Shown here: positions 1-64,000 of the stretch, one piece after another | Layout: the number at the start of each line of letters is the position of its first letter | Position numbering within the stretch: the stretch's first letter is position 1 | Position numbers and translations under genes: made by a program | The notes under the pieces: generated by a model | Told to the model about the DNA's origin: nothing | The model's database searches: none | Seen by the model: only the letters and a program-made list of their open reading frames with translations | Origin: Euhalothece natronophila Z-M001 | GTDB taxonomy: Bacteria > Cyanobacteriota > Cyanobacteriia > Cyanobacteriales > Rubidibacteraceae | Length of the DNA stretch: 64,000 bases | Reading direction: 5' to 3' | Assembly: GCF_007904085.1 (NCBI RefSeq) | Contig: NZ_CP042326.1 | Span: 3,038,001-3,102,000 of the forward strand

Positions 1-144
1 TATTACAGTATTTTAGCCCAGCCACAATTATCTTTACAGTATCCCCATCGCATCCAACAGTTACAACCAGAAGAGTTAAAACGCTTGGCGCAAACCTATC
101 TTTCTCCGGAACGATATGCCTTAACCACTATGAAACCGCTTTAA
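1..144 (+). CDS. M16 family peptidase, C-terminal end (partial)
   Basis: The first 47 codons of the window are an open frame that ends in TAA and begins before position 1. The peptide has the look of the last helix and strand of an M16 (pitrilysin/insulinase-type) zinc peptidase: a stretch like LQPEELKRLAQTYLSPERYA followed by a short strand, the usual ending of these repeats. No catalytic residues fall inside the fragment, so activity cannot be judged. The assignment rests on this tail only and is tentative; the rest of the gene lies to the left. Confidence 0.5.
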   Translation, partial: YYSILAQPQLSLQYPHRIQQLQPEELKRLAQTYLSPERYALTTMKPL

Positions 145-272
145 TCCTAAGTTTTCAGCTAGCCGACGATCTCTCTGCCGAAATTTTCTGAATTAGTGAC
201 TTTTAATAAACCGTATCATTTTTGCTGCAAGATAACGGGCAATATGACAGTTGGATTCCAAAATGCAGGTTT

Positions 273-379
273 TATAGTGATTCCAAATAAAAAACAGCAA
301 CCTAAAAGTAGTGGGAGCATCTTGCTCCCTAGTAGCAGCCAAGATGGCTGCACTACGGAACTGAATTGGAACGACTATA
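273..379. mobile_element. 107-bp MITE-like element, copy 1
   Basis: The element starts TATAGTGATTCCAA and ends TTGGAACGACTATA, so the ends are near-perfect inverted repeats of about 15 bp bounded by TA, as expected for IS630/Tc1-mariner-type miniature elements that duplicate a TA target. Inside are two short palindromes, GGGAGCATCTTGCTCCC and GCAGCCAAGATGGCTGC. An identical copy, base for base over 107 bp, lies at 37245-37351. It contains no plausible gene; a weak open frame across it is chance. Perfect identity between copies suggests recent movement. Confidence 0.8.
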
Positions 380-388
380 AGTATGATA

Positions 389-2731
389 CTACGCCTGTAG
401 AATTAACTGTGCGCCCCAAATAGCAGCCCCAACTGCAATCATTGTTACCCAAATCGGGTAGTGGGCTTGTATAGAGTGACGTTGATTATAAGTAATCCTT
501 TCTACATCTAACCAAGGAATAACCCCTCTTCGTAACCATCCTGAGACAATGACAGGCTTTTGGATAAATTGGTTAGGACGAGAAAAGTTTGGTAAAGTAT
601 TGCCAATTATTCCTAGACGGGAAGAAAAATGTAAGGGAATGATTCCTCTTTTTGTTTTTAAGATTAAATCTTGTCCTAACCAGTTACTAATCCCACTTCG
701 TCCCAAAAGTTGACCTTCAATGCGGAGAGAAGCCACTTCTTGTGGATGAGTCATTTGAGTTAACCATTGCGAAAGATTAGGGTTATTATTTTCCTTAGAG
801 AGTTTTAAGTTCGGGAAATAGTGGTTAATTCCAATTAGTAAGGAGAGACTAAAGGCAAAAAGAATACTCCCATTTAAGATGGTTTCTGCTTCGGTTAACC
901 AGCTTAAATAGAAAAAATCGAGTTGTTCACTAATGATTCCCATTCCCCAGAAAATTAGTCTTAGGATTACTCCTAAAATAATCCCTAGATAGACGCTCTT
1001 TTGTAGTAAGGGGAAGACTCGATAAGCACTAATTAAGGTTTTAATTTGATCAATCCAGCTACGTGAGGAAGGATGGGGGTTGGTAATTTCTAATTCTAAG
1101 GGGAGTTGGTATTTTGTGGCAAATTGGAGTAAATTAAAAGCGCGATCGCTGATTGGGGGATGACTATGAAAACTATTTAAGTAATGGCGATAGGGTTGGG
1201 AAAGTTCCCAATTTAAAATGGTTTCTAAGGCGATATGCTCACTTAAACTTCCTAAAGATAATCCTTGACGATAGCCAATAGGAAATAAGGGATTAAAACT
1301 TTCTAGGAAGTAAGGGGTTTGTTTTTCTACTTCTATTCCATGAGTCATACCAAAGGTTAATTTTATTAGCGCTCTCACTTTTGCATTAGGATTTCCAGTG
1401 AGAGAAACAGAAAACTGATCGCGATAGAAATGTTGAGCTTGAAATATCCAATTTAAAGGGAGTTGCCACAGGCGATAGGCTAAATAAAAAAAGTTAGAAA
1501 TAATTGCACCACTATTGCGAATTAGGGGAGGGATATCACGCCAGATCCAATTAGGAATAAAACGTGGTGATCTTTTAGGTATCTTCTGATAACTCTTTTC
1601 TCCCCAATAGGCAATTTGATAATAGAGGCTATAGGGAATTTGCAAAAACGCGATCGCGCTTGATAAAATTGGAAATAATCCATAACGACTCATTGCCAAT
1701 TCTCCTGCTAATAAAGTGGCAATTTCTTCATCCTCTAGCTGACTTAATAATCCTTCACTAACTATAATTCGAGTATTTTTCGGTAAATGTCCATAACTAA
1801 AAATAACAGGAGAGGTAATATGTAAAAGACCCAAATAAGGAAATGGAATTTTATGCTGGCGACAATAATTTCTTAATATTTTGCCACTGTCAGGACACCG
1901 AGTCAGAAATTCCGACAAAGATAGTTTTCGTCGCTGATAAAGTATTGACATTACCCCATCTAGCCACCAAGGAGAAATAATACAAACGATAACTAGGAAA
2001 ATTATTAAAGTTATTGTTGGATCGCGATAAAAGGGCTGAAAAGGGCGAATATCAGGTAAAGATACTAATAAATCATTGGTTAAGCCCATAAAAATCTCAA
2101 TTGAAGCCCGAAATAGCCAAAAGAAAGCAACGATGCTAATGGCAATTCTTAACCAAAAACGAAACTGAAATTTAATTGATAAGGGTTGCCAATTTTCTGC
2201 ACTAGGTGCATCACGCCATTCTCTTTTTATAGAGGGTTTACTGAGTTCCTTAAGTGGTTTAGGTTTCGCTTTGTTCTTCTTCTCTTGCTTTTTTTTAGCT
2301 GTTTTCTTCTCAGTCTTAGGAGAGGATATCGGTTTCTTTTTTGGAGTCTCAGGGGGCGTTTCTTTTTTGAAAGATTGACGTTTTTTAACTGGAGGGGGAG
2401 AAACATCTGGTGGGGCTGTATCAACAACAAATCCTGTGGTTTCTGATAATCTTTCAGCAGTTTTAAGTTCTTTTAATTGTCTCCTTGCCCAAACTTGATT
2501 AGAAATATCCCCGGTTTGCTGAATTTCCTCACAGAGTTGAATTGCTTTTTCGGCTTTTCCACTTTTGATATAAGCAGACACTAAACCTTTTTTTGCCGTA
2601 GAAATGAGAGTTTGATCATGACTATTTTGACAAATCTGTTCAAATTGCGCGATCGCGCTTTCATACTCTCGGGCGGCTAAAGCCTTTTGAGCAAGGTTTA
2701 AGCAATTAAAATCATTATTATTAACATTCAT
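389..2731 (-). CDS. TPR / M48-like membrane protein with degenerate zinc site
   Basis: 780 aa. Residues about 10-95 form tetratricopeptide-like helices; 100-170 is a Pro/Lys-rich linker; membrane segments follow at about 190-215 and 238-258 and again near 610-670. Residues about 290-450 align by eye with the M48 (HtpX/Ste24) peptidase core: the stretch ending LLAGELAMSRYG sits where the family has an AHELGH zinc motif, and HFYRDQF-SVSLTGNP where it has EFRADRFAAELTGNP. Both zinc-binding His (G343, M347) and the third acidic ligand are replaced, so this is probably a non-catalytic relative, perhaps an assembly or binding protein of the membrane. The C-terminal 130 residues resemble a small beta domain, then a last membrane helix. 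It lies 80 bp downstream of the HpsA-like gene on the same strand. Confidence 0.65.
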   Translation of the reverse strand: MNVNNNDFNCLNLAQKALAAREYESAIAQFEQICQNSHDQTLISTAKKGLVSAYIKSGKAEKAIQLCEEIQQTGDISNQVWARRQLKELKTAERLSETTGFVVDTAPPDVSPPPVKKRQSFKKETPPETPKKKPISSPKTEKKTAKKKQEKKNKAKPKPLKELSKPSIKREWRDAPSAENWQPLSIKFQFRFWLRIAISIVAFFWLFRASIEIFMGLTNDLLVSLPDIRPFQPFYRDPTITLIIFLVIVCIISPWWLDGVMSILYQRRKLSLSEFLTRCPDSGKILRNYCRQHKIPFPYLGLLHITSPVIFSYGHLPKNTRIIVSEGLLSQLEDEEIATLLAGELAMSRYGLFPILSSAIAFLQIPYSLYYQIAYWGEKSYQKIPKRSPRFIPNWIWRDIPPLIRNSGAIISNFFYLAYRLWQLPLNWIFQAQHFYRDQFSVSLTGNPNAKVRALIKLTFGMTHGIEVEKQTPYFLESFNPLFPIGYRQGLSLGSLSEHIALETILNWELSQPYRHYLNSFHSHPPISDRAFNLLQFATKYQLPLELEITNPHPSSRSWIDQIKTLISAYRVFPLLQKSVYLGIILGVILRLIFWGMGIISEQLDFFYLSWLTEAETILNGSILFAFSLSLLIGINHYFPNLKLSKENNNPNLSQWLTQMTHPQEVASLRIEGQLLGRSGISNWLGQDLILKTKRGIIPLHFSSRLGIIGNTLPNFSRPNQFIQKPVIVSGWLRRGVIPWLDVERITYNQRHSIQAHYPIWVTMIAVGAAIWGAQLILQA

Positions 2732-2746
2732 CTCTAAGCTTGTTTT

Positions 2747-2880
2747 TTAAGCATCAAGATCACATCCATCGTCCCTATCTTGACGAATTGTCCCTAAAAT
2801 TGTCGCCACTTCAATACAGCGTCGATCCTCTAAATTTTCTATTGACAAAGTTACTTGTGCTAACTGAATCAATATTATTT
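2747..2880 (-). pseudogene. Out-of-frame tail of the HpsA-like gene
   Basis: In the frame that avoids the stop at 2811, the minus strand reads on as IQLAQVTLSIENLEDRRC then IEVATILGTIRQDRD, ending in TAA at 2747. This looks like ordinary protein, whereas the last 20 codons of the main frame (ending KFRGSTLY) do not. The simplest reading is a one-base slip near 2870-2885, from mutation or assembly error. The alternative, that the main-frame ending is real, is less attractive. Confidence 0.5.
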
Positions 2881-5207
2881 TCACAATGCTGATCGCTTTC
2901 CCCACTTTCCCGAATCAAATCCTCATTATCAAAATCATCGTCAGTAACATCTTGATTGCTAATGTAAGAGTAAATTTCTTTTGGACCTTCAATGCTTTGC
3001 GTAAGTGCTTGTCCAAAATTAACTTCTGACTCAGCATCAATTAAGTCTTGTTCGAGAGTAGTACGTTTATTCTCTTCTACTTCGATATTGCGAGCTAACA
3101 TCCCTAGAGTACAGGATGCAGTATGAAGTGTTGTTTGATCAGCAAGGCTTAAATTGGCATAACTAGTCCCATTGTCAAGTTGATCAATTACTCGCCGCAG
3201 ATTAGAAAAGTCTCCCCACATCGTTAATTGGGGATAGGGATGAATAACTGGATCATCATCATCTAAGTCATCTTGCAACGGTGGAAATGCTCCATCAGGA
3301 TCGCCAGCAAAGTAAGCTAAATTGGTTAAAGCACGCCGTAAGGGATCATCGGAATCATTAATTAGACTGGCAAACCCACCCGCAGTTGTTTCATTTCCGG
3401 GAGAATTAAATTCCCAGCCATTTGTGCCAATGCCTTGTAAAAAGTTGGTTTCTAATTCCCCAGTCAGTGGACTATCAATAAATCGGGTACTTCTGGCAAC
3501 AGTTCCCAAGGTTCCGGAGGTTCCAGGATGAGCAGTAGTAGCAAGACAAGCAGCAGGAAAATCTGAGTCATCATTGTGATGATAAATCGCAGTTGCTTGA
3601 ACCGCAGCTAAGTTATCCCGCAGGGTTTTTAATTGTCGTCTTTCATTAGAGCGACTTCCTGTATGAGCATTATTTTCAATAGGATTTAGGGGATCATCAC
3701 CGCCTCCCTGCCAATCAAAGGCATTCCCTAATTCTAAGCGCTGTCCGACAATTAAGCGTAATCCTTGAGTGTAAGAACGTCGTTCCCAATAGCCATCAAC
3801 TCCTACCTCTTGAGGAAATTCTGGCGGGGCATCTAAACCAATGAGATCATCTCTATCAGTAGGAATGAGTTGTCCATTACTACCAAAGTCTGGAATCTGA
3901 TCGTCTGCTTCTTCTCCATATTTTGGCTTCGGCCCCCAACGGTCATCTGCGCGATAGGTATCATCCACATAGGGTTTACGTTGAACATCATTACGAATTC
4001 GATCTGAGGGATCATTGTCCTGTCGTTGTCCCCAACTTGGATCTCGAACCCCATCTACGTCATAACTTCCATAACCATCGTGATCATCATCATCATTTTG
4101 TTTCCCCCGTGAGACTAAAATATCTTCTGTGTAGAGAATTAAGGGATTAAGAGTATAATCATCAAACCCGGTTAAATTATTAATACTGCCATTTATAGAG
4201 TCAGTGTCACCACTAAAATCGACAGTTGCTCTTGGAGGGTCATCAGAATCAAAGAGATCAATGCGTTCTGTATCGCCACCAGCGGATATGGCTTGGGCTT
4301 GATAGAGAATCGTTCCGTCAGTATCCTCAACTTGAGTTAAGGTAATCGTGTTTGCATCTTCAGTATAAATACAAGATTTCGGGGAACTAACGAGATAAAA
4401 GCGTAGGCTATCATTCCAAGAGACTAAGTTGCCGTCAGTATGAATTGCCCCATTAAGATTAAACTGAGGCCCAGGGTGAATAAATAAGTCGTAGCGAAAC
4501 CAAACGCCAAATTTATTGCCACGGTCTAATTGTCGATCTTGCTGAAATTCTAAAGCTGCAGCACTACGGTTAGCAGGGTTATTATTCTCAACAAAGACAT
4601 TAACTTGAAAATTCTTGCGAACTGAAGAAGCACTGACAGAAAACCAGCCATTCTCGTCTTCTAATCCCTCAATATCACATTCTGCTCTAGACCCCCGAAT
4701 TGCCTCAATTCTAGCTGGTCCTGTGCGAGTGACTAAGTTACCTGCTTTCTCAGCATCAGAGTCACTCAGAGTAATATCATTCGTGCCATCGCCATCAGAG
4801 TCGGCTCCATTTTGCATTAAAATGGAATAAGCCACTAATTCACTGCTTCCATCCCCATCCAAGTCGGTTTCATAAGTCCAAGCATTATCTAATTCTCCGT
4901 CTCCATTGAGGTCAATTCGAGTTTCATCTGGAAATTGATAAGGATCAGGTTCGCCTTCCACTGGGCTAACTAACTCATTATCCACATACCGCATCAAATC
5001 TCGCACTAAAATTTCTGATGGCACACCAGCAGGAAATCGAGGATCACGATCAAATAAGTGTTCTAGTTTGGCTTTCGCTCGTTCTACGGCTGGAGTCGCA
5101 ATGCTATCAATGCGCTGAGATTCCCTTGAACCAATGACTTCGATACTGCGATCTCCTGTTCGCACAATTAAAGCCCCAACAAATAAGCCCACTACCAGTA
5201 ACACCAT
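2811..5207 (-). CDS. hpsA: HpsA-like surface protein (main reading frame)
   Basis: 798 aa from the first ATG, but the frame is open for about 50 more codons upstream and there encodes WLFKSQRRKNTTLGFVLPTT before the ATG. That stretch is the pseudopilin-like basic region and GFVLP membrane start known from HpsA, the hormogonium polysaccharide/large extracellular protein family of cyanobacteria, so the ATG at 5207 is not the true start. After one membrane helix comes a long extracellular part. Residues about 98-150 hold three calcium-loop-like repeats (DLNGDGELD, DLDGDGSSE, DSDGDGTND). The RAKAKLEHLFDRDPRFP segment is typical of the family. The protein is short for HpsA, whose members often exceed 1,200 residues. 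Both ends appear to continue in other frames (5260-5370 and 2747-2880), so the locus is either decayed or carries sequence errors. Role in polysaccharide or surface assembly is by family only. Confidence 0.65.
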   Translation of the reverse strand: MVLLVVGLFVGALIVRTGDRSIEVIGSRESQRIDSIATPAVERAKAKLEHLFDRDPRFPAGVPSEILVRDLMRYVDNELVSPVEGEPDPYQFPDETRIDLNGDGELDNAWTYETDLDGDGSSELVAYSILMQNGADSDGDGTNDITLSDSDAEKAGNLVTRTGPARIEAIRGSRAECDIEGLEDENGWFSVSASSVRKNFQVNVFVENNNPANRSAAALEFQQDRQLDRGNKFGVWFRYDLFIHPGPQFNLNGAIHTDGNLVSWNDSLRFYLVSSPKSCIYTEDANTITLTQVEDTDGTILYQAQAISAGGDTERIDLFDSDDPPRATVDFSGDTDSINGSINNLTGFDDYTLNPLILYTEDILVSRGKQNDDDDHDGYGSYDVDGVRDPSWGQRQDNDPSDRIRNDVQRKPYVDDTYRADDRWGPKPKYGEEADDQIPDFGSNGQLIPTDRDDLIGLDAPPEFPQEVGVDGYWERRSYTQGLRLIVGQRLELGNAFDWQGGGDDPLNPIENNAHTGSRSNERRQLKTLRDNLAAVQATAIYHHNDDSDFPAACLATTAHPGTSGTLGTVARSTRFIDSPLTGELETNFLQGIGTNGWEFNSPGNETTAGGFASLINDSDDPLRRALTNLAYFAGDPDGAFPPLQDDLDDDDPVIHPYPQLTMWGDFSNLRRVIDQLDNGTSYANLSLADQTTLHTASCTLGMLARNIEVEENKRTTLEQDLIDAESEVNFGQALTQSIEGPKEIYSYISNQDVTDDDFDNEDLIRESGESDQHCENNIDSVSTSNFVNRKFRGSTLY

Positions 5208-5259
5208 GACGGTTGTGGGTAGGACAAATCCAAGGGTTGTATTTTTTCTTCTCTGGCTT

Positions 5260-5370
5260 TTAAATAACCATTTCGTTAGCCTGATTAGCAGTTGAAATAA
5301 GGCGGAAGAGAGCTTGGAATGATAGCCCGAGTCTGCGAGCTTTTCTTTGGAGATGCCGAGGAATAGTCAT
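5260..5370 (-). pseudogene. Out-of-frame start of the HpsA-like gene
   Basis: An ATG at 5370 opens a 36-codon frame, MTIPRHLQRKARRLGLSF then QALFRLIS, rich in Arg and Lys. This is the sort of basic cytoplasmic leader expected ahead of the GFVLP helix of HpsA, yet it is one frame away from the main coding part and ends at 5260. The main frame has no ATG, GTG or TTG that would give such a leader before its own stop at about 5362. A one-base indel between about 5265 and 5300 would join them. Confidence 0.5.
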
Positions 5371-5651
5371 GAGTTTTAGTTCCCGAAGAAGAAAGGCAAC
5401 TCTAGAGCTGATTTTTATAAAACTTTAATCACATTGTGATAATGACTATAACCTTAGCATTATTCCTATTTGAAAAACTACGAGATTTTTACGGAAATTG
5501 ATTTTCATTCTATGTTCTTGTCATCAATTGTCATATAGTATATTTGATGACCCTCATAGAGAAATTGATTCAGTACTGTATAGGACTATCGAGGAGAATC
5601 ACCGTGAATGTCTCGCTGTCTTTTATCAATAAGCAAGCCTGATTGACAATC

Positions 5652-5677
5652 AAAAAATCTGCAAAAAAGGCAGATTT
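5652..5677 (-). terminator. Rho-independent terminator
   Basis: Read on the minus strand: AAATCTGC, loop CTTTTTT, GCAGATTT and then more T. The perfect 8-bp stem with a T-rich tail is a standard intrinsic terminator. It would end transcripts coming leftward through the intron remnant and ndhH. Confidence 0.7.
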
Positions 5678-5772
5678 AACTAGAATTCATTGCTAGGAGG
5701 TCATAAATGACCTCGACGGTTATTAAAGCGTTGTTGACGGTGAGAACGTTGGTCAAAGGGTATCTTACGATT

Positions 5773-5940
5773 GTTAACCTAAGCCAAGAGGTCGCCCTCT
5801 TGACTCCGCTTCAGAACGGTACGTGAGACTTTCGCCTCATACCGCTCCTCTCCAGACTACACGCTTATTAACAGAACTTCCCTGCTTACAGTGCATTCCG
5901 CACCGTAACAATAATCTTTGGAGTTTGTGAACTTTAGCCA
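5773..5940 (-). mobile_element. Group II intron 3'-end remnant (domains V-VI)
   Basis: On the minus strand, positions 5846 to 5813 carry a domain V hairpin (GAGCGGTATGAGG, loop CGAAAG, TCTCACGTACCGTT), followed at about 5812-5780 by a domain VI helix with a GGGCGA loop. The same two elements, with small differences, end the full intron at 57614. Only about 170 bp are recognisable, no reverse transcriptase frame remains, and the left edge is uncertain. Just downstream (5701-5775) is a short open frame ending QRSHRQQRFNNRRGHL, possibly the tail of the gene once interrupted. Confidence 0.7.
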
Positions 5941-5992
5941 CGTTACCACTTTGAGAAGCTCGATAAAAAAGGGAATAACTATCCAAGAAGCC

Positions 5993-7177
5993 CTAACGAT
6001 CAACGGATCCCATAATGACATCAATACTCCCTAAAATTGCCATAATATCAGCAACTTTTACCCCTTTGAGGAGGTGAGGGAGAATTTGTAAGTTATTAAA
6101 GTCAGGGGCGCGAATTTTCCAACGCCACGGGAATACATTATCGTTACCAACTAAGAAAATGCCTAACTCCCCTTTACCACTTTCGAGGCGCACATAATGT
6201 TCCCCTTCTGGAATTTTGAAAGTGGGAGCCATTTTTTTAGCGATATATTGATAGTCAAAATCATTCCACTGGGATTTTTTTCCTTCTGCCATGCGACGGG
6301 CTTCTAGATTTTCATAGGGGCCGCCTGGAATACCATCGCAAGCCTGACGAATAATTTTTAGGGATTCTCGCATTTCTCGCACCCGTACTAAATAACGGGC
6401 GAAACAGTCGCCAGCGGTTTCCCAATGAATGTCCCAGTCAAAGTCATCATAACATTCGTAATGGTCAACTTTTCGCAAGTCCCATTTTACCCCTGATCCT
6501 CTTAACATGGGACCGGATAATCCCCAGTTAATGGCTTCTTCACGAGTAACCACCCCAACACCTTCTAAGCGACGACGGAAGATGGGGTTATTGGTAAGAA
6601 GTTTTTCGTATTCATCAACTTTTTCTGCAAAATAGTCACAGAAATCAATACATTTCTCTAACCAGCCATAGGGTAAGTCAACAGCAACCCCTCCCACTCG
6701 GAAGTAGTTATTATTAATTAACCTTGAGCCACTCGCTGCTTCCCAGAGATCATAAATCATTTCCCGTTCGCGGAAAATATAGAAAAATGGGGTTTGTGCG
6801 CCAATGTCTGCGAGAAAGGGCCCTAACCATAGCAGGTGGTTAGCAATGCGATTTAGTTCTAACATAATGACACGGATATATTGAGCGCGTTTTGGCACTT
6901 CAATATCCGCGAGTTTTTCAGGGGCGTTAACGGTGATTGCTTCGTTAAACATTCCCGCGGCGTAATCCCAACGGCTCACATAGGGAACGTACATGACGTT
7001 GGTGCGGTTTTCTGCAATTTTTTCCATTCCCCGATGGAGGTAGCCAATGACGGGTTCACAATCCACCACATCTTCCCCATCTAGGGTGACAATGAGGCGG
7101 AGAACGCCGTGCATTGAGGGGTGGTGGGGCCCCATATTTAGCACCATCGGTTCGGTTCTAGTTTCGATCTTTGCCAT
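5993..7177 (-). CDS. ndhH: NAD(P)H-quinone oxidoreductase subunit H
   Basis: 394 aa, the usual length for cyanobacterial NdhH, the 49-kDa-type subunit that with NdhK forms the quinone pocket in the peripheral arm of NDH-1 on thylakoids. The start [20 protein letters not shown] is the family N-terminus, with the conserved [25 protein letters not shown] and the C-terminal [22 protein letters not shown] at 7177 fits the alignment. It drives respiration and cyclic electron flow around photosystem I. It stands alone here; the other ndh genes are elsewhere, as is common in cyanobacteria. Confidence 0.97.
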
Positions 7178-7287
7178 AGATCAGGTATTCTCTCTTGTAT
7201 TTTTTTCTTGATTCAGAGCAAGTCGCCCTTTCGGTTTTAAATGTTGCATTCTGTTAACTATTATAGGAAGCAATGTCTGGATTCATC

Positions 7288-8991
7288 TTAATTTCGGGAA
7301 GTTAGTTGTAGAAAGAGGGTTGCTTTTCTAACGCCAGCGTCTGTTCCTTCACTGGCTAGGGTAAGAATGCGAAGGTGATCAAATAAGGGTTTTCCAGCTA
7401 GTTCTACTACCCGCAGTAAGGGGAGTTCTTCTTTTAATAGGGTTTGGCTATTTTCCCAGTCGAGATAGAAGTAACCGTCATTTTCTGGCGGTAAGGGCGC
7501 GATCGCGCTTTGGAATTTTTCACTATTAATTAGAGCATCTTCTCCTTTTGTAATGGCTTGGGCAATTGTTTCTACAGAAGTCCCAAAAATTTCATAATCA
7601 TCCACATGACCATGAATCCCTTTGACCTCAGCATTAAACTCAATGGGGGTTTTTTTGGGATTGAGGGCGACATTAGAAACTGGTTTAATTACTGTCCAAG
7701 CCGTTAGCTTGTGTTCCGCAAATTCTAAATTTCCGACACTGTAACCGCTTGCTTTTGCCTTTTCGTCTAATTCTTTAACAAGGCTGGCGAGGTTAGTATT
7801 TTCTTTTTCTTCGGCAACGAATCCCCAATTACCGACTTTGGGTTGATCTTCTTGGGGTAAGAGAGCTAAGGCATATTCTCCTTTGATGCTTGGGAAAATT
7901 TCTTCTTCAAGAGAAATTCCTAAGCGTTCTTGTAAGCTGTCTTCGAGTTGAGCAATTACGGTTTCAGTGGGCCCATCAACGGCTAATTCTTTTAAGCTTT
8001 TCCACAGTTGATCTAAATCAACACCGGCTGCGGTTAAAACGGTACTACTGGGAAGATAGTTGAGGGCGTTAACAGGTTGGGATAAGGCAGGATTACGGTT
8101 TTCTTCTTCCCCTACCCCTAAAAGAGCCGTTTGAGCTTTCAAACCATCAGGAGTTACCCCAAATCCAGCAGTGAGTGTGGGTTGGTTATCTTGTAACGGA
8201 AGTGCAGGTTGATTGGCGATCCAAGCAGCCACTGCAGGTAAATTTAAGTAAAGTTGACCAATGCGAGGATTAGTAATAGTTTTTTGCGCCTTTTGATAAG
8301 GAACTGCCTCTTCTAGGCTTAAACTGGGAACTTGAATATTATTAAGAGCCTCTCTTAAAACTTTCGGGTGATTAGCAAATAACACATGATCTCCCACCAC
8401 TGCACTAGCTAACGCGCCACTTTCCGGATCAGGTTTATTTTGTAAGGGGCGACGGTAAGTAATATTAACCCCCTTATAACGTTCAAATACTAAGTCTGTA
8501 TTCGGGGAAACCGCTTGACGGGAATAATAGCCTTGTAAAAATTCTTTTGCTAATTCTTGATCTTCGGTGGAAGCCACAAGAAGATAACCCGGTTGTGCAC
8601 CATTAGCGCGATCGCGATCAAAATCTAAGGAAGTGACGGCTAAGGTGATTTCCTCTCCTAACCAAGGCTTAATATCTTGGTCATAATCTAATTGACGACT
8701 GGCTAGGAATTGGGCTTTAATGCGGTCTAACTCTTGCCGAGAGCGCGATCGAATTTTTAATGGCGCTCGCAATTGACGATAGGCTTCCAAACGATCCACA
8801 TCCACCACCATCGAAGCCATAACCGGGGCTTGTTTAGACACAAATTGAGCCGCAGTTGGCGATTTAACAACTCCTCCACCTTCTAACGCGAGAGGGCTTT
8901 CCTGAAGTAACCAAGTTAAACTTACGCCAAAGCCAGCAAGGAAGATAAGAGAAATAGTAATTATAGAAATTAAAAAAGAGCGAAACTTCAT
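7288..8991 (-). CDS. DUF3352 family exported/membrane-anchored protein
   Basis: 567 aa. An N-terminal hydrophobic helix (residues 5-28) is an uncleaved anchor or signal. The rest is a soluble alpha/beta protein of the DUF3352 type common in cyanobacteria, with the characteristic early block on mass-protection of a Val-rich strand and DRLEAYRQL helix, and repeated segments of the kind YLLVAS-EDQELAKEFLQGYY. No catalytic motif is visible. Function unknown. It is followed on the same strand by ndhH after 110 bp and preceded by the coiled-coil protein after 84 bp, so co-transcription is possible but not required. Confidence 0.75.
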   Translation of the reverse strand: MKFRSFLISIITISLIFLAGFGVSLTWLLQESPLALEGGGVVKSPTAAQFVSKQAPVMASMVVDVDRLEAYRQLRAPLKIRSRSRQELDRIKAQFLASRQLDYDQDIKPWLGEEITLAVTSLDFDRDRANGAQPGYLLVASTEDQELAKEFLQGYYSRQAVSPNTDLVFERYKGVNITYRRPLQNKPDPESGALASAVVGDHVLFANHPKVLREALNNIQVPSLSLEEAVPYQKAQKTITNPRIGQLYLNLPAVAAWIANQPALPLQDNQPTLTAGFGVTPDGLKAQTALLGVGEEENRNPALSQPVNALNYLPSSTVLTAAGVDLDQLWKSLKELAVDGPTETVIAQLEDSLQERLGISLEEEIFPSIKGEYALALLPQEDQPKVGNWGFVAEEKENTNLASLVKELDEKAKASGYSVGNLEFAEHKLTAWTVIKPVSNVALNPKKTPIEFNAEVKGIHGHVDDYEIFGTSVETIAQAITKGEDALINSEKFQSAIAPLPPENDGYFYLDWENSQTLLKEELPLLRVVELAGKPLFDHLRILTLASEGTDAGVRKATLFLQLTSRN

Positions 8992-9075
8992 TATGTATGA
9001 TTTTTCAATGATGAGCGACTTCTCTACCTACCATTATTTCAGGAATAGCACCTTCGGTAAACTTCCGCACCTACA

Positions 9076-9714
9076 TCAAGATTCACTTTCCGATTGATGA
9101 TCAAGATTCAATTGAAGTTCACTTAGCTTTGTCGCTAGGGTTTGACTTTGTTCAGTTTGAAATTGAACCAGACTCTCTAGGAGTTGAGTCACTTGTTTAA
9201 GATATCGTTGTAATTCCTCAACCTGTTCTGTAGTAGAGAACTTTTGATTGATTTCCGATTCTAAGCGCGATCGCGCTTCCTCTAATTCTTGCTGTTTTTG
9301 TTCAAGATGTTCTTGCTTCTCTACAATTGTCTCTACTTGATTGAGAATAGAGGTTTTTGCTTTTAGAGAATCAGTATCTTGAATTTGCTGCTGTTTAAAA
9401 CTTTGCAGAGACTGTTCAATCTCTTCCGCTTTTTGCTTCACTTGCCAAAGCAGAATTTGTTGATTTTCTTGTTCACTTTGAGTGCTTTGGATTAAACTTT
9501 CTAAATGGCTAAGTTGATGATGTTGAGAGCGTTGATCTTTTCGGCGATTGAATTTATTAACAACCAGCGCGATCGCGATCGGAACTAATCCCCAGGCTAT
9601 GTGCTGAGTGCTAACTGCAATAATTGTCCCCGCAATCAGGACAATCAGTAAAACATTTTCTCCCTGCTCTCTTATCAACTTTTTTTTAGAACCTATTGAA
9701 GCTTTCATGACCAA
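9076..9714 (-). CDS. Coiled-coil membrane protein of unknown function
   Basis: 212 aa. Two adjacent hydrophobic helices at about residues 20-35 and 39-52 make a short membrane hairpin; the rest, residues 60-205, is a Gln/Glu/Leu-rich coiled coil. The pattern resembles cyanobacterial proteins annotated only as hypothetical. It ends 18 bp after the PRC-barrel gene on the same strand, so the two are probably one transcript. A ATG-like start two codons in (MKAS) is also possible. No enzymatic motif. Confidence 0.65.
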   Translation of the reverse strand: MVMKASIGSKKKLIREQGENVLLIVLIAGTIIAVSTQHIAWGLVPIAIALVVNKFNRRKDQRSQHHQLSHLESLIQSTQSEQENQQILLWQVKQKAEEIEQSLQSFKQQQIQDTDSLKAKTSILNQVETIVEKQEHLEQKQQELEEARSRLESEINQKFSTTEQVEELQRYLKQVTQLLESLVQFQTEQSQTLATKLSELQLNLDHQSESES

Positions 9715-9732
9715 ATTTGCTTAGCAGCATAG

Positions 9733-10731
9733 TTAGTTAAACTCTTCATATTCAGGCTCTTTTTCCTTCTCCTTCTCTTTACTTTTTTCCTTCTCAGGCA
9801 GATTGACTTTTGGCGGAACATAACTATCGTCCTCATCTTTCCAAACGTCTTCTTCCATATCATCCTCCTCTTCAAAAGAGGTTAAAGGTTCGGGTTCATA
9901 AGAAGCCTCTTCATCTCCCCAGTTATCCTCTTCTAGCACAGCTTCTTGATAGCGAATAGACTCTTCCTCACGACGAGGGAGAGGTTCAGGTTCTTCCCAC
10001 TCTTCCTCTGTCCATGCTTCTTCATAAACTGGCTCACGAATAGGTTCGCGAGTTTCTCGGCGTTCTTCTCGCATTGGGGGGCGTTCTTCACGTTCTGGTT
10101 CACGTTCAGGTAAACCCGTTCCTAACTGATTCTCGGGACGCGCAGTAGGAGGCGTATAATATAAGTCGTCGTCGTCTTTTTCCCAGGGGGCTCTGCCAAT
10201 GCCTAATCTTTCTAAAATTCCGACAGTCAGTTGGGTAAGACGTTCTTCTGCGCCCTCAAACACAATAATTCGATTGGGACCACTGCTAACAATTTCTTCA
10301 ATGGGAAGTTCATAGGTACTCAGAACCTGATCAGGAATTTGTGGATATCCCCAAGAAGCAATAATTAAAGAGGAAACTTTACCATCCTCCATATTAAATT
10401 GAAAATCACGCACCCGCCCCAACATTTCTCCGTCTTCAGTAATCACCTCACAATTGATCAAAGCGCTGAGGGCTTCAATTTCAACATCCTCAATAACTTC
10501 TTCATTTTCTACGAGAATAACATCACCACTTTGAGTAATATCTTCTAAATACATATAGCGTGGCATACCTGCCACAGATATCAAGTTATCGCGTAACCCT
10601 AGCGCGACCACCTCACGGCGGTCAATATCCACTAACATTTCTTTAACCACCCCGAGACGCTTGCCACTATTACGGGTGATAACTTGGGTATTAATAACTT
10701 CAGAGCGTAAACGATTGAATTCACTTGTCAT
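9733..10731 (-). CDS. PRC-barrel domain protein with acidic tail
   Basis: 332 aa. Two PRC-barrel units lie in tandem at about residues 5-85 (RLGVVKEMLVDIDRREVVAL) and 90-170 (MLGRVRDFQFNMEDGKVSSL). After residue 190 the protein is a low-complexity tail dominated by Glu, Asp, Arg and Pro, ending in a Lys/Glu run. PRC-barrels in bacteria bind RNA or proteins at the ribosome, cell-division machinery or photosynthetic complexes; which applies here is not visible. The neighbour just downstream is a coiled-coil membrane protein, which could be a partner. Confidence 0.8.
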   Translation of the reverse strand: MTSEFNRLRSEVINTQVITRNSGKRLGVVKEMLVDIDRREVVALGLRDNLISVAGMPRYMYLEDITQSGDVILVENEEVIEDVEIEALSALINCEVITEDGEMLGRVRDFQFNMEDGKVSSLIIASWGYPQIPDQVLSTYELPIEEIVSSGPNRIIVFEGAEERLTQLTVGILERLGIGRAPWEKDDDDLYYTPPTARPENQLGTGLPEREPEREERPPMREERRETREPIREPVYEEAWTEEEWEEPEPLPRREEESIRYQEAVLEEDNWGDEEASYEPEPLTSFEEEDDMEEDVWKDEDDSYVPPKVNLPEKEKSKEKEKEKEPEYEEFN

Positions 10732-10910
10732 TGTTTTGTTCTGCTAATCCTTGATCTCGCAGCTTATTTTAATAATTCAGTTAGTCTTAGATTGATTAGA
10801 GGAGCGGGTTAACTCCATCTTGATATCCTATCTTATCGTACACAAAAGTAAGGAGAGAAAATCCCTGTCCTATCTCCAATTGAGATGGACAGGTTAAGGC
10901 AGTTTCCTCT

Positions 10911-12071
10911 TTAATATTCGGGGACAGAAGAATCAACTTCTTGACTCCAAGCGCGAATTCCCCCTTTCAAGTTTGTACCTTCAATACCCGCTTCTTTTAG
11001 CATTCGTAGGGCTTTTGCTGAACGTCCCCCCATTTTGCAGTGGGCAATTAGGCGATGACCATTCATTAACTCTTTAACTTTTTCGACACCGTTTCCTTCT
11101 TCAATTTCAGGAAGGGGAATTAAAGTAGCCCCTGGAATTTTAGCAATTTCGTATTCATTGGGGTTACGAACATCAATGAGAACATAATCCTTTGCCCCTT
11201 GATCCATGAGTTGCTTTAACTCCTGCACTGTCATTTCAGGAACATCTGTTTCTTCTTCCTGCATTTGTGGAATGCCACAGAACTGTTCATAGTCAATCAG
11301 TTCTTTAATTTCAGGACGTTCTGGGTTACGACGCAGTTTTAATTCCCGAAAGCTCATGGTCTGAGCATTATAAAGCAATAAACGCCCACTGAGGGTAGTA
11401 TCCATGCCCAGAATTACTTTAATTGTTTCTGTAGCCTGAATTGATCCAATTACACCACATAAAACGCCTAAAACGCCACCTTCCGCGCAGGAGGGAACCA
11501 TTCCGGGTGGCGGGGGTTCAGGAAAGACATCACGATAGTTGGGCCCTTCTTGATAATTAAAAACGCTAGCTTGCCCTTCAAAACGGAAAATTGATCCATA
11601 AACATTGGGTTTCCCTAACAAGACACAAGCATCATTAACCAGATAGCGTGTTGGGAAATTATCAGTTCCATCTACCACCACATCGTAGGGTTTCAGGATA
11701 TCAAGGGCATTTTCGGAAGTAATACGAGTATTATGAAGGTCAACTTGACAAAAAGGATTAATGTCAAGAATCCGTTGTTTGGCTGATTCTAGTTTCGGTT
11801 TTCCTACTTGGGCTGTTCCGTGGATCACTTGACGTTGCAGGTTAGAACTATCTACCACGTCAAAATCGACAATTCCAATACGCCCCACACCAGCAGCGGC
11901 TAAGTATAATAAGAGAGGAGAACCAAGTCCACCAGTGCCAATACAAGCGACGCTGGCAGCTTTGAGGCGCTTTTGCCCTTCTAATCCTACTTCTGGCAGG
12001 ATAATATGACGGGAGTAGCGTTCGTATTCGTCTTTATTGAGTTCGATTTCTTCTAGATTTGGATTAAGCAT
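10911..12071 (-). CDS. moeB: MoeB/ThiF-type adenylyltransferase fused to rhodanese
   Basis: 386 aa. Residues about 15-260 are an E1-like ThiF/MoeB domain: RYSRHIILPEVGLEGQ, the ATP loop GTGGLGSPLLLYLAAAGVG, the DGTDNFPTRYLVND block and PSCAEGGVLGVL. Residues about 285-380 are a rhodanese domain with the active-site loop HCKMGGRS. Such fusions activate small ubiquitin-fold sulfur carriers (MoaD, ThiS) by adenylation and hand on sulfur, serving molybdopterin or thiamine synthesis. The paired CxxC zinc motifs of E. coli MoeB are not evident. The next gene upstream on the same strand is a JAMM peptidase, a known companion of sulfur carriers. The gene is ended by ATT-rich spacer. Confidence 0.9.
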   Translation of the reverse strand: MLNPNLEEIELNKDEYERYSRHIILPEVGLEGQKRLKAASVACIGTGGLGSPLLLYLAAAGVGRIGIVDFDVVDSSNLQRQVIHGTAQVGKPKLESAKQRILDINPFCQVDLHNTRITSENALDILKPYDVVVDGTDNFPTRYLVNDACVLLGKPNVYGSIFRFEGQASVFNYQEGPNYRDVFPEPPPPGMVPSCAEGGVLGVLCGVIGSIQATETIKVILGMDTTLSGRLLLYNAQTMSFRELKLRRNPERPEIKELIDYEQFCGIPQMQEEETDVPEMTVQELKQLMDQGAKDYVLIDVRNPNEYEIAKIPGATLIPLPEIEEGNGVEKVKELMNGHRLIAHCKMGGRSAKALRMLKEAGIEGTNLKGGIRAWSQEVDSSVPEY

Positions 12072-12209
12072 AACTGTCTCACGTCTGTGAGGATAATGTG
12101 CTGATTGGTTATTTACTATTTTGCTACGGGAAATGAGAAGCGACGATTCAATTAATAAGTAGCGTCACCCTGAAATAACGGTGCAACCCTCTAGGGTAAG
12201 TGTTGATGT

Positions 12210-12701
12210 TCAATTATGGCAACCTTCTGTTACAATTATTTTTTCTTCTTGGAATTGTTGTTGATCATCTAAGCGCCAGCTACGACAATCTACTACTGTT
12301 CCTTCTTCAACAGACATAATAATATAGGAGTAGGTGTCCCACGCGATCGCGCGATCGAACTCTGAAGGATAAGCACTCTGATCGGGATGAGAATGATAAA
12401 TCCCTACAATGTCTAAGTTATTCTCACGAGCATACTTTTGGGCTTTTAAAAGCACTGCCGGATCAATGGTAAAGCGATCACGCCGACTAGCTGTTTTTTG
12501 TTTTTTGGAGGAAGGAACAGCGGAAAATAATTCTTCTGATGAAGATTCCCAAACATTTTCAGTTTTCCACACCTCTACAATCACGATTTCTCCATTTTCC
12601 TCAAATTGTCCTAATAAAATGCCACAGCATTCTTCTGGATAAGCCTTTTGAGCGTGATCATAAAATTTTTCTTGTTTTTTTTGTGTTAGTTTAAGCACCA
12701 T
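12210..12701 (-). CDS. JAMM/MPN (Mov34) family metallopeptidase
   Basis: 163 aa. The JAB1/MPN zinc motif is complete: Glu23/24 in PEECCGILLG, His103-Ser-His105-Pro, then Ser113-x-x-Asp116 (HSHPDQSAYPSEFD). Bacterial members of this size (M67 type, Mec-like) cleave residues off the C-terminus of ubiquitin-fold sulfur carriers or remove such proteins from targets. It lies 138 bp upstream of the MoeB/rhodanese gene on the same strand, which supports a role in sulfur-carrier maturation. Cytoplasmic; substrate unknown. It is divergent from the DUF4870 gene. Confidence 0.88.
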   Translation of the reverse strand: MVLKLTQKKQEKFYDHAQKAYPEECCGILLGQFEENGEIVIVEVWKTENVWESSSEELFSAVPSSKKQKTASRRDRFTIDPAVLLKAQKYARENNLDIVGIYHSHPDQSAYPSEFDRAIAWDTYSYIIMSVEEGTVVDCRSWRLDDQQQFQEEKIIVTEGCHN

Positions 12702-12747
12702 AATACTTTTTAATTAGTAGTTGATGATCTTCAAGAAAGGAGTCATT

Positions 12748-13209
12748 TTGACTAATATCTCCGAGGAAGAAGTAAAGTGGGCAATGACTTGCCATTTAGC
12801 AGGGTTAGTGTGGATTCCTCTTTATTGGTTGCAGTTTCCCTTACCTTTAGTGAATGTGGTTATTCCGACGCTAATTTGGTTATTCAAGCGAGAAAACTCA
12901 GAATATATTGATTTTCAAGGCAGAGAAGCTCTCAATTTTCAAATTACTGTAGTTTTGTATAGCATTGTTTTATTTACCGTCGGCATCATTGGATTTTTTA
13001 TTTATTTAGCCATGTTTGGAGCAGATGTGGAAGATTCTATTGGCGCGATCGCGCTTTTGACAAGGGGAATTAATCAAACACAACGCATTGTTTCTATTTT
13101 AATGATGCTTTTCAGTTTAGCCTTTGCTCTAACCGCAGCTGTGAAAACTAAAAAGGGAAATTTTTATTTCTATCCCTTTACTATTCGTGTTTTTCGAGCC
13201 TCTAGCTAA
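12748..13209 (+). CDS. DUF4870 family membrane protein
   Basis: 153 aa if translation begins at TTG 12748, which sits 5 bases after AAAGGAG (12736-12742); the frame is open from 12721, but the earlier TTG and ATG lack such a site. Three to four membrane helices are visible (about residues 10-45, 70-95, 118-140), with the family hallmark FQGREALNFQ before the central helix. DUF4870 proteins are small membrane proteins of unknown role found in many bacteria. Divergent from the JAMM gene. Confidence 0.8.
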   Translation: MTNISEEEVKWAMTCHLAGLVWIPLYWLQFPLPLVNVVIPTLIWLFKRENSEYIDFQGREALNFQITVVLYSIVLFTVGIIGFFIYLAMFGADVEDSIGAIALLTRGINQTQRIVSILMMLFSLAFALTAAVKTKKGNFYFYPFTIRVFRASS

Positions 13210-13215
13210 TAAAAA

Positions 13216-13289
13216 TCGGAGCGGCGGGATTTGAACCCACGACCCCCACTACCCCAAAGTGGTGCGCTACCAAGCTGCGCTACGCCCCG
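13216..13289 (-). tRNA. tRNA-Pro(GGG)
   Basis: On the minus strand the sequence folds as a full cloverleaf: acceptor CGGGGCG/CGCTCCG with A73, D arm GCGC-GCGC, anticodon stem CCACT/AGTGG around the loop TTGGGGT, and T arm GTGGG-TTCAAAT-CCCGC. The anticodon is GGG, reading proline codons CCC and CCU. CCA is not encoded. Confidence 0.95.
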
Positions 13290-13341
13290 AACTATTCACA
13301 GTCTGTTATAGTAACTGATTTTGAAAAAAATTGCAACTCTA

Positions 13342-13704
13342 TTAGGGAGAAAAAGTTTTCACTGCAGTAATTAACTCTTTTACGGCATTTTCTGACCAGT
13401 TTCCTTCCGCACGTCGAGAAGTCTGTAAAATAAGTCTGATCGAGAAGTTATCGGGATAGCCTTCTGCTTCTAGCCAAAGCGTATCAGATTCAGCTTCACA
13501 AGCAATTCTTTCTTCGTCCATTAACTCGTTTTTCATCTCTGCCATGGTTTTAGCCAGTTGCAATAAGAGGCGGCAAAAATCCACAAATTCTGATTCTGTC
13601 AGTTCAAATGCCCAGTTGTCTGTTCCTACTAATCCCTTATATTGGGTTTCATAAGGATTCCAGCCCAATCGCCATCCTTCCCCTTTTTTCAAAATCCGAT
13701 CCAT
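13342..13704 (-). CDS. DUF1818 family protein
   Basis: 120 aa. The N-terminus MDRILKKGEGWRLGWNP and the WAFELTESEFVDFCRLLLQL block are typical of DUF1818, a small soluble family conserved in cyanobacteria and plastids with an alpha/beta fold related to whirly-type proteins. No catalytic residues are evident and the role is unknown. Divergent from the alpha/beta hydrolase with a 65-bp spacer. Confidence 0.85.
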   Translation of the reverse strand: MDRILKKGEGWRLGWNPYETQYKGLVGTDNWAFELTESEFVDFCRLLLQLAKTMAEMKNELMDEERIACEAESDTLWLEAEGYPDNFSIRLILQTSRRAEGNWSENAVKELITAVKTFSP

Positions 13705-13769
13705 AAGGATGTTACTAATTTCGGAACTGAGTTGTTACAACTAAAGAGTAACGTCTTACAGTTGTTTTT

Positions 13770-14648
13770 ATGGTTAAAACGTTTTCTTATTCCACTCAAT
13801 TTTATCAGTGGCAGTATCAGGGTCGTGACTTTCGCATTGCTTATGATGTTAGAGGAGAAGGGTCTCCTGTTTTATTGCTTCCAGCTTTTAGCACCGTTTC
13901 TACCCGTGAGGAAATGTTGGGGATAGCAGAGGTTCTCGCTTCTGATTTTCAGGTAGTTACTCTCGACTGGCTTGGGTTTGGTGAGTCAGATCGTCCGAAT
14001 CTAAACTATGCGCGATCGCTGTATGAAGAACTTGCCAAAGATTTTATCCAAAGTCAGTTTGAGCAACCCATTTCCGTCGTAGCCGCGGGTCATGCTGCAG
14101 GATACGCGATGCAAGTAGCTCATCGGTTTCCCTCTTTATGCTCAAAAATGGTACTAATTGCCCCCACTTGGAAAGGGCCATTAAGAGCGATGGGGCTTCC
14201 TTCGCCAGTGGCAGCAGGGATTAAAAATTTAGTGCGCTCACCTGGGCTTGGTCAAACTCTCTATGCCCTAAATACAACCCCTCAATTTTTAGAGTTTATG
14301 TATCGTCGCCACGTTTATACGAACCCAGAACGACTAACGCCTGAGTTTATGGCGCAAAAACATGAGATAACCCAAAAATCAGGGGCGCGACACGCACCAG
14401 CAGCGTTTGTTACGGGAGCGTTAGATCCCATGAGTAATCACGAAGAATTTCTTAATGTGGCTCGTTCTTTGAATATTCCGATGAAAATTATTATTGGGGA
14501 GGATTCTCCGCCGAAATCAAAAGCAGAAATGGAGTCTTTGAAAGGACTTCCCAATATTGAAACTGTCCATCTTCCCGGTTCTTTGGGAATGCATGAGGAA
14601 TATGCGTCTCCGTTGGGAAAAACTGCCAAACTATTTTTAAGCCAGTGA
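13770..14648 (+). CDS. Alpha/beta-fold hydrolase relative lacking the nucleophile
   Basis: 292 aa with the alpha/beta-hydrolase layout: a beta strand and oxyanion region near VLLLPAFSTVS (34-44), TLDWLGFGESDRP (64-76), the nucleophile elbow at 107-111 and a C-terminal LPGSLGMHEEYA with the His position. The elbow reads GHAAG, so residue 109 is Ala where the family has Ser. Without it ordinary esterase chemistry is not possible; the protein may bind a ligand or use other chemistry. The fold and Asp/His side look intact. Its stop is 4 bp from the end of the convergent SmtB-like gene. Confidence 0.8.
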   Translation: MVKTFSYSTQFYQWQYQGRDFRIAYDVRGEGSPVLLLPAFSTVSTREEMLGIAEVLASDFQVVTLDWLGFGESDRPNLNYARSLYEELAKDFIQSQFEQPISVVAAGHAAGYAMQVAHRFPSLCSKMVLIAPTWKGPLRAMGLPSPVAAGIKNLVRSPGLGQTLYALNTTPQFLEFMYRRHVYTNPERLTPEFMAQKHEITQKSGARHAPAAFVTGALDPMSNHEEFLNVARSLNIPMKIIIGEDSPPKSKAEMESLKGLPNIETVHLPGSLGMHEEYASPLGKTAKLFLSQ

Positions 14649-14652
14649 TTAC

Positions 14653-15033
14653 CTAACTACATTTACCATCTAAGTGGTCAGCAACGGCTTGATATAACTC
14701 TAGAACATGATGGTCAGCAAGATGATAAAAGACTTTCCGACCTCGCTTCTGATATCCCACAAGACGCATCGTGCGTAAGTTTCGCAATTGGTGAGACACA
14801 GCTGATTCACTCATGTTCAAACTTGCTGCTAGGTCACAGACACAGAGTTCCTGTTTTGCCAGTAATGATAAGATTCTTAGGCGATTGGGATCTCCTAAAA
14901 AACTAAAAAATTCTGCCATTCGTTGAGCTTTTTCAACGGGAAGTACAGTTTCTAAATATTGGCTGAGTTTTTCGGATTGTGAAGGGTGAGTTACTTCACA
15001 GGAGGGAACGTCTGATGATACTTGAGCAGTCAT
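14653..15033 (-). CDS. ArsR/SmtB-family metal-sensing repressor
   Basis: 126 aa. A winged helix lies at about residues 38-110, with the metal-box helix ELCVCDLAAS and recognition helix SESAVSHQLRNLR. The C-terminal helix DHHVLELYQAVADHLDGKC carries the Asp/His/Glu/His set of the alpha-5 zinc site seen in SmtB and ZiaR, so a Zn(II) sensor of that type is likely. Such repressors leave their operator when zinc binds. It is divergent from the ferredoxin-like gene (154-bp spacer), the place where an operator would be expected, though no clear 12-2-12 repeat was found. Its target may also be elsewhere. Confidence 0.88.
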   Translation of the reverse strand: MTAQVSSDVPSCEVTHPSQSEKLSQYLETVLPVEKAQRMAEFFSFLGDPNRLRILSLLAKQELCVCDLAASLNMSESAVSHQLRNLRTMRLVGYQKRGRKVFYHLADHHVLELYQAVADHLDGKCS

Positions 15034-15151
15034 ACTATAAAGTTTTTATGGTTAGTTAGCAAGGCTTCCTTACATTTTAGCCGTTGAAAGGATTGAGTGT
15101 TTCTACTTCTTGCAAATCTTTCTCTATTTTGTCATCCTAGAAGTAATAAGT

Positions 15152-15166
15152 TGAGAATTATTTGCA
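15152..15166 (+). promoter_or_regulatory. Possible Fur/Zur-type 7-1-7 box
   Basis: TGAGAATTATTTGCA is a 7-1-7 imperfect inverted repeat close to the Fur-family consensus TGATAATnATTATCA (five of seven positions symmetric). It lies 21 bases before the GTG start of the ferredoxin-like gene and within the divergent spacer with the SmtB-like repressor. AT-rich spacers give such matches by chance, so this is a weak call. Confidence 0.3.
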
Positions 15167-15187
15167 TTTTAGCTAACGGAGACTGAC

Positions 15188-15778
15188 GTGAGTGGCAGTA
15201 AAAAAGAGGTAAGGAAGTTTGTCTTAGAAGGGCGGTTTCTCAATACAGTGGGGAAATCAACATCAAAGCCCAAATATATGCGCTTGGCAACAGCAGAAGG
15301 GGAACAACTACTTAAAATTAGTAAAGCCTTGCGTCCACTAATCATGCAAAATCATTTAGAGGTGGGCAGCTGGATAACTGTTTCTGGAAAGGAAACTTAC
15401 AAACCCAAAAAGGGCAAACGAAAAAGAAAAATCAAAACCATTGATTCTCACCCGACTTTAGCAAGTTCTCCACAGTCTCCCTTATTGGAAGGAAAGGTCA
15501 AAGCTAAACCGAAAAAAGAGAAGAAGAAGGAAAGTATTTTAGTGTGTCAAAAGTCTTCTTGCTGTAAACGTGGTGGGAAGGCAGTTTATCAGGCGGCAAA
15601 AGAAACGGTGGCAAAACATGAACTGCGCGATCGCGTTCAGGTTAAACCTACTGGCTGTATGGGAAAATGCAAAAAAGGTCCTTGTTTAGTAATGCAACAA
15701 GATAAATCTCGCTATGTTGGGATTAAACCTGAAGAAGTCCCTGATATAATTGCTCAACGTTATATAGCAGTGGCTTAG
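15188..15778 (+). CDS. (2Fe-2S) thioredoxin-like ferredoxin domain protein
   Basis: 196 aa from a GTG start preceded by ACGGAG. Residues about 115-190 form a thioredoxin-like [2Fe-2S] domain, with ligands in the order CQKSSC and, 35 residues on, GCMGKC, as in NuoE-type and Shethna-type ferredoxins. The first 90 residues (VLEGRFLNTVGKSTSKPKYMRL) look like a beta-rich domain often seen joined to this one in cyanobacteria, followed by a Lys-rich linker. It is likely a soluble electron carrier; the partner is unknown. It converges on curT with a shared terminator. Confidence 0.8.
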   Translation: MSGSKKEVRKFVLEGRFLNTVGKSTSKPKYMRLATAEGEQLLKISKALRPLIMQNHLEVGSWITVSGKETYKPKKGKRKRKIKTIDSHPTLASSPQSPLLEGKVKAKPKKEKKKESILVCQKSSCCKRGGKAVYQAAKETVAKHELRDRVQVKPTGCMGKCKKGPCLVMQQDKSRYVGIKPEEVPDIIAQRYIAVA

Positions 15779-15781
15779 TGA

Positions 15782-15830
15782 TCAAAAAACTCCCTCGCAC
15801 CAACTGATGAGCAAGTTACGAGGGAGTTGC
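15782..15830. terminator. Bidirectional terminator between convergent genes
   Basis: A perfect 10-bp stem, AACTCCCTCG at 15788-15797 and CGAGGGAGTT at 15819-15828, with a 21-base loop. On the minus strand it is followed by six T, so it suits the curT transcript best, and may also stop the ferredoxin gene. Confidence 0.65.
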
Positions 15831-15847
15831 TTATTAGAAAGCTGAAG

Positions 15848-16267
15848 TTAAGATTTATTTGCGTTATTGCCAACTACTTGCGCTTTCAGGTTATTAAATT
15901 CTGAGAATAGTTCCTGACGAGTGGAAGCCCGTAGCAGGTAGCGATAAATAAACCAGCCTGTATAACCTAGCCCTACCAGTTCAAAAATTGGCGATAATAA
16001 GGGAATGCCGTTAATTGCACCGAGAACAGCAAATGTAACCTTAACGGTAATAAAGGCAACAATAAAGAGTAAAATGACGAGCAGAGGTTGCTGATAATCC
16101 GCGAAAAATTGCCCAATGTAGTTAGGAAGTTTGGAGATGACATCCACTACTGGTTGCAGTTGCTGTTGCCATTCTGGCTGACTACTTGCCGGAGCAAGTT
16201 CACCTCCCGTTTCAGGGTTAATCTCGCTTTGAGTTTGTTTTTCTTGAGTTTCTGTTGATTGTTCCAT
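15848..16267 (-). CDS. curT: CAAD/CURT1-type thylakoid membrane protein
   Basis: 139 aa from ATG 16267, chosen over a GTG nine bases earlier because GGAAG sits 8 bases before the ATG. After a charged, Gln/Glu-rich N-terminus come two membrane helices (about 58-83 and 93-113 of the protein) and a C-terminal amphipathic helix, the layout of the CAAD/CURT1 domain that bends thylakoid membranes at their margins. The segments YQQPLLVILLF and GLGYTGWFIYRYLL are typical. In cyanobacteria this protein shapes thylakoid edges and photosystem II assembly sites. Confidence 0.85.
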   Translation of the reverse strand: MEQSTETQEKQTQSEINPETGGELAPASSQPEWQQQLQPVVDVISKLPNYIGQFFADYQQPLLVILLFIVAFITVKVTFAVLGAINGIPLLSPIFELVGLGYTGWFIYRYLLRASTRQELFSEFNNLKAQVVGNNANKS

Positions 16268-16506
16268 GATTAACACTTCCTTCTCTATTAATAACTTTTC
16301 CTTAAATTTTACCCTTTACGAGGGTCTTAATTCTGTAGGAATTAAAATGATTTAGCAACTTGAGCAGCTAAAACTATCGTGAACTACCCCAACTAAACTT
16401 ATGTATTAGTCAGCGTAGTTTACTCCCATTGTCTATCTAAGTAGCGCAAGAGGATGCTCACGCTTTGCCCTGCCCCGTTATAGCAGTCAGGCGCGGGCGG
16501 GTAGAT

Positions 16507-16547
16507 GGGGCTTTCAAGGGGGCGAATGCGATTCGCCCCACAGCCCC
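16507..16547. repeat. Left nested hairpin of the tnpB element
   Basis: GGGGCT (16507-16512) and AGCCCC (16542-16547) enclose an exact palindrome at 16519-16539, whose arms are GGGGCGAAT and ATTCGCCCC around GCG. A structure of the same build lies at the other side of tnpB, 17874-17914. The rest of the 370-bp spacer between curT and tnpB shows no gene; a GC-rich tract at 16440-16510 probably belongs to the element's left end. Confidence 0.55.
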
Positions 16548-16644
16548 TCATGAATTGCGCCAAAAAACTCCGTCAGAAGATCGTTACACGAGTTGTAAAT
16601 TGTGTATAAACGGTTAAACTGGAATTATTAAAGTTCAAAATCCA

Positions 16645-17949
16645 ATGCTTACCCTTTCTTACGAGTATAAGTTAGAACCAAACCAACTCCAAATTAGCAT
16701 GATCGAGCAGACCCTGGGTGTTTGCCGAACGGTTTGGAATTATGCTTTAAGAGAAAGAAAGGATTGGATCAACTCTCGAAAATGTCCTGTCAACGCTTGT
16801 TCAATTGAAAAGGAATATCTGATTCCTGCTGATGAGCCTTATCCAAGTTATTCAAGGCAAGCAAAGGCTCTAACTGAGGCGAAGAAAAATAGCGAACGCC
16901 TTAAATCAGTTAATGCCCAAGTGCTTCAACAAGTCTTGAGAACATTAGATCGGGCTTTCTCTAACATGAAATCTAGAGGGTTCGGTTTTCCTAGATTTAA
17001 GAACAAGTATCGTTTAAGGTCTTATCTGATTCCTCAGCTCAAGGGAGAGGTATTACAAGGAAATCAAGTTAAATTACCTCAATTAGGTTGGGTTACGTTT
17101 AGAAAGTCCAGAGATATCCCAGAAGGATTTAAGGTAAAACAAGCAAGAGTGATCAGAAAAGCCTCTGGTTATTTCGTCATGTTATCCCTTCAACTAGATG
17201 TGGATGTTCCTCAACCCTTCCCTCATGGACACCCAAGAGGGTTAGACTTAGGTTTCGATAAATTTGTTGCTACCTCCGATGGTTTAGAAGTGAAACGACC
17301 TCGGTTCTTAAAGTCCCTTCAACGCAAGTTAAAATTACTGCAACGAAGGCTTAAGAACAAAAAGAAAGGGTCAAATAACCGCCATAAACTTAACAGAAAG
17401 ATAGCTAGAGTTCACCAACGCATCTCTGACACTCGTAAAGATTGGCACTTCAAACTTGCTCATCAATTATGCGATGAAGCAGGAATGATCTTTGTCGAAG
17501 ACATCAATTTCCGTTCGTGGCAACGAGGAATGTTATCCAAATACGCTGCGGATGCTGGCTTTGGTCAGTTTGTAAACATCCTTCAATGGGTTTGTTGGAA
17601 ACGTGATGTTTACTTTGCCAAAGTTGACAAAGATGGCACCTCTCAAGAATGTAGCCAATGTGGAGCGAATACAGGTAAAAAGACTCTAGATGTGAGAGTT
17701 CATCATTGCCCTGAATGCGGTTACATTGCTTCAAGAGATGTGGTGAGTGCCGAAGTGATTAGAAATAGAGGTCTGACCCAAGCGCGGGTTTCCCGCGCAT
17801 TGGAAAGCAGACCTAAAGGACTCTCCGACCTCGGGCAGGGGTTAGAGAATAAACAAAATGCCTGTGGAGGCAAGGGGCTGTGGGCGGAATTTAGTTCCGC
17901 CCTTTATAAGCCCCGTCGATCTGACGGGGATGGAGGCAACTTCGTCTAG
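16645..17949 (+). CDS. tnpB: TnpB RNA-guided endonuclease (IS605 OrfB family)
   Basis: 434 aa. The N-terminal helix-turn-helix begins YEYKLEPNQLQ; the RuvC-like nuclease keeps all three acidic residues: Asp201 (GLDLGFDKF), Glu285 (FVEDINF) and Asp365 (SRDVVSAEVI). A zinc finger has Cys336/339 and Cys355/358. TnpB uses an RNA made from the 3' end of its own element to cut DNA next to a short adjacent motif, which preserves the element at donor sites. The last 55 residues overlap the structured right end, as expected if the guide RNA runs through the end of the gene. No disruption is seen, so it may be active. Confidence 0.92.
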   Translation: MLTLSYEYKLEPNQLQISMIEQTLGVCRTVWNYALRERKDWINSRKCPVNACSIEKEYLIPADEPYPSYSRQAKALTEAKKNSERLKSVNAQVLQQVLRTLDRAFSNMKSRGFGFPRFKNKYRLRSYLIPQLKGEVLQGNQVKLPQLGWVTFRKSRDIPEGFKVKQARVIRKASGYFVMLSLQLDVDVPQPFPHGHPRGLDLGFDKFVATSDGLEVKRPRFLKSLQRKLKLLQRRLKNKKKGSNNRHKLNRKIARVHQRISDTRKDWHFKLAHQLCDEAGMIFVEDINFRSWQRGMLSKYAADAGFGQFVNILQWVCWKRDVYFAKVDKDGTSQECSQCGANTGKKTLDVRVHHCPECGYIASRDVVSAEVIRNRGLTQARVSRALESRPKGLSDLGQGLENKQNACGGKGLWAEFSSALYKPRRSDGDGGNFV

Positions 17950-18033
17950 TCAAGAGCCTGAGACAGGAAACCTAGTCGCAAGGCTAGGAATCTCCCGTCA
18001 TAGTGCGTAGAGTTTGACGGGAGAGGATGTCAA
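17870..18033 (+). ncRNA. Candidate omega RNA scaffold of tnpB
   Basis: Four hairpins follow each other from inside tnpB to the right end: a nested pair at 17874-17914 (GGGGCT/AGCCCC outside, GGGCGGAA/TTCCGCCC inside), CCCGTCGATCTGACGGGG, a CCTAG/CTAGG stem at 17971-17988, and the terminal stem at 17992-18023. This is where TnpB guide RNAs lie in studied elements. The guide would be the bases just past about 18033. Transcription is not shown by the sequence; the call rests on position and structure. Confidence 0.5.
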
Positions 18034-18256
18034 CATTGATCAAGATTGTCGCTTCTTTACACTGCAACGAGAGAGCAAACAAAGACTATCCTATAGGATT
18101 ACTTACTTTGTTTGCGAATCAGACTTAAACTTAAACTTGGATATTTAAAGAAAAATTAAACTTTACAACAACCGATCACACATTTTTGCCAGAAGATGCT
18201 ACCTTCTATGAGGTGAGAATACTGTTGGATTTGGAACTGATAGAGAGGAGAATATC

Positions 18257-18451
18257 TTGAACTGGGAATCTAAACAAGCACAAACTACCGCACAAGAGCA
18301 AGTCCGTGATTACGTTGCTGAACTTCAACTGCACATGACTTTACAAGCTCGTAATTTAGTTCCGAGTCTCACGCAAGCGCGAGATAGTCGTGAGCAACTT
18401 TTACAAGAAACGCAAGCCAACGTTGAGAAAATGGCTTCACGCCAAATTTAA
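18257..18451 (+). CDS. Small hypothetical protein
   Basis: 64 aa starting at TTG 18257, supported by GAGAGGAG six bases before. The sequence is mostly helical and polar (AQEQVRDYVAELQLHMTLQ), soluble, without Cys and without a recognised domain. The good ribosome site and balanced composition argue for a real gene. It sits 82 bp before the mechanosensitive channel gene on the same strand. The spacer between 18034 and 18256 has no other gene. Function unknown. Confidence 0.55.
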   Translation: MNWESKQAQTTAQEQVRDYVAELQLHMTLQARNLVPSLTQARDSREQLLQETQANVEKMASRQI

Positions 18452-18532
18452 CAAAATTAATTACAATTAGTTACATGAATTTTAGGGTGGGCATTGCCCC
18501 CCTTATTTTTTGATGGTTGAAATCTTTGCATA

Positions 18533-19927
18533 ATGCCTAATATTCCTCTAGAAGTCCTGATTCAATTTGCGGCAGTCATTATTGCTACCTTAGGGATAAC
18601 TATTATTCTCAAACGTTTCTTACGGAATCAATTATTACCAAAAATTGGGATTCCTTTAGGGACAAGAGAAGCCATTTCAATTATTATTAGCTATAGTGGC
18701 GGTGCATTTCTTTTTGTAAGCATCTTACAGGCAATTGGGATTAATCTTGATTCGTTTACCGTTTTAGCTGGTGGCGTTGGTCTTGGCATTGGCTTTGGAC
18801 TACAGGAGGTTGCGAAAAATTTTACCAGTGGTTTAACGATCTTATTTGAACAAAAAATTAAAGCTGGGGATTTTATTGAATGGGATGGAATGAAGGGATA
18901 TGTGGATGAAATTTCTCTGCGATCAACGATAATTAAAACGCTTCTGGGTCGTTATATTATTGTGCCGAATCATGTTTTGGTAGGAGCACAAGTTATTAAT
19001 TGGACTTACCATAAGCCCCAAGGCTGGGCAATGGTAGAAGTGAATGTTCCCCATGAAAGTGATACAGTTTTGGTCGTGGAAATCCTTTTAGAATCTGCTT
19101 ATATGGAAGATACGGTTTCTGGTGATCAATCAGCTTGTGTTTATTTTACTGGTTTTGGGGAATACGGATTAAATTTTCAACTTTGGGTTTGGGTTGAAGA
19201 AGTGGATAAAAAACATATTACAGAAAGTTCTTTGAGATTCTTAATTGAGTCTAATCTTAAACAACATGGGATTAGGCTCGCAACACCTCGTCTGGGCGTT
19301 TGGTATCCAGCGCAATTGCCAACTCAAACAGAAACTTTATCCACTGAGAAAAATGATCAAGAAACCCCAAGTGCTGATTTTCCTCATTTTTCTGAAAGTA
19401 TTACTCCTTCTCGCCCTGTGGCACTACGTAATTTATTAAGAAATATTAATTATTTTCAAAATTGTTCGGAAATTGAGCTGAAAAAACTAATTGAAATTGG
19501 TTATAGGAAACGATTACAAGCAGGGGATATTTTATATCGAGAGGGGGATCCTGGGGATACATTTTATATTATTTTATCTGGATCAGTTGAGTATTATGTG
19601 GAAAAATTAAAGCAAACTCCAACGGTTCTGAAGGTTGGAGATTTTGTGGGAGAACTTTCCCTAATGTTAGGAATTAGGCGTACAGTTACTGTACGAGCGA
19701 GAGAAGAAAGCACTTTATTTGCAATTAATAAATATGGCTTTAGTAGTTTATTAAAAGAGCAACCTCACTTGTATGAGCTAATTGTTGTGGAATTAGGAAA
19801 GGCACAAAAAGAATTGTCGCAACAACAACAACAGTTACGACAATTGGGGCTATTAAATTATCAAGAATTGGACAAAAATCCCATTGCTTGGGTACAGCGT
19901 CAGTGGGAAAAACTCTTAAAACGTTAA
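18533..19927 (+). CDS. MscS-type channel with cyclic-nucleotide-binding domain
   Basis: 464 aa. Residues about 8-100 hold two or three membrane helices ending in the MscS pore signature GGVGLGIGFGLQEVAKNFTSG; the beta and alpha/beta cytoplasmic domains follow to about 265. Residues about 305-425 are a cNMP-binding domain with RKRLQAGDILYREGDPGDTFYIILSG and GELSLMLGIRRTVTV, including the Glu and Arg of the phosphate-binding cassette. MscS channels of this bCNG type respond to cyclic nucleotides and only weakly to tension; in a salt-exposed cell a role in osmotic or ion control is likely. The stop overlaps the end of the convergent gene by 4 bp. Confidence 0.9.
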   Translation: MPNIPLEVLIQFAAVIIATLGITIILKRFLRNQLLPKIGIPLGTREAISIIISYSGGAFLFVSILQAIGINLDSFTVLAGGVGLGIGFGLQEVAKNFTSGLTILFEQKIKAGDFIEWDGMKGYVDEISLRSTIIKTLLGRYIIVPNHVLVGAQVINWTYHKPQGWAMVEVNVPHESDTVLVVEILLESAYMEDTVSGDQSACVYFTGFGEYGLNFQLWVWVEEVDKKHITESSLRFLIESNLKQHGIRLATPRLGVWYPAQLPTQTETLSTEKNDQETPSADFPHFSESITPSRPVALRNLLRNINYFQNCSEIELKKLIEIGYRKRLQAGDILYREGDPGDTFYIILSGSVEYYVEKLKQTPTVLKVGDFVGELSLMLGIRRTVTVRAREESTLFAINKYGFSSLLKEQPHLYELIVVELGKAQKELSQQQQQLRQLGLLNYQELDKNPIAWVQRQWEKLLKR

Positions 19928-20445
19928 AACTTAAGTTTTCCTCGAAATAATTGAACACAAATGCCACAGGTAAGCGCGATCGCGCCGACAGCAATTTGAC
20001 TGGCAAAGTTGTAATGGTGATGATCAGGAATATCGAGATCAACGTGACTAATTTCATCAATTTGAATATCACGTTCTGTTACTGGAACTGTTATCATATC
20101 CCAGTGATTACTATAGTCTTCATCGCCAATTTCCACTGACCAAACTCCAGGAATCGAATAATCGGGATGGAAAACAAATTTCCCATCTTCATCAGTAAAC
20201 CCATGAATTTCAAGATAATTAGAGTTACTAGGGGGATGAATAACCACATCAGCCCCATCAAATAATTCTCCTGTACTAAAGAGTGCTTGAATTTCTAGAG
20301 AATTATCTTTAGGATTATAGCGAGTTTCAACCAGGTGAGCAGAGGCAGGTTGAGCAAATAGGAAAAAACTGAAAAGTAAAACAACAATTGCTAGAAATCG
20401 CTTAAGTTTAAGAGTTTTTTGAAATTGCTGGGTAATAGTCTTCAT
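19924..20445 (-). CDS. Periplasmic-facing protein of the Ni/Co transporter pair
   Basis: 173 aa from ATG 20445, preceded by AAGAAGG. A signal peptide or anchor covers residues 14-36 (ending QPASAH), then a beta-rich domain of carboxypeptidase-regulatory/transthyretin type (ALFSTGELFDGADVVIHPP ... GKFVFHP ... GVWSVEIGDEDYSNHW), a His-containing stretch (PDHHHY), and a C-terminal membrane helix. This is the layout of NikL/CbtK-like extracytoplasmic partners that accompany nickel or cobalt transporters. Eleven bases separate it from the transporter gene upstream, so they form one operon. Confidence 0.7.
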   Translation of the reverse strand: MKTITQQFQKTLKLKRFLAIVVLLFSFFLFAQPASAHLVETRYNPKDNSLEIQALFSTGELFDGADVVIHPPSNSNYLEIHGFTDEDGKFVFHPDYSIPGVWSVEIGDEDYSNHWDMITVPVTERDIQIDEISHVDLDIPDHHHYNFASQIAVGAIALTCGICVQLFRGKLKF

Positions 20446-20455
20446 AGTGCCTTCT

Positions 20456-21187
20456 TTATAAAACATACGTGGTTGATGTCAATGTTAAAACGATGCCGAG
20501 GAGAACGACAAGAATTGCGCTGGAAATTGAGAGGGTTTCTAAAACTTGGTTCATTTTTGGTAAGCCCTCTAACCAATCTCGGGTGTAAACAGCAATTAAG
20601 CCTAAAGTCATTAAAACAAACGCTAAACCAAGACTAAATCCTCCCACCAACACTAAGCCATAACCAATGCGATGTAACGCCACCGCTGCTAATAATAATA
20701 CCAGTGCGGAGGGACAGGGAATTAACCCTCCTGCAATTCCTACTTTGAGCAGGGAAGCATTTTTGACTTCATGATGGTGATGATGATGATCATGAGAGTG
20801 TCGTTTTAGCCTCTTTCTTACTAGATTGACTCCCACACCAATAATAATCACGCCGCTGACAACCGTAATTAGCGGATATAACTGCTCTGATAGGACGTAT
20901 TTGGAGGCAAATAGTGCCACAAGACCTAAAATAAAAACCCCTAAGGTGTGAGAAACTGTCGTTGTCAATCCCAATAAAACGGCTTGGCGAGGCGTTGCCT
21001 GTGATCCGACTAGATAGGCAGTAGCAAGAGTTTTACCATGACCTGGGGAAAGGGCGTGAAAACCGCCTAAACCAAAGGCAATTAAAGTACCAACAAGTAG
21101 GCTACTAAAGCTAAGTTCTGAGGTTAGTAAATCAATTGTCCAAGCAGAAGGCTCACTAAGATGAGCAAAAATTTTATATCGTATCAT
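20456..21187 (-). CDS. Nickel/cobalt transporter (RcnA/HupE-like)
   Basis: 243 aa, six membrane helices. The first core helix has GGFHALSPGHGKTLATAYLVGS, the NiCoT/RcnA signature with His residues in the membrane; the cytoplasmic loop at about 125-140 is a metal-binding His run (HSHDHHHHHHE); the next helix has GGLIPCPSALVLLLAA. RcnA-like proteins export, and the related cyanobacterial ones may import, Ni or Co. Urease genes 7 kb away need nickel, which makes uptake plausible, but direction cannot be told from sequence. It is co-transcribed with the next gene. Confidence 0.8.
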   Translation of the reverse strand: MIRYKIFAHLSEPSAWTIDLLTSELSFSSLLVGTLIAFGLGGFHALSPGHGKTLATAYLVGSQATPRQAVLLGLTTTVSHTLGVFILGLVALFASKYVLSEQLYPLITVVSGVIIIGVGVNLVRKRLKRHSHDHHHHHHEVKNASLLKVGIAGGLIPCPSALVLLLAAVALHRIGYGLVLVGGFSLGLAFVLMTLGLIAVYTRDWLEGLPKMNQVLETLSISSAILVVLLGIVLTLTSTTYVL

Positions 21188-21237
21188 CGGATACTAAACC
21201 CAAGGTGATAATCAATCTCATTATGCCTCAGTTTTAT

Positions 21238-22131
21238 TCAATTCTTGTAAAGTTTTGATGAACTTTCTTCCCCATACAAAGACATCTCTGGTTGCTCAAA
21301 TGTTGGTAAACAAATTGACTCTACTGTAGGAGTACAACCCAACCAATGACGAGAACGCTGGGCAAATTCTTCAGCATCACCACTAACACAAAAGCGAGTA
21401 GGGTTAGCATAGCCTAAATGTTGTAAGCCCATCAACTCTAGTTCTTGTTCAATGGCTTTCACTACATATTGTGCTGGATCAATAAAGCGTACTGTTGGTG
21501 GCAGTAAATCCTTTAATATTGGGGCTAAATAAGGGTAATGGGTACATCCATAAATGAGCGTATCAATTTGCTTTTCTTGTAAAGAGGCTAAATAGCCTTC
21601 AGCAACTTGTCGCACATAAGGATCATTGAGTCGGTTTTGTTCAATTAGGGGAACAAACTCAGGACAGCTTACCTGCCAAACTTTCACCGCATTGTTAATT
21701 TCGAGAATGGCTTGACGATAAGCATTACTAGTGGCGGTTGCTGGAGTCGCAATGACTCCAATCCGCTTTCCCATTTCAATTGCCCCCCTTGCCCCTGGCA
21801 GAATCACCCCTAGAATGGGAATATTAAATTCAGAGCGAACGGTATCTAGAGCAAGAGCAGAACAGGTATTGCAGGCCATAATGACCATTTTTACCCCTTG
21901 TTCTACCATCCAAGAGATAATTTCACGCACAAATTGCACTAACTCATTGTAAGAGCGATTTCCATAAGGAAGGCGAGCCGTATCAGCAAAATAGAGGATA
22001 GATTCTTGTGGCAGTTGCCGATAAAGTTCTCGTAAAACAGTTAAGCCCCCTAAGCCACTATCAAACACGCCAATCGGGTGTTGAGCGGTTAGGGGTTTTG
22101 GATTCGGCTGCGAGTCGTTGTTGGTCAACAA
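21238..22131 (-). CDS. murI: Glutamate racemase
   Basis: 297 aa from TTG 22131. MurI converts L- to D-glutamate for peptidoglycan. Both catalytic Cys are present, in ACNTCSALA and YGCTHYPYL, together with the N-terminal GVFDSGLGGLTVLREL and the YFADTARLPYGNRS block that holds the acidic partner. About 20 residues precede the conserved core, so a start nearer 22080 is possible but no better codon is seen. The next gene upstream on this strand is the cell-wall amidase, a functional neighbour. Confidence 0.95.
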   Translation of the reverse strand: MLTNNDSQPNPKPLTAQHPIGVFDSGLGGLTVLRELYRQLPQESILYFADTARLPYGNRSYNELVQFVREIISWMVEQGVKMVIMACNTCSALALDTVRSEFNIPILGVILPGARGAIEMGKRIGVIATPATATSNAYRQAILEINNAVKVWQVSCPEFVPLIEQNRLNDPYVRQVAEGYLASLQEKQIDTLIYGCTHYPYLAPILKDLLPPTVRFIDPAQYVVKAIEQELELMGLQHLGYANPTRFCVSGDAEEFAQRSRHWLGCTPTVESICLPTFEQPEMSLYGEESSSKLYKN

Positions 22132-22182
22132 ATTAGTCCCTCTTCTTCAATTAATTGCCAGTTTTCATAGTATTACTCAATT

Positions 22183-23985
22183 TTATTGAACGTATCGTAT
22201 AATTCCTTCCGCGATCGCCTCAGCCATTTGCTTGCGGAAGTCATCATCAGCTAGACGGGGGGCATCTTCTCGACCCGTGACAAATCCAGCTTCCACTAAA
22301 ACTGATGGCATAGAAGAATTACGGAGGACATAAAAATTAGCTTGTCTCACGCCGCGATCGCGCATATTGATCTTACTCAAAATACTGCGCTGAATTGATG
22401 CAGCTAAACCCCGACCTTGAGAGTGATAATAGGTTTCCACCCCATTTACATCTGGGCGACTCATGCTAATGGCATTGGAATGAATACTAACAAAGAAATC
22501 ACCATTGACTCGATTGGCCATTTCGGCACGTCCTGAGAGGCTAATATAGCGATCATCTTCCCGTAAGGTGTGAACTCTAACTCCTTTTTCCTCCAAAATA
22601 TCCCGAAGATGAAGAGAAATTGATAACGCGATCCATTTTTCCTGTATGCCTCCAATACCGATCGCGCCGGGATCTCGCCCTCCATGTCCCGGATCAATGA
22701 CAATCAGAGGCTGATCTTTGCGATCACCAGCAGGACTGGGTCTAGGGGTTTCTCTTTGCTGCGGTTGTGGCACATCAATTGATTGATGTTGTGGGGTTGG
22801 ATCTCCTCCTGTGCCAGCTTGCCCTTGTCCCCGTCGCCAGCCAATTGCAACCAGATTTTCACTAGGCTGATTAATTTGATCTTCAATTTGAACCCCAGAG
22901 GCAGCTTCGATTTGCACCACAACTTGATCATCATCTTCTTCACGAACACGAATTTGAGAAATGGGACTGCCTCGTTCTAACTCAGGACCATTTACTGGAT
23001 CAGCAAGTTTCGCGTTGGGAATTGTCATTTCATAAATGCCACTGGCTTGATCCCATTCTCCCGTTGCGGTTAATGCGCCATCAGCCCGTACCTGCAACTG
23101 ATCATCTACTAACTCCACAGCTTCCACCGTGGTAATCTGCGACTGATTAATCTCATCTTCTACCCACCCTGGAATTGCGGGACTAGATAACTGTCTCGCA
23201 GTACCCATGCCACCCTGTGGCAGCATAACCACTGCGCCATTACCACTGGTATTAGGAAAGGCTTGCCAATCAGGAGAATCCTCATTGATATGGAGAATAA
23301 TTTCAGCATCATTTCCGTCAGAATTAAACTCAGCATAACTCACGCCATAGTTATCTACAGGAAGCGCTCGGGGTAATTCCGAAGGCAATGAGATATCTGG
23401 TACACGAAAAGAAACCCGTTCCCCATCATCACTACGCTCAACCTCAATATCTCCTGATGGCGGGCTATCTAAGCGTAGTAATAATCCACTGCTCGTGACA
23501 CGGAAATTGGGGTGACTAAATTCGCTTGCTGACTGCCCACCACCACTAGGAGGAGAACTGGGTTGTTGAGCCACTTCCTCTTCTTGTTCCTGACGTTGGG
23601 GAGAGGGTAATTGAACTGACCATTCTTGTGGATTTTCCCCTTGCACTCTAATTTCACTGGGATCAAGGGTATAACCCTCTTCTAATTCCACAACCAAGCG
23701 AGTAGTATTTTCATCAAATTGACCTACTCGCACTTCCTTAAAAACGTCCCCAACCATTTGATTGGTTACTACATCACCGCGACTGGTATCAGGTAAGTCA
23801 ATAACGAGTCGCGTGGGATCAGAAACCAATTGCGCTCTTGGTTGTACTCCCTCAGCCGTACGAAAAGTGAGCCGATTTTGATTTTCATTAAATTGCCAAG
23901 AGGCGAGTCTTCCTCCGGCTTGTGCAGGACCTGTTGCTAGCCCAGTTGCCACTAAAGAACCTATTAATAACCAATGCAGTTTCAC
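22183..23985 (-). CDS. N-acetylmuramoyl-L-alanine amidase with AMIN domain(s)
   Basis: 600 aa. Signal peptide (1-23, TGPAQAG), AMIN domain at about 27-130, a linker rich in Pro/Gln/Ser, a second AMIN-like region at about 150-255, further beta-rich sequence to 390, and the Amidase_3 domain at about 420-600. Zinc and catalytic residues are in place: VIDPGHGGRDPGAIG, GIQEKWIALS, SIHSNA and VLVEAGFVTGREDAPRL. It cleaves the peptide stem from muramic acid in the periplasm and serves daughter-cell separation; the AMIN domains bring it to the septum or, in filamentous forms, to junction pores. murI follows 51 bp downstream. Confidence 0.93.
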   Translation of the reverse strand: MKLHWLLIGSLVATGLATGPAQAGGRLASWQFNENQNRLTFRTAEGVQPRAQLVSDPTRLVIDLPDTSRGDVVTNQMVGDVFKEVRVGQFDENTTRLVVELEEGYTLDPSEIRVQGENPQEWSVQLPSPQRQEQEEEVAQQPSSPPSGGGQSASEFSHPNFRVTSSGLLLRLDSPPSGDIEVERSDDGERVSFRVPDISLPSELPRALPVDNYGVSYAEFNSDGNDAEIILHINEDSPDWQAFPNTSGNGAVVMLPQGGMGTARQLSSPAIPGWVEDEINQSQITTVEAVELVDDQLQVRADGALTATGEWDQASGIYEMTIPNAKLADPVNGPELERGSPISQIRVREEDDDQVVVQIEAASGVQIEDQINQPSENLVAIGWRRGQGQAGTGGDPTPQHQSIDVPQPQQRETPRPSPAGDRKDQPLIVIDPGHGGRDPGAIGIGGIQEKWIALSISLHLRDILEEKGVRVHTLREDDRYISLSGRAEMANRVNGDFFVSIHSNAISMSRPDVNGVETYYHSQGRGLAASIQRSILSKINMRDRGVRQANFYVLRNSSMPSVLVEAGFVTGREDAPRLADDDFRKQMAEAIAEGIIRYVQ

Positions 23986-24102
23986 GAGTCTTTCTCCTCA
24001 CACACAAGTTTGCCCCATAAGAATCAATTTATTCGGGAATATAGCATAACCGTTAACCATTAACAGATCAGTTTATCCCAACACAGCTAAAAATTTTTTA
24101 TT

Positions 24103-25503
24103 TCATGTTCCCTCCTGTTTAGACGCTTCTGCTTCGGAAGGTTCTGGAAACACTACTCGCAGAAAAGGTGGTGCAATAAATGTTGTGAGAATCACCATAA
24201 CAATAATCGCTGCTTCCGTTGATGGGGAAAGTGCCCCGCTAGCAGAACCAACGCCAGCAAAGACTAAACCAACTTCACCACGAGGAACCATGCCCACGCC
24301 AATAGCAAGTTTATTAATTTCCGAAGCACCAAAGATGGTATAGCCTGCGATTGTTTTACCAATAATTGCCACTACAATCAGAAACGCGGCTAAAATTAAG
24401 CCCTCACGGTTACTAGGAACAGCAGGATTTAATACTCCTAAGTCCGTTCTTGCCCCAACACAAACAAAGAAAACTGGAACTAAAATATCGGCAACTGGAA
24501 CGACCTGTTCCTCTAATTCTTTCCGTTTTTCTGTTTCTGCTAACACTAATCCAGCCGCAAATGCGCCTAAAATTGCTTCTAACTCAATGGCGGTGGCAAC
24601 ATAAGCAAGGGCAAAGGCAAAAACCAGAGCCGTTAATAATAATTCGCCACGGGTTTTCATTTCGTTAACCATGCCTACGAGAAAGGGACTGATAAAACGC
24701 CCAATAATAATCGTTCCTACTAGAAACGCAGCGGCACTCACGACGAGGTAAAGAATATTTGTAATCTCAATGTTACCGGTTTTAATTAAGCTGGCAACCA
24801 CTGCTAGGATAATAATCCCTAGTACATCATCAATTACCGCTGCGCCAATAATAATCTGTCCTTCTTTAGAGTTCAGTTGTCCTAATTCGGCTAAAACTTT
24901 TGCTGTAATCCCAATGCTTGTTGCAGTGAGGGCAGCACCAGCAAAAATTGCAGGAATAGCCGGTACACCAAAACCATAATACAGACCAGCCGTTCCTCCC
25001 ACAAAAGGCGCGACAACACCAGTAATGGCGACGGCAGCCGCTTGGGGTCCCACTCGTAGCAGTTCTTTTAAGTCTGATTCTAAGCCAATTTCAAACAGTA
25101 AAATCACCACTCCCAATTCCGAGAGAACCGTGATGACTTCCCCTTGAGCTTCAAAAACTGCTTCAGCAGTTCCTGGTTCTAAGGCAGTGGTTTGTTCGAG
25201 AAAAGCCATAATCAGAGAATCTTCCGCCGTTGCTCCTGCTTCAGGAAAGACGAGTAACCCTAGCACTGATGTTCCAATGACAACACCCCCAACTAATTCT
25301 CCTAAAACGGGAGGCAAGTTAATCCGAGAACAGAGTTCTCCGCCAATTTTACTAGCAATATAAATGGCAACTAAACTGAGTAAAACGCCAGCAAGGATAA
25401 TTGAGCCTTCTGGTTCTGCGCTTTCTTCTTCGGCAGTTGCGACTAACCAGAAAGGAGTAATTTCTGTGATCGCAGTTGCTAAACTTAAGAGACTAACAAT
25501 CAT
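24103..25503 (-). CDS. nhaS3: Na+/H+ antiporter, CPA2 family, NhaS3-like
   Basis: 466 aa, about 12 membrane helices. The fold is CPA2/NapA: PPVLGELVGGVVIGTSVLGLL, ILLFEIGLESDLKELL, and the ion-binding GAAVIDDVLGIIILA with the double Asp of electrogenic exchangers. Length and sequence resemble NhaS3 of Synechocystis, an essential thylakoid-membrane antiporter involved in sodium tolerance. The N-terminus has an extra hydrophobic stretch that may be a signal. It stands alone between the amidase and fcl. Confidence 0.85.
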   Translation of the reverse strand: MIVSLLSLATAITEITPFWLVATAEEESAEPEGSIILAGVLLSLVAIYIASKIGGELCSRINLPPVLGELVGGVVIGTSVLGLLVFPEAGATAEDSLIMAFLEQTTALEPGTAEAVFEAQGEVITVLSELGVVILLFEIGLESDLKELLRVGPQAAAVAITGVVAPFVGGTAGLYYGFGVPAIPAIFAGAALTATSIGITAKVLAELGQLNSKEGQIIIGAAVIDDVLGIIILAVVASLIKTGNIEITNILYLVVSAAAFLVGTIIIGRFISPFLVGMVNEMKTRGELLLTALVFAFALAYVATAIELEAILGAFAAGLVLAETEKRKELEEQVVPVADILVPVFFVCVGARTDLGVLNPAVPSNREGLILAAFLIVVAIIGKTIAGYTIFGASEINKLAIGVGMVPRGEVGLVFAGVGSASGALSPSTEAAIIVMVILTTFIAPPFLRVVFPEPSEAEASKQEGT

Positions 25504-25584
25504 TCTTTACTTATCTTTAACATTTTCTTCTAATTAACGATACAACAATCAGCCCAGATGAGGGTATCTGTTTCTCAAATTCTT

Positions 25585-26523
25585 TTAGTCAGCGTTAGCC
25601 CGATACCAGTCAATGGTATTTTTTAAACCCTGTTTCAATTGGGTTTGGGCGGTAAAACCAAATCGTTCTTTTGCTCGTTGTGTATCTAAACAGCGTCGGG
25701 GTTGACCGTTAGGTTTATCGGTTTCCCAGATAATTTCGCCGTCAAAGTTCATAAGCTCACAGATTAGTTCCACTAGATGTTTAATGGAGATTTCTTCGTT
25801 AGTTCCTAAGTTCACTGGGTCGGGATCATCATAACTTTGGGTTGCCATGACAATACCACGAGCCGCGTCGGTGGAGTAAAGAAATTCTCGGGTGGGGCTG
25901 CCATCTCCCCAAACTGGTAGGGTTTTTTCTCCTTTTTGTTGGGCTTCGTGAACTTTGCGAATGAGGGCGGGAATAACATGAGAGCTTTCAGGATTAAAAT
26001 TGTCTTCGGGGCCATAAAGATTCACTGGCAGTAAATAGATGCCATTAAACCCATATTGCTGTCGATAGGCTTGTAGTTGGACGAGTAGGGCTTTTTTGGC
26101 GATACCATAGGGGGCGTTAGTTTCTTCGGGATAACCATTCCAGAGATCATCTTCTTGGAAGGGAACGGGGGTAAATTTGGGATAGGCGCAAATGGTGCCT
26201 ACACAAACAAATTTTTCCACACCTGCTTCATAGGCGGCGTGAATGAGTTGAGTTCCCATCATTAGGTTATCGTAGAAGAGTTCGGCAGGTTTTTCGCGGT
26301 TTAAGCCAATTCCTCCGACATGGGCAGCGAGATGAATAATAATATCTTGCTGTTGGGAAACATTTTGGCAAGTTTGGAGGTTGCGGAGGTCTTGATCGCG
26401 CGATCGCGGCACGGAAATTTTCTCTCGTTGCGCCCCAGCTTGCACCAATTGCTCAATTACTTGACGACCTAAAAAACCAGCCCCACCGGTGACAACAATC
26501 CGTTTATTACTTAAATCAAGCAT
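25585..26523 (-). CDS. fcl: GDP-L-fucose synthase
   Basis: 312 aa from ATG 26523, chosen because GAAGGAAG lies just before it; the frame is open ten codons further to a GTG without a site. It is an extended short-chain dehydrogenase: NAD(P)-binding GGAGFLGRQV, catalytic Tyr/Lys in YGIAKKALL, and the NLYGPEDNFNPESSHVIPALIRK block of GDP-4-keto-6-deoxymannose epimerase/reductases. It makes GDP-fucose from the product of Gmd, encoded immediately upstream on the same strand, for surface polysaccharide. A terminator-like hairpin lies between the two genes. Confidence 0.93.
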   Translation of the reverse strand: MLDLSNKRIVVTGGAGFLGRQVIEQLVQAGAQREKISVPRSRDQDLRNLQTCQNVSQQQDIIIHLAAHVGGIGLNREKPAELFYDNLMMGTQLIHAAYEAGVEKFVCVGTICAYPKFTPVPFQEDDLWNGYPEETNAPYGIAKKALLVQLQAYRQQYGFNGIYLLPVNLYGPEDNFNPESSHVIPALIRKVHEAQQKGEKTLPVWGDGSPTREFLYSTDAARGIVMATQSYDDPDPVNLGTNEEISIKHLVELICELMNFDGEIIWETDKPNGQPRRCLDTQRAKERFGFTAQTQLKQGLKNTIDWYRANAD

Positions 26524-26538
26524 AATCTTCCTTCCTTC

Positions 26539-26570
26539 AAAAAAAATCCCCACCCACGTTTTGGTGAGGA
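26539..26570 (-). terminator. Terminator-like hairpin between gmd and fcl
   Basis: On the minus strand: TCCTCACC, loop AAAACGTG, GGTGGGGA, then eight T. Eight pairs with one G-T wobble and an immediate T tract fit an intrinsic terminator. It lies 10 bases after the gmd stop and ends 16 bases before the fcl start, so it probably cuts down, rather than abolishes, read-through. Confidence 0.7.
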
Positions 26571-26579
26571 GGGTATCAC

Positions 26580-27659
26580 TTAATAAGACATAGAGCCAAC
26601 ATTTTGTCGAATATAGGCGTTGTCTTTCACTCGTTTACGCCCTTCTGTTTCAGGAGGAGTCAGCCCTAGCGCTTCTAAGTCTGCATCCACCATCAACATT
26701 ACTAATTCTTCAAAATTTACGGAAGGTTGCCAATTGAGTTGTTTTTTGGTTTTGGCGGGATCACCGATGAGAAGTTCCACTTCCGCAGGACGCAAATACC
26801 GTTCATCAAAGCGAACGTAATCTTCCCAGTTTAAATCCACATAACCAAAGGCGAGTTCCAGAAATTCTCGCACGGAATGGGTTTCTCCAGTGGCGACCAC
26901 ATAATCATCGGGTTGATCTTGTTGTAACATTAGCCACATGGCTTGCACATAATCCTTGGCATAGCCCCAGTCTCGTTTTGCATCAAGATTCCCCATGTAG
27001 AGGAACTTTTGTTGATTAGCAATGATACGCGCGATCGCGCGAGTAATTTTCCGAGTAACAAAGGTTTCTCCTCGTCGTGGACTCTCATGATTAAACAAAA
27101 TCCCATTACAAGCAAACAGATCATAAGATTCGCGATAATTCACCGTTTGCCAGTGAGAATACACTTTGGCACAAGCATAAGGGCTACGAGGATAAAAGGG
27201 CGTGGTTTCCTTTTGGGGAATTTCTTGCACCTTCCCGAACATTTCCGAGGAACCAGCTTGATAAAATCTCACCTGCACCCCTGTACGATGTTGATAATCA
27301 CGGATTGCCTCTAAAAGCCGTAATGTCCCCATAGCAACAGTATCTACCGTATATTCTGGAGAATCAAAACTTACTCGCACATGAGACTGCGCCCCCAGAT
27401 TATAAATCTCAACTGGTTTGATTGCTTCTAAAAGTCGTCTTAGGGTAGTGCCATCGGTTAAATCCCCATAATGGAGAAATAACTCTGCATCCTCTTGGTG
27501 AGGATCAACATAAACGTGATCAATGCGATCTGTATTAAAAGTGGAAGTACGGCGGATAATGCCATGAACTTCATAACCTTTGCTTAATAGGAGTTCACTT
27601 AAATAAGAGCCATCTTGACCCGTAATTCCTGTAATTAATGCTACTTTTTTATCAGTCAT
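26580..27659 (-). CDS. gmd: GDP-mannose 4,6-dehydratase
   Basis: 359 aa, full family length. NADP-binding [27 protein letters not shown] opens the protein; the active-site region has QAGSSEMFG, the [11 protein letters not shown] Tyr/Lys pair and [20 protein letters not shown]. Gmd removes water from GDP-mannose to give GDP-4-keto-6-deoxymannose, which Fcl, encoded next, turns into GDP-fucose. The pair supplies fucose or related deoxysugars for exopolysaccharide. Confidence 0.97.
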
Positions 27660-27845
27660 ACTTGATAACTATACTTTGGTTTTTATATTCCCAATTGCTT
27701 GGAAAAAAGTGTCACCGCACCCCAATAACTCTAATACTGACCCAAAAATCCAGCTATGAGTTCCCAAAAATGAACATTTATCATAACTTACCAAAGTTTC
27801 CTAGACTATGATTAATGAGGCAAAAAACCTAGTAACTTAATTTCA

Positions 27846-28685
27846 ATGCTGGAAACTTCTTCTTCCTGGTGTGGTTGGGTCAAACTCACTTATCAATTTT
27901 GTAATGATCGAACCAAACCTGTCGCCACTTACGCTCAAGCTCCCTATAAACTTCAACGCCCATTTTATCCCCAAACAAAAACTATTTGTTATACTACCAT
28001 TCTTCATACAGCAGGGGGAATGGTGGGGGGAGATCAGCTTTCTCAATCTATTCAATTACAGCCTAAAACTCATGCAGTGATTACTACTGCTGCGGCTAGT
28101 AAAGTATATCGCAGTAACGGCTTAAATGTCACTCAACAAGCAGAAATAGATATTGATCAAGATGCTTGCTTAGAGTACCTTCCCCGAGAGACCATCCTGT
28201 TTGAGGGAGCGCAATCTCGTCAAAAAATTCAAGTTAATCTTGGCACTAATGCGAGTTATCTAGGTTGGGATATTCTTCGGTTTGGTCGTTCTGCAAGAGG
28301 GGAAAAATTCTTGCGAGGAGAGTGGCGATCGCGCACCGAAATTTGGCAAAATCAACAATTAATTTGGGTTGATTCCCCCTATTTACCAGCAAGTCCAGAA
28401 ATTTGGAACAGTCCTCATGGATTAGCTGGCTATCCCTTGGTAGGAACGTTGGTCTGGGTGGGAAAGCCTGTGTCTGAGGAAATGATCGCACAAGTGCGAA
28501 ACTTGTGGCAAGAAATGGAGACAACAGGAGAAGCGGGAACGACACAATTAACCTCAGGGTTGTTATGTCGTTATCGAGGAAATTCCCGTGCAGAGGTGAT
28601 AAACTGGTTTATTAATATTTGGCGGTTAATCCGTCAATGGAATGGACAAGTAGCGCCTGTTACGCCTCGGGTTTGGCAGGTTTAA
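27846..28685 (+). CDS. ureD: Urease accessory protein UreD
   Basis: 279 aa. UreD (UreH) holds the urease apoprotein for nickel insertion with UreF and UreG. The family blocks TTILHTAGGMVGGDQLSQSIQL, TTAAASKVYRSNG and the YLPRETILFEGAQSRQKIQV stretch are present. ATG 27846 starts close to the conserved core. It opens the ureD-ureA-ureB run. The 186-bp spacer with gmd shows no clear NtcA site (GTA-N8-TAC). Confidence 0.93.
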   Translation: MLETSSSWCGWVKLTYQFCNDRTKPVATYAQAPYKLQRPFYPQTKTICYTTILHTAGGMVGGDQLSQSIQLQPKTHAVITTAAASKVYRSNGLNVTQQAEIDIDQDACLEYLPRETILFEGAQSRQKIQVNLGTNASYLGWDILRFGRSARGEKFLRGEWRSRTEIWQNQQLIWVDSPYLPASPEIWNSPHGLAGYPLVGTLVWVGKPVSEEMIAQVRNLWQEMETTGEAGTTQLTSGLLCRYRGNSRAEVINWFINIWRLIRQWNGQVAPVTPRVWQV

Positions 28686-28717
28686 TTGTACTGTAGTTTT
28701 TTTTCATTGGGTTTTCT

Positions 28718-29020
28718 ATGCAACTCTCACCTCAAGAAAAAGATAAATTATCCATTTTTACCGTTGGCTTATTAGCAGAAAGACGAAAGGAAAAAGGCTT
28801 AAAACTGAACTATCCTGAAGCGGTTGCTTATATTTCTGCTGCCCTGTTAGAAGGGGCGCGAGAAGGGCGGACAGTGGCTGATTTAATGAGTTATGGCAAA
28901 ACGTTACTCTCACGAGAAGATGTGATGGAAGGTATTCCTGAAATGGTAGATGAAGTGCAGGTAGAAGCCACATTTCCTGATGGAACAAAATTAGTGACAG
29001 TTCATAATCCCATTGTTTAA
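28718..29020 (+). CDS. ureA: Urease gamma subunit
   Basis: 100 aa, the exact usual length of Ure[31 protein letters not shown] and [28 protein letters not shown] are diagnostic, and the ending VTVHNPIV is typical. It forms the (alpha-beta-gamma)3 urease with UreB and UreC. It follows ureD by 32 bp and is separated from ureB by 245 bp that contain tandem heptamers. Confidence 0.97.
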
Positions 29021-29115
29021 TATTTTGTCCTTTGTTTTTAGTCCTTCGTCCTTTGTTGTTTGTAAACCAATGACTGTTGTTAGTCCTTCGTCCTTTGTCC
29101 TTTGTTGTTTGTAAA

Positions 29116-29220
29116 CCAATGACTAATGACCAATGACCAATGACTAATGACTAATGACTAATGACTAATGACCAATGACTAATGACCAATGACTAATGAC
29201 TAATGACCAATGACTAATAA
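29116..29220. repeat. Tandem heptanucleotide repeat (STRR type)
   Basis: Fifteen consecutive heptamers, CCAATGA or CTAATGA, fill 105 bp, the last one altered to CTAATAA. Just before, the 30-base-scale block ending TTGTTGTTTGTAAACCAATGACT occurs twice (about 29050-29075 and 29098-29125), built of related heptamers such as GTCCTTT. Short tandem heptamers are a known feature of some cyanobacterial genomes. It lies wholly in the ureA-ureB spacer. Confidence 0.93.
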
Positions 29221-29265
29221 CATCCACCAACTAAGAAACACTATATCAAGTAGAAAAAGTTAATC

Positions 29266-29577
29266 ATGATTCCAGGAGAAATGCAGATTCAGGATGGGGA
29301 AATTGAACTCAATGCCGGTCGTTCTTTATTATCCCTGACAGTTGCCAATAGCGGTGATCGTCCCATTCAAGTTGGTTCACATTTTCATTTTTATGAAGTT
29401 AATTCGGCATTACAATTTGACCGCGAAGCCACCAAAGGAATGCGTTTAAATTTGCCAGCAGGAACAGCGATTCGATTTGAACCCGGAGATGAACGAGAGG
29501 TAGAATTAGTCGCGATCGCGGGTCAACGTGAAATTTACGGCTTTAATGGTAGAGTCAATGGTAGCGTTAATGCTTAG
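29266..29577 (+). CDS. ureB: Urease beta subunit
   Basis: 103 aa, normal for Ure[17 protein letters not shown], the [17 protein letters not shown] strand with its conserved His, and [19 protein letters not shown] are the family blocks. It pairs with UreA and UreC in the urease trimer. No ureC follows; the next gene is a TPR-like protein, so the alpha subunit and other accessory genes lie elsewhere on the chromosome. Confidence 0.97.
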
Positions 29578-29638
29578 ACAATCACCCCAAAGGATAATTT
29601 GATAGGATAAGCCAAGAGATTGGAAGTGAATTTCAGGA

Positions 29639-30151
29639 ATGAGTGAGCGGGAAGAGGAATTTAAGCAGGCTTATGAAAAAGGCAAAATTGCCTTAGAGAG
29701 AGGACGGTATCAAACCAGCATTAACGAACTGGAAAAAGCAAAACAGCTAATTAATCCTCAATCGAAACAAGGAGGAGAAGTTCGGATTTGGTTAGTCAAT
29801 GCTTATCAAGCTGCTAATCAAAGTGAACGCGCGATCGCGCTTTGTCAAAGTTTAGTTAAACATCCCTCCCCAGAAATCCGCAAACAAAGTGAACGAATCC
29901 TGTATATTTTGCAAGCTCCAGTTCTCAAACGTCCCGAAGAATGGCTTACTAAAATTCCTGATCTCTCACAAATTTCCGAAGACAAAGAAAAAACTATCGG
30001 TTCTCGCCCTGCAGGTAACCCCAAACCCCGTCGTCCGCGAAAACTACCTGAACCAGAACCCATTGATCCCAGTGAAATTAAAACTAAAGATAATCAGTTT
30101 ATTTGGGTTGCTCTTTTAGCCATTTTAGCCTCATTATTCTTACTAGGTTAA
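29639..30151 (+). CDS. TPR-like protein with C-terminal membrane anchor
   Basis: 170 aa. Residues about 5-95 are tetratricopeptide-like helices (AYEKGKIALERGRYQTSINELEKA), 110-150 is a Pro-rich linker, and residues 153-170 a single C-terminal membrane helix (FIWVALLAILASLFLL). The helical part resembles the N-terminus of the M48-like protein at 389-2731. Probably a tail-anchored adaptor; function unknown. Confidence 0.7.
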   Translation: MSEREEEFKQAYEKGKIALERGRYQTSINELEKAKQLINPQSKQGGEVRIWLVNAYQAANQSERAIALCQSLVKHPSPEIRKQSERILYILQAPVLKRPEEWLTKIPDLSQISEDKEKTIGSRPAGNPKPRRPRKLPEPEPIDPSEIKTKDNQFIWVALLAILASLFLLG

Positions 30152-30252
30152 TTCCAGCAAGCCGTTTTTAAGAGGAAAAATATTTGATTCTCAGGAAAAA
30201 TTAAGGATGAAAGAAAACAATTTTATGATACAAAGGAAAAACTTAGCCTTTT

Positions 30253-30289
30253 GATATGAATAGCATTTCATATCAAATTATATTCATAT
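30253..30289 (+). promoter_or_regulatory. Probable ArsR operator
   Basis: GATATGAA, five bases, TTTCATATC form an inverted repeat at 30253-30274, and a third half-site ATTCATAT abuts the ATG at 30290. AT-rich imperfect palindromes of this kind are what ArsR-family dimers bind. The start codon has no ribosome site of its own and lies almost on the operator, which suggests a short leader and self-repression. No Pho-box array was seen. Confidence 0.6.
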
Positions 30290-30598
30290 ATGACTCAACC
30301 AACGATCGCGCCAGAAGTCTGTGCTGGCAAACTCAAGATATTAGCCGATGCTACACGCTTAAAAATTTTAGAAGCCCTGATGAACTCCCCAAAGCACGTT
30401 AATGAGATTAACCACCAGCTAAAAATTGAACAAAGTTTACTCTCTCATCACTTAAAAGTCTTACGGGATGTGGGATTAGTGGAATCGCAACGGGATGGCA
30501 AAGCAGTGCTTTATTCTTTAGGCGCAACCATTAAACCCACCTCTTCAGGGCAAGCCATTGACTTAGGCTGTTGTCAACTTTGTTTTGGAGACTGTTAA
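30290..30598 (+). CDS. arsR: ArsR-family repressor
   Basis: 102 aa, one winged-helix domain (residues 14-85: LKILADATRLKILEAL, EQSLLSHHLKVLRDVGLVESQRDGK). The alpha-3 ELCVCD box of classical ArsR is missing; instead the C-terminus ends GCCQLCFGDC, and Cys10 is in the N-terminal arm. Four Cys in ten residues make a likely metal(loid) site. Its stop overlaps the pstS start by one base, so it heads and very probably controls the pst operon. Arsenite sensing is a reasonable guess because arsenate enters through Pst systems; zinc or redox sensing are alternatives. Confidence 0.88.
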   Translation: MTQPTIAPEVCAGKLKILADATRLKILEALMNSPKHVNEINHQLKIEQSLLSHHLKVLRDVGLVESQRDGKAVLYSLGATIKPTSSGQAIDLGCCQLCFGDC

Positions 30599-31410
30599 TG
30601 CAACTAAAACCAATTGCTTGTGGAATTGTTGTGATAGGCTTAGTCGCCTGTGGGAATAATGATTCCACGCAAACTTTAAACCTCACTGGATCAAGTACCA
30701 TTTCCCCTGTTGCCTCAGAAATTGCTAAAGCCTACGAAGAGGCTAACCCAGAAGTTCAAGTCAATGTCCAAACAGGCGGTACTTCTCAAGGCATTGCTGA
30801 TGCCCGTTCTGGCGTTGTTGATATTGGCATGGTATCTCGTTCCCTAACAGAAGAAGAATCCGATCTAACCGCTCACACCCTTGCTAATGACGGTATCACC
30901 ATGATTGTTCATGGCGAAAATCCTGTTGCTTCTCTGACGAAAGAAGAAATTAGTGGGATTTACACTGGCGAAATTGACAATTGGCAGGAAGTGGGGGGAG
31001 AAGATCGTCCCATTACAGTCGTGAATAAAGCTGATGGTCGCGCCACTTTGGAGATATTTCTGGAATTTTTAGACATTGATGGTCAACAGATTCAGTCTGA
31101 TCAAATTATTGGCGATAACCAACAAGGGATTCAATCCGTGGCTGGTAATCCTGCTGCAATTGGCTATGTTTCCATTGGTACAGCCGAATTTCATCGTGAA
31201 GATGGAACCAACCTAGCATTATTAACTGTTGATGGTGTAGAAGCCTCTTCTGAGACAGTCAGTGCTGGGGAATTTCCCATGTCACGCCCCCTTAACTTCG
31301 TCACTCATGGTGAACCCACAGGCTTAACCGAAGACTTTATTAGCTTTGCTCAATCCTCTCAAGTCAATGACATTATCCAAGCACAATTTTTCGTTCCCAT
31401 TCAAAATTGA
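30598..31410 (+). CDS. pstS: Phosphate-binding lipoprotein PstS
   Basis: 270 aa from ATG 30598 (ATG shares its A with the arsR stop). A lipoprotein signal ends at LVACGNN. The phosphate-binding loops are present: LTGSSTISPVASEIAKAY, TGGTSQGIADARSGVVDIGMVSR and the later NKADGRATLEIFLEF and GNPAAIGYVSIG. It captures phosphate, and perhaps arsenate, at the outer face of the membrane for PstCAB. The length is that of the short PstS type. Confidence 0.93.
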   Translation: MQLKPIACGIVVIGLVACGNNDSTQTLNLTGSSTISPVASEIAKAYEEANPEVQVNVQTGGTSQGIADARSGVVDIGMVSRSLTEEESDLTAHTLANDGITMIVHGENPVASLTKEEISGIYTGEIDNWQEVGGEDRPITVVNKADGRATLEIFLEFLDIDGQQIQSDQIIGDNQQGIQSVAGNPAAIGYVSIGTAEFHREDGTNLALLTVDGVEASSETVSAGEFPMSRPLNFVTHGEPTGLTEDFISFAQSSQVNDIIQAQFFVPIQN

Positions 31411-32230
31411 ATCTCTAATTCTCTGGTTACTGCGTCTTATGACAGTGGTTTCTGGAACAATTATTGTCTTGATGAGTGGCTTTTTACTTTGGGAAGCTCT
31501 CCCCCTGGTACAAGAGATAGGAATCCTGCGCTTTTTCACTGATGAGAGTTGGCATCCCACTAGCAATAACTATAATCTTGTTCCCATGATTTTAGGAACG
31601 CTTTTAACCAGTTTGGGGGCAATTCTTTTAGCAACACCTGCAGGAATTTTATCAGCAATTTTCTCTCACTATTATGCTCCCCCCTTCCTTGCGATTCTCT
31701 ATCGGCGTTTAGTTGAGCTTTTAGCAGGGATTCCCTCAGTGGTTTATGGCTTTTGGGGGTTAGTGGTGCTAGTGCCTCTAATTAATCAGTTACATCCGCC
31801 TGGTTCGAGTCTGCTTGCTGGGATTTTAATTTTAAGTTTAATGATTTTGCCCACGGTAACCTTAGTGGCAAGTTCGAGTTTTAGTAGTGTCCCTACCAGC
31901 TATTTCCAGAGTGCAAGGGCGTTGGGATTAGGGCAATGGGGGATTATTTGGGGGGTGGTTTTACCTGCTAGCAAGTCAGGGGTAATCGCAGGAATTATCT
32001 TGGCGACTGGACGGGCTTTAGGAGAAACGATGGCGGTTTTAATGGTGGCTGGAAATGTGGTGCAAGTTCCCAATAGTCTTTTTGCACCTGTACGAACCTT
32101 AACCGCCAATATTGCTTTAGAAATGGGATACGCTACGGCAAGCCATCGTTCGGCGTTATTTGTTAGTGGCTTAATGCTGATGATGGTAATTGCAGGATTA
32201 ATGATCATCGTGAGGAAACAATGGCGGTAA
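31367..32230 (+). CDS. pstC: Phosphate ABC permease PstC
   Basis: About 287 aa. The start is not certain: ATG 31367 lies inside the end of pstS, a TTG at 31346 is earlier and an ATG at 31439 later, but that one would cut into the first helix. Six membrane helices are visible and the EAA-type loop reads ARALGLGQWGIIWGVVLPASKSGVIAGI, followed by GRALGETMAVLMVAGN. It overlaps the next gene by 10 bp; translation of the operon is probably coupled. Confidence 0.92.
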   Translation: MTLSKHNFSFPFKIESLILWLLRLMTVVSGTIIVLMSGFLLWEALPLVQEIGILRFFTDESWHPTSNNYNLVPMILGTLLTSLGAILLATPAGILSAIFSHYYAPPFLAILYRRLVELLAGIPSVVYGFWGLVVLVPLINQLHPPGSSLLAGILILSLMILPTVTLVASSSFSSVPTSYFQSARALGLGQWGIIWGVVLPASKSGVIAGIILATGRALGETMAVLMVAGNVVQVPNSLFAPVRTLTANIALEMGYATASHRSALFVSGLMLMMVIAGLMIIVRKQWR

Positions 32231-33075
32231 AGAAATTAAATGTGACAGAAGTGGTGGCGATAACAATTATGGGGGTTGTGGTATTGGTAATTAGCGCTGT
32301 TTTTCTCTGGATTGTCGGGGATTTGGCGTGGCAAGGGAGTCAAGAATTAAGTTGGGAATTTTTCTCTAGTGAGCCTTTAGATGCAGGAAGAGAAGGAGGA
32401 ATTTTGCCGATATTTGTTTCTACTTTCCTGATTCTTTTGGTTTGTTTAGGGGTAACAATTCCCTTAGCAGTGGGAACAGCAATTTTTTTGACTGAATTTG
32501 TCAAGCCTGATAGTTGGTTTGGACAACTGACGGGAATTAGTTTGGATATTTTAGCGGGTGCGCCTTCGATTGTGTTTGGCTTATTTGGGAATGTTTTTTT
32601 TACGCAAATACTGGGCTTAGGCTTTTCTATTCTCGCTGGTGGCTTAACTTTGGCTTGTATGGTATTACCCATTTTAATTCGGTCAACCCAAGAGGGATTA
32701 AAGAGTGTTTCTGATGATTATCGTCAAGCAGGAGCAGCTTTGGGGTTATCACGGATGGCACTTTTAAAACAGATTTTATTGGCAGCGACAATGCCTGGAA
32801 TTGCAGCAGGATTATTGTTAGGAATTGGTCGCGCGATCGCGGAAACGGCGGCTTTAATGTTTACCAGTGGTTATGTGACTCGTATGCCCAATTCTGTTTT
32901 TGATTCAGGGCGTTCTCTCTCCATTCATATTTATGATCTGGCGATGAATGTTCCAGGAGGAGAGGGAAAGGCGTATGCGACGGCGTTGGTTTTAGTAATG
33001 CTTTTAATTGTGATTAATGTGGCAGTATTTACATTTGCTATGAAATTTCGTCGCAGTTGGCTCAGTGGAATTTAA
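32221..33075 (+). CDS. pstA: Phosphate ABC permease PstA
   Basis: 284 aa, six helices. EAA loop AGAALGLSRMALLKQILLAATMPGIAAGL then GIGRAIAETAALMFTSGY. The block LDILAGAPSIVFGLFGNVFF is typical of PstA. It pairs with PstC to form the channel. Its start overlaps pstC and its end is 11 bp before the pstB start. Confidence 0.94.
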   Translation: MAVKKLNVTEVVAITIMGVVVLVISAVFLWIVGDLAWQGSQELSWEFFSSEPLDAGREGGILPIFVSTFLILLVCLGVTIPLAVGTAIFLTEFVKPDSWFGQLTGISLDILAGAPSIVFGLFGNVFFTQILGLGFSILAGGLTLACMVLPILIRSTQEGLKSVSDDYRQAGAALGLSRMALLKQILLAATMPGIAAGLLLGIGRAIAETAALMFTSGYVTRMPNSVFDSGRSLSIHIYDLAMNVPGGEGKAYATALVLVMLLIVINVAVFTFAMKFRRSWLSGI

Positions 33076-33086
33076 GGAGAAAATAT

Positions 33087-33854
33087 ATGAGAAAACCACC
33101 ACAGTTGCTAACAGATAATTTAAGTCTTTCTTATGGGAAAGAACGTGCTTTTGAGGGGGTGAATTTAACTGTCCATTCAGGAGAAATTACAGCATTAATT
33201 GGTCCTTCAGGTTGTGGAAAAAGTAGTTTTCTAAATTGCTTAAATCGCCTACAGGAAATGATTCCCAAGGCAGTATTACAAGGAGAAGTGTATTTAAATC
33301 AGTCCAATATTCAAACCTTTGATCCTTTAGAATTGCGCCGCCGCGTGGGGATGTTATTCCAGAAACCCACCCCTTTTCCCCTTTCTATTATCCGAAATTT
33401 AACCTTTCCCCTGCGAGAACATGGGGTGCGGAATCGCTCTCAAATTGATGAAATTGTGGAAACAACGCTACAACAAGTGGGGTTATGGGAAGAAGTGAAA
33501 GATCGCTTGCAGTCTCCTGCTTTATCCCTATCAGGCGGTCAACAACAGCGATTATGTTTGGCAAGGGCTTTAGCTTTAAAACCCGAAGTGTTACTAATGG
33601 ATGAACCTTGTAGTGCCTTAGATCCGATGGCGAGTGAAGTGGTAGAAGACTTAATTACTCAGTTGCGAGGGAGTTATACCCTTGTAGTGGTCACTCATAA
33701 TTTAGCACAGGCCCAGCGTATTGCCGATCAGGTGGGATTATTTTGGGTGCAGGAAGGAACAGGGAAATTGATTGAATTTGGAGAGCGCGATCGCGTTTTT
33801 AATTCTCCTCAACATCCTCTCACTGAGGCTTACTTAACAGGAAAACGAGGGTAA
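33087..33854 (+). CDS. pstB: Phosphate ABC ATP-binding protein PstB
   Basis: 255 aa from ATG 33087, which follows AAGGAG by six bases; the open frame begins 30 bp earlier without a site. Walker A GPSGCGKSS, signature LSGGQQQRLCLARALA, Walker B VLLMDEPCSALDP and the switch His in VVTHNLAQAQ are all present, and the LFQKPTPFPLSI loop is characteristic of PstB. It energises PstCA. Last gene of the arsR-pst operon. Confidence 0.95.
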   Translation: MRKPPQLLTDNLSLSYGKERAFEGVNLTVHSGEITALIGPSGCGKSSFLNCLNRLQEMIPKAVLQGEVYLNQSNIQTFDPLELRRRVGMLFQKPTPFPLSIIRNLTFPLREHGVRNRSQIDEIVETTLQQVGLWEEVKDRLQSPALSLSGGQQQRLCLARALALKPEVLLMDEPCSALDPMASEVVEDLITQLRGSYTLVVVTHNLAQAQRIADQVGLFWVQEGTGKLIEFGERDRVFNSPQHPLTEAYLTGKRG

Positions 33855-33894
33855 ATTTCGTTAAAATTAAACACATTGATGGGAGAAAGTGGCG

Positions 33895-34362
33895 ATGGCA
33901 GTTCATCGAGTTCGGATTAGCAAAGATCAAGCTAGTTTAGTAGAAGCCCTTACTATGGGAAAGGAAAGTCGAGGGACATTTGAAACTTATGCCGATGTGG
34001 TGATGTTTGCCGCCGCCTATGGTGGAAAATATCAAAAACTGATTCCTCTAGACAATGGAATTAGTCAAGATCCTGCCCCAATTAGCTTAGAAATTTTCAT
34101 TTCCAGAGGATATGACTGGCCAATTAAACTTCTCGCGATCGCGCTTAGTGGTAACACTCACATTATATCCCCTTACGACTGGGAAGCCCAAACCCAAAGA
34201 GTTGCCATCTTAGAACAAGCTGCCAATGGTGGCTTGCAACTTCTTGAAGAAGAATTAAGGGGAGCAGTAGATTACAGCGATCGTCTGTTATTACTGTTAA
34301 ACAAAGAAAGATTTGGTACCTCCGAGGAAATTACAGAATTTGATCTCACTCGTTTTTTATAG
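33895..34362 (+). CDS. Dnd-system-associated protein 4 family
   Basis: 155 aa from ATG 33895, with GGGAGA eight bases before. Sequence such as RISKDQASLVEALTMG, GTFETYADVVMFAAAYGGKYQK and AILEQAANGGLQLLEEEL matches what I know of the protein-4 family named for its association with DNA phosphorothioation (Dnd) loci. No dndBCDE or dpt genes are nearby, and solitary copies occur in cyanobacteria. Function unknown; soluble. It follows pstB by 40 bp and precedes another hypothetical by 15 bp. Confidence 0.7.
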   Translation: MAVHRVRISKDQASLVEALTMGKESRGTFETYADVVMFAAAYGGKYQKLIPLDNGISQDPAPISLEIFISRGYDWPIKLLAIALSGNTHIISPYDWEAQTQRVAILEQAANGGLQLLEEELRGAVDYSDRLLLLLNKERFGTSEEITEFDLTRFL

Positions 34363-34377
34363 AATTCTCTCTCTGCT

Positions 34378-34860
34378 GTGACACATACCTTTTTACTTGA
34401 ACCGACGCAATGGATCTTAAACGGCTTCTTGTGTGAGCATAATTTGCCACCATTTGCTGTTAAAGGAACAGTTAGTATTTTTTGGCATCAGCCTCATTGG
34501 TTCACTTGGAGTACTAAATTAACCCTTCCTGAAGATTCTCCAACTAATAGGAAAAATCTTTTTTTTGATACTCAAGAACTCCTCTTAAACTATCAAGGAT
34601 ATTTAGGAGAACAACAAACCCAATACACTTTTGTCTTAAAGCATAATGTATTAGGAACTTTAGAGGGAAGTGGCTGGATTACGCCAAATACAATTATCCA
34701 AAGATATTGGGTACTCAATGACCGCAAACGTCGGCAAGGCTTTGAAACCCTTGATCGACAAACTGAAAATAGTTATCGTTACTGTAGTTGTTTTACCCAA
34801 GGACATCAAATGGGAGTTGTCCTCGAAGCTACGTTAACCCGTGTTACTGGTAACAAGTAA
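34378..34860 (+). CDS. Conserved cyanobacterial hypothetical protein
   Basis: 160 aa from a GTG start. A beta-rich soluble protein (GTVSIFWHQPHWFTWSTKLTLP, TLEGSGWITPNTIIQRYWVLND), like lipocalin-type or heme-binding-like barrels in composition, but I do not recognise a family. No signal peptide. It follows the Dnd-associated gene by 15 bp and is probably co-transcribed with it. Confidence 0.6.
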   Translation: MTHTFLLEPTQWILNGFLCEHNLPPFAVKGTVSIFWHQPHWFTWSTKLTLPEDSPTNRKNLFFDTQELLLNYQGYLGEQQTQYTFVLKHNVLGTLEGSGWITPNTIIQRYWVLNDRKRRQGFETLDRQTENSYRYCSCFTQGHQMGVVLEATLTRVTGNK

Positions 34861-35035
34861 GTGAAACAACAATTTTGGGAGCAAGTGGTAACTAAGTAGT
34901 GATCAAAACCTGAGCAAAATCAGCAAAAAGGGAATTAAAATTAAGCTAGAATCCTTACTAATATATTGAGATCAACCCAGAAAATTTTCTCTATTAACGT
35001 TTCTTATTGTTTAATGAAAATATTACCTCAGGAAA

Positions 35036-36562
35036 ATGACTGAAGACCATAATGAGGGTCGTTTACTCGCAAACCGTTATCGCATTATTAAACTGGTCGG
35101 AAAAGGCGCAATGGGACAAGTGTACCAGGCCGAAGATACAGTTCTTGGAGGCTTGACGGTTGCAATAAAATTTGTTGCTCAAACGGTACTAAATGAAAGA
35201 CGGCGGAATCGTTTTGAACAAGAAGCAACCATTTGCGCCTTACTAGGGGAAAAAAGTATTCATGTGGTGCAAGTGCGAGACTATGGCGTAGATGAATACG
35301 ATATCCCGTTTTATGCCATGGAATTCCTACAAGGAAAAGGGCTTAATGAGGTAATTAAATATCGCCCCCTTTCCCTAAAACGTTTTTTACGCCTTGCCCG
35401 TCAAATTTGTTTAGGACTGCAATGTGCTCATCAGGGGATTTATTTTAAGGGTGAACTTTGTTCAATTATCCACCGTGATATTAAGCCTAGCAATATTCTG
35501 ATTGTTGAGGACTCTACTCTAGGAGAATTAGTTAAAATTCTTGACTTTGGGATTGCCAAACTAATTCAAGCTAATAGTGATCAAACTCATTCTTTTCAAG
35601 GCACTCTCGCTTATTGTTCGCCTGAACAGATGGAAGGGAAAGAACTGGATAATCGCTCTGATATTTATAGTTTGGGCGTTATGATGTACGAAATGCTAAC
35701 TGGGGAAATGCCAGTTTTACCAGAGAACAACTCTTTTGGGGCTTGGTATCAAGCACACCGCTATTATTTTCCTGAACCCATTCGAGAAGACCTAAGAATT
35801 CCTGAGTCTCTGCAAAATTTAATTATGCAGTGTTTAGCCAAAGAGAGGGATAAACGTCCTCAAACCATGGAGGATGTCTTAGAAGGCTTTACAGAAATTG
35901 AAAAAGAAATTGATCAAAGCCAGTCATCTTTTGATGAAGTGAGTACTGGTTCTGGTGATTACGGGGGAACTCGTCCCACTCAAAGTGCCACTGCCAGTGA
36001 TGATCAATATTATCTTAATGCAACTTGGCCAAGTGATAAACCTCGTCAAAAAATTGTATTCCCGCGTTTAATTAACTCTTCTAAAGGAACATTTCCTTCT
36101 TTATGGGTAATGTTAGAGAAACAAGACATTGAAAATCGTTTACTTAGTACCCGTTACAATCAGTTTTTATTTATTCCATCGCCTCACCCGATGGTGCTTT
36201 GGATTACAGCTTTACATAATTCTAAGCATGGAACCCGCTGGTTACCCTGCTATTTAGACTTAAAAACTAGCATGGGTCAACGTACCGCTAAGTCTTTAGG
36301 GGAACTAGGGTTTTATCGTATTTTATTTTTTGGCTTAGAATCCTCTGATACTTGCGACCATATCTTAACTTCTACAATTGCTAGTGCCCAACGCAAGAAA
36401 CTTCATGATTGGGCAAAATCTAGCCAAACTTTAAACTCCCATGCTAGCCCACAAATGAGTAAGCAACTTTTACGAAAAGAATTTGAAAATCTCAAGTCCA
36501 AAATTCAGTTTAAACTAGAGTCGCTAGGAACAGATGCACCGAGTAATGTTTCGGGACTTTAA
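35036..36562 (+). CDS. Serine/threonine protein kinase
   Basis: 508 aa. A Hanks-type kinase domain fills about 15-290: G-loop GKGAMGQVY (22-30), Lys45 in VAIKFV, HRD at 146-148 (IIHRDIKPSNIL), DFG at 170-172 and the APE-region variant GTLAYCSPEQM. All catalytic residues are present. Residues about 330-500 form an extra C-terminal region (FPSLWVMLEKQDIENRLLSTRYNQF) without membrane segments, of a type I do not recognise. sixA starts 2 bp after the stop, so kinase and phosphatase are co-expressed. Confidence 0.92.
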   Translation: MTEDHNEGRLLANRYRIIKLVGKGAMGQVYQAEDTVLGGLTVAIKFVAQTVLNERRRNRFEQEATICALLGEKSIHVVQVRDYGVDEYDIPFYAMEFLQGKGLNEVIKYRPLSLKRFLRLARQICLGLQCAHQGIYFKGELCSIIHRDIKPSNILIVEDSTLGELVKILDFGIAKLIQANSDQTHSFQGTLAYCSPEQMEGKELDNRSDIYSLGVMMYEMLTGEMPVLPENNSFGAWYQAHRYYFPEPIREDLRIPESLQNLIMQCLAKERDKRPQTMEDVLEGFTEIEKEIDQSQSSFDEVSTGSGDYGGTRPTQSATASDDQYYLNATWPSDKPRQKIVFPRLINSSKGTFPSLWVMLEKQDIENRLLSTRYNQFLFIPSPHPMVLWITALHNSKHGTRWLPCYLDLKTSMGQRTAKSLGELGFYRILFFGLESSDTCDHILTSTIASAQRKKLHDWAKSSQTLNSHASPQMSKQLLRKEFENLKSKIQFKLESLGTDAPSNVSGL

Positions 36563-36564
36563 TT

Positions 36565-37062
36565 ATGGCTAAATACGTTTATTTAATTCGTCACGGAATT
36601 GCTTTAGATCGCGCTTTATCAGAACAAGATGAAACTAGACCTCTTACTAATAAAGGACGAAAAAAGACAAAACAAGTTGCCAAAACAATTAAAGAAAAAG
36701 GTATTTATTTTGATCAAGTTTTAACCAGCCCTTTATTGAGAGCCAAGGAAACAGCTGAAATATTAAAGGATAAGGGACTAACAGAAAATTTAGAAAACTT
36801 TTCTCCTTTAGCACCAAATGGAGACATTCAAGATTGGCTTAACAGTTGGGACAAATCGTCAGCTGAAACTCTTGCTTTAGTAGGGCATCAGCCTGATTTA
36901 GGAAATTGGGCTGAGTTATTAATCTCGGGAAAAATCGAGGAAAAATTAGTGCTTAAAAAAGCAGGAATTATTGGCTTAAATTGTCCCGAAAATCAATCTC
37001 CATTTGGAAAGAGTCAATTATTTTTACTAACTTCTCCTAAATGGTTAATAAAATCAGAATAG
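36565..37062 (+). CDS. sixA: Phosphohistidine phosphatase SixA
   Basis: 165 aa, histidine-phosphatase fold. The catalytic RHG motif is at the start (YLIRHGIALDR) and the second His in LALVGHQPDL; TSPLLRAKETAEIL is typical. SixA acts on phosphohistidine in signalling or PTS-type proteins. Two bases after the kinase gene. After it, a 475-bp spacer contains only the second miniature element. Confidence 0.9.
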   Translation: MAKYVYLIRHGIALDRALSEQDETRPLTNKGRKKTKQVAKTIKEKGIYFDQVLTSPLLRAKETAEILKDKGLTENLENFSPLAPNGDIQDWLNSWDKSSAETLALVGHQPDLGNWAELLISGKIEEKLVLKKAGIIGLNCPENQSPFGKSQLFLLTSPKWLIKSE

Positions 37063-37244
37063 CTAACAAAATAATACTTAAATGTTTGATTTGAACTCTG
37101 TTTGGTCTCCTTATCTCCCATCTTAGACTTATTCGGTTATATCACAAGTGGGCTGATTTATGAGGAGCCGTCATCTTAGGCAACCTAATTAAAATTGACG
37201 AGTTACCCTGCGCCGTCGTAGGGCAAAAAGGAACGCGGGAGTTT

Positions 37245-37351
37245 TATAGTGATTCCAAATAAAAAACAGCAACCTAAAAGTAGTGGGAGCATCTTGCTCC
37301 CTAGTAGCAGCCAAGATGGCTGCACTACGGAACTGAATTGGAACGACTATA
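37245..37351. mobile_element. 107-bp MITE-like element, copy 2
   Basis: Identical to 273-379 over all 107 bp, same orientation, with the same TATAGT...ACTATA ends. The flanking sequences (ahead GGAACGCGGGAGTT, after GTCGTAGGATTC) are unrelated to those of copy 1, which sets the boundaries. No gene seen in the rest of the 37063-37537 spacer. Confidence 0.8.
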
Positions 37352-37537
37352 GTCGTAGGATTCTCAGCCCTTCTGCTAAATATTAACCAACAATTTGGCT
37401 ACATGGCTCTTAGGAAGATTTTTCCTATTTTAAGTGCTATCATGATCTGGATTTGCACTTAAAATTAAGTTTACTACAGTTTCAGGTTACTGAGTTTAGA
37501 ATTAGTGAGATAGAGCCTATTCTCTCCAAAATCTCTT

Positions 37538-39439
37538 ATGGACGGATCATTTACCCTGACCCTACAAATTATCATTGCCGTATTCGCAGGCATTACGGCA
37601 CAAGTTTTAGGAGAAACATTCAAAGTTCCAGGAATTGTCTTTCTTCTGATCATTGGCATTGCCCTTGGTTCCGATGGACTCAATATTCTTCATCCTAGTG
37701 ATTTAGGCGTAGGATTAGAAGTAATTGTCGCGCTACTGGTTGCCATTATTCTCTTTGAAGGGGGATTAAACCTTGAATTAAGAGATTTAGGGCGCGTTTC
37801 CAGCAGTTTGCGAAATTTAGTCACCATTGGCACCGGTATTACCTTATTTGGGGGAAGTATGGCAGCTCATTGGTTAGGGGAATTTCCTTGGCAGTTGGCA
37901 TTTCTCTATGCTTCCCTAGTGGTTGTTACTGGCCCCACGGTGATTGGTCCCCTACTCAAGCAAGTGCCTGTGGATCGACAAGTCGCCACCCTTCTCGAAG
38001 GAGAAGGAGTTTTAATTGATCCTGTCGGTGCAATTTTAGCGGTGGTCGTTTTAGATACCATTCTCAATAGTGAAGCTGGGGCGATGGAATTTCTCACGGG
38101 CTTATTCCTTCGGGGTGGCATTGGAATTGCCATTGGTTTAATTGGCGGCGCTTTGATTGGGCTACTTCTCAAGCGACGACTGACATTTCTCTCGGAAGAC
38201 CTTAAAAATTTAGTGGTATTAGCTGGCGTTTGGGGAATTTTTGGCGTTTCGCAAATGATCCGTAGTGAGTCGGGGTTAATGGCAGTGGTTTTAGCGGGAG
38301 TAGTTGTCAGAGCATTATCGGTTCCTGAAGAACGAATGTTGCGACGGTTTAAGGGACAATTAACCATGCTAGGAGTCTCGGTTTTATTTATTCTCTTAGC
38401 AGCAGACCTCTCCATTGCTAGTGTCTTTGCTTTAGGTTGGGGCAGTGTTTTGACTGTTCTCTGTTTGATGTTTATTATCCGTCCCCTCAGTATTTGGATT
38501 TGTACTATCGGCAGCCAACTAAATTGGCGACAAAAACTCTTTGTAGCATGGGTGGGGCCAAAAGGGATTGTTTCGGCTTCTGTGGCTTCTCTGTTTGCGA
38601 TTTTATTAACCCAACGAGGTATTACAGGGGGCGATTCCTTAAAGGCAATTGTCTTTTTAACCATTATGATGACTGTGGTGATTCAGGGGTTAAGTGCGCG
38701 TTGGGTAGCGCGATGGCTTAACTTAACTTCCGAAGGGGTAAAAGGGGCTGTTATTGTTGGCTGTAGTCCTTTGGGGGTTTTACTGGGAGAATTATTCCAA
38801 CAGGAAGGAGAATCCGTGGTAATGATTGATACTGATCCTGAAGCCTGCGAAAAAGCCGAGGAAGCAAATTTACCTGTGATGCAAAGTAGTGCTTTAGATG
38901 AAACGGTGTTAGAAGAAGCAGGAATTGAATCTTTAGGAACATTTCTCGCTACTACTAATAATGGAGAAGTCAACTTAGTATTAGCGCAAAGGGCGTTAGA
39001 GGAATTTCAGCCACCGCGAGTATTTGCAGCTTTTCCAAAAAATTCCCAGGCTAAAACCCCTGCTAATAAAACTAAGGTTAATCAAGCGTTTATGTCGCAA
39101 ATTCCGATTAAGATTTGGAATGAATATGTGGCGGAAGGAAAAATTAAGTTAGGGCATACGGTATTACGTGAGGAAGGGTTTTCTTTCCAACAAGTACATT
39201 TACAGGCGTTGATTCGGGCTGGAGAGTTACTTCCTTTACTGGTGAGACATGGAAATAGCTTACAGGTCGTGAAGGCAGATCAACAATGGCAACCGGGAGA
39301 GGAAATTTATTATCTTCTCCATGATCCTCGTCCCAAGTTATTGAAACGCTTATCGGGTGGGGAGTCTTCTTCTCGTCTCGCGTTAGAACGTTTAGCAGAG
39401 GTGGAGGAAGTTCCTTTGGCAACGCCTGAGAATAATTAG
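37538..39439 (+). CDS. Na+/H+ or K+/H+ antiporter with TrkA-N domain
   Basis: 633 aa. Residues about 5-390 are a monovalent cation/proton exchanger of CPA1 type with 12-13 helices (KVPGIVFLLIIGIALGSDGL, ILFEGGLNL, SLVVVTGPTVIGPLL and the Asp in GVLIDPVGAILAVVVLD). Residues about 400-520 are a TrkA-N/RCK nucleotide-binding domain (AVIVGCSPLGVLLGELF, MIDTDPEACEKAEE) and the end resembles TrkA-C. RCK domains tune transport to NAD(H) or other ligands. It is a second antiporter beside the NhaS3-type one. Confidence 0.88.
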   Translation: MDGSFTLTLQIIIAVFAGITAQVLGETFKVPGIVFLLIIGIALGSDGLNILHPSDLGVGLEVIVALLVAIILFEGGLNLELRDLGRVSSSLRNLVTIGTGITLFGGSMAAHWLGEFPWQLAFLYASLVVVTGPTVIGPLLKQVPVDRQVATLLEGEGVLIDPVGAILAVVVLDTILNSEAGAMEFLTGLFLRGGIGIAIGLIGGALIGLLLKRRLTFLSEDLKNLVVLAGVWGIFGVSQMIRSESGLMAVVLAGVVVRALSVPEERMLRRFKGQLTMLGVSVLFILLAADLSIASVFALGWGSVLTVLCLMFIIRPLSIWICTIGSQLNWRQKLFVAWVGPKGIVSASVASLFAILLTQRGITGGDSLKAIVFLTIMMTVVIQGLSARWVARWLNLTSEGVKGAVIVGCSPLGVLLGELFQQEGESVVMIDTDPEACEKAEEANLPVMQSSALDETVLEEAGIESLGTFLATTNNGEVNLVLAQRALEEFQPPRVFAAFPKNSQAKTPANKTKVNQAFMSQIPIKIWNEYVAEGKIKLGHTVLREEGFSFQQVHLQALIRAGELLPLLVRHGNSLQVVKADQQWQPGEEIYYLLHDPRPKLLKRLSGGESSSRLALERLAEVEEVPLATPENN

Positions 39440-39597
39440 TCTTTTGTTATTTGTAATTTGTAATAGAAATCAAGTAATTAAGTATTGGCTGGAAGAAAAT
39501 TACTAGATTAAAGTAATGTTAATTTAATTTTATTTTCGTCTAATCAACTGTAAAATTTAGTTAGGAAATTGACCTTATTAATAAAAAGAAGATTAAT

Positions 39598-39977
39598 ATG
39601 AACTCACTAAGTAGCTTAACTCTTCGCCTGAGAACTAAAGATAATTTAATGGAACTTTTACTAGCGGGTAAAAGTGAAGCATGGAAAATTTGTAAAAATA
39701 AAGAGCAGGAAATATCTAAGGTTGAAATTTTTAACTGGGATGGTTCATTAAAGTTAGAAGAGTGGGAGGCCAGATTGTCTTTCAAATACCTGAACCTCTT
39801 CAAAAGCTAATTAATTATAAAAAACTATTTACCTTTTCTGAAGTTGAATTTGAAATTTATCAAAATAAAACTAAAGAGTTAATGTCAGGTCTAACTTTGA
39901 CGAAAGAAAGTTACACGCGAGAAGAAGTTTTTATGGTTCTAGATTACTTTCTTGATAAAGAAGTTTTTGAAGCGTAG
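39598..39977 (+). pseudogene. Small gene possibly split by a frameshift
   Basis: ATG 39598 opens a 70-codon frame (MNSLSSLTLRLRTKDNLMEL ... KVEIFNWDGSLK) ending at 39810. A second frame, open from 39735 and running to 39977, continues smoothly with RRVGGQIVFQIPEPLQ and a helical end. Joined by a one-base slip near 39745-39762 they would give a soluble protein of about 125 residues. Two overlapping small genes are the alternative. The base composition is AT-rich like the accessory genes that follow. Not recognised. Confidence 0.4.
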
Positions 39978-40149
39978 CAAACCCCAACACAAGTTATAAG
40001 CGATTAGGCTTCGCCTCTGCTTCGCAAACGCTAGAACCTAATATTAATTAGTATTAATTAGTGAAAACATTCTCTCGCAAACTAAGATTTAAATCTGTCT
40101 CTAATAGAGGCTATAATCAAACTTGTTCCCCCGCACAAGAACAGTAGCT

Positions 40150-41502
40150 ATGAATGAAAACATTCCAGAAGAAGCTCTCCAACAAATGGCTCAAGATGAA
40201 AATTGGAACGTACGTTGTAAGGTAGCCTCAAATCCCAACACTCCAGAAGCACTTCTCCAACAACTGGCTCAAGATAAACGTTCGGAGGTACGTCGGGAAG
40301 TAGTCTCTAATCCCAATACTCCAGAAGCACTTCTCCAACAACTTGCTCAAGATGAATCTTCGGAGGTACGTAAGAAAGTAGCCTCAAATCCCAATACTCC
40401 AGAAGCACTTTTCCAACAACTGGCTCAAGATGAAGATTCGAGGGTACGTCTGAAACTAGCCAGAAATCCCAACACTCCAGAAGCACTTCTCCAACAACTA
40501 GGTCAAGATGAAAAATATAGCGTACGTGAGGAAGTAGCCTCAAATTCCAACACTCCAGAAGCACTTCTCCAACAACTGGCTCTAGATGAAGATTCGAGGG
40601 TACGTCTGAAACTAGCCAGAAATCCCAACACTCCAGAAGTACTTCTCCAACAACTAGGTCAAGATGAAGATTCGAGCGTACGTGAGGAAGTAGCCTCAAA
40701 TTCCAACACTTCAGAAGAAGCTCTCCAACAACTAGGTCAAGATGAAAATTATAGCGTACGTCAGGAACTAGCCAGAAATCCCAACACTCCAGAAGCACTC
40801 CTCCAGCAACTACGTAAAGATGAAGATGAAGAATCACTTAATGAAGAGGAAAAATATTTAATTTACTATGCTAAAGAAGGTGATATTAAATCATGGAATC
40901 AATGGAAACGAGACTATGAAGAGGCAAAACAAAATGAAGACGAAGATGAGTATGAACACTTGATGGGTGAGAGAGAGCTGATTGGTTTTCGCAGTGGGCT
41001 TAATTTAAGTGGACTTGATTTAAGTCGTGCTAATTTAAGATGTGTGAACTTAAGTGGGGTCAACTTAAGTAATGCTGATTTATCTTATGCCGATTTAGAA
41101 CAAGTCAATTTAGATAATGCGAATATAGAAGGGGCAAACTTCAGTCTTGCTAACTTAGAAGGGGCTTGGATGAATGATATGAAGGCAAGAGGAGCAGTTT
41201 TTAGTAATGCGAATTTAGAATATGCTGCATTGCATGGTGATTTAGTTGATATTGATTTGAGTGATGCAAAGTTTGGCGGTGACCGCTGTTGGTTACAAGG
41301 TGACTTGACAAATGCCAATTTAGAGGATGCTTACTTAGAAAATGCAAATATGAAAAACAGCATTCTAAAAGGGGCAAATATGATAAACACTAATTTAAGG
41401 AATGCTGATTTAAGTGGTGCTGATTTAGAGGGAGCTGATTTAACAGATGCGAACTTAAAAGGGGCGAATTTAAAAGGTACTATTTTAGAAGAAAACGAAT
41501 AG
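40150..41502 (+). CDS. LRV-like repeat plus pentapeptide-repeat protein
   Basis: 450 aa from ATG 40150. The first 225 residues are eight to nine tandem copies of a 26-residue unit, EALLQQLAQDE--VR--VASNPNTP, of leucine-rich-variant (LRV) type; the DNA repeats with a 78-bp period. A charged stretch (about 235-280) leads to about 30 pentapeptide repeats A(D/N)Lxx (LNLSGLDLSRANLRCVNLSG), which fold as a right-handed quadrilateral beta helix. No signal or membrane segment. Both parts are protein-interaction solenoids. It precedes the GmrSD-like nuclease by 111 bp on the same strand. Confidence 0.85.
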   Translation: MNENIPEEALQQMAQDENWNVRCKVASNPNTPEALLQQLAQDKRSEVRREVVSNPNTPEALLQQLAQDESSEVRKKVASNPNTPEALFQQLAQDEDSRVRLKLARNPNTPEALLQQLGQDEKYSVREEVASNSNTPEALLQQLALDEDSRVRLKLARNPNTPEVLLQQLGQDEDSSVREEVASNSNTSEEALQQLGQDENYSVRQELARNPNTPEALLQQLRKDEDEESLNEEEKYLIYYAKEGDIKSWNQWKRDYEEAKQNEDEDEYEHLMGERELIGFRSGLNLSGLDLSRANLRCVNLSGVNLSNADLSYADLEQVNLDNANIEGANFSLANLEGAWMNDMKARGAVFSNANLEYAALHGDLVDIDLSDAKFGGDRCWLQGDLTNANLEDAYLENANMKNSILKGANMINTNLRNADLSGADLEGADLTDANLKGANLKGTILEENE

Positions 41503-41613
41503 TAGAAGAGTTTTTCAGAAGAGCAGTCAAGCTCAGTTAATTGTGAAGAGACTAACGACAGCACTAAGTTTAAATAGTAAGTGTCAATGCTGTAAATTAA
41601 AGGAGAGTGTATT

Positions 41614-43305
41614 TTGTCAATTCAAGCTACCCAAAAACAACTCAGTGAAATTTTTACTCTTGCTAATTACCAATTCTGGATTCCTGAATATCAGCGTCCC
41701 TATGCTTGGACTCAGGATTTAGCTGGAGAAATGCTGAATGACTTACTGGATGTTTTTCCAGATCAAGAGGAAAGCGACTCTGACTACTTTTTGGGTAGTA
41801 TTATCTTAGTTAAAAAAGAAGGAAAACCGCAAGCTGAAGTTATTGATGGACAACAACGACTGACAACTTTAACTTTGCTGTTAGCAACAATTCGTCACCT
41901 TTTACCACCAAACCATATTAGTTATCAAAAAATCAGCGATCGCCTCAGTGGTAATGATGATATTGGTAATAAAATTATTGGCTTAAAACTTAGAGAACAA
42001 GATGAAGATTTCTTTAACCAGTATGTTAGAAAAGCAGAAGGAATGACAGTTCTTTTAGAGTCAGATGCTGGCTTTAAAACTGATAGCCAAAAGTTACTCC
42101 GCGATAATGCTATCTTTTTAGTTGAGCAACTTACCTCATCCTGTCCAGATCAAACTAACCTAGAGCCTTGGCTTTTACACCTACTCAATAATTTGTTAAA
42201 TCACTGCTATCTTGTTGTCGTTACAACGAGTGATTTTGATACTGCCTATCGAATTTTTTCAACAATTAATACTCGCGGTCTAGAACTACAAATTAATGAT
42301 ATTCTCAAAGCTGAAATTATTGGCGCAATTCCAGACGATAAGCAAAAGAGCGACTATACTCGCATCTGGGAATTAGAAGAGAGTGATTTAGGAAGAGATG
42401 ACTTTCAATTTCTATTTTCTCATATTCATCGCATTCAATTACGGGAACGCCCTAAAGTTGGGTTGCTTTCAGAATATCGTAATCGGATTGAGCCGAAAGA
42501 GTATCCTTGTCAATTTATTGACTCTATTTTGAAACCTTGTTCCGATGCTTTTGAAGTTATCAGAGATGGACAATTTAATTGCGATGATTTAACTCAACAA
42601 TCAGAGATTAATCGGCTATTTGGCTGGCTTAATCGGATTGATAATTCTGATTGGTTACCTCCAGCAATTCACTTTTTAGTTAGTTATCCCGAAAATGCAA
42701 GCAAGGTTCTAAGTTTCTTTACTCAGCTTGAACGTTTAGCCGCAGGTTTAATGATATTACGACGTAATATTAATGAACGAGCAGAACGATATCGGCATTT
42801 ATTAGCAGCAATTGATGAAGGAATTGACACTGCTATTATTAAGTGTCAACAGCTTCTTTCGCAAGAAGAACATCAACAAATTCTCGAAATTTTGGCTGGT
42901 AATATTTATCTACAAAGTCGAATCCGTCTCTATGTCTTGCTTCGATTAGACTCTGCCTTAGCTGAGGGTTCTCTTAGCCCAAGTTTTAATGCCAAATTAA
43001 ACACGATCGAGCACGTTTTACCGCAAACTCTGTCTCCAAGTTGGGAAAAAATGGGTTGGACACCAGAGTTACATGAAAATTGGGTTCACCGCCTCGGAAA
43101 TTTAGTGTTACTTTCTAGAAAAAAGAATGCTGCTGCGGGTAACTATAGTTACGAAAAGAAGAAAACAGCTTATTTCCAAAGCGGAAGTGCAACAGTTTTT
43201 CCAATAACAACGCGAGTTCTTAGTCAGCCTGAATGGACTCCTGCTATTGTGGAATCTAACCAAAGTTATTATTTGAATACCCTTAAGAAAATTTGGAATT
43301 ACTAA
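41614..43305 (+). CDS. GmrSD-type DUF262/DUF1524 nuclease
   Basis: 563 aa from TTG 41614, preceded by AAAGGAGA. The N-terminal DUF262 (ParB/Srx-like) domain has FWIPEYQRPYAW and DGQQRLTTL (78-86), the nucleotide-hydrolysis motif of GmrS. The C-terminal DUF1524 HNH domain, from about residue 465, has IEHVLPQ, then HRLGNLVLLSRKKNAAAGN. Single-chain GmrSD proteins cut DNA carrying modified, often glucosylated, bases and act as type IV restriction against phages. Related domains occur in other defence systems, so the exact substrate is open. No partner modification gene is adjacent. Confidence 0.88.
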   Translation: MSIQATQKQLSEIFTLANYQFWIPEYQRPYAWTQDLAGEMLNDLLDVFPDQEESDSDYFLGSIILVKKEGKPQAEVIDGQQRLTTLTLLLATIRHLLPPNHISYQKISDRLSGNDDIGNKIIGLKLREQDEDFFNQYVRKAEGMTVLLESDAGFKTDSQKLLRDNAIFLVEQLTSSCPDQTNLEPWLLHLLNNLLNHCYLVVVTTSDFDTAYRIFSTINTRGLELQINDILKAEIIGAIPDDKQKSDYTRIWELEESDLGRDDFQFLFSHIHRIQLRERPKVGLLSEYRNRIEPKEYPCQFIDSILKPCSDAFEVIRDGQFNCDDLTQQSEINRLFGWLNRIDNSDWLPPAIHFLVSYPENASKVLSFFTQLERLAAGLMILRRNINERAERYRHLLAAIDEGIDTAIIKCQQLLSQEEHQQILEILAGNIYLQSRIRLYVLLRLDSALAEGSLSPSFNAKLNTIEHVLPQTLSPSWEKMGWTPELHENWVHRLGNLVLLSRKKNAAAGNYSYEKKKTAYFQSGSATVFPITTRVLSQPEWTPAIVESNQSYYLNTLKKIWNY

Positions 43306-43348
43306 AAGTGGCGCGATCGCGCACAATTTTCAAAAGGAATTATCCGAC

Positions 43349-43609
43349 ATGAAAACTAAGACCATTACATTTGCTGAATTAAAAGATTTTTTATTCAATT
43401 TTGGGTTTGAAACATTATCAACTGCTGGCTCTCAAAAAGTATTTAAACACTTCTCCTCAGGGGCATTAATTGCTTTGCCTTATTATCAAGAAAGTGCCTG
43501 CATTCGTCAGATTCATTTAGTTGCAATTCGTCGGATTCTGTTAGAATATAGGCTGGTAGATGAAGAAACCTGCGATCGCGTTTTTACTCAGAAAATTTCC
43601 CTTTCTTGA
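43349..43609 (+). CDS. HicA-like small protein
   Basis: 86 aa. TFAELKDFLFNFGFE, VFKHFSSGALIALPYY and a C-terminal VRIL-type helix follow the dsRBD-like HicA/YcfA fold, with the conserved His in FKHFSSG. HicA toxins cleave mRNA and normally come with HicB; none is seen here, so this could be a solitary cyanobacterial relative without toxicity. It lies between the GmrSD-like gene and recN. Confidence 0.6.
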   Translation: MKTKTITFAELKDFLFNFGFETLSTAGSQKVFKHFSSGALIALPYYQESACIRQIHLVAIRRILLEYRLVDEETCDRVFTQKISLS

Positions 43610-43629
43610 CCAACGGTTAATGGATAATA

Positions 43630-45327
43630 ATGACTTTAATTTCTCTTCACATCGAGAATTTTGCCTTAGTGGATCAACTGGAATTAGATTTAGGGGAGGG
43701 CTTGAATGTTCTCACGGGAGAGACAGGCGCAGGAAAATCCATTATTCTGGACGCAATTGATGCCGCATTAGGGGGCAAGGTTAGTAGTCGCTTTATTCGT
43801 ACAGGAAGCGAAAAAGCCCTAGTAGAGGCAACATTTACTCTCACTCCTGCGGTGGAAGAGTGGTTACAACACCAAGATATTGATTTACTTGATGACCAAA
43901 CCGTGGTTTGTAGTCGGGAAATGTCTCTAAAGGGAAATGGACTCCGATCGCGCTCTCGGGTGAATGGGGTTTTAGTGAATCGTCCCCTCATTAATGAATT
44001 ACGCCCCTATTTGGTGGAAATTACGGCGCAAGGGCAAACGGTGGCACTGATGATTCCTGCCCGTCAACGGGAACTTTTAGATACTTATGGAGGACAAGCC
44101 CTTTTAAAGCAACGGAAAAAAGTAGCTGCTGCCTATGAAGATTATTATGAAGCGAAGGAAACTTTAGAAACTCGTCGCCAATCAGAACAAGAACGCCTGC
44201 AACGATTGGATTGGATTCATTACCAGTTAGAAGAGTTAAAAGCAGCCCAGTTAGATAGTCCCACAGAGTTAGAAGAGTTAGAACAAGAGCGCGATCGCCT
44301 TCTTCATGCGGTAGAATTACAGCAACTGAGTTATCAAGTGTATCAGATACTTTACCAGCGAGATGATGAAGCCCCAGCAGGAACCGATATTCTCACGGAA
44401 GCGGAAAATACTTTAACGGAAATGGTGGAGTATGACTCCCAATTAACGCCAATCTTAGAAATGGTACAAACGGCGATGACGCAAATTGTGGAGGCAGGAC
44501 AACAAATTTATTCCTATGGGGAAGGATTAGAGTCTGATCCTAATCGGTTAGCGGAAGTAGAAGATCGCATTCATACTCTCAAACAAATCTGTCGTAAATA
44601 TGGTCCTGATTTAGGTGACGCGATCGCGCATCGAGATAATCTGCAAGCAGAATTAGAAACCCTCAATGATTCCGAACAATCTTTAGAAGCCCTAGAAGAA
44701 AAAACAGAAATTGCCCATAATACCCTGCTTGAAGCCTGCGAAATCCTCAGCCAACAGCGACAAAAAGCAGCAACACAACTAGAAAACCAACTCATTGCAG
44801 AATTAAAACCCCTCGCTATGGAAAAGGTGCAATTTTCTTGTCACTTAACTCCTATTGATCCGAGTCCACAGGGGGCAGAACAAGTGAATTACTACTTTAG
44901 TCCCAATCCTGGCGAAACTCCCAAACCCCTTTCCGAAACTGCTTCTGGTGGGGAAATGAGTCGGTTTTTATTAGCCCTCAAAGCCTGTTTCTCCCAAGCA
45001 GACCAAAAAATGCAAACCCTGATTTTTGATGAAATTGATACAGGGGTTTCAGGAAGAGTCGCTAGCGCGATCGGGCAAAAATTACGCGCCCTGAGCCAAA
45101 AACATCAAGTTCTCTGTGTGACTCACCAGCCTTTAGTGGCAGCGTTAGCCCATACCCACTTCCGCGTAGAGAAACAATTTTCTCATTCTCGAACCATGGT
45201 TTCTGTCATCCAACTAGCAGATATTAACACTCGCCGTGATGAACTAGCCCAACTCGCAGGGGGAGAAAAAGACGAAAACGCGATCGCGTTTGCAGAATCC
45301 TTACTCAAACAAGCCCATATTAAATAA
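43630..45327 (+). CDS. recN: DNA repair protein RecN
   Basis: 565 aa, SMC-like. Walker A GETGAGKS at 30-37, coiled coil in the middle with the two halves at about 150-230 and 290-360, the ABC signature ASGGEMSRFLLALK, Walker B LIFDEIDTGVSG and the VTHQPLVAALAHTHF switch. RecN holds broken DNA ends for recombination. It is complete, ATG at 43630, 20 bp after the HicA-like gene. Confidence 0.96.
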   Translation: MTLISLHIENFALVDQLELDLGEGLNVLTGETGAGKSIILDAIDAALGGKVSSRFIRTGSEKALVEATFTLTPAVEEWLQHQDIDLLDDQTVVCSREMSLKGNGLRSRSRVNGVLVNRPLINELRPYLVEITAQGQTVALMIPARQRELLDTYGGQALLKQRKKVAAAYEDYYEAKETLETRRQSEQERLQRLDWIHYQLEELKAAQLDSPTELEELEQERDRLLHAVELQQLSYQVYQILYQRDDEAPAGTDILTEAENTLTEMVEYDSQLTPILEMVQTAMTQIVEAGQQIYSYGEGLESDPNRLAEVEDRIHTLKQICRKYGPDLGDAIAHRDNLQAELETLNDSEQSLEALEEKTEIAHNTLLEACEILSQQRQKAATQLENQLIAELKPLAMEKVQFSCHLTPIDPSPQGAEQVNYYFSPNPGETPKPLSETASGGEMSRFLLALKACFSQADQKMQTLIFDEIDTGVSGRVASAIGQKLRALSQKHQVLCVTHQPLVAALAHTHFRVEKQFSHSRTMVSVIQLADINTRRDELAQLAGGEKDENAIAFAESLLKQAHIK

Positions 45328-45398
45328 AGGTGTGGCTATACCTGATAACTAGTGGTTTAGAATGGGGATAATTTTTTGAGGAGGCGCAGTAAATAGTA

Positions 45399-46085
45399 AT
45401 GAAAGCTGTGGTTTTACTTTCAGGAGGGCTAGATTCTTCCACTGTTCTTTATCAAGCCAAAGCCGATGGTTGTCATTGTTATGCCCTTTCTTTTGACTAT
45501 CAACAACGTCATCAACGGGAACTAGAAGCCGCAAAAGCAATTGCTCTATCAGCAGGGGTTATACAACACCAAGTGATTAATTTTGACTTAGGATTGTGGG
45601 GTGGCTCAGCATTAACAGATCAGCAGTTAGAAGTGCCGCGCGATCGCGATCCTTCAGAAATGGCAAATAGTATTCCCATCACTTATGTTCCAGCTCGTAA
45701 CACGATTTTTCTCAGTTTTGCCTTAGCCTATGCCGAAGCCTTAGAAGCAGAACGGGTTTACATGGGAGCAAATGCTTTAGATTATTCGGGATATCCTGAC
45801 TGTCGCCCAGACTACATTCAGGCAATGCAAGAGGTGTTTAAGTTAGGGACGAAACAAGGGCGAGAAGGAAACCCCATCAAAATTATTACGCCACTTCTTG
45901 ATCTTAAGAAAACAGAAATTATTGAGTTAGGAAATCAATTAAATGTGCCTTGGGAAAAAACTTGGTCTTGTTATCAAGGGGGTGAAAAGGCTTGTGGCGT
46001 TTGTGATGCTTGTCAGTTAAGATTAAAGGCATTCCAAGCATTAGGATTAACCGATCCCATTTCCTATCAAGAATCAAATGAGTGA
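45399..46085 (+). CDS. queC: 7-cyano-7-deazaguanine synthase QueC
   Basis: 228 aa. The PP-loop ATP motif LLSGGLDSS (6-14) and the zinc-binding Cys set near the end (SCYQGGEKACGVCDACQLR) are intact. QueC turns carboxy-deazaguanine into preQ0, used for queuosine in tRNA and for 7-deazaguanine DNA modification. No preQ1 riboswitch was found ahead of it. Its last codons overlap the next gene by 8 bp. Confidence 0.95.
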   Translation: MKAVVLLSGGLDSSTVLYQAKADGCHCYALSFDYQQRHQRELEAAKAIALSAGVIQHQVINFDLGLWGGSALTDQQLEVPRDRDPSEMANSIPITYVPARNTIFLSFALAYAEALEAERVYMGANALDYSGYPDCRPDYIQAMQEVFKLGTKQGREGNPIKIITPLLDLKKTEIIELGNQLNVPWEKTWSCYQGGEKACGVCDACQLRLKAFQALGLTDPISYQESNE

Positions 46086-46755
46086 AAATAAAATTCCTGA
46101 ATTTGCCATTTTTTGCGACTTCGATGGAACCATTACAGGAGAAGATACATTTGTTGGGATGCTTAAAGCAGTTGCCCCTCATTTGTGTGATCAATATCTT
46201 CCTGATATTTATACCCAAAAGCTAACACTGCGCGAAGGGGTGAAAAGAATTATTGAATCTATTCCCTCTCGTTCTTATTCGGCTATGATTGAATATGTGG
46301 ATGAAGTTCCTTTGCGCCCTGGATTAAGTGAACTGGTTAAGTTTGCAATCGAACATCAAATTCCTTTCCATGTGGTTTCGGGGGGATTAAAGGATATGGT
46401 CAAGCGAGTTTTAAGCACTCAAATGATTGGAAACTCCCCTTTAATTGAAAAAGTTGCTTCAATTAGTGCAGTAGATATTGATACACGCCAAGAGTATTTA
46501 ACGCCAATTTCTGATTATGAAAAGGGAACTGAATTAGTTGCCAAGGTAGAAGTAATGAAACAATATTCAGGGAAGCAAAATATTTCAATTGGTGATTCAG
46601 TAACCGATTTAAATATTGCCTTAAATGCGGATATTACATTTGCGCGCGATCGCCTTGCTAAATATTTAGATAAAGCAGGGAAATTTTATTACCCTTGGGA
46701 AGATTTTTTCTCAGTGCGCGATCAATTATGCGAACTCTGCTTTGAAAAAAGGTAA
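46078..46755 (+). CDS. mtnX: MtnX-like HAD-IB phosphatase
   Basis: 225 aa. HAD motif I CDFDGTITGED, motif II VVSGG, and motif III/IV around IGDSVTDLNIALNAD are present. The sequence is like MtnX, the phosphatase of the methionine salvage path that acts on 2-hydroxy-3-keto-5-methylthiopentenyl 1-phosphate; other HAD-IB enzymes (e.g. phosphoserine phosphatases) are possible. ATGA overlap with queC shows translational coupling. Confidence 0.8.
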   Translation: MSENKIPEFAIFCDFDGTITGEDTFVGMLKAVAPHLCDQYLPDIYTQKLTLREGVKRIIESIPSRSYSAMIEYVDEVPLRPGLSELVKFAIEHQIPFHVVSGGLKDMVKRVLSTQMIGNSPLIEKVASISAVDIDTRQEYLTPISDYEKGTELVAKVEVMKQYSGKQNISIGDSVTDLNIALNADITFARDRLAKYLDKAGKFYYPWEDFFSVRDQLCELCFEKR

Positions 46756-46765
46756 TCCTAATTAC

Positions 46766-47896
46766 TTATTTTTCTAATAAAAAGACAAATTCTTGATTAG
46801 GTTTCTCCACTTCTTGTAACCATTGATTTGTCCATTTCATGCTTGCCATGACATTTTTTTTGTAGTCCAAATTAATGACATCTAAAACTTTACCATTCCG
46901 TTTTAAGACTGCATTTAATTCTTCGGCAGTAGCACGACCCCCAGAACTATAGGATAAAATAACCCAATGGGCAGGAACTTTTTGAATCAGCTTTTCAATA
47001 GCTTCTACTGCTAAAAAGCGACCATTCTCATTACATCGAAACTCCTCAAATACTGATCCTGCTAGCTTGTCGGAGGTATCTTGACGACGTTTTGCTTTCC
47101 CAAAGAGGTGAGGCTGATCATATAAGCAAATGGTTTTCCAAAGATGATAATAAGACGCATATCTTACCCGAGACGGTGGCATTTTTTCATTATTTGATCC
47201 ATAGGGAGGATCAAGATAAGCTAAGTCAACGGAAATTTCGGGGATTAATTCAAAGATATCTTGACAAAACACTTGATTTGGTTTTGATGATATAAAAACA
47301 TTTGGCACTTCTAACTGTAAGGTTTTATAAGAACGTGGCGACCAGTTTTTGAGATAAGAGACAAAATGTCCTAATGTATTATCCACTTGATCTAGGGCTA
47401 AAATTAGGCTAGTGAGGGCGACTGCTTTATCAACAGTCGAAAGTTGTAAGGTTTCAATTTCTTCGCGGATAGCATCTAGTTTTCTTGTATTATGAACTTG
47501 CCAAGGCTTTTTTAATCCATCAGCTTGAATTGCACAGCCATGATTAGGGTTTCCCCCATAGTTTTCTGTAAACCAGCCATCTTTGGGAGGAAGGTTATTG
47601 AGATGATCAATTAGTTCTTGATACTCGCTGGGTTGCTTTTGGTTAAGAAGATAACATTGACCAAACACTTTTGACCAAATTGCTAGATCATTACTAATTA
47701 CTTGGTAACCTAATTTGGCAAAGGCTTGAGAAACTCTTGTTGTTCCGGAGAACGCATCTAAAATGGTATGAGCTTCAACTTTTTTTGCTAATTTTAGGAT
47801 ATGGGGTAAGAGTTTTAACTTTGATCCAGTATATTTAATCCCTTCTGTTTTGGGAATCTCAATATCATAATCCTTGAAAAGAGGTAAGGTTTGCAT
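46766..47896 (-). CDS. DNA adenine methyltransferase, D12 class
   Basis: 376 aa. The SAM-binding region is IKYTGSKLKLLPH and TILDAFSGTTRVSQAF; the catalytic motif IV is LAYLDPPYGSNN, as in N6-adenine methyltransferases of the D12 (alpha) class. It protects sites cut by the enzyme encoded just upstream: the two reading frames meet at 47896, where the stop of the nuclease gene and the start of this one overlap. The recognition sequence is not predictable by eye. Confidence 0.88.
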   Translation of the reverse strand: MQTLPLFKDYDIEIPKTEGIKYTGSKLKLLPHILKLAKKVEAHTILDAFSGTTRVSQAFAKLGYQVISNDLAIWSKVFGQCYLLNQKQPSEYQELIDHLNNLPPKDGWFTENYGGNPNHGCAIQADGLKKPWQVHNTRKLDAIREEIETLQLSTVDKAVALTSLILALDQVDNTLGHFVSYLKNWSPRSYKTLQLEVPNVFISSKPNQVFCQDIFELIPEISVDLAYLDPPYGSNNEKMPPSRVRYASYYHLWKTICLYDQPHLFGKAKRRQDTSDKLAGSVFEEFRCNENGRFLAVEAIEKLIQKVPAHWVILSYSSGGRATAEELNAVLKRNGKVLDVINLDYKKNVMASMKWTNQWLQEVEKPNQEFVFLLEK

Positions 47897-48741
47897 TATC
47901 TCTCAATTCCTGATGCTTGTTTCATTCTAATAATGTCTTTCTCTATTATTTCCAAGGCTGATTGATGACCAATATCTGAGGAAACAAGAGCGTGAGATAA
48001 TAGTTTGACAAGAATAAGATTATGTGAGTATTCGATCCATCCATTAGTAATACTATCAAAGTAATTCAAACCATTTTTTGTGTGTGTCCACAAACCACGT
48101 TGTAATGCATTAGCATCACCTTTGCCATATCGAACTTCGCAGATATATTCTTCTGATGCATTATAAAACTTATATACAGGATGTTTTCTTCCAGAGCCTT
48201 TATCATATCTGGTTATTCTTACAGTATCATTAATCGCACGCTCATAGTTAAAAACAAGAATATTACAACGTTGGTTCTTTTCATCATAAATAAGAGGCAA
48301 AACGTTGATATGATAAAAATTGGTAAAAGCAGGATCAGAGAGAATAGCTTGAACTCTCTCCATGTCTATAATGTTATTTCCTTCTTGTTCAAGTCTAGAA
48401 AACATCTGAGACTCTTTATCAGTTGATAGTTGAAGAGGGCCATTACCATAAGCCTTAAGACTTACTGAAAATTCTTCTTGAGTAATTTCATTAGTAATTT
48501 TTATATCTTCTTCTTTAGATTTTTTGCGATACAAATCCTTTCCAACATGGATTGATTTAAAATCGTACATATATTGATTTATAAATTCAGCAATCGCTAT
48601 TTCTGCTAAGTCGCCATGAGTTTTATTTCCCACTAAACGCATTGTAAAAATATTACTTAGTGTAGTAGTTATTAAAGATGGGTACTTTTTAACCAAGAGT
48701 TGAAGTCTATTAGTAAAATCTTTATAAGGGTTATTTGTCAT
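47896..48741 (-). CDS. Type II restriction endonuclease (PD-(D/E)XK-like)
   Basis: 281 aa. I do not recognise the exact family. A possible nuclease core is THGDLAEIAIAEFINQY (helix with Glu), then KEEDIKITN and FSVSLKAYGNG, where Asp/Glu and the Lys follow the PD-(D/E)XK spacing. The tight overlap with a D12 methyltransferase makes a restriction role very likely. Its ATG (48741) lies inside the end of a truncated HepT-like gene, suggesting that the system was inserted there. Confidence 0.7.
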   Translation of the reverse strand: MTNNPYKDFTNRLQLLVKKYPSLITTTLSNIFTMRLVGNKTHGDLAEIAIAEFINQYMYDFKSIHVGKDLYRKKSKEEDIKITNEITQEEFSVSLKAYGNGPLQLSTDKESQMFSRLEQEGNNIIDMERVQAILSDPAFTNFYHINVLPLIYDEKNQRCNILVFNYERAINDTVRITRYDKGSGRKHPVYKFYNASEEYICEVRYGKGDANALQRGLWTHTKNGLNYFDSITNGWIEYSHNLILVKLLSHALVSSDIGHQSALEIIEKDIIRMKQASGIER

Positions 48742-48833
48742 ATATTTGATGTAAGAGACGCGGTTCGGTTTTGAATGGCTTGTATAGCGTGATAGATGTC
48801 TTGAAGCCGTGATTCCCAGTTTCTAGAAGACAC
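48738..48833 (-). pseudogene. HepT-like toxin gene truncated after 31 codons
   Basis: GTG at 48833 overlaps the end of the mntA-like gene and opens SSRNWESRLQDIYHAIQAI then QNRTASLTSNI and a stop at 48738. This is the N-terminal helix of HEPN/HepT-type toxins (typically W-RIEDILEAI-). The full toxin is 110-145 residues and carries its RNase motif RX4-6H far downstream, so this piece cannot act. The frame ends exactly at the start codon of the restriction gene. Confidence 0.65.
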
Positions 48834-49113
48834 GAATTAGTTCTTGAAGAATGGGTTGACGCAGGTTTTCTTTTAGGGCTTCTCTAGTTCCTAAATCCAC
48901 TGGATGACCAAGGATATCTTGTAGGTAAAGTTTGATTCTGATGAACTGGAATAGGCTAATGGGTTGGGAAAATTCAGCGAGAAGGTCAATGTCACTGTTA
49001 ATGTGGGTGTTATTTTTTGCCACTGATCCAAATAACTCTAGAGATTTAATTCCTAGGGCTTCTAGTTGAGATTGATGAGTGGTGATTTTGTGAAGGATTT
49101 CTTGACGATTCAT
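48823..49113 (-). CDS. mntA: MntA-like nucleotidyltransferase antitoxin
   Basis: 96 aa. The minimal nucleotidyltransferase motif is complete: LFGSVAKN ... SDIDLLAEF. In MntA-HepT pairs this enzyme adds AMP to a Tyr of the toxin and so disarms it. Here the toxin gene is truncated, so the antitoxin is orphaned. Other MNT proteins exist without toxins, but the 11-bp overlap with the remnant supports this history. It is followed upstream by the dehydrogenase gene after 70 bp. Confidence 0.85.
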   Translation of the reverse strand: MNRQEILHKITTHQSQLEALGIKSLELFGSVAKNNTHINSDIDLLAEFSQPISLFQFIRIKLYLQDILGHPVDLGTREALKENLRQPILQELIRVF

Positions 49114-49183
49114 GTTTCTGAATTATTTCACAAGGATTTGTATTTCAGCCAAGCTAGGCTGATGCTTCAAAAGTATTAAAAAG

Positions 49184-50170
49184 CTACTGAACTAAGTTTT
49201 TGCAAGTATTCGTGGTTTCAATTTCAGTAATATTGGAGAGAGTTGTATTGGCAATATTGGTTAAGGCTTCTTCGGTAAAAAAGGCTTGGTGTCCAGTAAT
49301 AATAACATTGGGAAAGGTTAACAAGCGTTGAAAAACATCATCTTCAATAACTTCGTTTGATAAGTCTTCAAAGAAGAGATCAGATTCTTTTTCGTAAACA
49401 TCTAAAGCGAGATAGCCAATAGTTTTACTTTTTAAGCCTGTAATCACAGCTTTCGTATCAATTAAACCGCCACGACTGGTATTAATTAACATTACGCCTG
49501 GCTTCATTTTAGTAATGGAGGTTTCATTGATTAAATGTCTATTTTCTTCGGTTAAGGGACAATGAAGAGAAATAATATCCGATCGCGCATATAATTCATC
49601 TAAGGAAACATACTCGCCAAAATTAGAAAAACTCTCATTAGGATAGGGATCATAAGCTAACACTTTGCAACCAAACCCTGATAAAATTTGTCCTGTTATG
49701 TAACCAATATTGCCTGTCCCAATAATCCCAACGGTGCGACCATATAAGTCAAAGCCAAGTAAACCATTAAGGGCAAAGTTTCCTTCTCGCACTCGATAAA
49801 AGGCACGATGAATTTTGCGATTTAAAGTTAAAATAAGCGCGATCGCGTGTTCGGCAACAGCATGGGGGGAATAAGCAGGAACGCGAACAATTTTGATTCC
49901 TAATTCTTTAGCGGTTTCGAGATCAACATTATTATATCCCGCACAACGAAGGGCAATTAATTTGACTCCTTGTTCAGCAAGAATTTTTAAGGTATCACCA
50001 CTGACTTCATCATTAACAAATACACAAACGGCGGTTGCATCTTGAGCTAATATTGCCGTTTTTTCACTTAAATGAGGTTCTAAAAAAAGTAACTCATGGT
50101 TATAATTTTCATTGGCTTCCGTAAAGAATTGCTCATCATAGGGTTTAGTTCCAAATAATGCAACTTTCAT
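49184..50170 (-). CDS. D-lactate dehydrogenase-like 2-hydroxyacid dehydrogenase
   Basis: 328 aa. D-isomer dehydrogenase fold: catalytic Arg region [14 protein letters not shown], the NAD loop GIIGTGNIG, Glu in the [14 protein letters not shown] region and the His in [13 protein letters not shown]. The order and length match D-lactate dehydrogenase (LdhA/Ddh) of cyanobacteria, which makes D-lactate in fermentation or acts on related 2-oxo acids. Single gene. Confidence 0.92.
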
Positions 50171-50240
50171 AAGAATAAAATTATCAATATCTGCACTATA
50201 ATTTTACACAAAAAATCAATAAATAGCCATTAAATAAAGT

Positions 50241-50702
50241 TTAAGAATTACGTTGCATTCTTGTTCGTAAATACATAACTACTGGAAACTGATAATATTC
50301 CACAATTAACCAAATTAAAATGACAAAATGAGCAAGAAATGTCAAAATTGTCCAAACAGTGGGAAGCCAAGCGAGAGGAGTCCCCGGAATGGGAGGGAAA
50401 AGATAAGCTCCAGTTCCGACAATCAGGGGAGGAATGGTAATAAAAAGCACTCCTAGCACAAAATATTCCCAACCAATATCAAGTCCTTTGCGATAAGGGT
50501 TACTCCATTTTTTGCCATCCCAATACCAACTGAGAGGGATTTCACTATCCATCATTTTTAACACTTGTTGGGAAAAATTAGCCGTAAAAAGATGCTGGCA
50601 AAATTCACAGGAGAAAGTATCCTCCATTAAGGGTAAGGGTTTAACTTCTCCAGTACGACAAACTGGACAAGGATAGGTTTCGTTTTCGTTGAGTGATGTC
50701 AT
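50241..50702 (-). CDS. Zinc-ribbon membrane protein, conserved in cyanobacteria
   Basis: 153 aa from ATG 50702 (three codons after an upstream in-frame start). A zinc ribbon CPVCRTGEV ... CEFCQHLF at residues 10-37 is followed by DSEIPLSWYWDGKKWSNPY and two membrane helices (about 73-100 and 110-140). Function unknown; the ribbon may bind protein or nucleic acid. It starts 13 bp after the next gene's end, so both are probably one transcript. Confidence 0.7.
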   Translation of the reverse strand: MTSLNENETYPCPVCRTGEVKPLPLMEDTFSCEFCQHLFTANFSQQVLKMMDSEIPLSWYWDGKKWSNPYRKGLDIGWEYFVLGVLFITIPPLIVGTGAYLFPPIPGTPLAWLPTVWTILTFLAHFVILIWLIVEYYQFPVVMYLRTRMQRNS

Positions 50703-50714
50703 AACTAGCAAAAA

Positions 50715-51191
50715 TTAAGCAAAGTTAGCTGGTGGTTGTTCGCTTTTTTCTTTTAGTTTCTTTAATTGTTCTTGGATTAGCTTATAGAGATTTTTCCGAG
50801 CAATTTCTGTGCCATTATCATAGTTTCCTGATTCATCAAAAAAGATAAAACTATCCACTTGTTCTAGAGCCAAAAGTTCAAATAAGATATGTGTCACTGG
50901 AATCGGTAAAGCCATTAACTGCGGATCATTATGTTGAGCAAAGGCGCTGGCATCCTCTAAACTGGGAAAGGCATAAATCACCCGTTTCTCTAAGTTCTGA
51001 TTTTCCCGATGACGCAGGGTTGTTACTTGCCAATGTTGTTCGGTACTTTGCAAGATATAATACTCTTGATGCTGGAGTTGATGAGCAATTAATTTTAAGG
51101 TAGGCGCGATCGCGCGTTCCATAACTACTGGCATCCCCTGCTCTTCTGGGGCATCTTCAATTAGCTTTCTCAGTTGTTGATCAATATCCAT
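50715..51191 (-). CDS. Conserved cyanobacterial hypothetical protein
   Basis: 158 aa taking ATG 51191 (MDIDQQLRKLIEDAP) as start; a frame extends upstream but runs into the divergent TgpA-like gene. Soluble, alpha/beta, with an acidic N-terminal helix and a Lys-rich C-terminal helix (ELKKLKEKSEQ reminiscent). No recognised motif. Divergent from the next gene with a 36-bp spacer, so their promoters must be very close together. Confidence 0.65.
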   Translation of the reverse strand: MDIDQQLRKLIEDAPEEQGMPVVMERAIAPTLKLIAHQLQHQEYYILQSTEQHWQVTTLRHRENQNLEKRVIYAFPSLEDASAFAQHNDPQLMALPIPVTHILFELLALEQVDSFIFFDESGNYDNGTEIARKNLYKLIQEQLKKLKEKSEQPPANFA

Positions 51192-51227
51192 AGTGCTTGT
51201 TAGCAATAATCGACTCTTCCCACCATT

Positions 51228-53540
51228 ATGTCTAATTTCTCTCCCCAATCGCGAGAACAATCTTCTATTTTGTCTCGTCTCCGTGAACAGCTATCAGCCC
51301 CTCCGCCCAGTGATACCGAGGAATCCATCTCGTTAAGAGTCTTAGTGCAAGTGTTAGTGGCCATTGGGATTCTTGCCACAGATTTTGCAGGTGACACCAA
51401 CTATAGTTTATGGGCAATTCCCATTAGTTTGATTGGGGCATTTTGGAGTTGGAAACAAAGACATGAGCGGAATACCACGGCTAAATTCCTAATTGCAATT
51501 GGGATGTTAATTGCGCTGGCAGTATTTTTTAGGAATCTTGTCGGCAGTCTTAATGATACGCGATTAGTTTTAGCAGAACTACTCATTCAACTACAAGTAT
51601 TACATAGCTTTGATTTGCCTCGCCGTAAAAATCTTGGCTATTCCATGGTGATTGGTTTAATTTTACTAGGGGCAGCAGGAACTCTTTCCCAAACCATTGC
51701 GTTTGCCCCTTTACTGGTAGTTTTCCTAATTATTGGGTTACCTGTTCTCGTTTTAGATTATCGCTCCCGATTAGGCTTTGATCAATCCTCTGAAACTCAC
51801 TCTTCCCAGAAAAAACCTCTCTTTTCTAACTCAGCTTTACCCTTACGCCGTTTAACCCTCTTCTTTGCCTTAATTTTAAGTTTAGGGCTAGTGATTTTTG
51901 CTGTAATGCCTCGTTTTCCCAGTTACCAAATTCAAAACTTTCCCGTGAGTGGGGCAGAATCTTTAGAAGATGAGGGCTTTGATAATAATGATCGCGAGAT
52001 TTCTAGCTCTGGCTATGTGCGAGAAGGAGACAGTGATGATGATGATGGTGAAGGAAGTGGTAATGGCGAGGGAAGCCCAGTAGAAGGCGCAGGGGAAATG
52101 AGTCAAGACTTTTACTATGGCTTTAGCAATCAAATCAACCAAAACTTAAGGGGAGAATTAAATCCGCGGGTCGTTATGAGACTGCGATCGCAAGCAGATG
52201 GTTGGATTAAAATGCTTGCTTTTGATCACTATACTGGTGAAGGGTGGAAAATTGAAGAAGAAGAGCCTACGCGAGAAATTGATCGCCCCAGTTGGTCGTA
52301 TCGTTTTCGCCTCTCTACGCCTTCTACACAAGCGCAAACAGAACGAGTGGTGCAAACTTATACCGTAACCAACCAACTCCCCAATTTAATTCCAGCTTTA
52401 CCCAATGCCAGTGAAGTTTATTTCCCCACCCGTGAAATTGCCGTTGATCCTCACGGGAGTCTGCAATCTCCTGTACCATTAGGGGAAGGATTAACTTATA
52501 CCGTTGTCTCAAGAGTTCCTTATCGCGATCGCGCTCAATTAAGACAAGCTGGAGATAACTATCCAGAGTCCATTCGCGAGACTTATTTACAAGTTCCCTC
52601 AGAAATTGAAGACAGAATCCGCGAACACGGAGAAAGCCTCCTCGCAGAGTCTTCCCAACCCCTAGACGCAACTTATGAAAAAGTCTTATATTTAGCCCAA
52701 ACCCTCAAGCAAGGTTATCAGCTACAACCAGATATTCCCTTTTTAGAAGACGATCAAGACTTAGTAGAAACATTTTTATTTGATTGGGAAGGAGGCTATC
52801 CCGATCACTTTTCCAGCACCCTTACCATTATGTTGCGTTCTCTCGGGATTCCAGCGCGACTTGCCACAGGGTTTAGTACCGGTGAATTTAATCCCTTTAC
52901 GGGACTTTATGTCATTCGTAATACCGATGCCTTTGCCTTAACTGAAGTTTATTTCCCCAACTACGGCTGGCTTCCCTTTAATCCCATTCCTGGATATGAG
53001 GTAATTCCTCCCTCTGTAGAGCAATCAGAGACTTTTGGCGTTTTGCGTCAAATTTGGAATTGGGTAGCAGGCTGGCTTCCCACCCCTGTTGCTGGTTTTC
53101 TAAACTACCTCTGGACGCTTATTATTGGCTCTATTACGAGCTTTTTCCGCGCCCTCTGGGGATTTATCACCCAAGGCTGGGTAGGGGCAATTACAGGGCT
53201 AATTGGGCTATTTGTGGCAAGTTTTTTAAGCTGGCTTGGCTGGAAACAATTACAACGTTGGCGTTATCAACGCTGGCTATCTCAACTTCCTCCCGTGGCA
53301 GGACTATATCAGCAAATGTTACAAGCCTTAGAACAAGCAAATGTTTCTAAACAACCAGGGCAAACCCCCTTTGAATACTTACAAACTGCAACTGTTCAAT
53401 TAGAAAATGCTCAAGCTGAACTAGTAGAAGAAATTTCCCAAGCCTATGTTTCTTGGCGCTATGGGGGGTATGAGGTAAATTTAGATTATCTGCGGAATCG
53501 CTTAAAGCAATTAAAGCGAAGTCTAAAACGTCTCTCTTAA
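51228..53540 (+). CDS. TgpA-like membrane protein with degenerate transglutaminase domain
   Basis: 770 aa. N-terminal six-helix membrane region (DUF3488/TgpA, about 35-230), a long extracytoplasmic part with an acidic Gly/Ser/Asp loop (245-290), the transglutaminase-like domain (about 485-600), two C-terminal helices and a DUF4129-like tail. The domain aligns as GYPDHFSSTLTIMLRSLGIPAR with residue 525 Pro at the Cys position, Phe569 (DAFALTEV) at the His position and Asn585 (WLPFNPIPG) at the Asp position. All three catalytic residues are replaced, so it is not an active enzyme of this class. Confidence 0.85.
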   Translation: MSNFSPQSREQSSILSRLREQLSAPPPSDTEESISLRVLVQVLVAIGILATDFAGDTNYSLWAIPISLIGAFWSWKQRHERNTTAKFLIAIGMLIALAVFFRNLVGSLNDTRLVLAELLIQLQVLHSFDLPRRKNLGYSMVIGLILLGAAGTLSQTIAFAPLLVVFLIIGLPVLVLDYRSRLGFDQSSETHSSQKKPLFSNSALPLRRLTLFFALILSLGLVIFAVMPRFPSYQIQNFPVSGAESLEDEGFDNNDREISSSGYVREGDSDDDDGEGSGNGEGSPVEGAGEMSQDFYYGFSNQINQNLRGELNPRVVMRLRSQADGWIKMLAFDHYTGEGWKIEEEEPTREIDRPSWSYRFRLSTPSTQAQTERVVQTYTVTNQLPNLIPALPNASEVYFPTREIAVDPHGSLQSPVPLGEGLTYTVVSRVPYRDRAQLRQAGDNYPESIRETYLQVPSEIEDRIREHGESLLAESSQPLDATYEKVLYLAQTLKQGYQLQPDIPFLEDDQDLVETFLFDWEGGYPDHFSSTLTIMLRSLGIPARLATGFSTGEFNPFTGLYVIRNTDAFALTEVYFPNYGWLPFNPIPGYEVIPPSVEQSETFGVLRQIWNWVAGWLPTPVAGFLNYLWTLIIGSITSFFRALWGFITQGWVGAITGLIGLFVASFLSWLGWKQLQRWRYQRWLSQLPPVAGLYQQMLQALEQANVSKQPGQTPFEYLQTATVQLENAQAELVEEISQAYVSWRYGGYEVNLDYLRNRLKQLKRSLKRLS

Positions 53541-53628
53541 TTTTGAGCAAGTTTCGGGAGTAAGGATCTCAGCTTCCTCTTGATATTTCTCGTTATCAAT
53601 GAGATAATGACAATTTACGGTTAGTTTA

Positions 53629-53712
53629 GCGGAACTGGCGGAATTGGTAGACGCGCTAGATTCAGGTTCTAGTGTTCGTAAGAACTTCCGGGTTCAAGTC
53701 CCGGGTTCCGCA
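53629..53712 (+). tRNA. tRNA-Leu(CAG)
   Basis: 84 bases with a long variable arm, as in leucine tRNAs. Acceptor GCGGAAC/GTTCCGC, D arm with GGCGGAATTGGTAGACGC, anticodon stem CTAGA/TCTAG around TTCAGGT giving CAG, T arm CCGGG-TTCAAGT-CCCGG. CAG reads CUG. Confidence 0.95.
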
Positions 53713-53745
53713 CTTTTAGTTAGGGGTTGCTCATGAGCAAAAGTA

Positions 53746-54990
53746 ATGTTTTATCTAGGAATTGATTTTGGTACTTCTGGGGCAAGAGCGGTTGTTATTG
53801 ATGAAAATCAAACCATTCAAGCTCAATCAGACTATTCCTTTTCCAATAATGATCACCAAACTCAGCAATGGCGTAAAGCTTTATTTACCCTGATTAATGA
53901 TTTACCGATCGCGCTACGAGAAAATCTCTTAAAAATTGCTATCAATGGCACTTCCTCTACTGTTCTACTGTGTGATGAGATAGGAACGCCACTGACTGAA
54001 CCGCTATTATACTCCTACCGCACCTCACAGGAAATTATAAACCGCCTTACTCAAATTGCCCCTGCTGATCATGTGGTGCAAAGTGCCTCCTCTAGCTTTG
54101 CCAAACTCCTATATTGGGAGCAAGAAGGGATTATCTCCCAAGCCCATTATTTTCTTCATCAAGCAGACTGGCTTGCTTTTCTGCTTCATGGTCAACTCGG
54201 CATCAGCGACTATCATAATGCTCTAAAATTAGGCTACGATGTGGAGAATTTATGTTATCCGCCATGGCTAAAACAACATCCTAACTTCTCAATCTTACCG
54301 CAAGTTTTTTCCCCAGGAACTCCCATAGCTTCTATCACAAACGAGATGGCGGCGAGATTTAAAATTACTCCTCAATGCCAAATTTGTACGGGAACAACTG
54401 ACAGTATTGCCGCTTTTATCGCCAGTGGAGCTAATCAACTGGGAGAAGCCGTAACCTCTATTGGTTCCACTTTAGCCTTAAAACTCTTGAGTTCAAGCCC
54501 TGTGCAAGCATCAGAATATGGAATTTATAGCCATCGTTTTGGTAATTTCTGGTTAACTGGTGGCGCTTCCAATACAGGTGGTCAAGTTTTAAGGCAATTC
54601 TTTAGCGATAAACAATTGAAAGAGCTTTCTCTAAAAATTGACTATACCCAACCGACTAATTTAGATTACTATCCTTTATTAGAACCTGGGGAACGTTTTC
54701 CTATTAACAATCCTAACCAGTTACCCAAACTTTCACCGCGCCCTGATGATGATTTTAAATTCCTACAAGGCTTGCTAGAAAGTATTGCTCGCATTGAAAC
54801 TCAAGGCTATGAAAAATTACAGGAATTGGGCGCAACTCCACTCAGAAAAGTTTATACTGCAGGCGGTGGCGCAAAAAATGAAGTTTGGCAAAAAATTCGG
54901 GAACAATTCTTAAAAGTTCCAGTTAAGCCTTCTCCCAACACAGATGCAGCTTACGGTACGGCTATTTTAGCGCGATCAGGTCTTTCCTAG
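53746..54990 (+). CDS. FGGY-family sugar kinase (ribulokinase/xylulokinase type)
   Basis: 414 aa, shorter than classical xylulose kinases. MFYLGIDFGTSGARAVV is the phosphate-1 motif, TGTTDSIAAFIASGA and TSIGSTLALKLLS lie in the second half, and YTAGGGAKNEVWQKIREQF the adenosine motif. A cyanobacterial member of this group has been described as a D-ribulose kinase. It ends 27 bp before the group II intron. Confidence 0.85.
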   Translation: MFYLGIDFGTSGARAVVIDENQTIQAQSDYSFSNNDHQTQQWRKALFTLINDLPIALRENLLKIAINGTSSTVLLCDEIGTPLTEPLLYSYRTSQEIINRLTQIAPADHVVQSASSSFAKLLYWEQEGIISQAHYFLHQADWLAFLLHGQLGISDYHNALKLGYDVENLCYPPWLKQHPNFSILPQVFSPGTPIASITNEMAARFKITPQCQICTGTTDSIAAFIASGANQLGEAVTSIGSTLALKLLSSSPVQASEYGIYSHRFGNFWLTGGASNTGGQVLRQFFSDKQLKELSLKIDYTQPTNLDYYPLLEPGERFPINNPNQLPKLSPRPDDDFKFLQGLLESIARIETQGYEKLQELGATPLRKVYTAGGGAKNEVWQKIREQFLKVPVKPSPNTDAAYGTAILARSGLS

Positions 54991-55017
54991 ATAATATGGC
55001 TATCAAGTGGATCGGGA

Positions 55018-57614
55018 GTGCGATTCGTTCAGTCTAAACACACTCTTGTAGTGATGGGGACGACTGGCTTCTGGGGGGTAACCGATTAGGTAGAGTTCGC
55101 ACTTTAATCCCTCCCAGATGACAACTCTGTGACCTTACAGGTGAGAGTGACCAGTGTAGCAATAGCAAAGACCACTGGAAGGGGTAACTCCCATAACAAC
55201 TCAAGTCCTGTCGCCAAGGCACTTGGTTGAAAGCATATTCCCTACGGTAGCGACTAGCCATCAATCCGTAAAGCGGGAATAGAAGCGGAAAGAGGAAGGA
55301 TAGCCTGTGTCCCAGTCCCGTTAGCAAGTCTCTAAGGAGAACAAGGTCTAAGGATACGATTGAATCATCGTTACCGCTAACCAGAGAAATCAGGCTGACT
55401 ACTCTGGGAGTCCCAAAAAAAGGGCAATAGTTGGGGTGACAAGAGGATTCTCGTCTACTTGTCAGTGCCACCCATAAGCTCGGTGAGGAGTATCCCTCCT
55501 AAAGGAGACAAACCAAAGGTCACAGGGAACGAAGTAACTCCCTCGTTTACTCTCAACTCTGGTCGATGAGTGGAGTAGTCAGCTAAGACGCAACATCTAC
55601 TTTCATTTGGTAGGTAGCGGGGGAGAGAGATTGAGTCAGAAGCAAACGCTCTTTGTAACAGAAGAGATAAACTGACGGACTCACGGTTAGATGGATTGTA
55701 GAGGTACAAGTAAGAGTACATAAGTTATGAACACGGACACAAACCGATGTATTAAATGGGGCGACATCAATTGGCATAAGGTCGAGAGAGTCGTCTATAA
55801 GCTCCAAAAGCGCATCTACAAAGCGTCTCGTCGTGGAGATGTCAAAGCAGTTCGCAGACTCCAGAAATTGTTAAACAAGTCTTGGTCGGCTAAGGTATTA
55901 GCGGTGCGTAGAGTTACTCAGGATAATCAGGGCAAGAAGACGGCAGGAGTGGATGGGGTTAAATCCTTGTCCCCAGAAGCACGTATGAAGCTCGTAAATA
56001 ATCTGAAACTGGGTTCAAAGGTCAAACCAACTCGAAGGGTGAGGATTCCCAAGCCTAACGGGGAGGAAAGACCTTTGGGAATACCTACCATGTATGACCG
56101 TGCGCTTCAAGCGTTAGTAAAATTAGCCTTAGAACCTGAATGGGAGGCGGTCTTTGAACCAAATTCCTACGGGTTCCGAGCAGGACGTTCAGCCCATGAT
56201 GCCATTGAAGCAATTTTCGACGCTATTCGGTTCAAACCCAAATACGTGCTTGATGCGGATATATCCAAATGTTTCGACCGTATTAACCACGAAAGACTTC
56301 TGAATAAATTAAATACCTTCCCCACGTTTCGGAGGCAAATCCGAGCGTGGCTCAAGTCAGGGGTAATGGAAGGCAAGAAGTTTTCACCAACGTCTGAGGG
56401 TACGCCACAGGGTGGGGTCGTATCTCCGCTATTGGCTAATATCGCCCTCCACGGTATGGAAAACGAGATTAAATCTATTGCTGGCAGTTTCGATATGAAG
56501 CGTCCGAATGGATATCAATTACCATTAAGGGATAAGAAAGACTCTGTTAGTATAGTCCGATATGCGGATGATTTCGTAATCTTACATAAAGACCTAGCCG
56601 TTGTCCAAAGATGTAAAGAGGTTATCACAGGATGGTTGACAGACATGGGCTTAGAGTTGAAACCGAGCAAAACCAGAATCGCCCACACCCTTGAAAATTA
56701 CGAAAACGAAAAAGCAGGATTTAACTTCTTAGGCTTTAATATCCGCCAATACAAGGTGGGTAAATATACATCAGGAAGGGATTCAAAAGGTCAGATTCTG
56801 GGATTCAAAACGCTCATCACCCCTAGTAAGGAGAGTCAGGAAAGACACTACCGAAGAATTTGTGAGGTGATAGATAAGTATAAGGGACAGTCACAGGCTG
56901 TTCTGATTACTAGACTTAATCCCATAATCAGAGGTTGGTGTAATTACTTCTCTACGAAAGTCAGTCAAAAGGTCTTTTCGAGACTAGACTACCTGACTTT
57001 CTGGAAACTATTTAAGTGGGGTATTAAACGTCATCGAAACAAAGGAAGAAAATGGATAAAGTCCAAATACTTCCGAACGATAGGTGGCGATAAATGGACA
57101 TTTGCTACTACTCCTCGTGAAGGGTCGAATCCTATAGTGTTGATGAAGCACTCACAGACAGCAATCGTCCGCCATGTCAAAGTTAAGGGAGATAAAAGCC
57201 CCTATGACGGCGACTTAATCTATTGGAGTTCAAGAATGGGCAAACACCCTGAGATGCCAAAGCTAACGGCATCGTTGCTCAAAAAGCAGAAAGGGAAATG
57301 CGCTCACTGCGGATTGTTTTTCCGAGATGGAGATTTATTAGAGGTTGACCATATCGTTCCCCGCTCAAAAGGTGGTAAGAACGAGTACAAGAATTATCAA
57401 CTACTCCATCGACATTGCCACGATGAAAAGACCAGAACGGATGGGAGTTACGACCGCGTGGCTACCATCATCCCAAAGGATTACCGATGGGAGAACGATA
57501 TGCTGGTGACGTGCTGATGACAACAGCCGTTTAACTGAGGAGCGGTATGAGGTGAAAGTCTCACGTACCGTTTTGAAGAGCAGTGGAGGGGGTGACCTCT
57601 TCACTGACTTTAAT
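55018..57614 (+). mobile_element. Group II intron, complete, encoding an RT-maturase-HNH protein
   Basis: The 5' end is GTGCGATTCG, the usual GUGYG start. Domain I runs through 55018-55700, the ORF lies in domain IV, and domain V is GAGCGGTATGAGG-TGAAA-GTCTCACGTACCGTT at 57539-57575, followed by the domain VI helix and the 3' end near 57614 (exact base uncertain by one or two). It has inserted between the sugar kinase and pyk, in the convergent spacer; no gene is broken. Confidence 0.9.
55727..57517 (+). CDS. ltrA: Group II intron-encoded protein (RT/maturase/HNH)
   Basis: 596 aa. Reverse transcriptase blocks 1-7 at about 70-330 with GIPTMYDRALQALV, SYGFRAGRSAHDAI, the active site RYADDF (279-282) and GTPQGGVVSPLLANI; maturase domain X at about 340-440 (LNPIIRGWCNYF); C-terminal HNH endonuclease with CAHCG, LEVDHIVPRSKGG and the second Cys/His set HCH. 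It helps the intron splice, cuts the target and primes reverse transcription. Complete and without stops. Inside domain IV of the intron. Confidence 0.95.
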   Translation: MNTDTNRCIKWGDINWHKVERVVYKLQKRIYKASRRGDVKAVRRLQKLLNKSWSAKVLAVRRVTQDNQGKKTAGVDGVKSLSPEARMKLVNNLKLGSKVKPTRRVRIPKPNGEERPLGIPTMYDRALQALVKLALEPEWEAVFEPNSYGFRAGRSAHDAIEAIFDAIRFKPKYVLDADISKCFDRINHERLLNKLNTFPTFRRQIRAWLKSGVMEGKKFSPTSEGTPQGGVVSPLLANIALHGMENEIKSIAGSFDMKRPNGYQLPLRDKKDSVSIVRYADDFVILHKDLAVVQRCKEVITGWLTDMGLELKPSKTRIAHTLENYENEKAGFNFLGFNIRQYKVGKYTSGRDSKGQILGFKTLITPSKESQERHYRRICEVIDKYKGQSQAVLITRLNPIIRGWCNYFSTKVSQKVFSRLDYLTFWKLFKWGIKRHRNKGRKWIKSKYFRTIGGDKWTFATTPREGSNPIVLMKHSQTAIVRHVKVKGDKSPYDGDLIYWSSRMGKHPEMPKLTASLLKKQKGKCAHCGLFFRDGDLLEVDHIVPRSKGGKNEYKNYQLLHRHCHDEKTRTDGSYDRVATIIPKDYRWENDMLVTC

Positions 57615-57677
57615 TGTGACCGATGGAGGCGCGATCGCGTTTAACAAATTTGCCCCAGCCATATCGCACCACAGGAA

Positions 57678-59483
57678 TCAGGAAGGTAGAGAAATTTCGG
57701 TTCCAGCCCCTTCATTAAAATGCCCTCCTGCAGGTACTGATCCCGAAAATACCAAGCCTCGTTGAGCATCTAAACTTAAAATGGCTCCCTCTCGAATAGT
57801 ATCTGTTGCTCCTTCAAAACCAACAATCACAGGAATCCCTAAACGTAATCCAATCACCGCAGCATGACTGGTAAGACTTCCCTCTTCAGTGATAATGCCC
57901 GTTGCCTTACGAATCGCCTCCACATACTCGGCATCGGTATAGGGAACCACTAAAATCTCCCCAGGGCGGAAATTTCCCACCTCCTGTGCACTTTTCGCAA
58001 TCCGGGCGCGACCACTCACTGTTCCATGACCAATTCCTACGCCACGCCCTAAAACTGCAGTTACTACTTCTACTTTAATTAAATCAGTAGAACCAGCAAC
58101 CCCTTGTAACGTGCCAGCAGTCATCACCACTAAATCTCCTTCTGAGAGTAACCCTTTCTCTTGGGCAACATTTAACGCCGCCTTAAAAGTTTGCCCTGTG
58201 GAAGGTAAATCAAGCACCAATAAGGGATTAACTCCCCACACCAGTTGTAACTGCCGAGCTACATCCACATGAGGTGTAACTGCTAAAATTGGCGTTTGCG
58301 GACGAAATTTTGAGACATTTCTTGCGGTTGCCCCAGTTTTAGTTAAGGTCATAATTGCTGAGGCATTCAACTGACCAGAAATCTGGCTCACTGCACTAGA
58401 GATAGCATTGGGAATGGTGCTAGTGGTGTCTAGATTCTCAGAGGGGGTGGGCTCTTCCCTTTCCATGCGACTGGCAATGCGCGCCATCGTTGCCACTGCT
58501 TCTACAGGATATTTCCCTACCGCAGTTTCATTAGATAACATCACAGCATCAGTGCCGTCTAGAATTGCATTTGCCACATCAGAAACTTCAGCGCGAGTAG
58601 GGCGAGGATTATACGCCATACTATCTAACATTTGAGTGGCAGTAATAATCGGAATCCCTAATCGGTTAGCAGTGACAATTAATTGTTTCTGTAAAACGGG
58701 AACATCCTCAGCAGGCAACTCTACCCCTAAATCTCCCCTTGCCACCATTACCCCATCACACAGAGATAACACTGCCTCCATTTGTTCAATAGCTTCGTGC
58801 TTTTCTATTTTGGCAATGACCGGAACTGATTTTCCTGCACTAGAAATAATTTCCTTGATTTCTAAAATGTCTTGGGGGTTACGAACGAAACTTAGGGCGA
58901 TCCAATCAACTCCTTGATCTAACCCAAACATTAGATCATGACGATCTTTATCGGTTAATGCTCGAACTGAGAGATAAACTCCTGGAAAATTCACCCCTTT
59001 ATTATTAGAAAGAACGCCCCCAAAAACAACCCGACCATGAACTTCTTGTTTTTCAGGGTAAACAGCTTCTACTTTCATTTCTACTCGACCATCATCAAGG
59101 AGAATTGTTGCCCCTACAGGAACTTCATCAGCTAATAGATCATAGCTAACATAACTTTTTTCTTTAGTGCCAGTTATGGGATAACTGGTCAAAATAAACG
59201 GATCGCCTTTTTCGAGAGTAATTGAGCCATTCTCAAATTGACCAAGGCGAATTTTAGGGCCTTGTAAATCTTGTAAAATTGCTACTGGCTGATTAAGTTC
59301 AAAGGCAGTTTGGCGAATTAGCTGAATACTGCGCTGGTGATCTTCTTGTGTTCCATGAGAAAAGTTTAATCGCAGTGTTGTTGCACCGGCTTTGATTAAA
59401 TCACGGAGAACATCAGGCTTTAAGGTTGCAGGGCCAACTGTGGCAACAATTTTGGTTCGACGGGATAGATTTTGCAGTTCCAT
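57678..59483 (-). CDS. pyk: Pyruvate kinase
   Basis: 601 aa from ATG 59483 (MELQNLSRRTKIVATVGPAT); the frame extends 12 codons upstream but the core begins at once here. Signatures: NFSHGTQEDHQ, ALSFVRNPQD, VIAKIEKHEAIEQM and MVARGDLGVELPAEDVPVLQK. After the barrel and C-terminal domain comes an extra PEP-utiliser mobile-type domain with TEEGSLTSHAAVIGLRLGIPVIVG (about 540-600), usual in cyanobacterial and Bacillus enzymes. It makes pyruvate and ATP from PEP. The 3' end lies 63 bp from the intron. Confidence 0.96.
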   Translation of the reverse strand: MELQNLSRRTKIVATVGPATLKPDVLRDLIKAGATTLRLNFSHGTQEDHQRSIQLIRQTAFELNQPVAILQDLQGPKIRLGQFENGSITLEKGDPFILTSYPITGTKEKSYVSYDLLADEVPVGATILLDDGRVEMKVEAVYPEKQEVHGRVVFGGVLSNNKGVNFPGVYLSVRALTDKDRHDLMFGLDQGVDWIALSFVRNPQDILEIKEIISSAGKSVPVIAKIEKHEAIEQMEAVLSLCDGVMVARGDLGVELPAEDVPVLQKQLIVTANRLGIPIITATQMLDSMAYNPRPTRAEVSDVANAILDGTDAVMLSNETAVGKYPVEAVATMARIASRMEREEPTPSENLDTTSTIPNAISSAVSQISGQLNASAIMTLTKTGATARNVSKFRPQTPILAVTPHVDVARQLQLVWGVNPLLVLDLPSTGQTFKAALNVAQEKGLLSEGDLVVMTAGTLQGVAGSTDLIKVEVVTAVLGRGVGIGHGTVSGRARIAKSAQEVGNFRPGEILVVPYTDAEYVEAIRKATGIITEEGSLTSHAAVIGLRLGIPVIVGFEGATDTIREGAILSLDAQRGLVFSGSVPAGGHFNEGAGTEISLPS

Positions 59484-59650
59484 AGATATTCTCAACAAGC
59501 ACGCTTGAGGAAGCCACAAAAGTGGGTAAACAACAGTTTTTGCTATCTTCTCATAAATTCGGTGCTTAGCAAGTAGCGGGATGGGAGAAACTACAAAGAT
59601 TTTACCCGAACTCTATCCCGCTTTAAAAAATTTGATTGTTTGGAGATAGT

Positions 59651-59866
59651 CTAACCAAAAAGGGTTTCCAAATAAACCTGAGCGCAACTGCGATAGGTTT
59701 GCGAACTTTGTTTCACCTTATTTTGACTATTTTGGAGCAAAAAGAGGGATAAAGCAGCGGCTAACAGACGATCTTGATCCCAATTCGGATTTTCTGCCAG
59801 GTAGGTTTGTAAGGACTCGTGAAGTTCTTGGGGAATTTTGGCGGAAAGACTAACATTTGTATTCAC
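59651..59866 (-). CDS. DUF2811 family small protein
   Basis: 71 aa. SLSAKIPQELHESLQTYLAENPNWDQDRLLAAALSLFLLQN is the family core: a short strand and two helices, like a ribbon-helix-helix DNA-binding protein in outline. Widespread in cyanobacteria; function unknown. Confidence 0.8.
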   Translation of the reverse strand: MNTNVSLSAKIPQELHESLQTYLAENPNWDQDRLLAAALSLFLLQNSQNKVKQSSQTYRSCAQVYLETLFG

Positions 59867-60192
59867 AGCGACCCTCCAATGGTACTTAGCTGTTGTTTAT
59901 GATACTAGGCGATTCAATATTGACCCAGTCGCTCTATTGTCGTCTATTAGGGGGGCAACTTGTCAATGCTGAGAAATATTACGCTGTTTACTTGTTGAAA
60001 TAAAAGGAAACGGAAAAATGGGGGATGCAGATGATTATTTGTCATAATACTTAATAAAAACTCAGTGTGTACCCAGCGTTTTGTTCCCCCGTTAAAATGA
60101 AGTGAGGGTTTTTCTCGCCTTGGATGAGAAGGTTCTCAGCAAAGGAAAATAGAGAACTAAAATAAGAATTGCAAATCTATTTTGATTTTGGA
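59867..60192. other. Intergenic spacer without recognised features
   Basis: 326 bp between divergent genes. No open frame, tRNA, hairpin terminator or repeat stands out. It must hold the promoters of both neighbours. Confidence 0.6.
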
Positions 60193-61263
60193 ATGTTTGA
60201 GGAAATTGCCAGCGCGATCGCGCAACAAGACTACAATACTGCTCATCAACTCCTAAATACCCTCAAACAAAAATATCGGGATCACCCTTGGTTACTATTT
60301 TACACGGCACAAATTGAGCAAGCCAACGGAAACATTGAAACCGCTAGAAATACCTATATTTCAGTGCTTCAAAGCAGTAGCAATCGGAAACTACTGTGGC
60401 AAGCCCGAGAAGCCCTCCGTCACCTCGAAAGCAGTCCAAGGCAACAGCAGAACTACCAAAGCCAAGAAGCCCTCGGGGAAGACGAGTTAGCGGTTTTTGT
60501 GTTAAGCGCTGTTCCCACCGAGGAAAAGAAAGTAGCTGCCCAAACTCTTGCTACCACCTTTCAAATAGATCCCTATAATGCCCGCTTACAACTTCCTAGT
60601 CGAGGATGGCGACTCTTTCGGAGTGGGGGAAGGCAAGAACTCCTCCATTACAGTAAAGTGTTACAAGAAGCCAATATTCCCTGTTTTTATCTTCCCCTTG
60701 ATACTCTAGAGAGTCTTTATGTTTTTCAAGTACAATACCTTCGTTGTGAAGGAGAGACGGTAACTGCTCGTTGTTCTCTCAGTAATGGTCAAGAGGGGAG
60801 TTTAACGTTTCCATGGTCAGAAATTAGCGCGAAAGTTACAGGGCGAGTTCCCATTTTTGAAGAAATTCTTACTAAAAATAATCGGGGAAAAAAACAACGA
60901 AAAACCGAAATTTTAGATTATGTCCAGCTTTATGATCTCCATCTGCCAAAACGACGAGCAATTCTTCGCTTGTGTGATCAAAAATATCAATTTCAACACA
61001 GTTTCCCGTTAACAGAACAGATTCAGAAAGGGGAAACTTTACGTCGCAATTGGTTACAGTTATTACAGTATTTAGAAGAACAATTACCTAATGTTATTAC
61101 TTGGAAAGAGTTTACGATATTTGGTGAAAGCGCGATCGCGTTTCCTCAATTACTCAGTGGAATTTCTCCAAAAATTAATTTACAACGACGCTATGAAACC
61201 GTTTGGGATGCGGCTTTCCATCTCTATAGTAGTTTAGTCTTTTATCAAGCTGAATCCTCCTGA
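60193..61263 (+). CDS. Conserved cyanobacterial TPR-like protein
   Basis: 356 aa from ATG 60193 (MFEEIASAIAQQDYN); an in-frame TTG eight codons earlier is possible. Residues 1-90 are TPR-like helices (HPWLLFYTAQIEQANGNIETARNTY). The middle (130-200) has AVFVLSAVPTEEKKVAAQTLATTF and the rest is alpha/beta of no known family. It is followed by the DEAH helicase gene after 8 bp; the pair looks like a conserved operon. Confidence 0.7.
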   Translation: MFEEIASAIAQQDYNTAHQLLNTLKQKYRDHPWLLFYTAQIEQANGNIETARNTYISVLQSSSNRKLLWQAREALRHLESSPRQQQNYQSQEALGEDELAVFVLSAVPTEEKKVAAQTLATTFQIDPYNARLQLPSRGWRLFRSGGRQELLHYSKVLQEANIPCFYLPLDTLESLYVFQVQYLRCEGETVTARCSLSNGQEGSLTFPWSEISAKVTGRVPIFEEILTKNNRGKKQRKTEILDYVQLYDLHLPKRRAILRLCDQKYQFQHSFPLTEQIQKGETLRRNWLQLLQYLEEQLPNVITWKEFTIFGESAIAFPQLLSGISPKINLQRRYETVWDAAFHLYSSLVFYQAESS

Positions 61264-61271
61264 TAATAATT

Positions 61272-62385
61272 ATGGCTTTTGAGTTTTTAGAAATGGGATT
61301 AGATGCAATTGAGTGGGAAGTTTTAGCCCAACAATATGATTCCCAACAGCAAAAAGTTCGGGAATCTCAAGGAAACTATTACTATCAAGATAAGGGAGTT
61401 CCCTGTTTTCCCGCTTCTCTAGCTTTAAGAGATTATCAGCGTCAAGCTGTGGCTAATTGGTTTCGGCATCGGGGACGGGGAATGCTGAAAATGGCAACGG
61501 GTAGTGGGAAAACCATTACCGCTCTTGCTATTGCGACAGAACTTTATGAGAAAATTGGCTTACAGGTTTTGCTGGTGGTTTGTCCCTATCGGCATTTAGT
61601 AACGCAATGGGCGCGAGAAGGTCAGCGTTTTAATTTACAGCCTCTTTTAGCCTTTGAAAATGTCCAACAATGGCAACCCAAATTATCTAGCCAGCTTTAT
61701 CAAGTCACTCAAGGCAATCAAAACTTTTTAACGGTTATTACCACTAATGTTACCTTTATCAGCGAGGGATTTCAGTCGCAACTCAGTTATTTTCCTGAAA
61801 AAACCTTAATTGTTGGTGATGAGGCCCATCATTTAGGTTCACCGCGTTTAGTAGAGAGTTTACCGAAAACCATTGGCTTACGCTTAGGATTATCAGCAAC
61901 ACCAGAACGCTATTTTGATGAAACAGGAACTGAGGCCGTTTTTAACTATTTTGGAGAGGTTTTAAAGCCTGAGTTTACTTTAAGAGACGCGATCGCGCAA
62001 GGGGCTTTAGTTCCCTATTACTATTATCCTGTCTTTGTCCCCTTAACTGAGTCTGAGGCACTCGCTTATGCCAAACTAACCAAACGCATTGGCTGGGCGT
62101 TAGCCGATGATCCCAATCTGAAAAGCAATGAAACAGTGACGAATTTACTGATGCAGCGATCGCGCTTAGTGGGAACTGCGGAAAATAAACTCCCCACCCT
62201 AGCCCAACTCATGTCATCCCGTCTTAACACCAGTCATACCTTATTCTACTGTGGCGATGGCTCTCTTGATGGGATGTCTCGCCAAGTTAGCGCCGTCACT
62301 CGGATGTTAGGAAAAGAATTGGGATTTCGGGTTCACAGTTACACCGCCGAAACTCCCCTCACAGAAAGGGAAACTTTGCGCCAAC
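61272..62385 (+). CDS. DEAH-box helicase, 5' exon interrupted by a group II intron
   Basis: 371 codons and one base, then the intron begins at 62386. Superfamily 2 motifs: the Q-like ALRDYQRQAVANW, Walker A MATGSGKT, DEAH in VGDEAHHLG, SATPERY (motif III), and the start of domain 2 (TLFYCGDGS, FRVHSYTAETPLTERE). Motifs V and VI are missing, and the stop six codons into the intron is not natural. The rest of the gene should lie beyond 64000 after the intron. Accurate splicing would restore it. Confidence 0.85.
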
Positions 62386-64000
62386 GTGCGATTCGTTTAG
62401 TCTAAACACGCTCAAAGAGTGATGGGGACGACTAGCTTCTGGTGAGGTAACCTGCAAGGGTTGAGTTCGCACTTTAAGTCCCACACCAGATGACAACTCT
62501 ATAACCTTACAGGTGAGAGTGACCAATGTAGCGACAGCTAAGACCATTGGAAGGCATAAAGCCATAAAAACTCAAGTCCTGTCGCTGAGGCGCTCAGTTG
62601 AAAGCATTTTCCCCACGGTAGCGAGTGGTCTTCAATCCGTGAAGCGGGAATAAAAGCGTTAAAAGGCTGTGGTTTTGGTAACCTGGACCCCCAGCCGCGT
62701 GAGCAGGTCTCTACGGAGAACATGGACTAAGGGTATGACAGAATCATCGATATAAAGGACCAGGGAAATCAGGTTGCCCTGGATGAGCCAAAAGGCCAAG
62801 GTCTGGTGACAGATGTGTGTTGGAACATCTGTCAGCGCCACCAAATGGACCCGGTGAATAATACCCCTCCTAAAGGAGACGAACCAATGGTTATAGGGAA
62901 CGAAGTAACTCTTTTGCATACTCTTAGTTCTGGTCGATGAGCTAAGTAGTCAACCAAGACGCAAAATCTGCTTTCATTTGGCAGGTAGCAAGAGAGAGAG
63001 ATTGGGTCAGAAGCGAATGCCTTGAGTAATATCAGGGATATGCTGACGGACTCACGATTAGATGGAATGTAGAGGTACGAGTAGAGGTACAAATGTTATG
63101 AACACGGGCAACAAACCGATGTATGAATGGGGCGATATCAATTGGCGTAAAGTCGAGCGTGTCGTCTATAAGCTTCAAAAGCGCATCTACAAAGCGTCTC
63201 TTCGTGGAGATGTCAAGACAGTTCGCAGACTCCAGAAACTTTTAGTTAAGTCCTGGTCAGCTAAAGTGTTAGCGGTGCGTAGAGTTACTCAGGATAATAT
63301 GGGCAAAAAGACGGCAGGAGTGGATGGGGTTAAATCCTTGTCCCCAGAAGCGCGTATGAAGCTCGTGAATCAGATGGACTTGGGTTCAAAGGTTAAGCCA
63401 GCTCGGAGGGTGAAAATTCCGAAGCCTAACGGGGAAATAAGACCTTTGGGAATACCTACCATGTATGACCGTGCACTTCAGGCGTTAGTCAAGCTGGCGC
63501 TAGAGCCAGAATGGGAGGCGGTTTTTGAACCGAACTCTTATGGATTTCGGCCAGGACGTTCAGCCCATGATGCTATAACAGCAATCTTCTTGGCCATCAA
63601 GCAAAGACCAAAATACGTGCTCGATGCGGACATCTCAAAATGTTTCGACCGGATCGATCACGAGAGACTTCTGGACAAACTAAACACCTTCCCCAAGTTT
63701 CGGAGACAAATCCGTGCTTGGCTCAAAGCTGGGGTAATGGAAGGCAAGAAGTTCTCTGCAACATCTAAGGGTACACCGCAGGGTGGAGTCATTTCTCCAC
63801 TCTTGGCGAATATAGCCCTCCACGGCATGGAAAATGAGATTAAATCTGTCGCCCGAGGTTTCGACATGAGACGTAAAAATGGGGGTCAGGTAAGTTGGCA
63901 AACAAAAGTAGGCTCTGTAAGCGTTATACGTTATGCAGATGATTTTGTCGTCTTACACAAAGACCTTGCCGCTGTCCAGAGATGTAAAGAGGTTTTGGAG
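62386..64000 (+). mobile_element. Group II intron, second copy, runs off the window
   Basis: It starts GTGCGATTCG like the copy at 55018 and follows it through domain I with many substitutions and several differing loops. Its encoded protein begins at 63098. The 3' end is not in the window. It lies within the coding part of the helicase gene. Confidence 0.9.
63098..64000 (+). CDS. ltrA: Group II intron-encoded protein, N-terminal part (partial)
   Basis: An uninterrupted frame of 301 codons from ATG 63098 to the end of the window. It begins MNTGNKPMYEWGDINW and shares most residues with the first intron protein, including YGFRPGRSAHDAI, GTPQGGVISPLLANI and RYADDFV. The RT domain is intact as far as seen; maturase and HNH domains would follow past the edge. 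Differences are spread over the length, so this is a diverged sister rather than a fresh duplicate. Confidence 0.92.
   Translation, partial: MNTGNKPMYEWGDINWRKVERVVYKLQKRIYKASLRGDVKTVRRLQKLLVKSWSAKVLAVRRVTQDNMGKKTAGVDGVKSLSPEARMKLVNQMDLGSKVKPARRVKIPKPNGEIRPLGIPTMYDRALQALVKLALEPEWEAVFEPNSYGFRPGRSAHDAITAIFLAIKQRPKYVLDADISKCFDRIDHERLLDKLNTFPKFRRQIRAWLKAGVMEGKKFSATSKGTPQGGVISPLLANIALHGMENEIKSVARGFDMRRKNGGQVSWQTKVGSVSVIRYADDFVVLHKDLAAVQRCKEVLE

Follow-up and report, generated by a model that had tools for sequence, protein, structure and literature searches.

An LRV and pentapeptide-repeat protein upstream of a DUF262/DUF1524 nuclease in Euhalothece natronophila, a possible exchangeable partner

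The window, a stretch of 64,000 nucleotides from the genome of Euhalothece natronophila Z-M001, encodes a repeat protein and, directly downstream, a DUF262/DUF1524 nuclease. The pair and its immediate surroundings have the following features.

39598..39810, + strand: remnant of a small domain (NDOM), 70 aa, with about 50 aa of the ~95-aa domain (tblastn, profile)
40088..40117, + strand: weak promoter-like site before the repeat gene (best forward match)
40150..41502, + strand: LRV and pentapeptide-repeat (PPR) protein, 450 aa (Pfam LRV and Pentapeptide, AlphaFold2, Foldseek)
40159..40824, + strand: LRV array of 78-bp (26-aa) units, protein residues 4-225 (TRF, unit list)
40825..41013, + strand: acidic linker, 63 residues (226-288), net charge -11, low model confidence
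41014..41490, + strand: pentapeptide-repeat solenoid, protein residues 289-447 (Pfam, model, Foldseek)
41614..43305, + strand: DUF262/DUF1524 (GmrSD_N and GmrSD_C) nuclease, 563 aa (Pfam, PADLOC, motifs, model)

The repeat gene starts at the ATG at 40150, within an open frame that runs from a TTG at 40123. The preliminary description had read LRV-like 26-residue units and pentapeptide repeats in one chain, and Pfam finds both in the 450-aa protein (LRV 2.4e-50, Pentapeptide 5.4e-42), with PF01816 (LRV) in tandem over its cut-off at 165.9 bits in 8 stretches. The single-sequence AlphaFold2 model has an overall pLDDT of 76.9 and a pTM of 0.47; in blocks of ten residues the pLDDT is about 77-92 over the LRV units and about 45-90 over the PPR half. 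In Foldseek searches the helical half matches HEAT proteins and PDB 1lrv (TM 0.61, 29% identity), with which it shares the LRV superhelix. We take 1lrv to be the Azotobacter LRV protein, and we know of no PPR half or nuclease neighbour for it. The PPR half, with a net charge of -13 over 159 residues, has the fold of HetL, MfpA and Qnr, and also matches QnrB and AlbG, but in the window protein this fold is fused to an LRV array. Against NCBIfam it scores under the curated cut-off of every family listed (Qnr 40.1 of 240 bits, MfpA 44.8 of 360 bits).

No other single chain with both repeat types was found in 28 sampled LRV loci, many of which are cut by short flanks. The two occur as neighbouring genes in genome G203. 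Among plasmids, no place covers 80% of the query with such a chain, and the best-ranked place is the LRV protein of pSYSA, which lies beside its own nuclease. The phage collection gave only short matches among the 10 of 29 listed, several of them to PPR genes.

The nuclease starts at a TTG behind AAAGGAG, and a single chain holds both GmrSD_N (3.2e-36; 125.8 bits, cut-off 33.2) and GmrSD_C (1.1e-25; 90.6 bits, cut-off 23), with the DGQQR, FxxxNxRG, EHxLP, GN and KN motifs kept. Its model is confident (pLDDT 90.2, pTM 0.82), and the nearest solved structure is DndI (PDB 9jfl), matched over the whole chain (Foldseek TM 0.62, E 2.1e-14, 17% identity). SspE (TM 0.31-0.44) and BrxU (TM 0.33-0.35) are weaker matches, although SspE, GmrSD and BrxU all have the same two domains and the DGQQR and HNH motifs. 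The earlier label "GmrSD-type" thus suits the Pfam domains but not the structure, which is nearer to DndI and SspE than to the GmrSD-family BrxU. DndI, from the IscS-DndBCDE-DndI system of Salmonella, is likewise a single-chain DUF262 and DUF1524 HNH protein of similar length. It is co-transcribed with dndFGH beside dndBCDE, according to the portion of PMC11662687 available, whereas the window nuclease has a solenoid as its neighbour and the dnd genes are unlinked; no dndFGH operon of this type beside dndBCDE was found at the window locus.

The repeat gene ends 111 bp before the nuclease on the same strand, as previously described. The site listing holds no forward promoter-like or terminator-like site in this gap, and the two genes may be transcribed together. 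Promoter-like matches across the region number 11, against 11.9 expected by chance. The repeat gene (0.267) and the nuclease (0.263) have similarly low GC3 values, each close to the bottom tenth among 106 genes.

The LRV array consists of nine units at an exact 26-residue spacing, of which unit 9 stops after about 14 residues. TRF reports 8.5 copies of 78 bp, and a two-unit period of 156 bp scores higher, which fits the closest unit pairs, 4/6 (96%) and 5/7 (94%). The units had been called nearly identical, which is too strong: DNA identity among the first eight is 74-96% (mean 82%), and only the pairs 4/6 and 5/7 look like recent copies. Most amino-acid differences between units fall at positions 15, 16, 17, 20 and 21, where pN is 0.47 against 0.125 at the other 21 positions, the five having been picked from these data. 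The same contrast is present in the five other LRV arrays of the six compared. In the model, positions 16, 17, 20 and 21 lie within the second predicted helix and position 15 just ahead of it. Positive selection over the whole unit was not significant (pN 0.196 versus pS 0.111; codon bootstrap P 0.087), and the excess of pN over pS in this array is suggestive only. At the protein level the array is closest to the host's own LRV cluster (mean unit identity 0.55-0.61, versus 0.45 to pSYSA). A recent copy from that cluster is unsupported, with a GC3 of 0.27 for the array versus 0.37-0.39 for the host's LRV triplet, which is unlike the repeat gene and nuclease pair in this respect.

Relatives of the nuclease were searched for in 388 genomes of the class (26 match at 1e-40), 388 of the order (39 at 1e-60), three families, plasmids and a genome-contig collection. 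Within the family to which the window belongs, the nuclease is present at 1e-20 in 3 of 9 genomes, the window's included, and the other two matches are weak (28-31% identity). The contig collection gave no match to the single protein; an alignment query gave matches, of which the best 80 were kept. The family, class and order genomes together with pSYSA supplied 64 nuclease places, 52 of them with wide flanks (six with less than 1 kb upstream), in which genes were called mechanically as open frames of at least 70 aa; one 50-aa antisense frame over the PPR gene of G493 was left out. Plasmid flanks were taken for H1-H6 of 141 plasmid records.

Solenoid genes recur upstream of the nuclease on its own strand. 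Besides the window gene, at 111 bp, they comprise an NDOM-PPR fusion in G346 (127 bp), an LRV gene on pSYSA (145 bp) and a helicase with a PPR tail in G439 (92 bp), whose nuclease is a more distant homologue than the other solenoid-linked ones. Synechocystis 6714 has a broken LRV gene 470 bp upstream, and G503 and G493 have PPR genes 591 and 700 bp upstream with a DUF2442 or DUF2442-like gene between. Pfam confirms five partners (pSYSA LRV; G503, G493 and G346 PPR; G439 helicase and PPR), and HMMs built without the positive sequences return the same seven matches (PPR 5, LRV 3, the window protein in both).

Across the 52 loci, 7 of 57 near-upstream same-strand genes encode solenoids. None of the 465 other flank genes does (Fisher 1.3e-7), and the control, 20 regularly spaced stretches from four of the surveyed genomes, has 5 among 367 genes (2.6e-4); these P values treat genes as independent, and the loci are phylogenetically related. 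Counting only the four immediate and intact neighbours (window, G346, pSYSA and G439) leaves 4/57, with P 1.3e-4 against the flanks and 0.022 against the control stretches. For PPR alone the comparison is 5/57 near-upstream to 5/367 control genes (P 0.0055), and the PPR background is probably higher in G346 and G493 than in the control, since these genomes have 104 and 114 PPR matches and the control genomes 63-92 each.

The remaining called flank genes of the 52 loci include no solenoid, and neither do eight further nuclease places with 1.5-kb flanks. The genome-contig loci (78 of the best 80) have solenoids only at the two already counted, G346 and G493; the 74 loci beyond four known clade members, some of which repeat cyanobacteria of the first set, have none. 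From the LRV side, 28 of 388 class genomes carry LRV genes, and none of the 28 sampled loci, with flanks up to 1.5 kb, lies beside this nuclease. The literature searched gave no description of a DUF262-PPR or GmrSD-PPR pair. A term search of the text at hand of PMC10952713 met no mention of a pentapeptide or repeat partner, and PMC4619093, in the part available, reports TPR_15 as enriched near GmrSD homologues.

In a tree of 49 nucleases, from which the fragments L108, L109 and L112 had been removed beforehand, 11 cyanobacterial enzymes form one clade (100/100 support), and the DGQQR and HNH motif residues are kept in all 11. The closest branch to the window nuclease holds the two Synechocystis enzymes of pSYSA and pSYLA as its sisters (99/94), both with LRV genes upstream. 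Three of the other eight members have PPR partners, which brings the solenoid-linked members to six; for the remaining five, two of which are on ~5-kb contigs, the flanks retrieved hold no solenoid. Beyond this clade the link all but disappears. The expected linkage in other genomes is therefore borne out in part: solenoids recur upstream of close homologues, but 5/11 clade members and the 74 contig loci lack them, so that the partner is optional and clade-specific. The solenoid label needs five changes on the tree (shuffled mean 6.6; as few in 21 of 500 shuffles), so gains, losses or swaps have been frequent, and its clustering is only moderate.

One natural loss of repeats is present in Synechocystis 6714. 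Relative to the 6803 protein, its LRV gene covers residues 1-226 and 522-638, which follow directly on each other in different frames. The repeat block is thus mostly lost, and the nuclease keeps all its motifs. A collapsed assembly could also produce such a gap, but the change of frame speaks against a simple collapse. The preliminary description had suggested that repeat number could change specificity and should be compared between strains. A block of repeats was lost between 6803 and 6714, while four 6803-type plasmid records share the same LRV protein accession and show no difference of unit number.

That different repeat proteins recur in this slot points to a partner that can be exchanged, and not to a neighbour by chance. 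We tentatively favour an optional two-gene defence module, in which a nuclease capable of standing alone is directed or gated by an exchangeable solenoid encoded upstream. The nuclease would be a single-chain restriction enzyme of the DndI/SspE/GmrSD type, and the solenoid its accessory partner. The LRV superhelix would provide a constant scaffold with five variable positions per unit, and this superhelix, the PPR rod or both would most likely bind a phage or host ligand, or the DNA-binding face of the enzyme, and thereby direct or gate it. A recognition or gating role is the best fit, as the slot beside the same nuclease is occupied by solenoids of two unrelated families. The regulator or sensor role proposed in the preliminary description may apply. 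Such a pair could act against phage. The cyanobacterial conflict systems of PMC7159879 likewise join exchangeable superstructure-forming repeats, such as pentapeptide and HEAT repeats, to a core that stays constant, but in the portion of that text available they are vWA, caspase and TRADD-N systems, and DUF262 is absent from it.

It is also possible, though doubtful, that the co-location is passive: PPR and LRV genes are frequent and mobile, and may gather by chance in the same defence or plasmid neighbourhoods with no functional link to the nuclease. The near absence of the link beyond the clade agrees with this, as do the five clade members with no solenoid nearby and the modest excess of PPR alone over the control, and small genes (DUF2442 and the 95-aa NDOM) gather at these loci as well. 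Passive gathering does not readily account for the difference between the near-upstream slot (7/57) and the other flank genes (0/465), or for a slot common to two solenoid families in sister lineages.

In a further reading, which we consider unlikely, the nuclease would recognise phosphorothioate (PT) as DndI or SspE do, together with a dnd locus to which it is not linked, and the solenoid would be secondary. The closest solved structures are DndI and then SspE, and the best PADLOC model is "Orf5" (5.6e-232), which by accession falls between the entries for Dnd and those for Pbe/Ssp, an order that suggests that it groups with those models. Residues P24-Y26-Q27 of the window enzyme are at the place of the PT patch P23-Y25-Q26 of DndI, as matched by motif rather than superposition, but PxYQR is invariant in 38/38 aligned homologues from many phyla and is therefore not diagnostic of PT reading. 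DndC is over its cut-off in 8 of 10 clade genomes, for which the chance is 0.055 at a base rate of 0.5 and 0.38 at a base rate of 0.7, and a ninth has a partial match at a contig end. In 7 of these 8 genomes, however, DndC is far off or on another contig (on contig C1 it is at 0.55 Mb and the nuclease at 3.08 Mb), with a distance of 11 kb in G346, and Synechocystis 6714, which has a sister of the window nuclease, lacks it. The window's own genome carries DndC and DndD at one locus.

L326 2871-11952: phosphorothioation locus (DndC, DndD/PbeC, SspC-like, part of DndA/SspA)

This locus looks partly broken, as its SspC-like protein has 722 aa (profile 1104) and only the C-terminal half of DndA/SspA is present. 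PMC8569181, in the part available, describes dnd as vertically inherited in Cyanobacteriales, which also speaks against the PT reading, and reports dnd modification genes in cyanobacteria with the dndFGH restriction genes absent, a gap on which a DndI-like enzyme would bear.

It is improbable that the solenoid inhibits the nuclease or serves as its antitoxin, for example through a PPR rod that mimics DNA. MfpA and Qnr mimic DNA toward gyrase; the PPR fold of the window protein matches MfpA, QnrB and AlbG, and the proteins are acidic (net charge -13 for the window PPR half, -61 in G346 and -54 in G493). The Synechocystis partners, however, are LRV only. An antitoxin would always be present and intact, whereas the solenoid was not found nearby in 5/11 clade members and is broken in 6714 beside a nuclease with all motifs intact. 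A partner that is optional and open to loss is unlikely to be an obligatory antitoxin, although an antitoxin may lie elsewhere in these genomes. An insertion in slr7023, by accession order probably the LRV gene of pSYSA, gave a segregated strain, as stated in the available text of PMC8272380, although the cassette could also silence the nuclease.

Under the favoured reading of an optional module, a more specific version is also improbable: an enzyme of the DndI/SspE kind, perhaps an unlinked reader of orphan dnd, would be given its target or trigger by a solenoid subunit (LRV, pentapeptide or both) that recombines and can be exchanged. If true, solenoid swaps or repeat changes would retune an otherwise constant nuclease. 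DUF262/DUF1524 enzymes are usually read as self-contained, and a clade in which their repeat proteins can be exchanged would offer a simple model of a fixed nuclease gaining new specificity. One LRV/nuclease pair (WP_011153692.1 and WP_011153693.1) is on pSYSA of the laboratory strain Synechocystis PCC 6803, where the idea is testable.

The NDOM remnant upstream of the pair (tblastn 62% over 50 aa, E 2e-13; profile E 3e-20) belongs to a domain that is fused to the PPR protein in G346. NDOM is present in 25/388 genomes, in most cases as a separate gene encoding about 92-136 aa. The members scanned match nothing in Pfam or PHROG, and nothing significantly in the PDB. Eight order genomes hold both NDOM and a nuclease homologue, and in six of them (G000, G346, G199, G493, G533 and G705, but not G402 and G439) the two are no more than 6 kb apart; G000 and G199 have remnants. 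As a third fixed component NDOM holds only partly, given this 6/8 and a profile built from G346 and G533, which were chosen for nuclease proximity. NDOM loci besides the window remnant are the following.

L080 4217-4546: NDOM
L140 4821-5144: NDOM
L143 10086-10394: NDOM

DUF2442 genes recur just upstream of clade nucleases (L142, L143, L144 and L140), with Pfam confirmation in L142 only and the L140 copy one gene further up. A small gene that resembles DUF4160 accompanies DUF2442 in L140 and L144.

Elsewhere in the window, 46766-48741 (- strand) encodes a type II restriction-modification pair, a D12 adenine methyltransferase and a PADLOC REase_II (2.1e-132), about 3.5 kb from the nuclease. A group II intron maturase with RVT, GIIM and HNH domains is at 55727-57517 (+ strand), and a ResIII/SNF2-type helicase at 61272-62405 (+ strand) follows a TPR-like protein at 60169-61263.

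The loci L100 (6999-11603), L106 and L107 show three tandem LRV genes whose neighbours, an AAA ATPase gene and a small gene, look like ycf46 and ycf35, and, in two genomes of the same genus, a single LRV gene in a similar place. On the 25-kb contig C5 the same LRV gene occurs twice, 14,721 bp apart (L104 4544-5314 and L105 6265-7035), as either a dimer or an assembly repeat.
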